From Ascochyta rabiei (taxonomy: Eukaryota > Ascomycota > Dothideomycetes > Pleosporales > Didymellaceae): 64,000 nucleotides of DNA. The position numbers and the translations under genes were made by a program. Shown here piece by piece: positions 1-64,000 of the stretch (the first letter of the stretch is position 1; each line of letters begins with the position of its first letter). The stretch is taken from positions 868,001 to 932,000 of the forward strand of contig NC_082412.1 of the NCBI RefSeq assembly GCF_004011695.2, read 5' to 3'. The notes under the pieces were generated by a model. The model had not been told where the DNA came from. It ran no database searches and saw nothing but the letters and a program-made list of their open reading frames with translations.

Positions 1-2109
1 GAGATTTTGGACTCAACATAGACGAGGTTTTTGTTGCAAATTACGAGCACTTGCTTCTGCGACTTCAAGCCGAGCTCATTGAAGCACTGGAGCGCAAAGC
101 TCTTGATGAGCTTCAGCAGGGTGGGCATGACAAGAAGCAGCAAAGGCTCCTGAGTTGGTTCACAGAATTCGCCGAGAAGCCACGACCACTCAGCACCTCG
201 TTCCCATGGACCATTAAGCCGTCGCTAGCTGTGTTGTGGGGTGTAAGCTCATTCTTGAATCTTGCTGGACTCTGAGGATCCAGACGCTGACTTGAGGTCT
301 ACCAGGTCTGTTGGATGTTTTACAACTCTTCTGGCACCTCATCTGCGGGCACCGAAGGTAGCAACGACCGCGTACCAGGATCTCGTGTGCTCCAGCACCT
401 CGATGTTCCATGGGATGCTCCAGGATCGTCTGAATGTAGGTTTCGCATTTTGCGTTCGCATCTCCATGAGGTTGTTTCAGTCACTGACTAGTCAGACTTC
501 CGCTTTGGCCTGGAGTTGATTGGCTTACAGCCACAACCCACAGCGCAGCAGCTAACTGGCGACGATTTGACAGTGGGGCCTGGGAGTGATGTGTTCGAAG
601 CACGAAACGCGGATCACTGGTCGCCCGAATGGCAACCATTTGAATCTAGGCATCCGAGCCTTACATATGCCCAGCTGTCGCCGATTGGCTCGTGGGCGCC
701 TACAGCACCGCCCAATATCCCAGGTACGGACTAGCCGCATTGACTCACACTTCCTACCTCGACAACAACCTGGTTTCAGCCTGCAGTCGTTCGCAGCTAA
801 CGTGCAGTCAGGCCAAAGTACTTATGCTTGGGCTGCCCATCAGCAGTACCCCATAAATCCCATTAATAATTACTTACCTCAGAATCCAGGCGCTCTAGCA
901 CTCACGGCGTTTGCGCAGCAGCTTAGCCCCAACAGCCTTGACCAGTCTCGGCAGCTTCCGTACTCTTCTTTGCCACAGCATAGTCCGCGTCATCTGGCAA
1001 ACCCTCCCCAGACTCCAAGCATTCGAGTCACCGGAACAGCGGGAACGGGAGACGAGGCCTTTGCTCCGCCACATTCGGATTTCGCGGCCTGGAACTATAT
1101 ATCACCCTCCTCAGGCCCGCCACGAAACAGCAACAGCAGTACAAATTTCGACTTGTTCAACATGGGAAACACTTTGCCACCTGTCAACGTACCATCGATA
1201 CAGCTGCCGCAGGATTACAACAAGCACCAGCGTTCACATTCAATGAACTCGAACCCGGATCTGCCCACTCCGGTTAGTATGTCAGGACCTCACTCTGCTC
1301 TGCCATCACCCATTCGTGAGCAGAGAACAACAATGTCGAGCCCACACGCCCATGCACGACAACTCTCCGAGGAAGTTTCTTCACAAGATGAGCATGACGG
1401 ATCGCTGCGGAAGAACAACGCCTATAAACGTGCCGAGGAGCCACCGCGCAACCAGGAAGCAAAGATGGTCTGCAAGCACCAAGAATGTTCTGGTCTCACC
1501 TTCGACCGAAAGTGTGAATGGAGGTAAGCGAAGTAGCATCATCAATACCAAGACCTCTGTCTAACGTGCATCTACAGCAAACACATGGACAAACATGACC
1601 GACCCTACAAGTGTCTCGTCAAGGGATGTGAGAAACTGCAAGGCTTCACCTACAGCGGTGGTCTCTTGCGCCACGAGCGCGAAGTACACAAGATGCACGG
1701 TGGAACTAAGAAGTCCCTCTTCTGCCCTTTCACGGATTGCAAGCGTAGCTCTGGCGCTGGCTTCACGCGGAAGGAAAATCTCGCTGAACACATCCGTCGC
1801 GTACACCGTAGGACGAGCATGTCAGCCGACATGCACGGTTTGGTGATTCGACGTGAAACCTTGGAACGCTCACCAACCGTTGAGAGCCGTCAGGCCTCTG
1901 AGTCACCCTATGTCCGCAACCTCGAGTATCGTGAAAGCGAGGAGCCTTCGCTCAAGCGGAAACGAGTCACCGACTCCGTCCTGTCTGATCGCGCTGATGA
2001 GGACCTCCGCGCTGAAATCAAAAGACTACGACACGAGAACGAGGAGAAGGACGCCCGATTACGACAGCTCGAGCAGGCTGTGATGGCGCTGCAGCAGAGT
2101 CGCAGGTAA
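1..2109 (+). CDS. C2H2 zinc-finger protein, 5' end outside window
   Basis: Probable transcription factor. I join <1..242, 306..435, 496..723, 812..1523 and 1578..2109; phases agree across all four introns and give 613 visible residues. The last intron is very clear (GTAAGC donor, CTAAC branch, CTACAG end). The third (724-811) is less certain: GTACGG donor and GCTAAC before TCAG. Three C2H2 fingers lie in the C-terminal half: one begins CKHQEC and is split by the last intron (second pair H-x4-H), the next has CLVKGC followed by LRHEREVH, and the third has CPFTDC with HIRRVH. A basic stretch (KRKR) and a charged coiled coil close the protein. The middle is Q/S/P-rich and probably disordered. 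The N-terminal part before the window is missing, so family and target cannot be named. Finger assignment is firm; function is inferred. Confidence 0.8.
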
Positions 2110-4464
2110 CCCCTGTCCGGGCTTAGGTTTCGCTACCGGGAATGGGACATACATACTAACATTAGTCTGAGGTAACTTGCCACTTGTCATCATTTAATGA
2201 ATTACGGCTGCTGGAGTTGGTCATCGGTACTTGGGTTGGGAAGGACATCTCAAACTGCACAGCATGGATGTTGGCACTCAGATACTACGATTCACTTTCC
2301 CCTCTAGCAGGATGACGCTCACTGTACATAATATTGGGCGTCTGACTGCTCTTACAACTAGACTTGTATTTACTGTCAGCATGTCTGGAACATGTACATC
2401 ACGCGAGATGACCAGGCGCGATATTACTCCATTCACTTAGAAAGACGGACGGCAACGATAAGCCAAAGAAAGACAACACTGTACTCATTATAGAAAAACA
2501 AGCGCCACAGGCGGATGAAAGGCACAAAAACATGACATGCCAGATGTTTGCTCGCGTTGGGCTGAGGTGAGGTCGTGATTAGCTTTCAGCCCCAAAGTCT
2601 GCCTGATGTGCCTGATCCTCTGCGCCCTTTGAACCTTCCCAACTCACTCAGATGGCTGACCTGAGGGCGCGCTGGCTGCCTAACGCCATGTCTTCACCAC
2701 GGCTCTCGTCACAGACGGTTCATGCGAGTCATTGCGACGTACAGGCTGCCGTCTGCAGTCATCATGATCATAGAATCTCGTACGGGCGTATACGAAGGAG
2801 CAAGTCCAGCAGATGTCGCACAAGCCACACGAACTTCGTACGACGGCCTGTTCGGATCAGATCACAATTTGTCCGTCGGGCCTTGTGCACCTTCTTTCCA
2901 GGCTGCCATCGAATGTCAGTAGCCAGCCTGTCCGCCGTCCGCCTCGAGCCGCGCACGCCGAAGCCTCCGCCAACAAGGACCAAGTTTTTACCCACATCGA
3001 GCCATCCGCTGCATTCCCCAACAGCTTTGCGTCAGCACGAACAAGGCGCAAGTGTCCGCAGACTGTGTTGCCGTGACGCACATACGAGTCATACACGTTC
3101 ACAGCTCTTGTCGCCTTGCCCGATGGTGCTGAGCGATGTGGGAAGTTGATTGGTAAGTAGTGCTCATGTGATAGCGCGTTAGCGTGCAGCGTGCAGCGTG
3201 CAACGTGCAGGCGGTACGTGTTACGTGTGTCGCGTTTGCTGCCTTGTGTGCCATGTCGCCCGCCCACTTCTGGTTTTGTGCTGGTGGAGGTCGGGAGGGT
3301 CGGCGTTGGATGTCGACGACGGAGATGAGGATAAATTAGGCGAGGTGTGGCGGAGCGACTGCCTGTGTGAACGTGCGTGAACGCCGGACTGATGGCAAGG
3401 CTTGTGAGGCGTGACGATAGCTGGTAGCGGCATGAGTAATGTTAAAGGGGTTGGTAAAAACATGGAGTTCTTAAAGTAGTATGCTATCATATTGGCCTTG
3501 CAGCCGACAAGTTTGATGTATTGTTGTGTACATTCTATTCTCTACACTATACTATCTACACTACAAACTGTACCCTGGCAGAAAGGGTCAAGTGAACAAC
3601 ACCGATACATAAAAGGTATGCCCCGATCTGCTCTGAACCCCTAACTCCGGCCAGGAAGGTTTGGAACGCGACGTAGATCAACCTATGGTCATGCACTCAC
3701 AGTCATGATTGATTCTTCGTTCAATCACCGCCAACACCTGCATTCTTCTGCTACTGGCATGCAAACTATCCTTCAGCGGCGATGACGGGTTTCGATCATA
3801 GACGGGTTTGGATGTCTTAGATAGCGGAGGTAAATTGACGTGAGAGAACTGGACCACGTTGATGACGCACCACCGATGTGTCTAACTGTTCTTTGATGTA
3901 CACACAGTGGTTTCTGGCCACTAGATAGCGCATGGGATGTTGTTCAGAATGTGTGGTGATGCTGGTGACGGGCGTTTGCTGTGGCGCCTTTGGATCGGCA
4001 CCAAGGTGCGCGTGTGTTTGTGAGATGTCGTGTGCGCTGACCTGGTGCCGCAACGCGAAGGTGCGCGGGATGCGAGGCGAAGATATGCCCCGACCACTTT
4101 CGCTCTGTTCTTGCATCAACTTGATGGAATCAGATCGAGGACTGTCACAGCTGGTCAGCGGTGAGCGACGACATCACAATCTACTGAACGTGTGTGAATG
4201 ACTGCTCAATGATAACGACGATAGGTAACGATGTAGCAGAAAAGTGCAAGAAAACAATATCCTGAGAAAAGGGTTTGACTACTGGAAGGATTGAGAATGC
4301 GAAATTTGGAAACAGCTCTAGCGCACGATCTTTGAGAAGAATCGACTGAGACGCCGTAGCAAATTACTGTCGAACACGTATCGTACAGTGAGATTCGCAG
4401 GAGGGTTAACGGACCATAGAGAGGGAGATGAGAAGAGTCTGAAAGTAGCTTACGTTGTCGCCGC
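2110..4464. other. Intergenic, no supported gene
   Basis: About 2.35 kb between the zinc-finger gene and the converging Tim17-like gene. Open frames here (for example 2652-3149) have no recognisable domain, lie over competing frames on the other strand and lack convincing splice structure. A short GCGTGCA repeat sits at 3181-3210. I see no tRNA or transposon. Confidence 0.5.
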
Positions 4465-5522
4465 TTATGCCTTTGGTTGTTGCGCCTGCTCCTGTGCCCT
4501 CTTGATCGCCATCTCCTTGGCCTTTTGCTGAAACCCTTCGATCTTATCATCGATGATCGCAATCTCCGCTTCCAGCCTCAGCAGTTTCTCTTGCAATAAA
4601 TCTTCATACCGCTCGTCGGTCAATGCCTCCATTGGGCTCCACTTGCTCTCCGCGATCCGCTCCATCCAGTTCTTTTTCTTCTCTCCCCTAGCTGTCATCC
4701 GAGCCTCCTCTTGTATCTCAGCAGAGTGCTTGTTGTCGAGCAGGTTGTAGCCCTTCTGGCCCGCAAAGCCGAAGAGACTGAACATGAAGGTTCCAGGCAG
4801 GGCATTACGTGGTCCACGGAAGAGCAAGCCAAGACTCAGGCCAGTAAAGGCGCCGGCTATGGTGGATGCACGAATCTTGTCCGAGCGTGTGGGGCTGAGA
4901 TCGTGTCGCTGGCGCAGAGGTGCACCACGAGTTGTGTTCCACCAGTTCAGCAGGCCGTCTGAGTTGAGAAGGGAAGTGCGAGCGGTCCAGTAGGTGCTGC
5001 CGAGGGCAAAGCACTGCACACCGGAGGCGAGCGCGAAGAGGACTGGGGTTTGCGTGCGAAGTGTTCCGTAGAAGGCGCCGAGTGCAGTGCCGGGGATGGC
5101 TGAGGACGGTTAGGAGACAAGTCGAACGTTGGTGTCCAGGGAGCAGAGAGATGGCTCAACCAGTTGGAGCCAAGATGAGGAAACAAGCCATGTGTTGCTG
5201 GGCTCTCGATCAGGTAGAGGAAAGAGGAAAGAGGAAAGAGGAAAGAGTGACGCGTGGTGTGTGTTTGCAAGGCTGCAGAGAAGGGAGACGGCCGTCAATA
5301 CTGGGTGCAAGGAGGCGAACATGTTGTGGAGACGAAGAAGATTGGGATTGGAGGCATGAAAGACATTCCACGACAGAGGACGGCTGCACACATACCAGAG
5401 CCTAAGCCAATCCACGCAGCCTGGGTGGCTACATCGAGCGGCTTGGTGAGCTGTTCAGCCTGTCCAGCCTGTCCAGCCTGCTCAGCCTGTTCAGTCTGTT
5501 CAGGGTCGTGGGGCTGCTTCAT
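4465..5522 (-). CDS. Tim17-like small membrane protein
   Basis: Joined as complement(4465..5099, 5396..5522), giving 253 aa. The intron (296 nt) has a GTATGT donor, a CCTAAC branch and TCAG acceptor, and contains a GGAAAGA tandem repeat near 5220-5250. The N-terminus is Q/A/E-rich and comes from a 9-bp repeat (about 5448-5495). Glycine-rich hydrophobic segments follow (around GTALGAFYG and STIAGAFTGLSLGLLFRG, then FMFSLFGFAG), then a charged coiled-coil tail rich in E, K and Q. Paired Gly-rich helices recall the Tim17/22/23 superfamily, which would place it in the mitochondrial inner membrane. That family call is inference from composition, not a firm motif match. It is divergent from the eIF4B gene, about 300 bp apart. 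Confidence 0.65.
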
Positions 5523-5822
5523 GGCTTCCCACAGACAGACGGGTAGGGTGGGTGCTTGGTGTGCTTGGTGCGCTTGGTGTGCTCGCAGTGGTCAGTGGTC
5601 GCAGTGCTCGGCAGGGCTGTGATGTCAAGTGCACAGACCAGCAGCTACAGACGCACTTTCTGATTTCCCGGACCAGGCTTGGGTGCATCGCCAACCGTGC
5701 AGCCAGCGACACCACCACCACGCACGACACGACGACTTTCGAGAGCAGACCCCGCTCTCCTACACATTCAGACAGCGCGCGGATACTCACTGCGCGTTGA
5801 CACCAAACCGCAATTCGCAATC
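5523..5822. promoter_or_regulatory. Divergent promoter, Tim17-like gene and eIF4B
   Basis: The 300 bp between the two start codons must hold both promoters and 5' leaders. No specific binding site is recognised. The region right of the Tim17-like start has repeated GCTTGGTG runs near 5550-5580. Confidence 0.5.
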
Positions 5823-7764
5823 ATGGGTACGGCCCCCCACGAAACACGCAGGCCGTGTCTGGTGCGGCGGCTTTTTTGCCCCGCTCTGTACGGCTTCAAT
5901 TTGCAGGACCTCTGGCTGACGGACTTGCGCAGCGCCCAAGAACAAGGCGGCGAAGATGTCCCTGCAAGACTTCCTAGGCGACCAGGGTAGGCGCCCTGTG
6001 CTCCCCCTCGAGTGCGCAGACGACTGACTGCAGTGTAGCTCTGGGCTCATGGGCTGACGAGATGGAGGACATGCCAATGCCCCGTGAGTAGTACCAGCGT
6101 GTTTTCCTGCGCAAACCTCCCGTACTGACAGTGTGCAGGCGCAGGTACTTCCCCCCGCCCGCTTCCTGCGACTCGATTTTGCCCAACTTTTTGCATGCTC
6201 ACACTGCGCTAGGTGGTGGCGGCGGCGCCAGCTACGGCGGCGGCAGCGATAGGCCCACCTTTGGCTCTGGCGGCGGATTCGGCGCTGGCCGCGTTGAAAG
6301 CTTTGGTAGGTCGCCGTTGCCTCGCTTTCGTTGCACGCGCACGCTAATCGTGTCTCACAGCCGACCGCGGCTTTGCTACCCGCGAGGAGCTCCCCCTCCC
6401 CTCGAAGCCCCCTTACACTGCCCATCTGGGCAACCTCTCCTTTGATGCCACCGAGGGCGATGTCAACGACTTTTTCAGCGGATGCGAGGTCACCAACGTG
6501 CGCATCGTCGAGGACAAGCTCGACCGCAAGCCCAAGGGCTTCGGCTACGTCGAGTTCGGCTCGCTCGATGGCCTGAAGAAGGCGCTCGACCTGTCCGGCT
6601 CGCAGTTCCAGGGCCGAAATGTCCGCGTCAGCGTTGCTGAGCCCCGTAAGTAACACGCCGACGTTTGCAACCGCCGTGTCTGACAGCAGTGTAGCCAAGG
6701 ACCGCCCCGAAGCCAGGGACATCTCCGACTGGTCTCGCAAGGGCCCCCTCCCCGACCTTCCGGGACAGCGCCGCGGCCCCGACCGCGGTTACAGCAGCCG
6801 TGGCTTCGACGCTGCATCCGATGCTGGCAGCGACCGCGGCGAGCGCAGGCGCCCGGCATTCGAGAGCGACGGCAAGCAGCGTGACTTTGGTAACTGGGAG
6901 CGCAAGGGCCCCCTCTCCCCCTCGACCGAGGCACCGAGAGAAGGCGGCAGGCGCTTCGATGGTCCCCGTGAGCCCCGTCCCGAGCGCGAGGGTGGCTTCC
7001 GTGAAAGGCAGTCGCCTGCGTGGGGCGAGGGCCGTCCCGAGGGCGAGCGTGGTCCCCCACGTCGCGAGTTCCAGCCCAGCGAAGGCAGGCCGCAGTTCGA
7101 GAGACAGCCTACTGCTGCAGACCAGGACAACCAATGGAGATCCAAGATGCGCGCCGATGCCGCATCCCCGACTGGCACCCCAGACGCCAGCACCCCCTCG
7201 TCTCCCGCCCCTCTTGCCAGCCGCCCCAAGCTGAATCTCGCAAAGCGGACCGTTTCCGAGGCCCCGGCTGCTCAGCCAGCAACTCCCTCCGACAAGCCGA
7301 ACCCCTTCGGTGCCGCCCGTCCCATCGACACAGCTGCCCGTGAGAGGGCGGTGGAGGAGAAGCAGAAGCAGGCCGCACAGCAGAAGAAGGAGGCAGACGA
7401 CAAGGCCCGCGAGGAGAAGAAGGCCAAGGAGGCCGCCGCTAAAGAAGCTGCATCCGCAAAATCGACCGAGGAACCCAAGGAGGGTGGCGAGGTCCCCAAG
7501 GCTGTCGAGAATCCCGAGGCTGAGGCTGAGGACGAGACTGCCAACGGCGAGATTGTCGACGATAAGGAGGTCAAGCCTCAGGAGGTTGTCCAGGCCCCCA
7601 AGGACGGAGGATCCTGGAGACGCAAGTCCAGCACACCTGCTGCCCCCGCTGGTACCACAACCGAGACTTTGGAAGACGATGGCTGGAGCACTGTCACCAA
7701 GGCGCCCAAGAACGCCCGCACCAACCGTCGTGGAGGCGCTCCTACCCGCGCCATTGCCTCGTAA
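5823..7764 (+). CDS. TIF3: Translation initiation factor eIF4B
   Basis: eIF4B stimulates the eIF4A helicase and mRNA recruitment to the 40S ribosome. Exons: 5823..5826, 5933..5986, 6039..6083, 6139..6144, 6213..6305, 6361..6645, 6695..7764, giving 518 aa. The N-terminus has the family hallmark around LGSWADEMEDMPMP, then a Gly-rich segment and one RRM (about residues 75-160) with RNP2-like HLGNLSF and RNP1-like KGFGYVEF. Then come eIF4B repeats such as DWSRKGPLPDLPG and DFGNWERKGPLSP, an R/E/G-rich region and a KE-rich C-terminus ending in a GWSTV-type motif. Exon 1 holds only ATGG. The 6-nt exon 4 is optional: skipping it keeps frame and loses two residues, so that stretch is uncertain. Identity is firm. 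Confidence 0.92.
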
Positions 7765-8771
7765 ACCACCATGACCAGCTCATGGTGGTGTATCGGTGGC
7801 TTGTTCCTTTTTTGCGTTCCAGGAAAATAGTAACGTCGCGCATTTCACCGGCGTGGCGGAGTCATTCTCGAGGGTTTTGCTATCTGTTCATTCTGAGCAG
7901 CTGTGTCTTGTTGACTGTCTTTCAAGCGCACTGTACCTGCCTTGCGTTCAAGCTGGGATGCAAGGCGTTCGTCCGCTTGGTTAGGCTGATGGCTCCCCAG
8001 CTGCACCTTCGTCGGTCCATGTCGCTCACGATACCCGAGCATGCCCGTCACCCTGTTCCCTTTCCGTCCTCCAAAAGTTACGGTCTTCCAATCGCAGCAA
8101 CATCATGTCCGCCCATCTAGGCTCCGAAAATCTTGGACTTGGCATCTTCTCGAATACCGTCCTTCTCCGAACACAACCAAAACACGGGTGCGTCCCATTC
8201 CGCTTACGAGGTCAATGTCGTGACGATGATGTACCTTTCCCATAGACGACATGAGTGTTTGGGCATGTATCTATTTGCAGGTTAGATTGACGATTGAGTT
8301 CTCCACTTCAAACTTGGACTTTTGTGCATGATCGGGCAGTGTTGCATGCTAACCATCCACTAATGCTCACATGACACCGTATACTGTTTGTTGGCCTGTT
8401 CACAGCCACTGCGAGTAGCCTGGAATTTGGACGTTTGGTGATCGCCGTTGACGTAGATCCGCTTCCGCCCCAGTGGCTCTTGCAGGGTGGGTCCCCTGCC
8501 TAGCCGCCCCTCATACGTCAGTCTGTCCAACCTCAATATCTTGCTTTGGTGTGCCCGAGTCTACACTTTCCTCGTTCTAGTTGTGTCTCCGTTCGTTTTC
8601 TGTCTTTGTTTTGCGAGATTGATCTGTGGTTCGTACTCAGTCTGTTGGTTTCGAGTAATTTACTGTTCATTCCGGCTGCAAGGAAGCCAGGGACAGTTAC
8701 GACATCACATCATCCAGCAATCCTCCTCTCGAGTTGCGTCCACCTATACAAGCTTCTACGAATCCTGAGCA
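7765..8771. other. Intergenic, eIF4B 3' region and next promoter
   Basis: About 1 kb containing the eIF4B 3' UTR and the leader of the next gene. It is T-rich and pyrimidine-rich in 8500-8700. Short frames here carry no domains. Confidence 0.5.
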
Positions 8772-9980
8772 ATGTCGACAAAACCCCAATCACCCGGACC
8801 GAATTCCACATCGGCAGCATCAGCAAAACAAGCAAGGTCCCGTAAGGCCTTGAATCCAGACGCAACAGCAACAGGTCGAGCAGGCTCAGCAGGGGGCGTG
8901 GTTCTCGAGAAAGCAGCTGCGAAAAAGCCATCGACTCTAGCAAGCACTACAACCCCCAAAGCCGCATCGACTCCATCCATGGACACACCAACCAAGCGCA
9001 AACCCCGAAAGCTGAACAAGGAACCGACATCCACGGCAGCAGCAGCAGCAGCAGCAGCAGCACCAAGTCTCTCGAACGAAGCCGCCGAGCTCGAAGCGCT
9101 CAAGAATCGTGTCAGAGGACTCGAAGCGAAGGTTGAGGACCTCTATAAATCAACGCCGACCGCGAACGCCGCACCGCGTTCTCCACGCCGAAGAGGCAAA
9201 GGACGCAAGAACTCGAGCGCGACAACCACAGCAACTCTCGATAACCTTGGGCAATCCAAGCCAGAACACGAGCCACAAGTCACGGAGCTCGACGACGAAG
9301 AAGAGGCGGACGAGGAGCTTGTGCGCATCGAATCCGAGCTCGAAGTCGCGCGCCAGGACCTGGCACACTACCACCCGCAGGCCCGTCCACGAGCGAGAAG
9401 GAGGGGATCTGAAGACACAGAGTATGTGGAGGAGATAGCGCGAGATGCGCCGGGCGCGAACGCAGGCAGCGACAGACAGGTCACCCTGAGCGGCAGCTAC
9501 CGCATCCCGCTCCCGGCCAACCTGAACCCGGAGGACGTGAAGACGATCCAGAGCGGTGTGTCTGCGGCGCAGAACGTCGCTCGCTCGTTCCTCGACCAGC
9601 GGCGTGCTAACCAGGCGCTGAAGAATGCGCAGGCCGAAGCTGGGCCCCCGCTGCAGCCAAAGAATAAATCCACTCGTCCAGCGACATCGACGTCGGCGTC
9701 GACAAAAACGCCGGAATCAAGCATGGAAGTCGGTACGCAGCTGGAGGGCGGGGCGGGCAAGCAGAGTTGGGGCGAGTGGATTGGCGGGTACAGCATGGCG
9801 ATTAGTCGGGCGGTCAAGACGATCGAGCATGAGGCGGCTATGGAGGCCAAGACGGAGCGACCGACACAGAGCAGGCGGACGAGCACGCCCAAGGCAGGTG
9901 GAACGGGGGGGAAGAAGAAGAAGAGGCCGGCGGCAAAGGCGACGATGAGTGGGGAACAGGTACAGGGTCTGATGAGCTGA
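8772..9980 (+). CDS. Uncharacterised disordered coiled-coil protein
   Basis: A single exon of 402 aa starting ATG at 8772. I do not recognise the family. The N-terminal 90 residues are S/T/A/K-rich with a run of nine alanines from a GCA repeat (about 9037-9062). A heptad-like segment follows (NEAAELEALKNRVRGLEAKV), then a basic patch (SPRRRGKGRK), an acidic stretch (DDEEEADEELVRIESELEV), and a more ordered C-terminal half with a conserved-looking core around LNPEDVKTIQSGVSAAQN and WGEWIGGYSMAISRAVKTIE. The C-terminus is basic (GGKKKKRPAAK), a possible nuclear signal. No membrane segment or catalytic motif is seen. It converges with the next gene, 194 bp apart; a GGA/AGA repeat (10010-10055) lies between them. 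Confidence 0.75.
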   Translation: MSTKPQSPGPNSTSAASAKQARSRKALNPDATATGRAGSAGGVVLEKAAAKKPSTLASTTTPKAASTPSMDTPTKRKPRKLNKEPTSTAAAAAAAAAPSLSNEAAELEALKNRVRGLEAKVEDLYKSTPTANAAPRSPRRRGKGRKNSSATTTATLDNLGQSKPEHEPQVTELDDEEEADEELVRIESELEVARQDLAHYHPQARPRARRRGSEDTEYVEEIARDAPGANAGSDRQVTLSGSYRIPLPANLNPEDVKTIQSGVSAAQNVARSFLDQRRANQALKNAQAEAGPPLQPKNKSTRPATSTSASTKTPESSMEVGTQLEGGAGKQSWGEWIGGYSMAISRAVKTIEHEAAMEAKTERPTQSRRTSTPKAGGTGGKKKKRPAAKATMSGEQVQGLMS

Positions 9981-10174
9981 GTACCGGAAGAAGGAGGGGG
10001 TGGAGGTAGAGGAGAGGAGGAGGAGGAGGAAGAAGAAGAAGAAGAAGAAGAAGAAGCTGGTGTTGAAGACAAGGGGAGAAGACATGTACAGTATGTACTC
10101 GTTAGCACATGCATGTACCGGCGTTTTCATTTGGGCTCAGGGGTATCTCGTCACGACTCTGTCTCTACCGCCTC

Positions 10175-11721
10175 TCATATCTTCCGCCTTGTGTAGGCCC
10201 AGTAGGCCTTGGCTGGCAGTTTCCAGTCGGTCTTCCTCAAAGTCGGACTAAACAGGTCGAAATCGGCGTTTTGCAGCCGATCGAGCCAGGACTGGGTACT
10301 CACGCTCGGCATGAAGACGCCAAACGCGGCCTCGACGTCGCTCAACTGCTGCTCACTGCCGGCGTTCCTCTGCTGAGAAGTGTACTGATGCTCGCCGTCG
10401 TCCTGATGCTCAAACGCGTGGCCCAGGCTCCCTTCGCTTCGGAGCTTGGCCAGCATCTCCCTCGCTGTGATGAGATGATCGTTGGCGCGTGTGGCGACTG
10501 CAAAGACGGCGTCTCTCAGGCCCGGTGCGTGCGCCCCAAGGCGAAACACGTCTTCCTCGCGCACGTTGGCTTCGGCCATGACATCGAGCGGCAAAAGCAC
10601 GGCGCCCTGCGCTGGACCCGACTGGCCTGTGATGTGTGCAGCCGTGCGGGCGGGCTGGGGCTGGGGGAAGGCGATGAGCGGGACGCCGCGTAGAAGGGCG
10701 GCGATGCCTGCAGCTTTTCCAATGTGGGAGGCGATGTGGTCTGTTGTCAACGAGGCCTGGGGCAGGGCGGACAGAGTCAGGTACAACAAGGTCGAGTACG
10801 TGTTTTCGGCGTAGCTTTCAAGGGAGCTGAGGGTTGGGTAGGGTGGGTTGGCCAGGTACTGCTCGCGCGTGTTGATGACGCGGTGGAACCAGTTCTTGCT
10901 CAGGCGCGACTTCCCGTCTGTGCGGCTCTGCAGGTGCTCTGCGGCGTGGGCGAGGAGGATGGCGACGGGCTCTTTGGGGGGGGAGCCAGCCAGTGCTTTG
11001 GTGACGGTGTCGCGCCAGAACTGCATGCGCATCATGCCGACGGTGGGTGTGCTGGTGGTGTCGGCCACGCGGGCGACGTCGACGTTGAAGGCGCGAATGG
11101 CGAGGTAGGCATCACGGGAGGATTGCGGGACGAAGGATTGGAGGATGTGCGAGGGGGTGTCGTAGGTTCTGTGGGCAAATCAGCTTGGCGATGCGGTGAT
11201 GCGGTGATGGGGCGATGCGGCGATGCGGTGATGGGGCGATGCGGCGATGCGGTGATGGGGCGATGCGGCGATGCGGTGATGGGGCGATGCGGCGATGCGG
11301 TGATGGGGCGATGCGGCGATGCGGTGATGGGGCGATGCGGCGATGCGGTGATGGGGCGATGCGGCGATGCGGTGATGGGGCGATGCGGCAATGCGGTGAT
11401 GGGGCGATGCGGCGATGCGGCGATGGGGCGATGCGGCGATGCGGTGATGGGGCGATGCGGCGATGCGGTGATGGGGCGATGCGGCGATGCGGTGATGGGG
11501 CGATGCGGCAATGCGGTGATGGGGCGATGCGGCGATGCGGTGATGGAGGCTTGCACGTACCGGATGAGATTGGCGCAGTAGGCTCTTGCGCGCTCGACCT
11601 CGGCTTGCAAAGGGCGCGGGCCGTCGGCGAAGCATTGCGCGGTTTGTATTCGCCGCCTTTGAGGCGCCGGGTGTGTGTGAGTGCGCCGCAGGGGAGCAGC
11701 CCGGAGCGTTGCCGTCTGCAT
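10175..11721 (-). CDS. NDUFAF6-like complex I assembly factor
   Basis: Squalene/phytoene-synthase fold protein of the NDUFAF6 type, a mitochondrial factor needed to assemble respiratory complex I; these relatives are not known to make isoprenoids. Joined as complement(10175..11168, 11561..11721), 384 aa. The N-terminus is Arg-rich without acidic residues (MQTATLRAAPLRRTHTH), as in a mitochondrial presequence. The family core begins ARAYCANLIR-TYDTPSH across the splice and continues through MMRMQFWRDTV, NWFHRVINTRE, HIGKAAGIAALLRGVP and LPLDVMAE. The DxxxD metal-binding motifs of true synthases are not evident. The 392-nt intron is mostly a 24-bp minisatellite. It is divergent from RAD5 (254 bp between start codons). 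Confidence 0.85.
11209..11544. repeat. 24-bp minisatellite, 14 copies, inside an intron
   Basis: Fourteen nearly perfect copies of GGGGCGATGCGGCGATGCGG plus TGAT (24 bp). A GGCAATG variant recurs exactly 120 bp (five units) apart, near 11390 and 11510, suggesting a recent block duplication of five units. The array fills most of the single intron of the complex I assembly gene. Because 24 is divisible by three it stays open in several frames on both strands, producing long artefactual reading frames of 8-residue repeats. Confidence 0.97.
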
Positions 11722-11975
11722 GGGCAGCGAGAGGCAGCGAGATGGAAAGCGTGGAGGAGCGCTTCTTGGAGGTGCAGAGAAGGCGAGCCGACCAGGCAGA
11801 CGAGAAATGAGCGACGTCCATGGTCGGTGGTCGGTGGTCGGTGGTCCATCACTTTAGCGCGGGACGTGGGGACGTGGGGACGTGAAAGCTGAAAGCAAAG
11901 CGCGTCTGCAATGGCGGCGAGACGCGTCGCATGCGCCGACGCCCCCAAAGCCGGCCGCATTGCACCAACAACACC
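11722..11975. promoter_or_regulatory. Divergent promoter, NDUFAF6-like and RAD5
   Basis: Only 254 bp separate the two start codons, so both genes share this promoter. A GGTCGGT tandem run lies at 11822-11845 and two GGGACGTG copies at about 11860-11885. No known regulatory site is assigned. Confidence 0.5.
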
Positions 11976-14900
11976 ATGGAGGCGCCCCACCCCGACCAAC
12001 GACCAGCAAAGAAGCGCCGCTTTTTCGCACAAGACTCGTCGCCAGCCCAAGCACGCTCGAAGCCGTCCCATCCACGTCGGCCGTCCGCGCCGTCCCCGCC
12101 GTCCCCGCCGTCCCCGCCGTCCCCGCCGTCCCCGCCACACGCACCCTCGAGTCCAACACGCCTACCCGACCAAGGGCAAGACGGCCCCCGTGTACCAGCA
12201 CGCGATGGCTTCGACGTGGACATGCTGCAGGCCGTCGTGGGAGCGCTGCCCGCCTCCACCCTGCAGAAGCTCAAGGACGTCAGCAGCAGCCATGTGGAGA
12301 GAGGTACGAACGCTTGCCCTTGCACCGCCAACTCGTCCACCGTCGACTAAGTCGCTGCACAGCAATCAACCTGTATCTCGACGGCTCATGGGCCTCTGCC
12401 TCTGCCTCTGCCTCTGCCTCTGCTCCTGCCTCTGCCTCTGCCCCTGCTCCTGCCCCTGCCCCCGCGCCCGCTCCTACCCCCGCGCCTGCTCCTACCCCCG
12501 CCGCCCTCTTCCTACCACGCCCCCACTCCGTCCAGACGACGATAGCGAGCTCACTGCAACGCACCGAGTCCCAAGACTCGCTCGCCTCGCAAGCCTCCGC
12601 GCCCTCGACGCCCATGGCCCGCCTGCTGAGAGACACGCCTCCCAAGCGCTACATTGGTTCGTTCGGAGTCGTGGGCTGGGCGACGACGAGCGGCACACGA
12701 CTGCTCAAGCACAACGACAAGCTCACCGTGGAGCGCTTCAAGAGGCAGCCAAAATCCAAGAAGCGTGTCGTCGCCCTCCAGAAGCAGGACATTGTCGTGC
12801 GATTCACAAACGAGCGAGGCCAGGAGGTCGGGAGGCTGGAAAACGAGTCGGCAGCCTGGGTGTCGGCCTTGATCGACCAGAAGGTCTGCTCCTTCGACGG
12901 CACCTGCGTATACGCCCCAGACAGGATACGAACGAGCGACACGATATACCTCCAACTGCACGCCCATCTCCTGCGCGCCGCTTTCGATAAGCGCAACTTC
13001 ACCAACCCGGACGACAACCGAGAGGTTAGCATCTTCGAAGAGAAGGAGACGTCCGACGAGCGCGATCTGAGGATGCGCCAGGTCGGTCTGGTGAAGCTCT
13101 TCGACTCCATCAACCTGCACCCCTCACGTCGGAATGAAAACACGGAAAAGCACAAGCGCCAACGTCTTCTGCAGGCAGCAGAGAGCGCCGAGAGCAAGGA
13201 CGAAAAGCCCAAGCCGAACAACGGGACGCCTGCAAACGGCACGTCTTCGCCACCAGGCGACGAAGCTGAAGAGGGCGCAGAGCTCGAACAGGACCAGCTG
13301 GACTCGTTGTACAAGAAAGCGCAGTCGTTCGATTTCAACACACCTACAATGGAGCCTGCGGACACATTCGTCATGCACCTTCGCAAGTACCAGAAGCAGG
13401 CCCTACACTGGATGGTCGGAAAAGAAAAGGACGAATCGCTCCAAGCCAAGGACCTCTCCATGCACCCATTGTGGGAAGAGTACCAGTGGCCCGACAAGGA
13501 CGCTGATGATCAAGACCTGCCCACCGTCCAGGACCAAGCCATGTTCTACGTCAACCCCTACTCTGGCCAACTTTCGCTAGACTTCCCCAGGCAAGAGCAA
13601 AACTGTCTCGGCGGCATCCTGGCTGACGAGATGGGGCTCGGCAAGACCATCGAAATGATGAGCTTGATTCACACGCACAGAAACCATCCAGACCAGACCG
13701 AACAATCAGCCGCACCCAAAGCGCTTCCTCGCTTGCAAAAGACCAGTGCAGCGGTTGAGCCGGCGCCCTACACCACCCTGGTCATCGCGCCTATGTCCTT
13801 GCTTGCACAATGGCACAGCGAAGCGGAGAAGGCGTCGAAAGAAGGTACCATGAAAGCCATGATCTATTACGGATCGGAAAAGGCCGTCAACCTCCAGAAA
13901 CTCTGCTGTGCATCCAACGCCGCCAACGCTCCCAACCTAATCATCACCAGTTACGGCACAGTTCTGTCTGAATTCAATCAGGTCGCTGCTCAACATGGCA
14001 ACAGAGGGTCGCACGGTGGTATCTTCTCGCTGGAATACTTCCGCATCATCCTCGATGAAGCGCACTACATCAAAAACAGGCAGTCCAAGACAGCAAAAGC
14101 TTGTTACGAGCTCAGCGCGAGGCATCGATGGGTGCTTACGGGTACGCCAATTGTCAATCGACTCGAGGATCTGTTTAGTCTGGTGCGCTTCCTAAAGGTC
14201 GAACCCTGGAGCAACTTTTCCTTCTGGAAGACATTCATCACAGTACCCTTTGAAGCAGGCGACTTCATCCGCGCTCTCGACGTGGTGCAAACCGTCCTCG
14301 AGCCGCTTGTTTTGCGCCGAACAAAGGACATGAAAACGCCCGACGGTGAGGCTCTGGTACCTCTACCACCAAAGGTCATCGACATCGAGCGCATCATCCT
14401 ATCACAAGACGAGCGAGATGTGTACGACCACATCTACTTGCGAGCAAAGAGCGTTTTCACACAAAACGCCGAGTCTGGCATGCTGCTGAAGAACTACACC
14501 ACCATCTTCGCTCAAATCCTCCGTCTCAGGCAATCATGCTGTCACCCCATCCTAACGCGTAAATCTAGCCTCGTCGCCGACGAACTCGAAGGCAACGTGG
14601 CGTCTGATCTTGCCAATGGTCTTGCCGACGACATGGATCTCTCCAGTTTGATCGAGCGCTTCACCGCCGATAGCGACCAAGACGTCAACAAATTCGGCGC
14701 CCATGTCCTCAAGCAGATTCAAGACGAAGCCGAGGCCGAATGTCCCTTGTGCTTCGAAGAACCTATGGCCGACCAGGCCGTCACTGGCTGCTGGCATTCC
14801 GCTTGCAAGGAATGCTTGCTGAACTACATCAACCACCAGCGCGACAAAGGCGAGGTTCCCTGCTGCTTCAACTGCCGTGAACCCATCAACGCGCGTGATG

Positions 14901-15590
14901 TCTTCGAGGTCGTGCGCCACGACCACGTCGTTGACAAACCAACACACAGTTTTGGTATTGGCGCTCCACCATCGGCTACCCAGACACCGCGCATTAGCTT
15001 ACGGCGGATTGGCCTCAGCGGCTCTGCGAAAACCCAAGCTCTACTCACCCACCTCAAGAAGAACAGGAAAGAAGATCCCCAGGGGAAAACTGTAGTCTTC
15101 TCGCAGTTCACATCTTTCCTCGACCTCATCGAACCTGCACTTGCTCGAGATCACATCCCCTTCCTCCGCTTCGATGGCTCCATGGCGCAAAAAACGCGCG
15201 CCGCCGTTCTTGCCGAGTTCACCGCGTCCCCGAGACCCTATGTACTGCTGCTTTCGCTGCGGGCGGGCGGCGTGGGACTGAACTTGACCTGTGCGCGCAA
15301 TGTGTTCATGATGGATCCGTGGTGGAGTTTTGCGGTCGAAGCGCAGGCTATAGATCGTGTGCATCGCATGGGTCAGGAGGGGAGTGTCAGAGTAGTAAGA
15401 TTTGTGGTCGAGGGCAGCATTGAGGAGAAGATGCTGAGGATTCAGGAAAGGAAGAAGTTCATGTAGGTTTCTGTGATGGATGGAGTGTGAACAGACGCTA
15501 ACGTGATGCAGTGCGAGTAGCTTGGGTATGATGAGCGAAGACGAGAAGAGAGTGCAGAGGATTGAAGACATCAAGGAACTGCTCAGCTGA
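11976..15590 (+). CDS. RAD5: DNA repair helicase / E3 ubiquitin ligase Rad5
   Basis: SWI/SNF-type ATPase and RING E3 that polyubiquitinates PCNA and remodels stalled forks in error-free damage tolerance. Exons 11976..12303, 12363..15462, 15512..15590; 1168 aa, close to yeast Rad5. The start is the ATG giving MEAPHPDQRPAKKRR (a likely NLS); the frame upstream without ATG is ignored. HIRAN domain from about residue 203; Walker A LADEMGLGKT near 526; DEAH at about 674; RING near 903-949 (CPLCFEE, HSACKECLL, CCFNC); helicase C motifs FSQFTSFLD, FDGSMAQ, SLRAGGVGLNL and DRVHRMGQ. Before HIRAN lie repeat-derived SPP and ASAP low-complexity tracts. The last exon encodes SSLGMMSEDEKRVQRIEDIK and ends ELLS. 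Its terminal sequence is repeated after the stop. Identity is firm. Confidence 0.95.
12085..12134 (+). repeat. 9-bp coding repeat in RAD5
   Basis: About five copies of GCCGTCCCC, read in the RAD5 frame as repeated Ser-Pro-Pro. A second low-complexity coding tract (GCCTCT/GCTCCT, about 12392-12500) encodes alternating Ala-Ser and Ala-Pro just before the HIRAN domain. Both are likely length-variable between strains. Confidence 0.8.
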
Positions 15591-15774
15591 GAAAAGAGTG
15601 CAGAGGATGGAAGACATCAAGGAACTGCTCAGCTGAGAAAAGAGTGCAGAGGATGGAAGACATGAAGGAACTGCTCAGCTGAGAAAAGAGTGCAGAGGAT
15701 AGAAGACATCAAGGAACTGCTCAGCTGAGAAAAGAGTGCAGAGGATGGAAGATATCAAGGAACTGCTCAGCTGA
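15591..15774 (+). repeat. 46-bp repeat copied from the end of RAD5
   Basis: Four tandem 46-bp units (15591-15636, 15637-15682, 15683-15728, 15729-15774) directly follow the RAD5 stop codon. Each nearly repeats the last 46 coding bases, running from GAAAAGAGTGCAGAGGAT through GAACTGCTCAGCTGA. Units differ by one or two bases. The first copy lies in the gene itself (to 15590). The array starts immediately after the native stop, so the protein is unaffected; it would form the start of the 3' UTR. Confidence 0.95.
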
Positions 15775-16865
15775 GGCAGCTACATAGAGCATCAAAACAT
15801 ATCTGAGGACTACGAGGGCACGATTCGCATTTTCATCGAAGCATTACGGGCGCGCAAGATGGGTTCCGCATCATTAGCGATCAAGCATTGTTCTTTAGTC
15901 ATACTTGTTGTATATACAGCACACCCATAGCTAGCGTACTCCAGCCTCGTGCTGCCTGCCATTCCTGGCTCAGCAAAACATGTCAACAATAGTGAAATAG
16001 CACGCGGAAGAGTCGCACCAGCGAGCAAGGCCGTGTAGCGACCCCACCGATTACGACATAGCGAAGATACGAGCGTAGCTGAGAGTCACACTACTTCCAT
16101 CTAATGAAGATACAAGTGTACTACGAGGTACATTCACAAGTCCGTAAATTTTAAAAAAAAAATAAACACCTAAAACCCGTTCATCCTATAGACGGCCTTG
16201 ATGTAATGAAGATACGAGCATAGTTAAGAGGTACATCTACAAGTCCTTACACTAAAAGATAAACACCTATAACCTGTTGATTCTACCGACTGCTTGAATC
16301 TAATAATGATACCAGTGTAGCTAAGAGGTACATTTACAAGTCCACGAATCAAAAGACAAACACCCACGACCCGTCGAACCTGCATCTTCCGATCCGTGCG
16401 AATAAGACAATGTTCCCCAAAAGGACAGGACCAGCATACGCACGGCACGATATGGCAAGCTTGCAAACGCCTACCTGTCCAAAAGATGCCTGCGCTGCGA
16501 CGCATTCGATCAAGTCACTCGACACCGCTTTCGACGCGGACGGAGCGGAAGATGCGGCGGTGTTGGAGAAGGAGTTTGCGTTTGAACTAGGGCATGCATG
16601 CATGTCCGGCTTGCGATTGGGCCATCCTCTCGGCTCGGGTGGTATCAAGAGGTTGTGCGAGATATGAGCGCCGTTCTGGAAGTAGGTGATGGGTGAAGAC
16701 AGATGTCTGGCGTCAGAGACAGGTACTATGCGTTCCACCGTTAATACGTGTGTTGCGCCGTTGGTAGGAGAATTGCGTATCGCTGTGATGAAAACTTGAA
16801 CGGCATTTGGATCGCGGTAGTAGTAATGGTAGTAACACACACAGCTTCGCTGCACAGCTGTCTGC
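15775..16865. other. Intergenic with repeats, no supported gene
   Basis: RAD5 3' flank, then AT-rich tandem repeats (16059-16390). Frames in 16400-16990 on both strands show no domain or clear splice structure. Confidence 0.45.
16059..16390. repeat. Degenerate tandem repeat of about 100 bp
   Basis: One partial (from about 16059) and three longer units (starting near 16102, 16204 and 16301) share TAATGAAGATACNAGNRTAG, then GAGGTACATNTACAAGTCC, then an A-rich block before AAACACCTA. Copies are diverged with many transitions. It is not recognised as a known transposon. Confidence 0.75.
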
Positions 16866-17204
16866 CTAGACACCAATGTACTCTCTGATATCAGGCAGTG
16901 CCGTGCCATCCTTGGGGCCGTTGTATCCTTCACCCGTCGCTGTGCACCCAGGGACGAGCGCGCAGAGCGTAGTGCCCAGACCCTCACGCATCAAGTTGCC
17001 ACCAACGAGCGTCAGTCCACCCTCGCGAACGTACTTCTGCAGATCGAACGGCGCGCGAACGGTGTCCTCTACCAGATTCAGCAGCGGTGGGATATACTTG
17101 GGTGGCTGGCGGTAGATCAAGGATACGTAGCAGTGGGCTTGCACAGACAGAGGGGTGAGTAACATACAGCACGCTCGGATAATAGGAAGAGGGTGAGGTT
17201 CCAT
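16866..17204 (-). CDS. Possible small or C-terminal exon, unknown
   Basis: The frame ending at 16866 reads like protein over about 80 residues (RQPPKYIPPLLNLVEDTV, then DLQKYVREGGLTLVGGNLMR and GLGTTLCALVPGC). The upstream part does not, so this may be the last exon of a spliced gene entering through an acceptor near 17130-17145. I do not recognise the family and found no convincing first exon. It could also be a gene relic beside the HET gene. Confidence 0.3.
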   Translation of the reverse strand: MEPHPLPIIRACCMLLTPLSVQAHCYVSLIYRQPPKYIPPLLNLVEDTVRAPFDLQKYVREGGLTLVGGNLMREGLGTTLCALVPGCTATGEGYNGPKDGTALPDIREYIGV

Positions 17205-17525
17205 GGGTTCGGTGGCAGCATCACCATCGAAAAGTATGAGGTTCTATGCTCAATAGGCATACTGATCAACAAGCCATGCGGCTAACGCATCGCGCCCCTC
17301 TCGCTTGGCATAGATCCGGGAGTGAAGATGAACGATGTCACCAAGCTCTTTGTTGTTGATTGAGCAGTTGCAGCGGGCTATCGAAGCTATCCAGGGTTAT
17401 TGAGGTGATGTGGGGTGCAATCTACGGCCCGGGCCTGGGTACACGGTTGCACAAAGCCAGAGTGCAGTTTCTGCGATTGGACTTTACGCCAACCAGCCTC
17501 CGAGCCATTGAACAGGAGGCAGTAT

Positions 17526-19418
17526 TCATTTGAGGAGAAAGGTACGTTGCTGCGTGGCTCGCAACCATTTGTCCTCAAAGACACAACCTTCCAGGAGGTC
17601 GACAGTACGTCCGATTCCGATTCGTACGTATGTTTCCTCATCCTGCTCGTTTTCGGTCTTCTCGACCAACATAAGGTATGTTACATTTGTGTCCTGCCCA
17701 GAGTCCCAAGTTGGCTCAGGTTGTTGCATCAGCACGATTGCTATGCACTCTTTGAAATCTTCACTTGGTATGTGATCCAGATAACCCGTTCCAATACGGC
17801 ATCCAAACTCCTCGTAGATAGAGATGATGCGTCGCAGATCTGGGTCGTCGAATGGTGGTCGTGTATCACAGCTACTTCGACAGAAGACTCTGGCGTGATA
17901 CGCTTCGATCCTTAACCTAATGTCTCGTCCCCGGTCCACAGCATCATCGGTGAACTCAAGCCGAAAACCAACTATGCTTGCAATGTAGTTTTGAGCATCT
18001 TGTACAGACGATTGGAGCGGACGTTTACACGTAGCGTCCAGGACCCATGCTGGTGGCTGACACAGCATCCTCACGGGTCCCCTCCTGGATGCCCAGGACC
18101 AGCTAGGAGCTACAGAGGGTCCGTCACGTAGTTTCGTGCTTTCGCAATACCAGAGGAAACCGTATGGCAGGTGTTCCCACCAAAGTCCTGCAGCGTATTT
18201 CATGCCCGTGGCATTGCGAAAAGTCCTTGCTATACCACCAATGGCCGCGAAGACGTCGGTATCAACCGTCAGGTCGAGCCCGGAGTATTGACAGACAATA
18301 TCGTACCACTGCTTGATTTGGACGGAAGCAGCATCACCTAGGTAGTGCTTTCTCGCAATGCGCTTACCGGTGTCTTTGTCTGAAAAGGATGCAGTTCTTT
18401 CCCGTGCAGAACATGTCATGCATTCCCAGAGAACCTCATCTCTCGCATAGTGCAACACCCGTCGAGACAAGAGCCTCTCTTGGAGTACCCACCCTCTTCG
18501 ACTCAGAGGTGACTGGCGGAATGTGTCCTTCCAAGACAGTCCTGACTGTCGCCACGACTCCTTGTCGTCGATCCGTGCTGTTGGAAACGCTCTCTTGGTA
18601 GCAAGGAAGCCTGTTGAACCGTCAGGCGCGTCTAGCGCAGATATGGTCAGGTGCGCGTTCCTGTAGTAGTGGCCCATCTTTGCAGCTTCTGCTCGCCAGT
18701 CTTCTTGGCTATCTTGAATGATGCATAGTGCATCGATCCAAAGATGTTTAATGTTGAGTTTGCGCGTGACTTCAATTGCGTCTCGAAATGTCCGAGGTAG
18801 ACTGGGAGGATCAATGTGTATCTCGAACAGCCTAAGGTTACCAACCGTGGTTATCAGCCCTGGGGAGCTGCCCCAGCAATGGCTCAGAGCTGCGTACGTC
18901 TCCCCAGGTGGAAGTGAGTTCCAGTAGGTAAGACGTAATTTGTCCGTAACCTCGATCAGTCTCCTTGGGACGATGAGGTCTTTTGGCTTTTGGCAAGCAT
19001 CGTGTTTTGCAACACAGTCAGCGAGCCAATTGGAGATCAAGCTGTACGTCTCTTCTGCATCTGGGCGCGTTTGGACTCGCCGAAAGTCGTGACCTGCTAG
19101 GGGTTTCAGCAGGGAGCTGTCTGTGACGCCCAGAACCTAACACTGACCTGGCCCAACGACCTCGAATCTCTGGATAGCATCATTGAAGCCTTTGACAGAC
19201 ACCGAGTCGCTGTGAAGCCTGGCAATGCGCAGTTTTTCGCACCTGCCGACGTCTCTCGGCGATTGCTTGCAGAACGTGTGGAACAGCAAGCGACAGATCT
19301 GGCAGCCCTTTGCTGCTGAGATCTTCAGGCTTATCTGGGTATGGTGGTCAATCCAGTTGTGCGTATTGGCGCCGACTGTTCTTCGACAGCGCCCGCAGAG
19401 TGCGTCGAAAGTCGACAT
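17526..19418 (-). CDS. HET-domain protein (heterokaryon incompatibility type)
   Basis: Joined as complement(17526..19093, 19148..19418), 612 aa; the 54-nt intron has a GTCAGT donor and CTAGCAG acceptor. HET domains trigger cell death when genetically unlike hyphae fuse. The N-terminal 90 residues have Cys pairs (CGRC, CQIC), then the HET core: YAALSHCWG near residue 156, LWIDALCIIQDS with a following DW, and RGWVLQERLLSRRVLHY. The C-terminal half contains SWSWASRRGPV and further sequence without a known domain; no NACHT or WD repeats are present. Such genes occur in many diverged copies per genome, so the partner cannot be guessed. A doubtful small exon lies just 3'. Confidence 0.9.
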
Positions 19419-19705
19419 GGCACACCGTGCTGTTCATGCTGGACGCTGTGCCGAGTGCTTTGTATTTGCCGATGCACGCCTGGAGAAACAAGAGCGTTGG
19501 ATTGTTGGATTGGCGTGGTGGTTAGTTCGAGGTGCAAGCGTACCTGACGCTAGCGCGGCTGTGACGTGATGTTCTGACTGTGCCCCGCGTCCCACCGCGG
19601 CTCGGGGTAAAGTAAAGAAGTGTAAAGAAGAGTGAAGAAGTGCAAGGAAGTGTAGAGAAGTTGGTCTGCTCCCATCGCAGCCCCCCCTGCCCTACACAAC
19701 TCACC

Positions 19706-20948
19706 ATGGCCTCCGCGACAGCCTCCGATGGCCAGACGTCGTCGCAGCCAACACCAAAAGGCCTGACCACGTCGGCCAGCACGCAGTTCCCCACCGTCAA
19801 CATTGGCACGCGCAACTCGGCACTGGCGCTCATCCAGGCCAACGCGGTCAAGCAAGCGCTGAAAGATGCCAACCCAGGCCGCACGTACGAGATCTGCCCT
19901 GTCATGGTGCAGGGCGACAAAGACAAGATCACCCCGCTGCAGCAACTGAGCCAAGGCGAGAACGCAAAGAGCCTGTGGACCGGCGAGCTCGAGAGCATGC
20001 TGGAGAAGGGAGACCTGGACATCATCGTCCACTGCCTGAAGGGTACCCGAGCCCGTCCTTGGTCCACGCGCACTGCTGATCAGCACAGACATGCCCACCC
20101 ATCTGCCCGACAACCTCCTCCTCGGCGCCATCCTCGAGCGCGAGGACCCCAGCGACGCCCTCATCATCTCGCCGCGCCTTCCCAAGGAGACCACACTCGC
20201 CACACTGCCCCAGGGCGCCACCATTGGCACGTCTTCGGTCCGCCGCGCTGCTCAGCTACGCAAGCTCTACCCGCACCTGAAGTTTGCCGATCTGCGAGGC
20301 AACGTCGGGACAAGGCTAGGCAAGCTGGACGCCGAGGACTCGCAGTACTCTGCCATCATCCTCGCAACTGCCGGCCTGAACAGGATAGGTTTCTCGAATC
20401 GGATCAGCCAGAGACTCAGCAGCAGCACCGGCGGCATGCTGCACGCCGTCGGTCAAGGCGCCCTAGGCATTGAGATCAGGAGGAACGACAATGTCATGAA
20501 GGACATGCTCAGCAAAATACGATGCGAGCGCACCACGCGGGCTTGTGGCGCCGAGCGCGCACTCCTGCGCACCCTCGAGGGAGGATGCAGTGTGCCAATC
20601 GGCGTCGAGACAACATGGCGCGGCGGGAAAGGTCTGGCGGTCGGCGCTCAGCCTGCGAAGGACTACGACAAGCACGGTGCTGCTCTGGAGGTTTCAGAGC
20701 CCCATCTCGACGACCAGGAGCTGGTGCTGAAGACAATGGTTGTTAGTGTGGACGGCACCGAGTTCGTTGAGCACGAGGCAACACGCAAGGTCCGGTCCGC
20801 AGAGGAAGCCGATGAGTTTGGGCAGGAAGTGGCAAGAATCTTGATCGAGAAGGGCGCAGGTAAGATCCTGGAAAAGATCAAAGTCGAGAAGCAGTGGGGT
20901 GCAAAGAAGCAATTGGAGGCCATGGGCGTCGCCCCAGGCACAGCATAG
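19706..20948 (+). CDS. HEM3: Porphobilinogen deaminase (hydroxymethylbilane synthase)
   Basis: Third enzyme of heme synthesis; condenses four porphobilinogens to hydroxymethylbilane in the cytosol. Exons 19706..20042 and 20089..20948; 398 aa. The 46-nt intron splits the signature CLKDMPTHLPD. Other conserved blocks: NIGTRNSALALIQA near residue 31, GELESMLEKGDLDIIVH, ATIGTSSVRRAAQL, ADLRGNVGTRL, GQGALGIEIR, and the cofactor-cysteine loop TLEGGCSVPIG with Cys near residue 278, where the dipyrromethane cofactor attaches. The upstream leader carries an AGAAGTGTAA-like purine repeat (19605-19665). Start chosen at the first ATG in frame. Identity is firm. Confidence 0.96.
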
Positions 20949-21248
20949 ATGAGTCGACAGCAACTCACGAATGCACAAGCCACATTGTGCCTATGACGCG
21001 AAGCACAGGCTGGAGACTTACGACTCATCAAGCACATAGGCAGCACTTACAGGAATAACTGGGTTCACGCGACACATTGTCAAATTGACTTCATCGAACA
21101 GCACATTCGTACAGCTCTGCTGTGCCTAGGGTGAAGGAAAGACGGACTGACCGTCGAGATGTTCAGTGTATTGTGTATGGACAGCCAACAAACTTCAAAG
21201 ATGTATACTTCAATTCTGAACACCTCGTAATATCCACATATGCGTCAT
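20949..21248. other. Convergent 3' region
   Basis: 300 bp between HEM3 and the rhodopsin-like gene on the opposite strand; presumably the two 3' UTRs. No other feature seen. Confidence 0.5.
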
Positions 21249-22303
21249 CTATCCAGGCAAAGGCCAGCCTGCATTACTACTCGACCTTTTCCACGTCTCG
21301 AACCCGCTCTTTACACTTCCCGGTCTTGTCACCGGCGGGGTAATCGTCCACTCCTTCCGCTCTGGCTCCCCACCCATGACTGTCGTTGTGCTCTCCAGCA
21401 GACTCGCACCTAGTGGCGGCATCCGAAGACTAGGCACACTCGCACGCCGACTCCTCGGCCAGGGGGATAGCGGCGTGTCCCCGCCGTCTCTCAAGAAGGA
21501 TATACTGCGCCCAAACTCGCGTATCCTTGCTGGTGCAGTCGATACCACGAGGGATGCGAGGAAGGGTAGGTTGGCGAATATGATGAGGAGTGTGGGCTCC
21601 GTGATGTAGAAGAAGAGGTATGTACGTGAATCCGGTGCCGTGAGGACCAAGCATCGTGCAAAGATGCCGAAAACGAGGGTCAGGGTGCCGGTCGCTGTGA
21701 GGATGGCAAGGAGAAAGCGACGCGGTGTTGGAATGAATGGTGTGGGGAGGATAAGGACAAGGAAAGTGGTCAGAGTGCTGAGTGTCAGTGAGACAATGGT
21801 GTGGTTGTGGTAGGTTAGACAATGTGGATTGTCTTCCATGTGTGCTGGTTGGCACCAGGACAGTAGTGAAATTTGGATGATCAGGAAAGAGATAACGCAA
21901 ATGGCTGAGACGATCTGCACATAGCGTCTTCGAAGAATGCTGAACGCGACTGGACTAGATAAGTCAGTGAGAGAACTACTGCGGTCTAACAGCAATCAGC
22001 CTACAAGATTCGCCAGTACAATATCAGAAGACACACTTTGACAAAGCATGTTATGACCAACTGAAGTTCCTCGAGTACGTATCGATGTGTTCGCTGCTGT
22101 TGTGTAGATGAGTTGGAGACCAGGTTGGTGAGGACGATGAAAGCAGTAAATGGCAGAAGGAGGGACACCATGATCCAATCATCAGCCTGCAAGTCTGCAA
22201 AAGACTTGAGCATGATACGTCGAAAGATCAGTCTTGCGAAAATGATTGAGATGGCCAGTGCATAGAACGCCCACGACTGAATAGCGAGCGAGTGGGTGTC
22301 CAT
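21249..22303 (-). CDS. Fungal rhodopsin-like integral membrane protein
   Basis: Joined as complement(21249..21954, 22005..22303), 334 aa. The 50-nt intron has a GTAGGC donor and CACTGAC branch before CTAG. Seven hydrophobic segments are visible: AFYALAISIIFARLIF, WIMVSLLLPFTAFIVLT, LVITCFVKVCLLILYWRIF (across the splice), IVSAICVISFLIIQISLL, IVSLTLSTLTTFLVLILP, LLAILTATGTLTLVFGIFA and a last one through IFANLPFLASLVV. The order, the short loop with DDW and the YWRIFP-type motif match the rhodopsin-domain family found in large numbers in Pezizomycotina, which usually lack a retinal Lys. The tail is Ser/Arg-rich and cytoplasmic. Ligand and role are unknown. The start could lie upstream; I took the first ATG that gives a short N-terminus. 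Confidence 0.8.
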
Positions 22304-25300
22304 GATGGGCCCAAGAAAGAAAACGAATGGCCGACAAAAGAATAGCAACGATGGGAAAGAAAGCCTGGTAGTAATACTAAGATCGAGAAGTAGCAGGCAT
22401 GGTGAATCAACGTAAGTATAGAAGGAAGCTAAAAGGTTTTGACGAGAATAGAAAAGCAACTACGGGTAGTCACTGTGTTCATCCACCTCCCGAGCACGTT
22501 CTGTGTTACTCTGGCATATCGATACCGTCTCCCCCGTGTCTCAGACAAGCAAAGACATCACCCATGCCGCTCGATCCTGCACTAGAGACGCAGGGTGATC
22601 ACTTCGCAGGCTGCTTTGTGGCGGCCATCTGCAGGTTGTCCCGAAGGGGGGTCACGCTATCCTCTGTTGTCCGAGAGGCTGTGACGGCAAGGTCAATCAT
22701 CCGCAGCGAGCTAGATATCTGCTTTTCTGCCTAGAAGTGCTGGCGAGTTAGATGGATTGCGGGAGAGAAAGCTGCGCTGCGCTGCGCTGCAGGTCGTGCC
22801 TGGACTCTGGAACGGTAGGTGAGGCCAAGGTGCAGAGACCTGAACCCCTAACAAATCATAGCCCTTCTTCCATCATCACGACAACGATCCCGGTAAAAGG
22901 TGGTATTGGACGCCCCACTTGACGTGGCCCTGTTCCTGCTCTGATCGACAATGCGGATGTAGGCGATGACAGGGGTCGACGTCTCGCTTTTGTTCTCAGC
23001 TTCTTCTGCATACATCATGACCACGCGTAGCCGCCTTCGCGGTGGGGTGTTTCGATAGATCAGCATGCACGCAGCTTTCAAGCATGCTTGATTCACTACT
23101 GGTGAGGGCGAGTTGACTTTCGACAAGAGATGGAATCGCGGGGACAACGGTATCCTGTCTCGAACGATGGTGTGCCAAAAAGCAAAAGTGACGGCCGCTC
23201 AAACTCTGGTCCGCGGCACTGGAAGCGCAGACCTGCATACGAACTTAACGACATACCGGTACTGGAAAGAGAAAGCAAAATCGACGACTCAAAAAGCAGC
23301 TCTTGTCCGAGGAACTTGATTTGCTGTTGAAAAATTGTGCGATTCGTAACCACTCCTATGGGACAGCTCGCTCCATGACGCTACGGCCCGGCCCCACGAG
23401 ACAACAACTTTCCGGTGTCTATCTTCTTGTCGTATCCACGGAGCGCTGTTTGTCCGGATCGAGCTGAGTCACTTTGGTCACTAGGGCCATCCCACGCGCC
23501 ATGTGGGTTATCGTCGCACAGCATCTGCTTCGAGCCCTGCAGGGTCAAGTCCAAGGATGTATTTCACACCAGGTAGTGTGGTCAGCAACAGAATTGGATC
23601 AAAGAGGTGAAATTATAGGTCTCATGTGACTGAGCCATCTTGAGTCACGTCAGGGCAACAAGTCACAACTGACACTCAGAACGTGCCGCAAGGCTACAGT
23701 CTCAATACTTACAAGTAAGAACTGCTCAGTTCAACAAACTGGTACTGTACACAGACCCCTGCATCTGCAGCGAACATCGCTTTTCCTTCTACAAGTTAGG
23801 CCTCTACTGCAAGCCTGCGATCTCGAGCACCGTACAGGACGCGCGAACCTCTACTGTCCATTGGATAAATCAACGCGAACCAATATCCCGCGGGGTTTTC
23901 AGTAGACTGGTCGTGATTTTGCAGTACCAATGCAGCATGCAAGATCGATGAGGAACACATGTACCCGATCATACAGCCTCATTTTTTACGCAAAGCCCTG
24001 ATCGGCACGACACAATAATGTACTGCACCCGTAACCCTTCGCTGGGACACTGCCACATCGGGATCCCGAGCCGCCAATGAATCGTAGCCATCAGCCGAAG
24101 TTTTTGCGTTGTATTGGATAGACAATTGACCATGGTCGATCATGAAAAGACCCATGGACACAAAATATATCCAATCGTAGTCGAACCAGCCAGTAATTGA
24201 GCCGTCGCCCACGACTATGAACCTCAAGAGATACCAGCACGCACCCAAAGGAAATTGCCTGTGACCCGTCATGCCGTTTCCAAAGTAAAATTGGATCCCG
24301 ACAACCAAATCCAAAGCAGTGAACCCAAATTCCTCGCCCGTACCTGCAGCGGATTCCGCAATCTGTCTGCGACGCACTGCACACGCGCAAATCCACACCT
24401 GCCTATTCGAGCCTCACGTCCACACGGCCAGTTTCAGCACACCAGCCTGTCTTTCCTTGATCAATAGCAGATACACATATCGATGCAGCTGTCGTGAAAC
24501 CAACCAGGAGACTCCGCAACGAGGCCTAGGAGAGACAGGGCAGTGGCCTCGCACTCCGAACCCCTACGCGATATCGAATGAGACTGCCCTACATACGCAG
24601 CGCTCGGTTAGCTGGGATCAGCTCCATTCAGGCGGTCTGAAGCGTTGGGAGAAGTGATGGGTGACGCAATGTGGTTCCATGAAACTGGAATTTGAGAGCG
24701 GGTAAGATGTGCTACGCATGAAGATCCGTCTACGGCATGTTGATAGCTGCCAAGCGCGGGCCACTTTGAGGTAAGTCTGCAGCTGGTTCTGATGATCTGA
24801 TCATGCATGGACTCTAAGACAAATCTGTTTATCCCAGATCCTGGCTGTTGGTGCAGTATTGCCTCAGTGCATCTTCAGTGATAGGTGCTAGCTCGGCCTT
24901 TGGATGCGCAGTATGCTCAACACAAGATCGAGTGTAGAGGGCAGTACAACCGCCCGATGCAGACAGTGGTAAAGACGACAAAAGTATTGGGTTTATGAGA
25001 TGTGTTAGATGAGAGCATAGGTAAGAGAGCGCGAAGACAGAAATCATCAACAAAAGAAGCAACAAGACTGGAGCAATTGGAAGAATAGGTTTGATTAAGA
25101 TAAAAAGTCATCACGGCAAAGAAAGTATGTCCCCTCCATGCCTTCGATCTTGTGCCGGTTGATGGCACTAGACTAGAGACACAGAGGCATCACCACCCGA
25201 TTTGAAGAAGGTAGGTGATGATGGTGTTTACTCTCGCTTCTATGTCCACACTGACTCAACGTGGTAATAACGCAACGGCCAGCTCTAGCTAATGTAGAAG

Positions 25301-27697
25301 CGGATGCAATCAAAGAACCGAAGACCAAAGTCAACAGTCTTTGATAGCCCATACCCATCTGCAACACCTGCCACTCAGGGCGAGCAACAAGAGCCACAAG
25401 AAGAGCGTAACCCCCAGATGTTATGTATTTGGACAATACACCCCCAGAGGCACTGAGACCCTCGGAACCGCGATTCGATGTGTCGTGTCAAGATCGGAGA
25501 ACCATCGAGACGAAGAGGCATCTACCAATTGCTGCACACAGGGAGGCTGGGACCTGCTTCATGACCACCGGAGTCGTCAAACTGCCGGAGTGGTCTCGTC
25601 CCTGCGATGTTTCAAAGTTTCTGGACTTATGGCGATGAATGAAGTGCGGTCACCTGCCGATCTTCGAAGGTGAAACCATGAATTCGAAAGCACCAAGATC
25701 GGAGAGAAGGAGACAGAGACTGGCGCTGCCCGACATAACGTTCAGCATGATGCGAGTCTTGGTCTCCTGCTGGACGAACGGTTTTACCCTGCCAGCCATC
25801 GATCAAAAATCGCATGTCTCGTTGCGCGCTAACTCAGCGGCAGTGAGATTAATTAGCCACGAATGGCCCGCAACACTTTCGTGTTTGCGGAGGCGTCCGT
25901 GCATACCTATCAGTAAAACATGCCAGGGACCTTGCGGCCTGTCAGAGCCGCCCAAAGGCAAGCTCAATGTCTGTTGGCTTCTTCCACCGCGATTGGGTTC
26001 CGAGACCTGCCAGAAGCTCTTGCTTTCGCTCGAGGTCCGACCTCTCATGACTCCTCACCCGGTATCGGGAGCTGCCCCCTACTTGATAGGTCCACTCCAG
26101 GATGGATAAAATCCCTGCTGCCAATGGCAGGATGGGAAGATATGACGTTGTAAATAGCCCTCCTGCTGATGAGCAGAAGGAACTGTATGACCAGAGAAAG
26201 GTCGAAGGGCATATATGCCACGTAAAAACGTGACGCCACAAAATGCAAGGCCTTAACCAAGACTGTAGAAGCAGACTCCTCGCCGACCACCTCGTTGTTC
26301 GCGTTGTTCGTGTGCACCTGTTACGCTGTCGTGTAGTGTTTGCCTTGACCTGGACGCCCTGATATGCGGTTACGTCGGAGTTGGCGTGTTGGCACGACAG
26401 CTGGTCGCATCATGTTCGCTCGGGGATGTAAAGTCGGCTCGTCGTGCTCTGGTAAAGAACATTTTCTGGGGTCGCTGATAGCGGACGCCCTGTTCTGTAA
26501 TATAGTGGCTCGTCTGACTGCTGAGATGGTCTCCCAACCCCTGCCCGCAGTGACGTATAACATGTCGACAAGCGTTACTCAATCGATTGATCTTTGCTGT
26601 CCAACTGGGGTAAAACGGGCGTCGGGATCCTGATGCTAGTTGACCTTCGCCATGTATGGGCCATCCCCCACAGGGGCATTCCCTGAGTTGCGAGACAAAA
26701 CTCGACGTAAAATGCAAGACATAGCTTGACGAAAACGCAAGAGGCTCGAAGGCATTGCAAAACATGCGAGGAGCGACCTCGACTTCAATGGTAGCGAACC
26801 TCGTACCGAGTGCCTACTCCGGACTCAGCCTTACACGAGGCCTGACCTCAGGCACTGGCTCCTGTGGGGCCTGAACGTGCTTGACTTCGAGAACAGCCTC
26901 CTGATAGAGTGCTCGCCTCTCATCGCTGGCTTCCTCTGAAGACTCAACGGACATAGGAAGCTCCAATCAAGGATGCCAACGTCTGCGAGCACCTGGCCCG
27001 ACTTGAACCAACCTCTGTCTTTCAGAGCTGCTGGTTGCGGGACGTCTCCCGACTTCTTGCAGGCACGTAGCCATGCTGGGTCTACCGTGATGAACAATAC
27101 AAGAGAATTTTGGCTCATGCATCCATAGTCAGACTGGAGACTTCCACGTCGATGACTTGGCAGTGCTGTTTGCACTCCTCGTCCGTGGTTGAATTCGATG
27201 TTGGCTTGCACCTATCAGTGCTGGTGGCCAGACCGGCAGACAGCGCTGTGCCCAAGGAGGACCAAGACTCGTTTGAGACCACGTCTCTGGTCCATGACCC
27301 GCGGTCCGTGTGTCTGAGCGGTGTAGGGCTGTGGTATAAGGGAGTGTAGAAGCAGAGAGGAAAAGTTAAAACGATGGATAACGAAGTGGAGGAGAGGTCT
27401 GCACTAGCGCACAGCAGACGTAAAAGGTGTGGAGGAAAGCGAAGGAGAGACGTGGCCTCCAAGGGCAAAAGCACACCGGTGAGGCGCGGTGAGGTGCTGA
27501 ATAGGAAACGCACGGGAGACGCGGGCTTTATAAAGCAAGAGTGGAGACGCGCGTGAAGAGGAGGTTGGGCGTTGCAAATTTAACGACGAGAGTCGGCTAA
27601 GGCGTCTTAGCGCGGTGGGCCCAGGCGCGTGCGTCATTGATCGTGAACACCATCGTTCGCGGTCGCCGGTGAGTGCTCCTCAGCAGCAAGATACACA
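22304..27697. other. Gene-poor region, about 5.4 kb
   Basis: No complete gene can be supported. On the minus strand several separate frames are hydrophobic and protein-like: 26045-26317 (SLVIQFLLLISRRAIYNVI), 25173-25436 (GYQRLLTLVFGSLIASAS), 24829-25065 (LLLLLMISVFALSYL) and 23979-24398 (DLVVGIQFYFGNGMTG, DYDWIYFVSMGLFMIDH). They might be exons or decayed pieces of membrane-protein genes, but splice joins between them are not convincing. The stretch 26400-27600 shows nothing beyond short random frames. Confidence 0.35.
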
Positions 27698-28431
27698 ATG
27701 GTAAGCTTGGAGCCATGCGTTTAGCTACAATTCGAATGGCTGTTGACAGTGTGTCAGCCACCAAAGCGCGGTGCTGCCCCAGCAAAATCCCGTCTGGCAC
27801 CGAAACGCGCCTCTAAGCTTGCCAAAGAGAATGGATTGAGTGCTGACCAAGAGGCCGAGATTCGTGAAGCCTTCGGTCTCTTCGCTGTACATCACCCAGA
27901 TCATGAGGACTCGAAGGAGGGTGTTTTGCGCAAAGACGATGTGCGGCGATGTCTAATGTATGCAAGGCTTGTGTGGATTGGCACGACTGAAAGCTGACAC
28001 AACGAAGCTCCCTGAACCTCGCGCCCGAGAAGTCCGAGATCCCCTCCATACTTGCGACCATCGACCCACTCAATACCGGCTTTGTCGACTTCGTACCGTT
28101 CCTCTCCTATGCCGCTATTGCCATGCACTCGAAAGAAGCCGGGTCAGACGAAGACATGGAAGACGAGGATGACGAGTACCGAGGCGAGAGCAACGCAGAG
28201 GAAGTCAGCGCAGGGTACCAGCTGTTTACTCATGGTGGCCCTGGACCTATCACATTAGGGCATCTGAGGAGGATAGCGAAAGAATTAAGAGAGGACGTAC
28301 CGGACGATGTCTTGAGGGATATGATCCTCGAGGCGAATGGCGGCGTACGAACCAAAGGCAAGGATGTTGGCGGGGTCTCGTTGGAAGAGTTCGAAAGCGT
28401 GATGAAGCGGGCTGGGCTGTCTTTTGGATGA
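27698..28431 (+). CDS. EF-hand / calmodulin-like protein
   Basis: Exons 27698..27700, 27758..27957, 28008..28431; 208 aa. Exon 1 holds only the ATG, directly followed by a GTAAGC donor; the acceptor TGTCAG joins it to PPKRGAAPAKSRL. The basic N-terminus is followed by an EF-hand-like pair: LSADQEAEIREAFGLFA with a poorly conserved loop, then VLRKDDVRRCL, and EIPSILATIDPLNTGFVDFVPF, whose loop D-x-L-x-T-x-F-x-D is the most EF-like. An acidic linker (GSDEDMEDEDDEY) precedes a second half-pair (YQLFTHGGPGPITLGHLRRI, LEEFESVMKRAG). Overall plan resembles calmodulin/centrin relatives; calcium binding is doubtful because most loops lack the full set of acidic ligands. Confidence 0.8.
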
Positions 28432-29166
28432 TCATTGGCTTCTTCAACAGCATCAACATCTCATCGCCTACCTGGGACGCCGCGCGTACCTTGGATTCCG
28501 CGTCGTGACATTTGGCTGGCGCACGCGATGGTCCGACGCAGCAACTCGGCCTGATGGTTCAGATCATCATTTGGTCAAAGTATGCAGTGTGCACCTTGTC
28601 TGATCCATGTGCGACTCGCGCTCTTAGCGCCATCTACCACCTGAAGCCGCTTGATAGATTCTGGTCGTGGACATTAGCGGAGACGTGGCATTCAAACTGG
28701 TCCGGAGGTAGTGCTACCGCGTTTTCTAAAGGGAGCCAGTGTATGCTCGCTCCACAAGCAGTGCTTTGGCAGTTTCGATATCCTCGGGCGAACCCATGTA
28801 AAGATAGTTGTGCGTAGTACTAGCGATTCCCAAGATAGCCACCACGGAATCACTACGAACCAATCATCGAGTCGTTAGCCGCAGACGTCAGCCTTTTGAA
28901 AGTTGGACAGTTTGAAAGTTGAAAAGTGGATGGGCTTGGCAGGGATACACGATCAGCAAAGAGAACACGACGCAGGTCGCAGGTGCAACAAGGAGGCGCA
29001 ACGAATTGAGCACCCACCTTGCCATCTCTCCCTTTTCGCACAGGCACTGCAGTATGTCGTAGTCCCCCGAGAGCACCGTAGCACCGCAACGCAGACTAAC
29101 CACGGACTGCAGTCCCGCTCGATGCACCCGGCCTAGGACCCTTTTCTTACTCTCTACCCTAGTGGC
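28432..29166. other. Intergenic, GDA1 promoter
   Basis: 735 bp between two genes read in the same direction. Short frames only. Two adjacent GTTTGAAAGTTG-like copies near 28905-28925. Confidence 0.5.
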
Positions 29167-30891
29167 ATGTCCAGCGGCGTCGAAGCACCCGGCCAACGAC
29201 GTCCCGGCATCTGGTCCTACCTCAGCTTTACGGGCCCTCGCCGCCGCGTCTCTGTCTCCCTGCCTCGCAGCTACAACCCCAACAGCGACCCTCACGAGAA
29301 GCCCGACCGTCATTCACGACACCGCCCGACCAACTCTGCGGGCTACATGAGCGACTTCAAGGGCTCCGCGATGATGAACCAGGGCCAGCGCCTGCGCTAC
29401 CTGAAGACGGGCGGCATCATTGCCTTTGTCTTGCTGGTGCTCTACTTTGTTGCACCGCGCGGTGGCCTTTCGAGAGGTGTGTAGGCAGCCAGCCGTGGAC
29501 ACGGAAGCAGATGCTGATTGTAAAACACAGGCCCCGCGTCGACAGGAGGAAACACAGCCGAGGGCGGCGCGAAAGCAACATGCACCAAGTCGTACTCCAA
29601 GGACAAGCCGCTCGTCCAGTATGCGCTCATGATCGACGCCGGCAGCACCGGCTCCCGCATCCACGTCTACAAGTTCAACAACTGCGGCCCGAGCCCGGAG
29701 CTCGAGAGCGAAGTGTTCGAGATGACGCCCAAGCGGGAAGGTGGCTCTGGCCTCTCCTCCTACGGCGACGATGCCGAGGGTGCCGCGAAGAGTCTGGATG
29801 TGCTCATGGACAAGGCAGTTGCGAGCGTGCCCCCCGAGTACCAGCGATGCTCCCCCATTGCCGTCAAGGCCACGGCGGGTCTCCGCAAGCTCGGCGAGGA
29901 GAAGAGCAACAACACGCTGCGCGCCGTCCGCAACCGCCTCGAAACCGTCTACCCGTTCCCTCTTGTCTCCGAGGAACGCAACGGTGTTGAAGTCATGCCC
30001 GGTGAGATGGAGGGTGTCTATGCCTGGATCACCATCAACTACCTGCTCGGCAAGATCGGCGGCCCTGACAAGACGCCCACCGCTGCCGTCCTTGACCTTG
30101 GCGGTGGCTCAACGCAGATCGTTTTCCACCCAACCTTCCCCGACACGCCTCGAGGCGGTCTTCCTACCCAGCTCGCCGCGGGCGACCACAAGTATGCACT
30201 CAGCTTTGGCGGCCGCGACTTTGCCCTCTACCAGCACTCGTACCTGGGCTACGGACTGATGGAAGCGCGCAACAGCCTGCACAGCACGATCCTCGATGCC
30301 CTCTACCTGCAGAACAAGGAGTCGGGCGCAACAGAGTACCTCAAGTCCCCCATTGTCAACCCTTGCATTGCGCCGGGGATGAGCCGGGAAATCGACGTCA
30401 AGATGCCCAAGGGCCACGCTCTGGGCGAGACGGTGACCGTCAACATGACGGGACCCGCAACCGCCGCCCCCACACAATGCCGCGGCTGGACGGAGAAGAT
30501 CCTGCACAAGGAGGACGCGTGCAAGATGGCGCCCTGCGCATTCCGCGGGGTCCACCAGCCTCCTTTCGAGCAGACGTTCGCCACCGAGGCTGTATACCTG
30601 CTGAGCTACTTCTACGACCGCACGCAGGACCTGGGCATGCCCGAGTCGTTCACGATCCGCGAGCTGCAGAACCTTGCCGACAAGGTGTGCCAGGGGGAGA
30701 AGGGCTGGGACGTCTTCACGCCCGTGCCCAAGGCGCTCGAGGAGCTGCGCGGACGACCCGAGTGGTGTCTGGATCTCAACTTCCAGCTCGCCCTCCTGCA
30801 CACGGGCTATGGCATGCCCATTGACAGGGAGGTGCGCATTGCCAAGCAGATCAAGGGCAACGAGCTAGGCTGGTGTTTGGGCGCCAGGTAT

Positions 30892-30928
<37 letters not shown>

Positions 30929-31048
30929 CCTTTCTTTTTACATCAACTCGATTTCATTCCCATCTCAAACCAATACTAACAGCTGCGCAGTCTTCCCCTG
31001 CTGGAAAAGGAGTCGGGATGGCAGTGCAAGATCAAGGAGGTCAACTAG
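29167..31048 (+). CDS. GDA1: Golgi guanosine diphosphatase (GDA1/CD39 family)
   Basis: Hydrolyses GDP (and UDP) to the monophosphate in the Golgi lumen, which drives exchange of nucleotide sugars for mannosylation. Exons 29167..29476, 29531..30887, 30991..31048; 574 aa. Type II topology: basic cytosolic tail, one membrane anchor at about residues 83-96 (IIAFVLLVLYFVA), lumenal catalytic domain. Apyrase conserved regions are clear: IDAGSTGSRIHVYKF, KATAGLR, GVYAWITINYLLG and LDLGGGSTQIVF. Catalytic Glu is expected in the VEVMPGEMEGVYAW region. The last exon supplies SLPLLEKESGWQCKIKEVN; its intron carries a run of 36 T. If the intron is not removed the frame continues, which can mislead annotation. 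Identity is firm. Confidence 0.95.
30893..30928 (+). repeat. T36 homopolymer in GDA1 last intron
   Basis: Thirty-six T right after the GTATGT donor of the last GDA1 intron, followed by CCTTTC and more T. The intron (30888-30990) is otherwise normal, with ACTAAC branch and GCGCAG end. Length is likely unstable. Confidence 0.95.
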
Positions 31049-31429
31049 ACCCGCTCTTCCTCGACTTGGCTGCTGTAACGGCAGTAGCTTGTAGGTAGGC
31101 CTGTCTGTGGCAAGCCCATGCTTGTAAAGCATAGCGTTGGGGGGCTCAACAGTTCATCGTGCATGGAAAGGCGTTTTGGTTGTGTTCTTGTGAGGCCCTC
31201 TCCTGGCTACTAAGCCAAGCTGGGTGAGGGTCCCGATGGAGAGGTCATGTGTTGGTAGAGAATGTCACCAAATACCTATTCTTGTCTTGCTGGGACTGGA
31301 GTTGTGAATCATGGGTACATCTACGCTAGGTCTGAGTCTTGAAGGGGGAAATCTAGGGTATCACATGCCCTGCCAATCGAGCACAACTACATCAAGATGA
31401 GAGAGAGAGAGAGAAAAAAAGTCAAACGC
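31049..31429. other. Convergent 3' region, GDA1 and CorA-like
   Basis: 381 bp of 3' flanks. A GA repeat lies at 31397-31415. Nothing else seen. Confidence 0.5.
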
Positions 31430-33481
31430 TTAAAAAGACCCAATCTGGCCTTTGGTGTACATGGTCTGTCTCCGCTTAGCTCTCTTCTTCTGCTCATGCG
31501 TCATGCCCAGCAGATTCGCGCCGTTGCGCCCGCCCTGGGCGCCGACCCTCGACTTGGCCCTCTTCAGCTTGAGCTTGCCCATCCACCGCCTGCCCTTTCT
31601 GACGATTGTCTGGCTCATGAGCACGAGCACAGTCAGGACCATGACGGGGACGGCGATGATCCAGAAGAAGCTGTCCGAGTGGTGTTGCACGCCGTCGAAG
31701 CGGGCAAAGTTCTGGCCAAAGTAGCCGACCAGGAAGGTGAGGGGGAGGAAGAAGATGGTGACGGCGGTGAGCACCTTCATGGACTCGTTCTGGAACGCGC
31801 CCATCATGTTGAAGATCAGGTCGATGAGATTGTCGGCTGCGCGCCGCATCTGGTCCAACGAGGCGGTGATCATGATGCAGTGGTCTTCGACGTCGCCCAG
31901 GTAGGTGTGCGCGAGGGGTGAGATGGCGATGGAGGACATTGTTTTGCGGGTGGCGAGATGGGAGTTCTGGTGCTGGATCCAATTCTGCTGCATCGGGTCG
32001 GATTTGTGGTCGCGGAGTGCATTGATGAGGGACACGATGGGTTGGATGGTGTTGCGCAGAATGGACAGCTCCGAGGTGAGCAGATAGAGGGATTGCGAGT
32101 GGTGGATCTCAGGGTCCTCGAGCACATCGAGTTCCAGCTCGCCCATGGCGTCTTCGTAGGCGGCGACGACGGGTATGGCAAGATCGATGATGGCGTCGAT
32201 GATGGCTTGCACAATCATGGAGCTATCGGCGGAGCGACGGAGGATCGTGTCCTCGGTGTTGAGACGCTTGAGGATGAAGGACTCGATGATGTCGGCGGAG
32301 TGCTCGAAGAAGGATATGACGCTGTTGTCGGAGCAGAGGAAGATGCCGACTTGCTCCACGCTGACGGTCAGGTGCTTGTCGGTGAGGGCAGAGTTCTGCT
32401 CCAGGTATAGGATGCGCTCGAGGTTGGGACCTCCACGATAGCGTTGCAGGGTGCGAATGCCGGCGGAGCCTTCTTTGGAGGTCGAGAGACGGGATGTGCT
32501 CGCACCGTCGAGGTTGGTGTTGTGCTTGTCGAGGCTGTCTGGGGTGTGCTCCAGGTCCTTGGGTTGGGTTGGTCCGGGGTGGAGGCCGAGGGCGTGCTTG
32601 ATGTTCTTGATCCAAGTCTTCCTCTTCTTCTTTTGGGCGTGGTGCGCGGCTCGAGAGCGTGATCGCGAGCGTGCGTATCTGGGCAGCTCCTCTTCCGAGT
32701 CCGAGTCGCTGTCCGAGTCGTTGCTAGGGTTTCGAACGAGCTTGGAGAGGGTCAACAGCACTGGTGTGGGTCAGTAGGTGGTCGATGGGACCAGAGTGCA
32801 GCCTCGAGGGTGGCGGCCGTGGTGGTCGGAAACGGGCAGGCTCGGGCGATTTGGGACCGACTTACTGAAAGCTTGGTCGGAGTACCAGTCGACCTTTGTG
32901 CGCTGCTCTCGGCCTGTCATCAGATCCTCAATGGCCAGGCGATGCAGCTGCTTGTGGGTTGTCAGCTCGCCGATGACGTCGAAGTCCAGGCCGTTGACGT
33001 TGACCCAGCGACAGTCGACCCAGTCCTCCTTGGGCTTCTTGACAAAGTCGTGCAGCGTGTCGTTGTCCAGCTCGTAGGTCTGGATCCTCTCGGCGGAGAA
33101 GTCGACGACGGTGATGTCGCATTGCTGGCGCAGGTGTGCGAATCGGGCGGCGGCCTCTTCGTCTTTGACGTCGACACCGGGCTCGGCACCGGGCTCCTCC
33201 CACGTTGCTCTGGTGGGCGAGTGGTAGTGACGGACGGTGTTGGAGCGGGTGATGCGGCGGCGCAGCGTGGTGTCGACGGAGGAGCGAGTGAGGGTGGGGC
33301 TGAGGAGGTCTTCGATGTTGGGCTGGGCTGCGGTTGCCGTTGCTGAGGTGGCCGACCTTCCACGGCTTCTGCTCTGGGACGGGCCATCGAGGTGGGTGTC
33401 GAGATGGAGTCCCGGGGCGGGCGTGGGAGGGCTGGGGGGCGAGGCAAAGTCCTGGATCTTGGAGGCTGGTGGTGAGGCCAT
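31430..33481 (-). CDS. CorA-like divalent-metal transporter
   Basis: Joined as complement(31430..32760, 32866..33481), 648 aa; the 105-nt intron has a perfect GTAAGT donor. The long N-terminus is Ser/Pro/Arg-rich and disordered, followed by a soluble CorA-type domain ([37 protein letters not shown]; then a Ser/Asp/Arg-rich insertion; then [14 protein letters not shown] and long helices). Two C-terminal membrane helices: about residues 535-553 and 571-592. The signature after the first helix, GMN in classic CorA/Alr1, reads G-Q-N here (YFGQNF, about 554-556). A basic tail follows. The family suggests Mg2+ or a related metal; the altered motif leaves substrate open. Divergent from the SamB gene. 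Confidence 0.88.
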
Positions 33482-34680
33482 GAGGCATGGAGGGTGCAGC
33501 GGTGTAAGGTCGTGGGCCTAGGGTGGGTGGGTACGGGGACACGGCGGGCAGGGCAAGGGAAATAGTAAAATAAGAAGAGGAGAGTTCAGGGGCCATGGAC
33601 AGAACCAGGCTGTGACGAGGGAGCAGAGGGTATTCTGCAATTCAGCACACGCACCCATGGTTGTGTACACAACACAACGTTGAAACGCTTCGGCTGCGTG
33701 TGGCCAGGGAACCATGGACATGACAGCGCGCAGGTGAGGACTGTAGACGAGCACTGGGAAGAAGCACCGAGTGTGCACGCTGCACTTGTCAAGCATTGGA
33801 CAGCCACGCACTCGGCCGGCCAGTGGAAGGCGACAGAGCACCAGCACCCAGCACCCGCACCCGCACCCAGCAGCCAGAGGGGAGGGGAGGGAGGTGCGCG
33901 GAAGGATGCTGGAGAAACGGCGCTCCCTGGCTGGGTTTCTGCCTGGGTTTCTGGCTGGGTTTCTGCATCATCATGGAGGCATGGACGTGGAAATGAAGGG
34001 TCGAGGCTGCTGGTGCTAGACTCATAGAGGCCGCTGCGGGCTGCTGCTATTCGCGGTCCGCTAGCCCTGTGCCGGCCGACACGTCCACGCCTCTAGGCTC
34101 TCGCCCATTTGCACCAGCGCAGCCTCATCGAACATCGTCTAGCCCGTCCATACTATTCCACCACCACCCGCAGAGAGCCCTCGAGCCGCCCACCAGCGCG
34201 TGTCCTCGCGCTCCCCTCTTGCTCTTGACGCGAACCCAAGACCCAAGACCGAAGACCCAGACCGAAGACCCAGACCCAGACCCAGACCCAAGACCCAAGA
34301 CCCAAGACCCAAGACACGCTCCTGCCGTGCCTGGCCTGGGACACCCCTAACACGCAGCACACCCGCCTCACCTCTCGACCGCCCTCGACGGCCCCAACCC
34401 GCCCTTGGACGCCCTCGACCGCCGCCTCGACCGTTTCTCTGCACCGCCGCCTCGACCACCTCTGCAGCGCACCCTCGCCTGCCTCTGCAGCGCACCGCCG
34501 CCCGTCTGTCTGCGCCGCCCGTCTGTCTGCGCCGCCCGTCTCAGCCACCCGGCCTGTCCAGCACCCACCACATGCGACACTAGTGCGCTGCACCTCCCCT
34601 CGGCTCCTCGTCGTCCAACCCGCCCACCACCAGCACACCACCCGCACCCGCACCCGCACCCGCACCCGCACCCTGCAACC
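33482..34680. promoter_or_regulatory. Divergent promoter, CorA-like and SamB genes
   Basis: 1.2 kb upstream of both genes. The SamB side has a strongly strand-asymmetric leader: GACCCA/GACCCAA repeats (34235-34318) and six CACCCG copies (34637-34675), rich in C and A. No binding site is assigned. A reading frame on the plus strand runs through the leader into SamB without a preceding ATG context that I would trust. Confidence 0.5.
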
Positions 34681-36573
34681 ATGCGTGAGGTCAACTTCAG
34701 CATCCCCAACGCCAACAAGGCTTCGGTCGGCATCACCACCGCCCTCTACGACCGCCGCGCCCTCGACTGCACCTCGACCCTCCCGCTCATCAACTCGCTC
34801 AACCACCTCGCCTACCTGACCACCTCGTCGGCCCGCATCCGCGACATCCTCACCGTCGACGGCGGCATCGAGCGCCTGATATGCATCCTCAAGGACGGCC
34901 GCAGCAAGGACATGATGGACATGTGGAAGTGGAACCTGGCCTTCCAGTGCATCTTCAACATTGGCGTCCGCGGCTCCGAGAACGTCCGCACCCGCGTCGT
35001 CGAGGCCGACATGGTCCCCGTCATCGCCACCATCCTCGACAACTACATCAAGGTCGTCGAAAAGTACAGGGAGAGGGCCGAGGCCGACATGCATCGCTCT
35101 GCACGACTCGGCGCCTCCACCCGACACCACTCGTCGCGCTCCGGCGACACCCCCTCGCCCTCCACCCCCAGGTCAGACCGCTCGCGCCGTGCCGCCATCC
35201 CTCCCCCCATTGAGATCCCCCAGCTGCCCCCGCACCCTGGCCTGACCCAGCCGACAATCCCCCTTGTCGACAACCTGGTCGACGGCCAACCCATGCCTGC
35301 CTTCACCCTGAGCTCTCCCCCCGAACGCACCACCTTCAACCGCGGACGGCCCTCGCACCACCACCACCACCACCACCACAACCACAACCACAATCACCGC
35401 CCCCACCACGACACGCGAGCCCCGCTTTTCGCGGCTGCTCCCCGCAACCTCGCACAGCCCCTGGCCACCGCCCTGCCCTCCATGGACACGACAGCAGATG
35501 GTTTCGCCCTGCGACCCGTGCGAGACGCCGATCGGCTGCCCTCCATGCTCCCGGCCCTGGCAGGGGAGATGACTTCCCAGCCCCAGTCGCCCACCACGCC
35601 CAGCGCTCCACAGGCACGCCAAGCCAGTCCGCGAGCGGGCCTGACCCGAACCCGCCGCCGACCCTCGATCCGACACCAGCTCTCCATGTCGGGAGAGTCG
35701 GATCTCGACGCACAGCAGGAGGAGCTGTCCATGGACGCTGTTGCAGCCGCAGGCCCAGCTGCAAACGAGCCCATTGTCGGCATCCAGAACGAAATCGACC
35801 TCTCGGACATGGTAGACAATGCAGAGATGATGGACGCTGGCACAACACCCGTCCCCCTGGCAGCACCTTCGGACGCAGCCGACGAGAACAACGAGACGTT
35901 CAACATTACACATCGCCCTGCCCTCGACGGCAGCTTGATCAACCCCACAAACACGCCCCCCACCGCCGCCACCATCCCCGGCTTCTCTCCCATGCAGCCT
36001 GCCATGAACGTGGCCAACGCGAACCCCCCACCGCCATGGTACCCTCGCTACGCCCAGGACCGCAATGCCACCGCCGGCGTGCTGGCTGCCATGCCCCGCG
36101 ACGAAGATGTCCTCATGTCCCTGCAGCTGCTGGCCTACGTTTCCAAATACTGCAACCTCCGCTCCTACTTCCAGCAATCCCACCTTGTCCCCAAGCTGAA
36201 GATTGGCTCCGACCTGCAGCTGCTGGACGGACAGGTGCCAGCACCCAAGACCGACGCGGAAGCGGAGGAGGAACGGGAAGAGTACGAGCTACCAGACGAC
36301 TTCAACATCTTCCCTCTTGTCGAGCAATTCACCGTTCGGCACCACACCTCGGACATGCAGTACTGGGCGAGCGTTGTCATGCGCAACCTTTGCCGCAAAG
36401 ACGACTCCCGAGGCGGCATCCGCCAGTGCGCATACTACCAGTGCGGTCGCTGGGAGGAGTACACACGTCAGTTTGCAAAGTGCCGCCGCTGTCGAAGGAC
36501 AAAGTACTGCAGCAAAGAGTGCCAGAAGAGCGCGTGGGTGTTCCATCGCCACTGGTGCGTAGCCGCAGCCTAG
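34681..36573 (+). CDS. samB: MYND zinc-finger protein SamB/Mub1
   Basis: Homologue of Aspergillus SamB and yeast Mub1; Mub1 works with the E3 ligase Ubr2 to degrade the proteasome-gene activator Rpn4, and SamB affects hyphal polarity and septum placement. Single exon, 630 aa, ATG at 34681. The N-terminus (MREVNFSIPNANKASVGITT) and armadillo-like region (VDGGIERLICILKDGRSKDM, WNLAFQCIFNIGVRGSENVR) are well kept. The middle is disordered with a His/Asn run (HHHHHHHHNHNHNH). MYND finger at about residues 583-626 (CGRWEEY, CRRCRRTKYCSKECQ, HRHWC). Identity by conserved ends plus MYND is strong; role is from the family. Confidence 0.92.
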   Translation: MREVNFSIPNANKASVGITTALYDRRALDCTSTLPLINSLNHLAYLTTSSARIRDILTVDGGIERLICILKDGRSKDMMDMWKWNLAFQCIFNIGVRGSENVRTRVVEADMVPVIATILDNYIKVVEKYRERAEADMHRSARLGASTRHHSSRSGDTPSPSTPRSDRSRRAAIPPPIEIPQLPPHPGLTQPTIPLVDNLVDGQPMPAFTLSSPPERTTFNRGRPSHHHHHHHHNHNHNHRPHHDTRAPLFAAAPRNLAQPLATALPSMDTTADGFALRPVRDADRLPSMLPALAGEMTSQPQSPTTPSAPQARQASPRAGLTRTRRRPSIRHQLSMSGESDLDAQQEELSMDAVAAAGPAANEPIVGIQNEIDLSDMVDNAEMMDAGTTPVPLAAPSDAADENNETFNITHRPALDGSLINPTNTPPTAATIPGFSPMQPAMNVANANPPPPWYPRYAQDRNATAGVLAAMPRDEDVLMSLQLLAYVSKYCNLRSYFQQSHLVPKLKIGSDLQLLDGQVPAPKTDAEAEEEREEYELPDDFNIFPLVEQFTVRHHTSDMQYWASVVMRNLCRKDDSRGGIRQCAYYQCGRWEEYTRQFAKCRRCRRTKYCSKECQKSAWVFHRHWCVAAA

Positions 36574-37667
36574 GCACGAGACGACGTATTTCCTAACCAT
36601 CTGTTTCCGCACAACCTACCGTCACATTGTCATTGGATCTTCATCTATGGCCGCATTCTGCATGGCGCTCGTCTCTTCCACCGTAATCTTTGAGGGTTTC
36701 CTACTTTAATGAGCGTCACGACATGCGGATACCACAACAGACTGCTTCTCTCTTCTCCGAGGACATGTATGGGAGCTGGCAAGCATATTTGCGAAGAGGG
36801 CGATCACACGATGCATCGAGTCGCAGGACTCTCACTATACCATATTGTTTTTTTTTTTGTTTTTTTTGTTTGTTTTTTTCTTGTTATTTTCTTCTCTCTT
36901 CTTTTCCAATGCGAGCATCCTTACCCGGGCGTTGGAGTAGCCTGTAGCTGGTTCAGTGCAATTGAATGGCATTCGAACATTTGCTGGACAATCACTTCGC
37001 TTGCGCTGAGGTTTCTTTGCGCCCTGCTTGCTCTTGATCGTAGTAATTCAGCCAGCGCTGCGTAGCATAGCGTAGCGTAGCGTAGCATAGCAGAATCCAG
37101 AGGATCCACTTTAACGTTGATACCCTTACCCTCTACGGATTTGGGCTGGGACCTGACAGGGTGCTGACCACGCGACTGTTCTCTGTCCATGGTTCCCCGT
37201 TCCCCGTTCCCCGTTCCCAGTCCCCAGTTCCCCGTTCCCAACACGTCTAGATGCACGTCTGTGGAGTACGGTATTCGGCCGGGTCCGGGGCTGTGGAGTT
37301 GACAGCGGCACTTTCCCGGCATCGGTACTTCCGTCAACGGTCTGCAGCGACGATGCGCAGGGATCAGTACAGCATGCACCACGGGCGTCTGCAGAGTCAA
37401 GGCTGTCCGTCCCCATCCAGCCGCCGAGTCTCTTGCCCAGCTCCGCGCCTCGTCCGTGTCCAACGGTCCGCGGCAGCCTGTTCGCCTCTGCCCCTACGCT
37501 CCCCATGATCGAATCTGCATCGCGGAGGGAGGGCCTCTTCGCAGCCGCGTAATCGCTAAGCAGACAAGCCGCTAGATCGACTAGACGCACCCAGCACTCG
37601 ACTCGTCGCGCAAGCAGTCTGGTCCTCATCGCACTCGCTCTTCCCACGCGGGGCATGTTGGACGACC
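36574..37667. other. Intergenic, SamB 3' and flippase promoter
   Basis: 1.1 kb. T-rich tract 36849-36905, GTAGCATAGC repeats about 37060-37090, and CCCCGTTC repeats 37194-37240. Short frames only. Confidence 0.5.
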
Positions 37668-40600
37668 ATGCCGGGTGCCGGAGATTCCAGCGGCAGCGTG
37701 CGCAGACGGCACTCAGCATCGTACGATGACGACGAACTGACGGCGATTCACAGCCCACGGGAAAATGCTGGTGACAAGGCCCCTGCCTCGCGAACCTCGG
37801 CTGTCGCGAGTCCATCGCGGCCGATTTCGTCACGTCTGTCTTCAGACATGTCGCCGCGAGTCCGCTTTTCAACCGACGTCGAACGACATGTACCAGCACA
37901 GAGAGAGAGCGCGGCAGGGAACAGGACGTCCAGCGACGGAGCAGCCCAGGCTGGGGCATCTGCGGACCCAAAACCCAGACTTGGCTCTCCGAATCCAACC
38001 ATGGACACCCGTCAAGTAACTCCAGAAGGTGCAGAGACTCCAGGCCAGAGGAGCGGTTCTGCCTCCTCACACACGTCGCCCCTCCCGCCACCTCTCTCAG
38101 GCAAGCGCTCGCCGCTTTCTCTGAAAACTCGCAACCGAGGTCTGTCCATGCGCAGCGCTCTCCTCAGAAGGAACGTGCACCATCAGGCGCAACCTCCCAC
38201 AGCAGGCATCGAGTTGGACGAGAACATGGGCAGCTCGCGTGGAGACACGGAGACGTGGAGAGTGTACAGCAACAGGGACGCACTAAAGAGTGGAGACACT
38301 GTCGTGTCGGTTACCCCTGCACGGATCGAATACGCCTTCGGAGCATCAGATGTGTCCAAGGCGAAACTAGGGAGAGGACCAGTTGCCTTACCACTCCACA
38401 ACAGTAGGGCTAGCAAGAAGTCAATCTACGCGAAGCGAGTCCGTGAGCTTGCCGAGCAGGCACGCAGATTCATTCTGCGGCAGCACGACACACCACCAAG
38501 CCTGGACGGACGACACATCCCCCTCGATCCAACACGAAGAGAAGCACTGATCGATGAGCGAACGACACAACCATACGTGCAAAATTGGATACGTTCGACG
38601 CGCTACTCCGCCTGGAACTTTGTACCGCGCCAACTCGTTGCGCAGTTTTCCAAACTCGCAAACTTTTACTTTCTCATCATTTCAATTCTCCAAATGATAC
38701 CCGATCTCAGCACCACTGGGAAATACACCACCATTGTACCCCTGTTGTTTTTCGTTTGCCTCTCCATCGCCAAAGAAGGATACGACGATCTGAGAAGATA
38801 CCGGCTCGACAAGGCGGAGAACAGACGTGAGGCAAAGGTCTTGCGTACAAGCCCATCGTCAGGGTACAAGAGCGACTTGGTGGACGATGGAAGTGTTTCT
38901 TCACCCGAACCGGACAGCTTGCTGTGGGAGACCATCAAGTGGCAAGACATTCAGGTTGGAGACATCATCAAGTTGGATCGTGATGATGCTGCGCCAGCAG
39001 ATCTGGCTTTGCTGCATTCCAGCGGAGAAAACTGCGTGGCCTTTGTCGAGACCATGGCTCTGGACGGCGAAACCAACCTGAAGAGCAAGCAGACGGCAGC
39101 ATCCATGTCGAAGCTCATCAAGCAACAAGAGGATGTCGCTCGGGTCGCAGCCGAGTTTGTCATCGAAGATCCAAACCGCGACCTTTACAGCTTCGAGGGC
39201 CGCGTTCAAGTAGGGGGCAAGCAAGCACCGCTGACACTGAATGAAATCATCTTCCGAGGTAGCATCCTCCGAAATACTCCAGACGCTGTTGGCCTTGTCA
39301 TCTATTCCGGCGAAGAGTGCCGTATCCGTATGAATGCCAACAAAAACCCCCGCATCAAGGCCCCGGCGCTTCAAGGCTTTGTCAACCGCATAGTCATCAT
39401 CATCGTCATATTCGTCATCCTCCTCTCCATCTTCAATGCAGTTGCCTATAAGATATGGCAACGGAAGGAAGATGAGCTGTGGTATCTATCCGGCTCCTCT
39501 GTCGCCTTCTTTCCAAGCTTTACCTCCTTCGTCATCATGTTCAACACTATGATTCCGTTGTCGCTCTACGTCAGTCTCGAGATTGTAAAGCTGGCCCAGA
39601 TGTTCTTCCTGCACACCGATATCGACATGTACGACCCTGTGTCAGACACGCCCTGCGAGCCGAGGACCTCCACAATCAACGAGGAACTTGGACAGATCAG
39701 CTACATCTTCTCCGACAAGACGGGTACACTTACAGACAACTCGATGAAATTTCGCAAGATGAGCGTGGCGGGAGTGCCTTGGCTTCACGATGCTGATCTG
39801 ACGGACTCGAAGAGACAGAAACCGAAGAACAGGCCGCGCAAGAAGGGGAAAGAGCCAGCGAAGGGTAGGAAGAGTGTTCGGTCAACCAAGGACGTCATCT
39901 CTGAAGAGCACGGCATGGCCACGCTTGATCTTGGCGAGCAGGCTGACAACGCCGAGGAAACGACTGGCTCCAAGTGGCAATCGACCACACGGCCTCACAA
40001 GGCATCTCGTGAGCTTTTGACTGGCGACATGCTACGATACCTACAGCGGAAGCCGCACACGCCCTTCTCAAGGAAAGCTCGCATGTTCCTCCTGTCCCTG
40101 GCACTCTGCCACACGTGCCTGCCAGAAGTTCAAGAGGACGGTAACACGCATTTCATGGCCTCATCTCCCGACGAACTTGCGCTCGTCCAAGCTGCTCAAG
40201 ACATGGGTTTCTTGCTGATCAATCGCGATGTACACACCATAACGCTCAAAATTCTTCCGTCTGGAGGCGAGGGTGAGCCCATTCTCGAAACATACGAGAT
40301 CTTGGACGTGATTGAGTTTTCGAGCAAAAGGAAGAGGATGTCGATTGTACTGCGCTTCCCAGACGGACGTGTATGCATCATCTGTAAAGGGGCTGACTCC
40401 AACGTGATGCAGCGCCTCAAACTGGCTTCGCTTGCGAACAAGAAGATGGTTGAGATTGAGCGTCGTGCAAATCAGAGGAAGAGCGTGGAGGTTCAATCAG
40501 CTATCGCGCGTATGAGCGAACAGATGGAGAGAAAGAGCAGCATTGGCGGCCACAGAAGCCTGTCGGTCGCACAAGCTGCTCGGGCTAGTATCAGCGTGAG

Positions 40601-42693
40601 CAGGCACTCCATGGCTCGGAGCAGTGTCGGCGGTCGGCCTTCAATGTCCGCAAGAGATGAGATGGACTTGTGGCTGCGACAACGAGAGAATGACTTTGGC
40701 CGCCACCCAGTCGAAGACACTGTTTTGCCTGTGCGAACCCCCCGCCAGTCAGACTTGGGACGGTTTTCTTCTGTGGCATCTTCGGCGAGGAGCTCCATGC
40801 AGTTGGAAGATATGGAAGCCATGGTTGACGAGCATGTCGCAGTCGATGAGTCTGCAGTCCTCGAACGCTGTCTGCAGCACATCAACGAGTTCGCCACCGA
40901 GGGTCTTCGCACGCTACTATACGGCTACCGCTACCTGACAGAAGACGAGTACCAAACGTGGAAGAAAGGCTACCTCGAGGCCACGACCAGTCTTGTAGAT
41001 CGAACACGGCTGATTGAAGAAGCTGGTGATATGATTGAGCAAGATCTCGATCTATGCGCCGCCACGGCCATAGAGGATAAATTACAAAACGGTGTTCCTG
41101 AAGCAATCGACAAGCTTCGCCGAGCCAAGATCAAGATGTGGATGCTCACAGGCGACAAGCGCGAGACAGCGATCAACATTGGCTACTCGTGCCGCCTGAT
41201 CAAAGAATACTCCACCGTCACCATCCTCGACCACGAGGCTGGGCAAGTCGAGCAAATGGCCGCTGCAGCTGTGCTATCCATCACGCAAGGTGCTGTGGCG
41301 CACTCTGTTGTTGTAGTCGATGGCCAAACCCTTTCGCGCATCACCGAAGACGATACGCTTCAGATCCTCTTCTACGAGCTAGCCATTCTCGCCGACTCCG
41401 TCATTTGCTGTCGCGCCTCTCCCTCGCAGAAAGCTCTGCTCGTCCACAGCATCCGGAAACGTGTGAAGAAGAGCATCACTCTTGCTATTGGTGACGGCGC
41501 GAACGATATCGCCATGATCCAAGAAGCGCATGTCGGTATCGGCATCACCGGAAAGGAAGGATTGCAAGCTGCACGAACAAGCGATTACTCAATTGCGCAA
41601 TTCAGGTTCCTGACCAAGCTTCTTCTCGTTCACGGTCGTTGGAACTACATCCGTACATGCAAATACACCGTCGGCACCTTCTGGAAAGAGATGCTCTTCT
41701 ACCTCACCCAAGCCCTGTACCAACGCTCCGTCGGCTACACCGGAACCTCGCTCTACGAATCCTGGTCTCTGTCCATGTTCAACACGCTCTTCACGTCACT
41801 CCCTGTGATTTTCATGGGCGTGTTCGAGAAGGATCTGAATGCAAGCACGCTCCTCGCTGTGCCGGAGTTGTACACAAAAGGCCAGCGCAATGGCGGCTTC
41901 AACTTGAAAGTATATCTCGGCTGGATGTTCATGGCATCCGCAGAAGCGATGGTGGTCTACTTCTGCATGCTAAGTCTCTTCGGCGATGCGCTGTTCACGG
42001 AGGACAACTCCATTTTTGCTCTTGGGAGCATCACGTACACGGCTGTCGTATGGAGCATTAGTTTGAAGATGCAGTACGTAGACCCTGCCCCTCCGTATGT
42101 AGAAGGCGCTAACACGATTCAGATTCATAGAAACGCACTCCAAGACGATTACGAACGGCATTGCAATCTTCTGTTCTGTCGGCGGTTGGTTTCTCTGGAA
42201 CGTCATTCTGTCCTCCACCTACAACCCCGAATCTACAATTTACTACGTCCGCGATACTTTCCTGCGCGGATTCGGCGCCAGTCTAACATGGTGGCTCGTC
42301 CTCATCATCATCCTCCTATCCGTCATCGTGTTCGAACTCGGCGTCCAAGCACTACTGACCGCCTTCTTCCCGACCGACGAAGACCACTTCCAGGTCCTCG
42401 AGAAGGACCCAGACGTTAAGCTGAGGTTTGAGGAGGCTGCTGCGGCTGAGTTGCAGCAGGGCTGGGATCGCAAGACGAACAAGCATAGAGATGAAGAGGA
42501 GAAGGTCAGAGAAGTCGTCGAGGAGATGAAACAGAAAGAAGAGGAGAGAAGAGAGCAGGAGGTCAAGGATCTGCTGAAGAGTAGAGTTGAGATTCTCGAG
42601 ATGGATGGTAGCCCCGAGAGAGGCGAGGCTGCAGGTACGAGTGTCGATGTGAACAAGACGTTGAGTACGGGGTATGGGAAGGTGAGGAAGTAG
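37668..42693 (+). CDS. DNF3: P4-type phospholipid-translocating ATPase, Dnf3-like
   Basis: Flips phospholipids to the cytosolic leaflet of Golgi/plasma membranes. Exons 37668..42073 and 42123..42693; 1658 aa, close to yeast Dnf3, which is longer than Dnf1/2. Disordered N-terminus of about 300 residues, then NFVPRQLVAQFSKLANFYF (P4 signature), DGETNLKSKQ in the actuator, DKTGTLTDNSMKFRKM with phosphorylated Asp near 683, KGADSNVM, a large Ser-rich insertion in the N domain, MLTGDKRETAINIGYSC and GDGANDIAMI. Ten membrane segments expected; the last ones span the 49-nt intron (VWSISLKMQ joined to FIETHSK). A charged coiled coil ends the protein. Missing the intron would truncate the last helix. 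P4 class is firm; Dnf3 subgroup is likely. Confidence 0.93.
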
Positions 42694-45072
42694 TGAGATG
42701 GAGATGCAGGTTTGCATATTCACCGCAGTTGGTTTGTTTGTTTCGAGCTCTTATACCATGTACATGCAACGCAATTTCTCCATTTTCTGATACTGGCCAG
42801 GAGCCCTGTTTTGCTGCCAGCGCAACCAACAAGGATCCGTGGCATTTAATACATCTTACAGCATCCATAGTACCTGTCCACATAGACAAACCCATTCTCT
42901 ACGCATCTAACCCGCCACAAGTATAACAGCGCACTTCGACCCTCGTCGTTTCCCTGCTCCAACATGAATCAACCAGGCAGGACCTCTCCTCCCATCTCAA
43001 CATAACATAACATCACATGACAACCCCATCCGCAGAGGAAAGCCCCCCCCCCTTCAAACGCATCAATACCCTTGCTAAACCTCGCGCTTCGACGCTCTCA
43101 CCTCTCTGCAAAAAACAGTACTCTACCCAGTAGCTATTCTTCTTCGGCAGCTTCTTACTGCCTGGCTGTACATTCCGTCCCGTAGACCTGGCGACGTAGA
43201 TGAGATAGACTGGGTGGGGGTTATCATCTCTCCCTCTCCAGGACAGACGACATACACGCAGTATCTGGCAACATGCCACGAGCCACGAACGAGCTCCAGT
43301 CAGAGATCGCTCAGTGGCCAATGTACGTTTCTTCCTAGGATGGAATGGTGCTGTTGTGGTGCTCGTGCACGATGCCTTGTCTCGAGATTCATGTGCCGTT
43401 CATTCTCCTCCTCTTCCTCCTTCTTTCTCTCCTTTCCAGCTCCGCGACGAAGAGGACGGGTAAGTTGGTAGATGTTGAGAGAGGAGTGGAGGACGAGCGG
43501 TAACGAGCAGCAATGAGCGTCGGGCTATGCAGAGTGCGAGACGCAAGGAGATGACACCCACGTGGACGTTGGGAAGGAGTGTTGGTTACACCGAGGAGGC
43601 CGAGAGAGCGGGTTGTAGGTGGGATGTGGTGACTGTGCGACATGTAGGATGAGGGCGAGGACATCGCTGCTGCTGTGCATGGTCATGGTGCGTGTGTGGT
43701 GTGTATGGTGTAGATACGAACTCACACAACCCACACCCGATGTATACGACGCACTCCCTAACACTAACCCCGACCCCCACCCCCACGACTCAAGGCGGTG
43801 GTTCTGCAAACCGACGACCTGGCACTCTACATTCCCTCAGCCTGTACCGCGCTCGACTTGCCCCGTCCACTAGGCTAGCAGATCCCACCGGATATGAGAA
43901 CGTCTAGGAGACAGACAACGCTTCTCGTCCATCATCACAGCCCACCGCTCATCCAAACCACCGTCGTTCCACCGCCGTTCCACCACAACATCCACCTACC
44001 CTCAGACCAAGAGATGGAAACCCCCAACCCATCCATCCCTTAGTCTCTCTCTCTCTCACACACACACATCGGGTCCACTCCACCTGCATCCAGTTCTCTC
44101 CACCACACCATCCATCTCGACAGTTTCATAGTACAGACTTGAAACACCCCACAGCACACCCACATGTAAACCCAACACCTCCACACCACGTCACGTCACG
44201 TCACGTCACGTCGCGGATACAGATAGTTACAGATAGATACATCTCGTCGCCCTACCCAACCCAACCTAACCAGACGTAACGCCCGCCCCGCACACTGAAA
44301 CAGATGCGCGGTGTGGAGAAGCAGTGGAAGACTGGGTGATGTCATGGGGGATCGTATGAAGGCGATCGAGATGACTACTTTGACGGGTTGGGGGATAAGG
44401 TGCTGTCAGTGTTTCGAGGTGGGATGGGGGGGGGGGGGGGGGGCGGATGTCATGGGACGAGCGAGAGAGAGAGAGAGAGATGTGTGTCGAGTGGGGAGTG
44501 GAGAGTAATAGGGTAACAAGTGTGGGAGGATAGAGAGAAGGGTTGGGAATTCACTAGGTTTTTGTGAGGGAGAAAGGATGGTGATGTTAGAGCGGTGATG
44601 GCAACGGTTCGAGATAAAAGGATAGATGATGGGTGTTCCTCATGTAGAGGGACGGAGTATTCATTCTACCATAGCATGGGGTATGCTCCTAGCACTATAC
44701 CGATGCTGATTCGTCTAATTCGAAGTATTGACTTGACTGTAGTCGACCACTGATAAACGCCCAGCGCGCCAGTGATGCGGAAATGCAAATCTATATCGCT
44801 GGAAAAACGTGACAAGAAAGGAAATTCGTCGAACATATGTGGCCGTCATCAGTAGCGGGAGGATCTCAAGTTGTGCAGACGCCGCATGAGTGTCACACCG
44901 AATCTCGAAGCTCGTTTGGCGCCAGTGCAGTGGAGCCGAGCGTCGTGCATCCGCGGACGTGCGAAATCGCCCAAAGGAAGATAGGCGAAGGATTTGGTCG
45001 TACGTGTCGTATTATGGGTATTTATAGAATGCGGTGCCTGCAGCATGTTAGTCAGCTGACACGATAGGGGCT
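42694..45072. other. Long convergent intergenic region, no protein gene
   Basis: 2.4 kb between two converging genes, long for a region that needs only 3' UTRs. It has promoter-like composition on the plus strand: C/T-rich stretches (43890-44170), five CACGT copies, G18 and GA/CT dinucleotide runs (44044-44056, 44464-44479). No frame looks coding. A noncoding transcription unit is possible but unproved. Confidence 0.45.
44187..44211 (+). repeat. CACGT tandem repeat, 5 copies
   Basis: Five perfect CACGT units. Read on the other strand they give overlapping TGACG half-sites of the ATF/CREB type. A run of 18 G follows at 44426-44443. Confidence 0.9.
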
Positions 45073-45964
45073 TCACAACACCAATGTTGTGTAGCTGGGC
45101 AAAACTGACTTTCTGAAGGCTGTCTCGAGGCTGACGGCGCTGAGTTCTGAGTCGTCAGGCAGCTCGTTGAGGAGTGGGACGAGGCCGGCGAACTTGTCGC
45201 CGCCCTTGTAGGCGAGGACGGCGGGTACGCCTTCCTCTTCCATCTCGGCGTCAGCATTGTGCAGCTTTACGAAGCGCACTGTGTCGTTGCGCTTGGCCAC
45301 TTGACGCATGTATTCCTCGACCATGTTGGAAATGTCCGACTGTGGCATGTTAGACGTGTAGATGATGAATAGGTCGCGGGAGACATACTTGGTCGTTGTA
45401 GATGAAGACGACAACGGTAGTGTCCGAGGACGTTTTCTCGATGGCGTCGAGATAGCCCTCACCATCTACCATGGGCATGCTGCCGTATATCCTCCTGCTG
45501 GGGCTGTTTGTGCGTGACCGTAACCGCTGGCCGGCGTTCTGCAGCTCGCGCAAGCGCGACTCGCGCCATTGCTTCATGAAGCCACCGTCATTCTCCTCGT
45601 CTGACGACGCCGGCTCGTCGTGGTAGGCTGTGACGTTGTACTGCTGTGGGGGCGAGTTCTTCTTCCACGTGAAGTGCCTTGCCTGCTTCTTGGCCTGCTC
45701 GAATGCCTGCGCATCTGCGATGACACCCTTTGGCCCTGTGTTGGCTTCGGAGCGGATGTGCGAGGGCATGTAGTAGTTGGAGCGCATGTCGGCGGGAAGG
45801 TCGAGCTCGTCGTCTGTGTCGATCTTCTCAAAGTAGTCGTTGGCGGCGCCTTCAGATTCGGGGTCGGAGAGGTCGCTGTCGTTGGTGCGGTCTTCTGGGT
45901 GTCTCTCTTCACGGTCTTTATCTCGCATAAGCTCGTTGAATTCGTCCTGGGCGGCAGTGGTCAT
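45073..45964 (-). CDS. Phosducin-like protein (class I), G-beta-gamma chaperone
   Basis: Joined as complement(45073..45339, 45389..45964), 280 aa; the 49-nt intron has a GTATGT donor and CTAAC branch. Class I phosducin-like proteins bind G-beta with the CCT chaperonin and help assemble G-beta-gamma; in filamentous fungi the family includes BDM-1 and PhnA. The helix-1 motif that contacts G-beta is visible as NTGPKGVIADAQAFEQAKK. An acidic N-terminus (DLSDPESEGAANDYFEKIDT) precedes it; the thioredoxin-like domain begins near YLDAIEKTSSDTTVVVFIYN and runs through VRFVKLHN, GVPAVLAYKGGDKFAGLVPL. No CxxC motif, as expected. Start chosen at the ATG giving MTTAAQDEFNELMRDKDREE. It lies 2 kb from the G-beta gene on the same strand. 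Confidence 0.88.
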
Positions 45965-48005
45965 TGTGAAAGGAAGTCCGGCCGGGTCGCGGGCGGGCGT
46001 GGTATTTGTACGTGGTGCTGCGGCGTGTGAAGCAGGAGCGTCTGTCCAGCATCTAGGGTATGAGAGAGGGATGACAGCTTGGCGGGCTTGTTTTCGAAGA
46101 GCAAGCCCCGTTTCAGCTTCATGATTGGACGCACCGGTGGCAGATGCTGGCAAGCCTGACGACGACCTTGAGGCCACGGAAGCAGATGCTCGGGCACGGT
46201 GCTTCGCCAGCAAGGATGGCCATGCATGTTGGTTGTTTTAAGGCTGAGCTGCGGCGCCGCTGCGGCGCCTCCGCCTGACTGACATGCGACGTCTCCTTGG
46301 ATCGTCCAAGTTTGGCGAGCATGCGGCACGACTCCTGAAACGAGCTCATAGTCACGAAACAGAGATGCTTTGATGCATCGAATCAGACCGTCGCCCGTCG
46401 CAGTCGTAGTCAACGCATGCTCACTTTCGAAACGCCTTCTGGTACGCGAACTCGGCATCAACCGAGTCGTCACATCATCATCACCATCATGCTGGAAACG
46501 CTGCCAGACGCATTGAGGCTGACAGGCTCGAGAACCTCTGCTGCTCATGCAGTGGCCTGTTGATGTTGCCTGCGCCATGCCCACGCAATCTGGTTAATGA
46601 CCGGTTTCATTACAACACTCGTTGCATTCGACAGCTCTGACAAGAATGCCAGCTACCCCGGACACCAAGTGCTTCCAACGCCTTCCAGAAGCGCTTCTGC
46701 CGCGTCCGTTCTGCTTCAAGCTTCTGTCTCGAGAGCCTAGCGCACCGGCGAGAACACGTTGTAGGAGTCGACCAGAAGAACAGGCACAGCCATCCTTTGA
46801 CACGCACGTGCTCTGCATGTCACCGCCCTTTGCCCGAGATCAGGGTTGAACAACAGCATTCTCGGACTGCACATGGGCACTTGCTCAGAGCCAAATGTAC
46901 CGACCCCTTCGTGAAAGCGGAGGCTGTGGAACGGCTGCTCACTGCTCACCAGAGGCTCTGTTTGTCGTCATTCACCCGCCGTCTGCAAGCAATATGTCTG
47001 CTCCTCCGGCCTGAGGCGCCGAGTACGAAGTCGAGCGTCCACAGTGACGTTGGTATCCACCGTGTTGTTGGTGTTATATGATATTAAACAATTGACTGCT
47101 ATCTACTATCTTGTTGGTGTCCATATACACTTCTAAACAAGCCAATCATGTGATATTAAACAATTGACTGCTATCTACTACCTTGTTGGTATCTATTTAC
47201 CCTTCCAAATAAGCCAATCATACGACATAAAACAATCAACTGCTATGTACCAAAAGTTATAGTTAGTATCTACGTGCACTTTTAAACAAGCGAATTAGAT
47301 GATATGGCAACATTCAACGGCTATCTCCTATATCGTCAGCGTCCACGTGCACTATCAAACAAGCCATATAGATGATGTGGAAGAATTGACTACTATCTAC
47401 CCATGTATCCATCCCTCGCATACAAGCACAGCATCCTACATGCAATCGAAATCAACAAAGTCCTACCGCAGGCCACCGAACCACCTCCTGTGCCGAATTG
47501 TACATGAATGCCGTCTTGCGCAACCCCATCAAATCGTCTGCTCTTGACTGCACATAAATAAAAAAAGAGATAAGCCATGTTGGGAAAGTGGTGAAGGTGC
47601 AAATGAGCTTTGATAGGGAGGGATGGATTCGATGGTACTATGAGAACAGCCAGGCCGGATCCCTGAGATGAAAGACGAGTACAGCCCGTTTTGTGGAGAG
47701 GAAGAAGAAGATGGGAAACAGTGGTATGGAAAGGAAAAGTATCGCAGCACAAAATGGTCCCGGGCGCCTGTCCACCAAATTGACGCAATAGCCGTCGCTC
47801 TGTAGCTTCCACGAGTGGTATATTATGTTGGCCGATGCAATGTCGCAAGGTCCAAACTTCTCCCGGGGGAGGGATGTAGTGGGTATGTTAAACAGACAAG
47901 TTTGGAATGGGAGTTCGTGGGACGGCCAGATTAGGGATACGTGCATGCGGCCGTAGTCCAACTGTGTATCGCAACATGACGCTGCATGCTTCAAACGCCG
48001 CTCGC
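45965..48005. other. Intergenic with tandem repeat
   Basis: Contains the phosducin-like promoter, an AT-rich tandem repeat (47078-47403) and the 3' flank of the G-beta gene. Frames at 45961-46584 (minus) and 46797-47081 (plus) lack domains; I do not call them. Confidence 0.45.
47078..47403. repeat. Degenerate tandem repeat of about 72-78 bp
   Basis: Four units and a partial fifth, beginning near 47078, 47150, 47222, 47299 and 47372. Each starts TGATATTAAACAATTGACTG-like, continues CTATCTACTA, and ends with ACAAGCCAATCA-like. The first two are nearly identical, the later ones more diverged. AT-rich against GC-rich surroundings. Confidence 0.85.
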
Positions 48006-49316
48006 TTATGCCCAAATACGCAGCTAGGAGGAGGGTCAGTCAACGGCAAAGGGAGGTGTGCTGCAGGCTCGACCTACCATGGAGTCCCATGAGCCAGTGC
48101 ACAGACTAAGCGCATCGTTGCTAACACCAAGACAGCTGACACGGTTGTCGTGCCCTTGCAGCGTACCGACACGCTCGCCACGGAGAACGTCCCAGACCTG
48201 TGATTTCGTTAGGAACGTCTACAATCTATATTGTTTGGCGACTGCTTACCTTGCACTCAAAGTCATCGTAACCAGCAAACAGCAGGCGGCCAGACACGGA
48301 GAAGGCAACAGATGTGATGCCGCAGACGGGCTCGGGAATCTAGAAATGTGCGTTAGTGGTCGAAGCCTTCGTATCGTGACTGGTTATGCCATGCGTACCT
48401 GGTATGAAGCTAGCTCACGATCGGCACGGATGTCGAACAGACGGCAAGAAGCATCGTCAGAACCGGTACCAAAGGCATTGCCGTTGGGGAAGAACTGGAT
48501 GGCGTTGATGTCCGAGTCGTGGGCGGCGAACGTCTGCACACACTTTTGCTGACGAATATCCCATAGCTTGGCAAAGGCATCGCAGGCGCCGGATACGAAT
48601 TGGTTGTGGTCGAGAGGGTTGATGCTCAGGCTCATGACATCGCCGAGATGGTCGGCAAACTCGTGCACCTTGGAGCCGGTTTCCAGGTCCCAAAGCACGC
48701 AGGTCATGTCGCCGGAAGAAGTGAGGATTCGCTTGTCGCTGATGAATCTGCAGCAGGACAGATAGCCCGAGTGGCCAGAGAGCTCGCGCGCGACGCGTGT
48801 AGGACCTTCTCGTGCCGACAGGTTGTAGATGGAGCAGATGTTGTCGAGACCACCGCAGGCGACGTAGTTGCCCGAGGGGGAGTAGGCGCAGGTCATGACC
48901 CACGAGGAGCGCAGGGGGATGGCGTGCACCTTGTTCGTTGTGTAGGCGTCCCAGATGATGAGCTTGCCGTCTTGCGAGGCCGAGACGAGGTGTCGTCGGT
49001 CGGTGGACCAGTGCATGGCGTAGATCTTTGCGAGATGGCCCTTGAGTGTGCGCTTTGTCTTCATTGTGAGGCGCGGCAAGGCCTCGACACGGTCGCGGGC
49101 GACATCGCGGACTGCAGGCAGTGGTTAGCAGGGTGTGAGAGACAGGAGGAGGTAGTGGTGGGTGGTGGGTGGTGGAGTAGTGGGCATGGCAGAAGGCGTA
49201 CGGGTTGTGTCAGCGAGCTCGTCCTTTTTCCGTTTTATCCTGTCCTTCAGGGCCTCGGCGTCGCGGCGCGCGACCTGGATTTTCTGCTGGATGGATTCTT
49301 GGTTCATGTCGGCCAT
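48006..49316 (-). CDS. sfaD: Heterotrimeric G-protein beta subunit
   Basis: WD40 propeller that pairs with G-gamma at the plasma membrane and controls growth, mating, conidiation and virulence in fungi. Exons complement(48006..48023, 48078..48197, 48250..48339, 48399..49111, 49202..49316); 351 aa. The N-terminal coiled coil ([20 protein letters not shown]) binds gamma. Seven WD repeats follow, e.g. [26 protein letters not shown] [92 protein letters not shown]. The last exon codes only LRIWA plus stop, completing SWDSM-LRIWA; it is easily missed. All splice sites are canonical. The symbol is that of the Aspergillus orthologue (yeast STE4 is more distant). Confidence 0.95.
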
Positions 49317-50298
49317 GCTACACGCTGGATGCGGGTGGAAAGAGGGTGTGGTGTCGCGGCGGGCGCGCGGGCGAGAGCGAGAGCGAGAGCGAGAGCAAAA
49401 GCGGCGAGAGAAAGTGCTGGTGCTGGTGCTGGTGCTGGTACTGGTGCAGTGCAGGCGCAGGCGCAGGCACAGGTACAGGTGCTGGTGCAGGGGCAGGCAC
49501 AAGTGCAGGTACAAGTGCAGGTGCGGGCAAATCCAGGGGCGCCTCGCAGGGAGCGCAGCAGCCCGGGCAGCGAGCGTCTAGCGGAGGCAGCAGGCGGGCA
49601 GAGGCAGCAATGGCGGCGGGCGCGCGCGTGGCAGCTGCAATTGCTGGCGCAAGGAGGGCGATGGGGCGGCGTGCGGGTGGTGTGGTGGTGGAGAGGACGG
49701 CGGGTGGTGGAGGAGGTGAGAGCGAGATGCGCACCACCCAGACGAGCCAAGCACCGGGAGACACCAGCTGGGGTCAAAGGAAGCTGCCCTGTCTCTGCCG
49801 ACTACCGCGACAATGGGCTGCGCGGCAATGCGGGGCGGGCGGCGCTGGCGGTGTTGTGCTGTGAATGTGATTTGCCGCCTGCGTGCAGTGCGCCCTGTCT
49901 GTCAGCGATAATTGATTCCGCGATGCTGTGCTCCTGTGCTCCGGTGCTGCTCCACGACAACTGCGCGGCCTGTTCTGCGCTGCACCCTGCACCCTGCACC
50001 CTGCGCCTGCGCCTGCACCCTGCACCTGCACCTGCACCTGCACCTGCACCCTGCACCCTCGGCCTGACGAAGAAGGCGCGCGCAATCTCCTGCAACGCTG
50101 GACCGCACCTCCTCTCCTGGCCTGCCGGGCGCCTGATTCGCTGACTCGCCCGTGGCTTCCTCGCACCCCGGCAGCCAATCTGGACGGGCCCGCTGCTATG
50201 CCCAAACCGCCTCACCACCACGCGCCGCGCCCAAGTCTGTTGTTTTCGTTTGGCACTTCGAGAACGGTCAGCAGCGCCACCCATCCCCTGTTGCCGTC
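49317..50298. promoter_or_regulatory. Divergent promoter, G-beta and adenosine deaminase-like
   Basis: 982 bp. The G-beta side carries GAGAGC repeats (49374-49400), CTGGTG (49421-49445) and GCAGGTGCAGG-like repeats (49447-49530). The other side carries the opposite strand of similar units, CCTGCACCTGCACC (49982-50060). Together they form imperfect inverted minisatellites about 500 bp apart. Long frames across the region come from these repeats. Confidence 0.5.
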
Positions 50299-51770
50299 AT
50301 GTCTGCCGTCGCTCTCTCTGCTGCTGTTCCTATGACTGCTGCTACCGCCACAGCTTCTGCTGCTGCTGCTGCCACTGCTGCCACTTCGGCCGCCCAACGC
50401 TTCGCCAGCCGCCTGCCAAAGATCGAAGTACGCCAGCCTCCCTGAGCGCTTGGCCGACCGTTCGCAGCGCTAATCCCCCACGACTCAGTTGCACGCACAC
50501 CTGACTGGCAGCATCAGCCGCGACTGTCTGCACCACATCTGGCACACGAAAATCGCCCAAGACGCAGCTTTTGACGTCCCAGACCCTCTGCTTGCCATTC
50601 CCTCTGGCAAGGTTGACTACGACCTCGACACGTACGCGCCCTCGACATTTGATATGATGCCACGATTCATGTTCCGTCTCGTATTGCCCACTGCCACCTA
50701 ACGCATGGCTGGCCACTCATACCGAGGCTCGATTCTGATACACGTTCTTGCCCTCCCTTGCATCATTTCAAGACCACCGCGGCAATGAAAATATACCGTC
50801 ATCACCAACTGACGATCGATGCAGCTTCTTTCCGCTGTTTTCGTCCTACATCTACAAGCTATGCAGCGATCTCCCGAGCATAGAGTATGTCTTCAATGCC
50901 TGCCGGGCAGACCCACATTGACAAGTCAAGGTATTCGACGAAAGCAGTCTTGCAAGACTTCCAAGCAGACGGTGTAGTCCATCTTGAGCTGAGAACAACG
51001 CCGCGAGCAATACCTGAGATAGGCGTCACCAAGCACGATTACGTCAAGACGGTCCTCAACGTCCTCAACACGTGGAACAACGATCCTGCGTCGTCCATGC
51101 ATGCCTACCTGATCCTCTCTGTCGATCGCCGCAACACCTTGGCTCAAGCCGAAGAAGTCGTCGACCTGTGTATTGACTACCAAGCAGCAGGCGTCGTCGG
51201 CATCGACCTCTGCGGTGATCCAGCCAAGGGCGATGTGCGCATTTTCACAAACCCCTTTGCTAGAGCCAAGGTTGCAGGCTTGAAGATGACCCTGCACTTC
51301 GCTGAGGCAAATGTCTCGGCTTCTGATGCCGAGCTGGAGACCCTGCTCTCGTGGCGACCAGATCGACTGGGCCATGTCATACACGTGAAAGAAAAGTACC
51401 GCAAACTCATCGAGCAGCGAAACATTGGCGTTGAGCTGTGTTTGAGCTGCAACGTCCACGCTAAGATGATCACCGGTACCTACGGCGACCACCACTTCGG
51501 CATGTGGAGGCATACGAAGGTTCCAGTGGCCCTCTCCGTACGTTTCGTAATCTACCGACACAACACAACTGACATTTCTAGACCGACGATGTGGGCGTCT
51601 TCTGCAGCCCGCTCTCCGCAGAATACGCACTGGCAGTGCAGCATTTCAACCTCACTCGAAGCGAAATCAAGGCCCTTTGCATTCGTGTCGTCGACTCGAT
51701 ATTCACGGGCGAGGACGAGAAGCACCGCCTCAGGTCGCTCTACTCGGATTGGGATGGCTGGGCAGCTTAG
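50299..51770 (+). CDS. Adenosine deaminase-like protein (N6-methyl-AMP deaminase type)
   Basis: Metal-dependent amidohydrolase of the ADA-like (ADAL/MAPDA) group, which converts N6-methyl-AMP to IMP in RNA turnover. Exons 50299..50427, 50489..50631, 50825..50884, 50931..51537, 51582..51770; 375 aa. The zinc-binding HxH lies in KIE-LHAHLTGSI across the first splice; LELRTTPR, VGIDLCGDP, TLHFAEA (His and catalytic Glu), DRLGHVIHV (second His), LCLSCNVHAK and TDDVGVF (metal Asp at the last splice) are in order. Exon 3 is 60 nt (FFPLFSSYIYKLCSDLPSI). The Ala-rich N-terminus may be shorter. A 193-nt second intron is long for this window. Family is firm; exact substrate is from relatives. Confidence 0.9.
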
Positions 51771-52791
51771 GATCATGAAAAATCTCACGTAGCTTCTGCA
51801 TCTCCTTACGGCTACGTGATTTCCATGCGCTGTCCTACGCGGTTCGTCTCGCTGCCAACTGACATCATGATGATAAAGTAGCGTGACATGTCCACCGGTT
51901 CCCGAAACTTGTGTATTACATCAACGGAGGTGTTCATAGTAGACGTAGCTAGGGGTTATTAATGTGTAAAACGAGAGTCTATTAGCGGCACAGTTAAGGT
52001 ATACAGCTTTCTAGTTTTAACTCTTGTTCTTTTACGAATATAGGTAATAGAGAGGACCGCAAGTTTCCTAGCATAGAAGAAGACAAAGGGACTGAAGACT
52101 AACGAATTTCTCTTTAATATAGTATTACCTAGCGCATGAAACACTAATTGGTTTAAGAGATCTATCTCTGTGGGTTGGTTTGCAGCACCTTTGCCTAAGC
52201 AGGCCTTGCTTCTCCTTTTAATCTTCTATATTTGTAGTTAATAGACAGAGGTCAGATGTGTTAACTAAATCAATGTTTCTACTCACCCTAGAAGCCTTTG
52301 TTAGCTATGGTTCAAACATATGCTATCACAAGAACGTCTTAGATGACTGCAATGTAACCGCTGCTCTAAGCACCCACTATGCTTATTCTGAACAAATGGC
52401 GCAATTCTGCTGCATGCGAAAGTACAGGAATCTCCTCCACTGGCGCACGTTTGTGGCGCTTGCGCATCTATCTAACATGGAAGCTACAAAGAGTACAATG
52501 GCGTCGAATGTCGTCCTCTTGGCCCTGACAGAGCTGGCCAGGTACGTAGAACCATAATCACCAGCTTCTGTCTCTCCACTGCAAGATGGACAAAGTACAG
52601 ATTCAAGTGGAGTACTCACTGAATGCAGTTTGGTGTTCTTTTACTTGGCATTGCCGGGGTGTCACAGCATTTCTCCTAACACACCAATGATGCTTCGCCT
52701 GGATCTCCCGGCCCCTCCTCTCGCGCTCCTCTTCCATTTGCATTTGAGTGATTATTTACGGTTCTGTTTGCCACTTCCTTATCGATAAAAC
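51771..52791. other. AT-rich relic-like region
   Basis: 51950-52300 is distinctly AT- and TA-rich (many TTAA, TATA, CTAG), unlike the neighbours, and looks like repeat DNA decayed by RIP-type C-to-T mutation. No transposase or reverse-transcriptase motif survives. The frame at 52258-52557 has no domain. Confidence 0.45.
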
Positions 52792-52928
52792 GGCCTCATG
52801 GTCTAGTGGTATGAGTAAGTTTACAATAACCTCCATGGTGGCCGACAAAGCTAACACACAACTGTTCCTGCTTTGGGAAACACTCTCGAGTCTGCAGGAG
52901 GCCCCGCGTTCGAATCGCGGTGGGGCCC
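52792..52928 (+). tRNA. tRNA-Pro (UGG) with anticodon-loop intron and extra insertion
   Basis: Acceptor stem GGCCTCA (52792-52798) pairs with TGGGGCC (52921-52927), one G-U. D arm GTCTAGTGGTATGA follows TG (box A TGGTCTAGTGG). Anticodon stem CCTGC (52867-52871) pairs with GCAGG (52894-52898); loop TTTGGG gives anticodon TGG. A 15-nt intron sits after position 37 (52878-52892), the normal eukaryotic place. T arm CCGCG-TTCGAAT-CGCGG (52904-52920, box B). In addition 50 nt (52815-52864) interrupt positions 24 and 25. Without both inserts the molecule matches yeast tRNA-Pro(UGG) closely. Whether the extra piece is removed is unknown; if not, this is a pseudogene. Confidence 0.85.
52815..52864 (+). 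other. 50-nt intron-like insertion within tRNA-Pro
   Basis: Starts GTAAGT, contains GCTAAC (52850-52855) ten bases before its end, and is 50 nt long: the pattern of a fungal mRNA intron. It ends ACTG, not AG. It lies between D and anticodon stems, between boxes A and B. Exact edges can shift by a base or two. Confidence 0.7.
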
Positions 52929-52932
52929 GTTC

Positions 52933-52937
52933 TTTTT
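52933..52937 (+). terminator. Pol III terminator of tRNA-Pro
   Basis: Five T starting five bases after the tRNA discriminator base, the usual RNA polymerase III stop. Confidence 0.8.
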
Positions 52938-53546
52938 GACGATTTTTGGGCTCCAAAAGGCCACCAGAGCAGGGGGGGATGAGAGGAATAGCGAACGCAA
53001 GGCAAGGGAAGCTCTGCCTACACCGCAACAGTCTCAGCTTCTCGCTGACTATTGTTTTGCCGCTTGGATTGTGTTCTCATTCTCTTCATCTTTCCATTTT
53101 CAGATTTTTTTTTGATGTCATTCCACGACCGCCAGAACAACACTGCACTGGATATCAATCAACGAAATAACGATTTCCCTTTGCCGCTTGTATTTCCCTA
53201 CGACTCTTTCCTTTTTGACATGTTACAAGCTGTTGTAGGCAAGGTAAGCTGCTTTAGAGAAGGCGAGTCTATCACTCCGAGGCAAAACAGTACAGAGATA
53301 ACGATCTTCTTCTTTCAACACACTGCATAGGAAGCGAATGATACAATCCTTTTGAAAATTTCAACTATAGGCGGGCCATGTCCACATAAGCAAATAAACA
53401 TCAACCTCTGCTCCTAAAACGGCGACCGACGTATTCCCAGAGACAACACGACGCCCTGCGCCGACGACGGTCCCAACGCCAACTTGACAATGAAAAGAGC
53501 GTACATTATATCATTTACAAGACGGAGGAAATAGTTTTGGGGGTTG

Positions 53547-55677
53547 TTAGTACCTGCGAGGATCGTATCCATCATACCCGCCCATCACCCTCTCGTGCCT
53601 GTTATCCCAGCCGCTGCCCTTACGCGCAAACCCGCCCAACGGTTTGCGTCGGCTGTCTTTGATGTGCTCAATGGCCTCGGCGAGTTCTTCCAGGTGCAGA
53701 CTCTCCTGTGTGGGTCGGTCGGAGAGATACGGTTGCTCGCGACGCGAATACATGGCCGGCTCATGCATGTCTGCCGTGTACGACAATCCGCGTGAGGGGC
53801 GCGGTGGGTAGCATGCGGTGTCGAAGGGATTGCTCATTGGCACCTGCATACTATTGCGGCGGTCCAAACCTGGTCGCGCGGCGTAGCCTTGCTCATCACG
53901 GTATGTGTCGCGGTGATGCAGGTTGCGCAGGTAGTCGTCTGGCGGCGAATAGCCGCGATTTGGCTGTCGACGGTCCAAGTCCTCGTAGATATGACTGGGA
54001 TGAGGTGCTCCGAAGCTTTCCTGCCTGGGAGGCAGGTTTCTGGAGCGGAGGTTGGTAGGCGCGCCAGTGACATCTGACGGCCGGCGACTTCGGTGTGCGC
54101 GGCGTTCGGGCTCGGAGAAGACGCTGTCGTCCGCTGTTTGCACGGATGAATTGTCATTGAATGATGCAGTGCCGCTATTACGGTCCCAGGAGTTACTACG
54201 GGACATGGCTTCAGCCGAGAACTTGTCTTTCCGGTAGTCTGGTGACGAGGCATTATGGCCACTGCGACGGACACGCTCGTTAGCGCGTGTAGATTTTTCT
54301 GCCGCAGGTGCATTCATGTGGATATGAATGGGTGGAAGCTGCTGTTTGGAAGACCGAGGAGAGCTATTCTTTGATGACGTGGGGCTATACCTGCCCATGG
54401 GGGGTGGGTCGATGAGATCTGAGTCCCGGCGTCTTCGATGCGTCTCAGTGTGAACATGACTTCTACTGCGGCTCCTGGTCTTGCTATGCGACTTGTTGTG
54501 TCGAAGCTTCTTCGACTGTCTTGAACGACCACGCTTGGGTTTCCCGATATGGGCAAACTCGCCGTGCTCAACATGGTGAACACGAAAGCGGTCAGAGCCT
54601 GAGTCGCCAGTCTCGGAATCCCACTCATCGCTGTCCGATTCGGAAGAGAGCTCCTCGTGGCGACCCTTGGGCTTCTTCTGGCTCTTCGGAAACGATGAGT
54701 TCGGAATTCCGACGTCGGGGTGACCAGGTCTCATCGCAGGACGCTGCATTGTCTCTGGGGTATGTACCAGGCATTGCTCGAGGTTGCTGTTGTCCGTGTA
54801 CTTGTGGGCGCTGCATACCGTGAGGAGCACCAGGTGGAGGAGGAGGAAGTGGGTAGACTGATTGGGCCCCAGGCGGTGATGGCAGTTGAACCATCCCAGG
54901 AGGAGGGGGAGGGGGAGGGGGTGGAGGAGGGGCAGCCTGACCATCTTGGCCCTGGATATTGGGTGGCGGCATGCGCATAGGTTGACCTGGCTGCTGCTGA
55001 TGTACCATGGGTGGCTGAGCCATGTGCTGTTGGTTTCTTGGCTGTGGCATTTCTTGTGCTACATGGTTCGGTTGCTGTGCAAAGTGCTGACCCGGTTGCA
55101 TAGGCTGGGCCTTCATGCCTAAGGGAGCTGCAGCTCTTACAGTCTGCGGATTTTCGTATCCAGATGGTCCGGTCTGCAGTATGACCGAAACTCGTCGGAG
55201 CTGTCGCTGCCGGCGATTGATGGCCTTCCAGTCAATGTCTATGCTAGCGATGGTCCATTGAAGAGTTCTGTTTATATTCATGAGCTCCTGGTTCTGCTCT
55301 TCGACAAGCTCGTTGATCAGTCTTCGACAATTCGAGGAGGAGATCTCATTCAGAGAACGCTTCACAGAACCCTTGTTCCTCTGAAATCTTTTTAGCTCAT
55401 TCTGGAGGTCCTGGACTGTGACGTGTTGTTGTTCGGCCTCAACATCCTCCCAGCTGTCAGCGCCCTTGGGTTTCTCGAAAGTAAATAATGCTAGCTGAGG
55501 GTTGTAGTTGGAGGAAAGGCTCTGATGAGCTTGCTGCCCTTGCATGCCTCTTTGCTGAACCATTGCGGGTACTTGCTGTTGAGCCATTGGTGTCTGCCGT
55601 TGTTGTCCAACGTTCTGATGTTGTGGAGGCATTTGGGCTGAGAAGGCCTGATGCTGACCCTGAAATTGTTGGGCCAT
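53547..55677 (-). CDS. Uncharacterised Q/P-rich disordered protein
   Basis: Joined as complement(53547..54754, 54819..55677), 688 aa. The 64-nt intron (GTATGC donor, CCCCAG end) is the best join that restores frame; a 58-nt alternative (GTACAC to TGCAG) also keeps frame. The N-terminus (MAQQFQGQHQAFSAQMPPQH) is Gln-rich; one ordered segment at about residues 65-155 looks helical (QDLQNELKRFQRNKG, NCRRLINELVEEQNQELMNI, WKAINRRQRQLRRVSV). A run of eleven prolines follows, then a Ser/Arg-rich half with RSRSR-type runs, acidic SESDSDEWDSE and a short C-terminal helix (LHLEELAEAIEHIKDSRRK). Fungal-specific by appearance; I do not recognise it. RS and proline content hint at RNA or scaffold roles, but this is only a guess. 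Confidence 0.75.
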
Positions 55678-58600
55678 GTTGATAACTGATGCAACCTTCG
55701 AGGGCAATGGAGTATGGTAGAGGTGTCAGATGCTAGACAAACATCAAGCTCACTATCAAACTGGAGGAATGACTGTTACAGTGAGAGAAATTGATAAGGC
55801 GGTATTTGAGAGAAGGGTAAAATGAAGCGCTCATGAAGACCCTATATACACCTAGAGTGTCCTATTGTGTGACTTCGGGACTCGTACGTCGCCCCCTACC
55901 CAAAGCAACAGTAACACCATCTTAATGCAAGCGGGGAGGACGTCCTGGTCAGGACCAGACCTCAAGGTCGATTCGCTACCATCCCAAAAATTTAGATAGA
56001 GCGTCACTAGTTGCAAACGAGTCGTTCGCAAGCCTCGTTTGAGGAATGGCCATGATAGCACTGACCGGCCAAAGCCACCAGGCTGAACCGAACGTGGACG
56101 AAGCAGGCAGATTGGCAGGGTTCTCCACCAGCGAACCGTACTTGAAACGCAGGACAGAGCCTCACATGCTCACCGGAGGACTGATGAGTCCTTCAAACGT
56201 GCATGCAAGCGAGGCGACATGCAGCAGACGGGCTCGTGATGGTGGTTGCCCGGGCCCTCGGATCAGCCTGGAAGCCGAAACTGAATTCGACAGATGCGAC
56301 CGCGCATTTGAGCGTCTCACTAGATCCGGTGTATGGTATTGGCGTCAGTCTAGCGGCAGATCATGGCAGTCTCGGGTGTCAAAGAGCACGGTTTGTGTAG
56401 ATGGCAGCCGTTGACAGTGGTGGAGATAGCGCTACCTAGTCATGCCGCACTGGCCTCTCGCTGTCCTGTGGCGCCTACATTCTTCCTTCGACTTCCCGTC
56501 TTTGACGCCCTCCCGAGAGCAGGCAACTGACCTCTAGCTCAGAAAAGACTTTGCCTTTGCCTGATATCTCTGGTCGGTTTGTGGCTTGCGCTGTAAGACG
56601 CGCGCCTGATTTCTCTCCACAGGCATGCCTGCCCTTCGCAACTGCCAACGCATCTAACGCCAATGAGGTCACGGACGTCAGGTTTGCCTACGCTGAACAT
56701 TCACGGAGCACGGCGCATGTACGAACATGCCCATCGAGGCACGAAAGAGCGTCTTTTTTTGCACACACTTACAATCCAACACGTACGACCACTTCATGCA
56801 GGGTGAGGAGACTTGCTTCACAATTTCACACAACAACATAGACCTCGGAGCATTTCAACCACGTCACTCCCATGACCGTCCTGCAGCAGAGTCAGTTCTA
56901 CGCAGAAGGATCTCGCATGCAATATGACAGCTGCGAACTAGTTCGCAGCTTGCATTGCTGATCTCTGCTTGCCTTTCGAAGCCACGGCTTGCTCCACCAC
57001 CGTATGGAAGACGTCCCGCAGCTGCACGTCGTCACGTCCTCCAATACCCGCCTCTGCCACAGGCCAATGGCCACATCAGCGGCACAACAACCGACCGTGG
57101 TAAAAGCAAGGATCCCGTTTGGAGGACACCGGAAGGCTTGCATGTCTTGCGGTTGTATGCCTCCAACTGACGGATCCGGACCTCAGCCTGGCGGCTGCGA
57201 TTCGCTCGACGATAAGCACATGCTTGAGATTCCCATACCATAGGGCTAAAAATATAGGCATCCTTGTAAATGGTCAAGTTTCTGTCTCACTGTGATATCA
57301 AGTCGAAGAATGCTCCACCGGACGGGGTGAGCCGCCCTTGTTGATCTACCACCGTGTCGTCCTAGAGTCCTTCGCTGGGCAACATCTGCTCAAGCCGTTC
57401 CATCGGGGATACTGTCGTCTCCCGCTTCGGCTCGATAGGAGAGCCATAGTCTCTGGGTAATATATCGTGGAAGGTAGCCAGCTGATCAAGGGCCCCACCT
57501 AGCCGTTGGTCAGTACGCACCAGGTTTCTCAGAGCGTGTCCTGGACACCACTGCAAAGTGGATACTCTTAGCAGGCCTCGTACTTGTTGCCTGGTTTTCT
57601 TGCACTCTGTAGACGACACCACTTGATGCTCTTGACGAGAGATGCGTGCAGTAGTGTGCCTCAAGACAGGTTACCACGTTGTGGATTTGATTCGCATTCT
57701 TACAGAAACAGCACAGCCCTTCCCCCACGCCATGAAAACATTCCTTCAGAAGCAGCGTTCCCAAAGAAAAGTAGCACGGCTGATAGTAGAGCCATATGAC
57801 GTTCACGTGGCCGGTCAATTGACAGCGTCGACTTCGATGGCGGCGCAGTTGATAATAGCAGCCATCGTATAATCTCAGCTAAGGGAGAAGTACCGATAGA
57901 ACGTGACGCATCCGACTTCTCCTTTCCAAACCCCAAGCAGCGAACCAGAACGGCAAAAGAAAACCCAGCTTCTGGATCACGTAGAGGCTACCTTCTCACC
58001 TGTGTGTGATTTACCACAGCAAATGGGAGATTTACACGTGCTTACGTATCTGCCTTGCTCTCTTGACAAGTGAAGTCAGTCTCACACCTCAAGCTCTGTC
58101 CTTGCTCCGGATTCCTTTGTCTCCAAGATAAGTAAAACCCACGTCGATATCTGACTTTCGACATGTCTCGACATTTCTCGTGTCCACACGATGTCCGTTT
58201 CCAAATCGCTGGTCGCTTGGACTGTCTATCTAACAATCAATCTCTCAATCAATCTCTCAATCAATCTAGTCAGACACCGACAATACCAGTCTTACCGTCC
58301 TCCTTCCTCCCCCTCCCCCAGGAACATGCATACAGAACTCCGTGAACATGGAGTCTGTACACGACATGCTAGTAGGGAGCTAGACGTACACAGTACGTGA
58401 GAAGAGGTCCTTGTGTGCTGCGCTGGCTCGGTTTGCGGTGATGTGTTGTTACACGCGGATGCTTAGCAGGGACTGGGACTTAAGTTTTTGGTGCGCGTTT
58501 ATAGAGGGTGGGTTGACACGTTTACTGAGGAGGTATGGTTGTGCTGAGATGGAAGGAGGATATTCCTTGTGCCAGCAGCACGTGTCAGGGTACCGTGTGG

Positions 58601-59177
58601 TTGACCAGCCAGCCTCAAGGTGTTGTGTACATCACGAGGACATATCGGAAAGCAACGAGGTGGTGAATATTATGTTTTATTTTCGTTCTTTCGTTCCGTT
58701 CAGATGGGATGGAGTCTTGACGACAATCCCAGCTCGTTAAAAAGGTCGTCCTATGTACAAAGCACACCACGCGACCCAACCACTCATCCTGTCCGTCGTA
58801 TTACTATTACCGCATCGCTGTACCTTGTGCAAGAAAAGCAAAAGACGTGCAGCAAGTGCCCGTGTAGCGGGGTGCTGCGGACCACGTGTGGTGGATACAA
58901 AAAAGGGGGGTTGTTGGAGAAGAAGATAAAAGTAGCACAGCGAGGGTATGAAGATGAGTATCGTACACGAATCATAGGCGGTGAAACAGATGCCGTAAGA
59001 ATGCTCCAGAAATGCCAGGAAAAAGGGTGTTCAAAACGATAAGCGGACCCAGATGGAAGGATAGGCGCCGGGAATGTCGAGGACCAAGGGCAACAGGGCA
59101 GAGGGCAATGACATCAAAGGGCAACAAAGCGCCACTTCCAAGCCTCAGCCTTGTGCCACCCAGGGGTGACTGTGGCT
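55678..59177. other. 3.5 kb without a supported gene
   Basis: Short frames on both strands. The best is 57362-57664 on the minus strand (DQLATFHDILPRDYG, ETTVSPMERLEQML near its end), which might be a last exon of a small gene with earlier exons up to about 57870 (ATG giving MAAIINCAAIEVDA), but I could not join them. Tandem CAATCTCT copies at 58234-58264. The last kilobase is the 3' flank of LCB2. Confidence 0.35.
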
Positions 59178-61190
59178 TTACCGCAGCGGTAACTGCACGT
59201 CCTCCACACCCCTCCTCAGCACGTCCTGGATTCTCCACCTGGGCGGCTGCATCTCCTTCTCTTCGGGCAGCTTGCCCGTCTTCTCTACCGTCTCGTCTGG
59301 CTCAGCACCACCCGCAACGCCAGAGCTGAACTTGAGCTGCAAGATGTCGCCAACCTCGTCGCACGCGCTCAGCATACGGTCGAGGTCCTCCTTGGTGTGT
59401 GCAGCACTCACGCAGAAACGCGCACGAGAGGAGACCAGAGGTGTGGCAGGGTAGCCGACGACGACGACGGAGATTTTGCGCTTGAGCATTTCGTGTGAGA
59501 AGGCGGGCATCTTAGCGGGGTTGTAGAGCATGACGGGAATAATGGGCGAGTCGTCGTGGCCGTATACGATGAAGCCGAGACGCTTTAGCCCGAGACGGAG
59601 GTAGCGGCTGTTAAAGCTGAGACGCTGGAGACGCTCTTCGCCCTGCCCAGGGATGATTTCGCCGTTGATGATGCGGAGAGCGGAAGCGATCTGAACAAGG
59701 ACAGGCGGCGTTGGGGACTCGGCATAGAGCATGGCGGCGTTGGTGGTACGTAGCTTGTCGATAATGGCTTTGTCTGCTGCGAGGTAACCGCCGTTGGCAC
59801 CAAAGGACTTTGTAAGCGTGCCCATGAGCAGGTCGACTTCGCTAGGTGCGATGCCGAAGTAGTCGCAAACACCACGTCCGCGGGGACCGACACCGCCGAC
59901 AGAGTGAGCCTCGTCGATGAAGAGGAAGAACTTGTACTTCTTCTTCAGCTCGATGATGCCGGGCAGATTGCACATGGTGCCCTCCATGGAGTAGAGACCT
60001 TCGACGGCAACCAGAATCTTCTTCCAGGGACGGTGTGTGCGGGGCTGTCCTTGCGAGATGGCTTCACGCAGCTTGCGCTCGAGGTCGCGCATGTCGTTGT
60101 GCTTGAACATGGTGACCATGGCTCCCGAAAGACGGGCACCAAATCGGATGGAAGAGTGGTTCAGCTCGTCGGAGATCATGAGGCAGCCCTTGCCGACAAT
60201 GGTGGGGAAGGTGGTGGCATTTGTGACGAAACCCATGGAGAAGACCATGGACGCTGGCTTGCCAACGAACTTGGCAATCAGATCTTCGACCTCGACGGTG
60301 AGCTCAGAGGTACCGGCGTCAGCGCGGGGGCTGGCCATTGTGATTCCGTGCTTCCTGATGGCGGCTTCAGCTGCGTCGGCGCAGGGACCCTCTGACTGGG
60401 CGAATCCCAGGTAGTTGTAGGAGCTCAGGTTGAGTGTCTCGGTCGTGGTGCCTGTCATCTTGAACGTGTTGTTGCCGTCGTCGGATTTGCGATCAAGCAG
60501 GGTGATGAAGCGTCCAGGGACGCCGGTTGTGGGGCGCGAGAAGCAGTCGTTGATCCTCATCTTCAGCCTGCGGGTGTAGAAGTTGTCAAAGTCGCTGTTG
60601 AGAGGGGCGTAGCCATCCTTCTCCTGCAGGTGGCTGTAGTGCTGTCGCCTGAAGCGCTTGCCGAAGAAGTCGCGCACGTGTCCGAATACTATTAAGATGA
60701 GGTAGCTGATGTAGGTGGTGAGGAGGAAGTAGTAGGGCGGCTCGTCTTCGATGGGGTCGCCAAACTCGCCCTCGAACTTGCTGGTGTAGCGGTGGGCGTG
60801 GGAGCCGAGGGGCCCAAACTGAGCGTGTGCGCGGGCCAGGCGGCGTTGCTCGTCGGGGGTGAGGGGCTGGAACAGGGTCTTGGGCTCGGTGGGCATCTTC
60901 TCGCCTGTGGCGGTGGTGAGGCTGATGGAGGGCAGGGAGATGGAGGCCGTGTTGATGTGCTGGGGCGGCGAGGGCGAGTTGAGGAGGGCCTGCTGCTGGG
61001 CAACGAGGGCTTCGCGCAGGGCGGCGGCGTCTGTGCGGGCCTTGGGCGAGGCGCCCCCGAAGAGGGCGGTGAACTTGTTGCCTTTGGTGAACGAGGCGCG
61101 CCGCGGCTCGTCGCGCTTCTCGTTGAGGGCGTCGGAGGCGGGGGAGATGGGGGTGGACGTCGCGAACGGGTTGATGCTTCTGGTCGGCAT
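59178..61190 (-). CDS. LCB2: Serine palmitoyltransferase subunit 2
   Basis: Catalytic PLP subunit of serine palmitoyltransferase (with LCB1), condensing serine and palmitoyl-CoA in the ER, the first step of sphingolipid synthesis. Single exon, 670 aa; start at the ATG giving MPTRSINPFATSTP, since the frame further upstream has no ATG. After a disordered N-terminus of about 120 residues a membrane segment (YFLLTTYISYLILIVFGHV) anchors it. Catalytic core: LNLSSYNYLGFAQ, SPRADAGTSELTVEVEDLIA, SDELNHSSIRFGARLSGA, LVAVEGLYSMEG, FLFIDEAHSVGGVG, and the PLP lysine in GTLTKSFGANGGYLA (K461). C-terminal domain SRARFCVSAAHTKEDLD. Identity is firm. Confidence 0.96.
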   Translation of the reverse strand: MPTRSINPFATSTPISPASDALNEKRDEPRRASFTKGNKFTALFGGASPKARTDAAALREALVAQQQALLNSPSPPQHINTASISLPSISLTTATGEKMPTEPKTLFQPLTPDEQRRLARAHAQFGPLGSHAHRYTSKFEGEFGDPIEDEPPYYFLLTTYISYLILIVFGHVRDFFGKRFRRQHYSHLQEKDGYAPLNSDFDNFYTRRLKMRINDCFSRPTTGVPGRFITLLDRKSDDGNNTFKMTGTTTETLNLSSYNYLGFAQSEGPCADAAEAAIRKHGITMASPRADAGTSELTVEVEDLIAKFVGKPASMVFSMGFVTNATTFPTIVGKGCLMISDELNHSSIRFGARLSGAMVTMFKHNDMRDLERKLREAISQGQPRTHRPWKKILVAVEGLYSMEGTMCNLPGIIELKKKYKFFLFIDEAHSVGGVGPRGRGVCDYFGIAPSEVDLLMGTLTKSFGANGGYLAADKAIIDKLRTTNAAMLYAESPTPPVLVQIASALRIINGEIIPGQGEERLQRLSFNSRYLRLGLKRLGFIVYGHDDSPIIPVMLYNPAKMPAFSHEMLKRKISVVVVGYPATPLVSSRARFCVSAAHTKEDLDRMLSACDEVGDILQLKFSSGVAGGAEPDETVEKTGKLPEEKEMQPPRWRIQDVLRRGVEDVQLPLR

Positions 61191-61287
61191 GGCAGCGGTC
61201 CCAGGGCGTGCAGAGGGGGAGGGAGGGACAGGGGGCAGCGTCACTGGCGACTCGAGTCGTCGGCGGTCAGAGGTGCCGGTTCACTCG

Positions 61288-61327
<40 letters not shown>

Positions 61328-61357
61328 CAAGCAGGCAGGCAGGCGGGCAGGCAGGCG
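61288..61357. repeat. GGCA tetranucleotide repeat
   Basis: About seventeen GGCA/GGCG copies with two point changes, roughly 100 bp upstream of the LCB2 start codon, hence in its promoter or 5' UTR. Confidence 0.9.
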
Positions 61358-61446
61358 GTGAGCGGCACGGCGAGGGTGTTTGGGTGGAAAGGGGGTGACT
61401 GCTGGCGGACGACGATCAGCACACGACGCGAGGAGGGCAATTGGCG

Positions 61447-61514
61447 GTGGTGGAGAGTGCAGGGTGGTGGAGAGTGCAGGGTGGTGGAGAGTGCAGGGTG
61501 GCGGAGAGTGTAGA
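61447..61514. repeat. 17-bp minisatellite, 4 copies
   Basis: Three perfect GTGGTGGAGAGTGCAGG units and a fourth with four changes. Confidence 0.9.
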
Positions 61515-63117
61515 GTGGAGGGTGGTGGTCGAATGCGTGCGTGCAGCGGAAGGCGGAGGTTAGGGCGGTCGTCAGAGGCAGAGCAGCTTATGATTATCCA
61601 TATGCTCATGCACCGACTGCCCGGCGTAGTGCCGCGCACTTCCGGAGCTCGCTCGCTCGCACGCCCGCATCGTCCGGCGCACCCATGAAAGCACCATGCA
61701 CCACCAAGCTGCGAGGAAAAGTCCACCTACGTGATTGACCTTGCAACGGCAAGTGTGACGCGGGCAGCAGGCAATCTCCCCAGGAAATGTCGCCGGGCCG
61801 TGGCTGCTTCCTGGTCGGTTGCGGTGCGGAAGTGGGTGGAGGTGCGTTCGTTGCGTGCCTGGCAGGGCGGCCGTTGTGCTTCACAGCGTCAGGTCAGATC
61901 CCAACCTCGCCTTGCGCCAAGCCCAATCGCGATCTTGTCGTCGATTTGGAGTGGACGTTGACGTTGACGTCGGTGCCGCTGGCTGGCGCGAGAAGGGCCC
62001 GGACGGACGGACGGACGGACGGACGGTTGACTAGGTGCAGGCGTGCCAGGAAGCAAGGAAAGCAAACAGGCTCGTGGCGCGTGCAGTGGGAAGCTCAACA
62101 GCAGCAGCAGCAACAGCAGCAGCAGCGTGGGCGACGGTTGCAAAGGGGCCTTTTGCTTTTCAAGGCGCGAAATGAGCAGCCCCATCCCCCTTCCCGCCCT
62201 CGCCACTCACTGCCGCGCCCCTGACTTGGGCCCAAAGCGACGAAGCTCGGCTGATCGCGCCCACCGCCCAGAGCCTCGATGCCGCACCACCGTTGTCGAT
62301 GCGCCTCGTCGCCGTGTACGTCACGACATCCAGCAAACGCCCTCTTGTCCAATTTCTCTGCAACCGCCTGCCAAGCCTCATTTCGTCGTAATGCCACCGG
62401 ATCGCCGCCTATTGTACGGTCCTGTTTTGTACGAGCCCCAGCTTCAGCACCCTCATCAACCAAGCAAGCGCTGGCAGCCTGCCTGCACCCCTCAGCCCCC
62501 CGCCAACCACCTACCCCCGGCCGTAAGCCTGCCCCCATGGCAGTAGCACAGCCTGCCGCCGTGAGACGTCGTTACCTCGAGACCGGTGCGCCGTACCACT
62601 CACTGCCCTCACGTTGGAGCCTCTCGACGTTGGCGCCGATGTGCGCCCGACTCGTCCGGATCGCTGCTGTGAAAAACCGCCGTCTCCGTCACGGAGGAAA
62701 GAAGACGCGCACTCATCGCTTGCAGAGCTCCTCAACGCTCATTCGAGCACGAAGCGAGACGGGAAAAAAAAACAAAACTAAACAAAAACAAGAATGAAAC
62801 CAAAACTAACGTGACAAAGAAAAAATGGTAAAGGGTTACGCAGAAAATTCTTTCATCTCTCCTGTATGAGGCCACGTCGTCCAACGTCGAATCACATCGT
62901 TGCAGTCCAGACAGGAAGTATTCTGACTTTTGCGTAATTCTACCCAAACCCGACGCAGGCCAATCACACGCCTGCATGACGTTTCGCTTGTCGATCCCGT
63001 GATAGCACATTGTGATTGCCATCAATATATCGTTCCTTTGGGGAATACGGGTTAATCTCAATCTCCACATAATCCATTTACAGCTTTATAAGCTATCTAG
63101 GCATGCCCTCTCGTTAT

Positions 63118-63240
63118 CACTACTACTACAACTGCTGCCGCCGCTGCTGCTGTTGCTGCTACTGCAGTTGCTGCTACTGCTACTTCTGCTACTACTCCTA
63201 CTACCATCTCTACTACTACTCCCACTACTACCATAACAAC
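63118..63240. repeat. Imperfect trinucleotide tract
   Basis: Interspersed CTA, CTG, CTT and CCG triplets. It makes open frames of Leu, Tyr/Cys or Ser runs that should not be read as protein. Confidence 0.85.
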
Positions 63241-63578
63241 ATAGCATCATCCGTGCCGTCACTCTGCAATGCCTACTGTCGACCGTGGACTGTGTACGTT
63301 GAAATGATATGTTTTTGCTAACTCTGATGCAGAGATATTTGACTGTTGAGAACCCAAGAAAGCAAGCTTTCAGCACGCCCAGCGGCTACGTCCAGATCCA
63401 ACCTCCAGAACATGCCACAAACAAACTTGCAGCACACCTTGTGAAAAAAAAAGCTTCCTCCACCAACAAAGGGTATGGAAAATCGCAACAAAGGAGACAA
63501 CAGCTCTTGGCAGCAGAATGGCAATGAAGAAATCGCCCAACGAGCTTGATGAACAAGACGAAAACAGAAAAAAAAATG

Positions 63579-63600
63579 AAAAAAAAAAAAAAAAAAAAAA
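63579..63600. repeat. A-rich homopolymer
   Basis: Run of 22 A, with further A runs on both sides (63567-63609). Not clearly a retroelement tail: no element is seen next to it. Confidence 0.85.
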
Positions 63601-64000
63601 GGAAAAAAAAGATCCGCTGTGAATGCACCACGTAGCAACCTCCAACACCGCGACCCGACAACCACGCACTGAGGTGGTGGCGCAGGTTCCACCAGTCCGC
63701 CGTTCTGTATATGTCCCATCTTTCAAAGATAACCCCAAGCAACGCCGTAGATGGAATCGATCCCAGGTAGCGTGGCCGTTCAGATTGCGTTACCAAGCTT
63801 TGTGTAGTGGGAATTGAATGGGAGCATGCTCTCACGTCGATAGCGATGAGAGACTGAAGAGGATGAGGAAGAAAAAAGAAGAAATCAAACAAGAAGACGC
63901 AGCTGTATGTCGAGCGCTCGGAGCCAATATATGAGGGAAGGCAAACACACATTAGGTAGGACCATGGCCAACAAATACAACCCCGCCACACCCTCTCCTC

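Follow-up and report, generated by a model that had tools for sequence, protein, structure and literature searches.

The window, a stretch of 64,000 nt from the Ascochyta rabiei genome (RefSeq assembly GCF_004011695.2, contig NC_082412.1, positions 868,001 to 932,000, forward strand), contains a tRNA-Pro(UGG) gene that is interrupted twice. One of the interruptions is an ordinary tRNA intron at 37/38, and the other is a 50-nt insert resembling an mRNA intron, located directly after the gene's nucleotide 23 (standard position 24/25). The parts of the gene are as follows, with positions given for the window:

52792..52928, forward strand: tRNA-Pro(UGG) gene, 137 nt including both inserts; read by ARAGORN as tRNA-Pro(tgg) after removal of the 50-nt insert
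52792..52814, forward strand: exon 1, 23 nt, D arm and 5' strand of the acceptor stem
52799..52809, forward strand: A box TGGTCTAGTGG, uninterrupted here, 7/7 fixed positions of TRGYNNARNNG
52815..52864, forward strand: mRNA-intron-like insert at 24/25, 50 nt, GTAAGT...GCTAACACACAACTG
52815..52820, forward strand: 5' splice-site-like GTAAGT, the same hexamer as in 17/32 inserts
52850..52855, forward strand: GCTAAC resembling a branch point, with 52854 as the presumed branch A, 10 nt from the insert end
52862..52864, forward strand: 3' end of the insert, CTG, where 32/34 inserts have CAG or TAG
52865..52877, forward strand: exon 2, anticodon loop and 5' strand of the anticodon stem, anticodon TGG at 52874-52876
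52878..52892, forward strand: ordinary tRNA intron at 37/38, 15 nt, ARAGORN i(37,15)
52893..52928, forward strand: exon 3, 3' strand of the anticodon stem, variable loop, T arm, 3' strand of the acceptor stem, C73
52907..52917, forward strand: T-arm core / B box CGTTCGAATCG, found by B-box pattern search
52933..52937, forward strand: Pol III terminator-like T run, read from the sequence

The features of a functional tRNA gene are present, namely a cloverleaf with an acceptor stem of seven pairs, an A box following the consensus TRGYNNARNNG, a B box, and a T-run terminator. In the window as it stands, no tRNA was detected by ARAGORN and Rfam, and removal of the 50-nt insert led ARAGORN to report a tRNA-Pro(tgg) with a 15-nt intron. 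The coordinates given in the first-pass annotation for the tRNA-Pro(UGG) and its 15-nt intron at 37/38 proved correct to the base, both in the sequence and by ARAGORN. The 50-nt insert described there, starting with GTAAGT and featuring GCTAAC ten bases before its end, was likewise found, and its boundaries could be fixed because the joined exons of the window gene are identical (72/72) to those of a second tRNA-Pro(UGG) gene, L023. The CTG in place of AG at the insert end is indeed present in the sequence, and the doubt about clean splicing that had been attached to it persists. As for the AGTT/AACT pairing reported inside the insert, the four base pairs exist, and the bulge-helix-bulge score for this insert amounted to 5/10 pairs. 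A TATA-like element upstream of the window gene scores 5/7, a score found for five of the 26 genes compared, with none scoring lower.

A search of the genome for further tRNA-Pro(UGG) genes had been recommended, and a DNA search with the window gene yielded two, both on contig C9 and on the minus strand. L023 (near 362200) carries a clean D-loop intron (GTAAGA...GACTAAC...CAG). In L024 (near 807200), nucleotide 11 is followed by a clean intron, and a further one, ending in CAT, occupies the site used in the window gene. Both genes contain inserts, and no intact UGG gene was found by this search or by the joined-exon search described below, the latter not being exhaustive. The L024 tRNA differs from that of the window gene at four bases representing two compensated stem pairs, and selection must therefore have acted on it as a tRNA, at least up to the recent past. 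The two inserts without a terminal AG, that of the window gene and the second of L024, occupy the same site in the same isoacceptor, with the branch motif 10 and 11 nt from the end, respectively; no likeness between them beyond the signals was found (z = 1.1).

To place the window gene in its genomic context, 40.9 Mb in 23 contigs were scanned, of which contig C23 (55 kb) appears to be mitochondrial because of the many tRNA genes on it. Pattern searches and reading of the flanks recovered no fewer than 28 nuclear tRNA genes, which together hold 34 mRNA-intron-like inserts distributed over ten sites. These genes belong to the families Pro(UGG) (3), Pro(AGG) (4), Pro(CGG) (2), Gln(CUG) (4), Gln(UUG) (1), His (4), Cys (2), Ser(GCU) (3), Ala(CGC) (2), Leu(UAG) (1), Leu(CAG) (1), and elongator Met (1), six of them carrying two inserts each (L024, L088, L105, L076, L063, and L057). 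For 32 inserts, the interrupted positions, counted on the joined gene, follow nucleotides 10, 11, 15, 18, 19, 23, 25, 26, and 33, with a single insert in the variable arm instead; two further His inserts are also located after nucleotide 11. In both Pro(CGG) genes, an insert behind C34 splits the anticodon, only three bases ahead of the 37/38 intron. Left out of these counts was L180 (C16:351101-351176, forward strand), a degenerate Gln-like copy featuring acceptor-stem mismatches and an insert reading GTAGGT...CTGACTAG; copies of this kind, which bear such an insert and appear to be dead, do occur.

Approximately 28 of the 116 nuclear tRNA genes seen (88 + 28) contain such inserts, the 88 ordinary genes being ARAGORN calls taken as they stand and not inspected by eye one by one. 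Because the census drew on B-box patterns and an Rfam search in which 63 of 1588 candidates were scored, it is incomplete; tRNA-Phe, for example, was not found among 134 B-box sites. An initial pattern search, with 13 matches versus 25 for the reversed pattern, served only as a lead, and its matches were kept or dropped by reading the sequence. Patterns combining the T arm or B box with a T run gave 127 versus 20 (100 of the 127 being listed) and 66 versus 6 matches relative to the reversed control, and further ones 27 versus 16, 21 versus 10, 45 versus 14, and 10 versus 2. Given the controls for the 27 and 21 matches, about half of these may be due to chance, and the tRNA-like ones were retained.

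Interruptions are present in all genes that were found for Pro (9), His (4), Gln (5), and Cys (2), and also in those for Ser(GCU) (3) and Ala(CGC) (2). A DNA search with ten joined tRNA genes resulted in 29 hits, none of which ran through a whole gene; the hits start or stop where ectopic or 37/38 inserts meet the exons, to within about 7 nt. This search supplied two of the four His genes and was not exhaustive, since the known gene L010 was missed. Unless uninterrupted copies were overlooked in the searches or are missing from the assembly, the cell can hardly dispense with the tRNAs that these genes encode. Pattern scans of viral and prokaryotic sequence collections for the same tRNA-intron junctions returned no match.

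The inserts share a common build. Their 5' end is GT in all 34 cases, with the hexamer GTAAGT in 17 of 32, and their 3' end is AG in 32 of 34, the exceptions being the window insert and the second L024 insert. Lengths range between 48 and 68 nt, with a median of 52 nt (32 inserts). The motif CTRAY was detected in 30 of 32 inserts, and in 28 of those 30 the branch A precedes the 3' end by 10-12 nt; L110 and L120 have CTAAT at 10 nt plus a closer CTAAC. The two inserts lacking CTRAY are the second of L076 (TAAC at 11 nt) and that of L167 (TAAC at 14 nt), and the two further His inserts possess CTRAY with the branch motif at 11 nt. Taken together, CTRAY or TAAC is situated 10-12 nt from the insert end in 33 of 34 cases, the exception being L167 with 14 nt. 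By eye, the introns of a G-beta protein gene in the window (Pfam G-beta) are alike (GTACGC...CTAAC...CAG and GTACGC...CTAAC...TAG). For fungal U3 introns, GT-AG ends, RCTRAC, and a branch-acceptor distance of 6-36 nt are given in the section of PMC5832005 that deals with splice signals, and, judged by sequence, the signals of the inserts are those of fungal mRNA introns as described there. A test of whether the 5' splice site or the exon-2 side restores the A box showed 6-7 of the 7 fixed positions retained to one side of the first intron in 22 of 26 genes, a result to be read against chance matches estimated to be frequent.

Excision of the inserts was evaluated for 26 genes. With the inserts removed, all 26 were read as tRNA by ARAGORN, 23 of them with the expected isotype; the remaining three were both Cys genes, called Ala, and the Met gene L167, called Ser. 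With the inserts in place, only four of the 26 gave any call, with a wrong isotype, a wrong anticodon, or (L171) a wrong 5' start, so that none was read correctly. Furthermore, a blind test was carried out in which every GT...TRAY...AG excision was tried at B-box sites not reading as tRNA. Among 134 B-box sites, 92 gave direct tRNA calls and 42 did not, and excision rescued 20 of the 42, compared to 0 of 840 in a control with shuffled upstream sequence. The right isotype was obtained for 16 of the 20 rescued sites among the excisions displayed (not for L037, L054, L088, and L024), and four of the 92 direct calls represent misread intron genes (L011, L023, L081, and L171). The 22 sites that were neither called directly nor rescued comprise the window gene, L167, the Asn-like L154, and 19 that look like chance B-box matches by eye. 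L154 (C4:1318361, forward strand) is an Asn-like tRNA copy that ARAGORN does not read and that is perhaps dead. The finding made in the window exceeds chance, because 34 inserts of the same build exist and 20 of 42 sites were rescued versus 0 of 840 shuffled ones.

Comparison of related genes revealed that exons are far better conserved than inserts. Over the pairs compared, exons are 96-100% alike, and first inserts are 65-83% alike in 17 of 19 pairs and 96% alike in the other two. In Pro(AGG), the exons agree at 86-87 of 87 positions while the first introns reach 65-83%; the corresponding values for exons and first inserts are 96-99% versus 67-96% in His, 99-100% versus 73-96% in Gln(CUG), and 96% versus 76% in Cys. 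Regardless of whether they hold one intron or two, the four Pro(AGG) genes yield the same 86 letters when joined. Empty sites were also encountered: the Leu(CAG) gene L081 carries an intron that is missing from L142, the two being identical over 82/82 positions, and the Met gene L167 carries one missing from L137, with 105/106 identical positions. The three scattered Ser(GCU) genes (L170, L171, and L172) contain an intron with two differences over its first 36 nt and thus better kept than in most families; this conservation may reflect an additional function or recent spreading.

For the inserts as a class, that of the window gene included, these results make it very probable that they are spliceosomal introns of the U2 (mRNA) type residing in tRNA genes. 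This was one of three possibilities considered in the first-pass annotation for the window gene, and for the class it is supported by the rest of the genome with its 34 GT starts, 32 AG ends, and branch motifs. Another was that of ectopic tRNA introns; these would be removed by the tRNA endonuclease, on the model of archaea, Cyanidioschyzon, and nucleomorphs. A precedent is an archaeal tRNA-Pro(UGG) that, besides its intron at the canonical site, has others at 25/26 and 56/57 (PMC4090602). However, with one rigid motif layout, the 32 inserts form on average 3.3 of the 10 pairs of a bulge-helix-bulge, compared to 3.9 for shuffled sequences, and none of the inserts attains 8 or more; this reading would, moreover, leave GT, branch motif, and AG unexplained. 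Ectopic tRNA introns are therefore highly improbable for the class. That all insert-bearing genes are pseudogenes or assembly artefacts is equally hard to credit. It is true that eukaryotic D- and T-arm insertions are treated as rare and mostly as pseudogenes in the part of the review concerned with them (PMC4090602), but here all Pro, His, Gln, and Cys genes found are interrupted, no whole copy emerged from the joined-exon search, by which one known gene was missed, and exons remained 96-100% alike while the first inserts diverged to 65-83% in 17 of 19 pairs. The dead-copy possibility raised for the window gene is accordingly very unlikely to extend to the class, and the window copy itself may have been disabled recently in view of its CTG end. 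Group I and group II introns were ruled out by size, 50 nt being too short.

The spliceosomal reading leaves the window insert in a special position. It has the GT start, the branch motif, and the length of a spliceosomal intron and lacks the AG at its 3' end; it is intron-like and, by its apparent origin, one of the set, rather than a proven member. The last splicing step of the window gene is uncertain because the intron ends in TG, and use of a non-AG 3' splice site and a recently disabled copy stand at about even odds. A dead or dying gene without a usable 3' AG, with L023 supplying the tRNA-Pro(UGG), comes just short of an even chance. It would account for the CTG end and agrees with the weak TATA-like element upstream, with the existence of L023 as a clean GT...AG gene with identical exons, and with the presence of at least one degenerate intron-bearing tRNA copy in the genome (L180). 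However, the exons match L023 at 72/72 positions, the T run is intact, and no sign of decay is visible, although a very recent loss or copying would be invisible; the branch motif and its 10-nt spacing have been kept as well. Furthermore, L024 shows the same oddity at the same site together with compensated exons, so that two independent losses would be needed. Splicing of the window insert and the second L024 insert at their non-AG ends (TG and AT) is plausible, at somewhat under an even chance. The branch motif is properly spaced from both ends (10 and 11 nt), and BG and HAU, the two classes occurring here, can be used by yeast spliceosomes without Prp18, as the portion of PMC10711555 devoted to such sites describes. 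On the other hand, the same portion (PMC10711555) indicates low use of such sites with a working Prp18, the Prp18 gene is present in this genome, and AG has been kept in 32 of 34 inserts. Loss of Prp18 as the cause of the non-AG ends was ruled out, its gene having been found.

If the inserts are spliceosomal introns, the following course of events can be envisaged. RNA polymerase III would transcribe the interrupted tRNA gene, and the spliceosome would recognise GTAAGT and CTAAC and join the tRNA exons in the nucleus, by which the cloverleaf would be rebuilt. The tRNA endonuclease and ligase would require this rebuilt fold to remove the separate 37/38 intron afterwards. The tRNA endonuclease probably measures the folded body of the tRNA, and the spliceosome presumably acts first because this body would be absent before exon joining. 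The cell thus probably needs its mRNA-splicing machinery in order to obtain working tRNAs. As a bolder and tentative proposal, which we consider somewhat less likely than not, translation of all Pro, His, Gln, and Cys codons would depend on the spliceosome, with pre-tRNAs passing through two unrelated splicing machines in series (the split anticodon of Pro(CGG) included) and two tRNA-Pro(UGG) genes having inserts spliced without a 3' AG. If true, tRNA supply would be coupled to mRNA splicing capacity.

Fungal U6 snRNA genes, in S. pombe and others, are known to contain mRNA-type introns, i.e., GT-AG introns of about 50 nt in a Pol III gene. Two U6 genes were identified in the present genome: L176 (C9:1076009-1076174, forward strand), interrupted by two introns of 66 and 53 nt with GT-AG ends, and the intronless L175 (C14:905425-905524, minus strand), the joined L176 sharing 101 identical bases with L175. 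The tRNA inserts resemble the fungal U6 introns in their GT-AG ends, their length of about 50 nt, and their Pol III host, and L176 here has two introns; unlike U6, which is one RNA, the hosts here comprise 28 tRNA genes, in which ten different sites are occupied. The rRNA genes, in turn, are transcribed by Pol I. Spliceosomal introns in ascomycete rRNA genes (PMC11889510, in its description of these introns) are comparable in being mRNA-type introns in non-Pol II genes, but their hosts are rRNA genes. Similarity to fungal U3 snoRNA introns, as far as these are characterised in the corresponding sections of PMC5832005, extends to canonical fungal splice signals, a strong bias toward the 5' half, and paralogues both with and without an intron; the host there is U3, with tRNA mentioned a single time in that paper, and the average length is 92 nt compared to a median of 52 nt here. 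The tRNA introns of archaea, Cyanidioschyzon merolae, and nucleomorphs, as summarised in passages of PMC4090602 and PMC3978253, likewise occupy the D arm and other sites, occur several per gene, and accompany a 37/38 intron. However, according to the same passages, those of archaea and C. merolae rely on the bulge-helix-bulge and the tRNA endonuclease, in place of which the inserts described here have a splice-site and branch consensus, and those of nucleomorphs are 3-24 nt long with an unknown mechanism, which also sets them apart from the inserts.

In open PubMed Central full text, a corpus from which subscription papers are mostly absent, no report of mRNA-type introns in tRNA genes was found among the top-ranked papers listed. 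The main text of a review on tRNA introns (PMC4090602) does not contain the string 'spliceosom', and the article on the A. rabiei draft genome (PMC4835772), in which 125 tRNA genes were predicted by tRNAscan-SE and ARAGORN, does not contain the word anticodon in its main text. The finding is genuine and larger than first noted, comprising a putative class of mRNA-type introns in tRNA genes, of which the window gene is an atypical example. A standard tRNA finder misses genes that are probably essential, as illustrated by the 0 of 26 read correctly by ARAGORN with the inserts in place. Pairs of genes with and without an intron, set in tiny, structure-bound exons, offer material for studies of intron gain and may also be useful for defining the minimal needs of the spliceosome on a Pol III RNA. 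Textbook tRNA introns are cut out by a dedicated endonuclease and ligase; if the spliceosome joins tRNA exons, a natural genome would have stepped across a basic line between two splicing systems, making entire amino-acid families dependent on the spliceosome.

Two further observations were made in the course of the analysis. The genes L143 (C4:381982-382053) and L144 (C8:1398957-1399028) have near-identical bodies and the anticodons TGC and TGT, respectively, representing an apparent tRNA-Thr body with an alanine anticodon. In the window, low-complexity stretches resembling CACCAG/CACCTG were seen by eye at 49300-50000, upstream of the G-beta protein gene.
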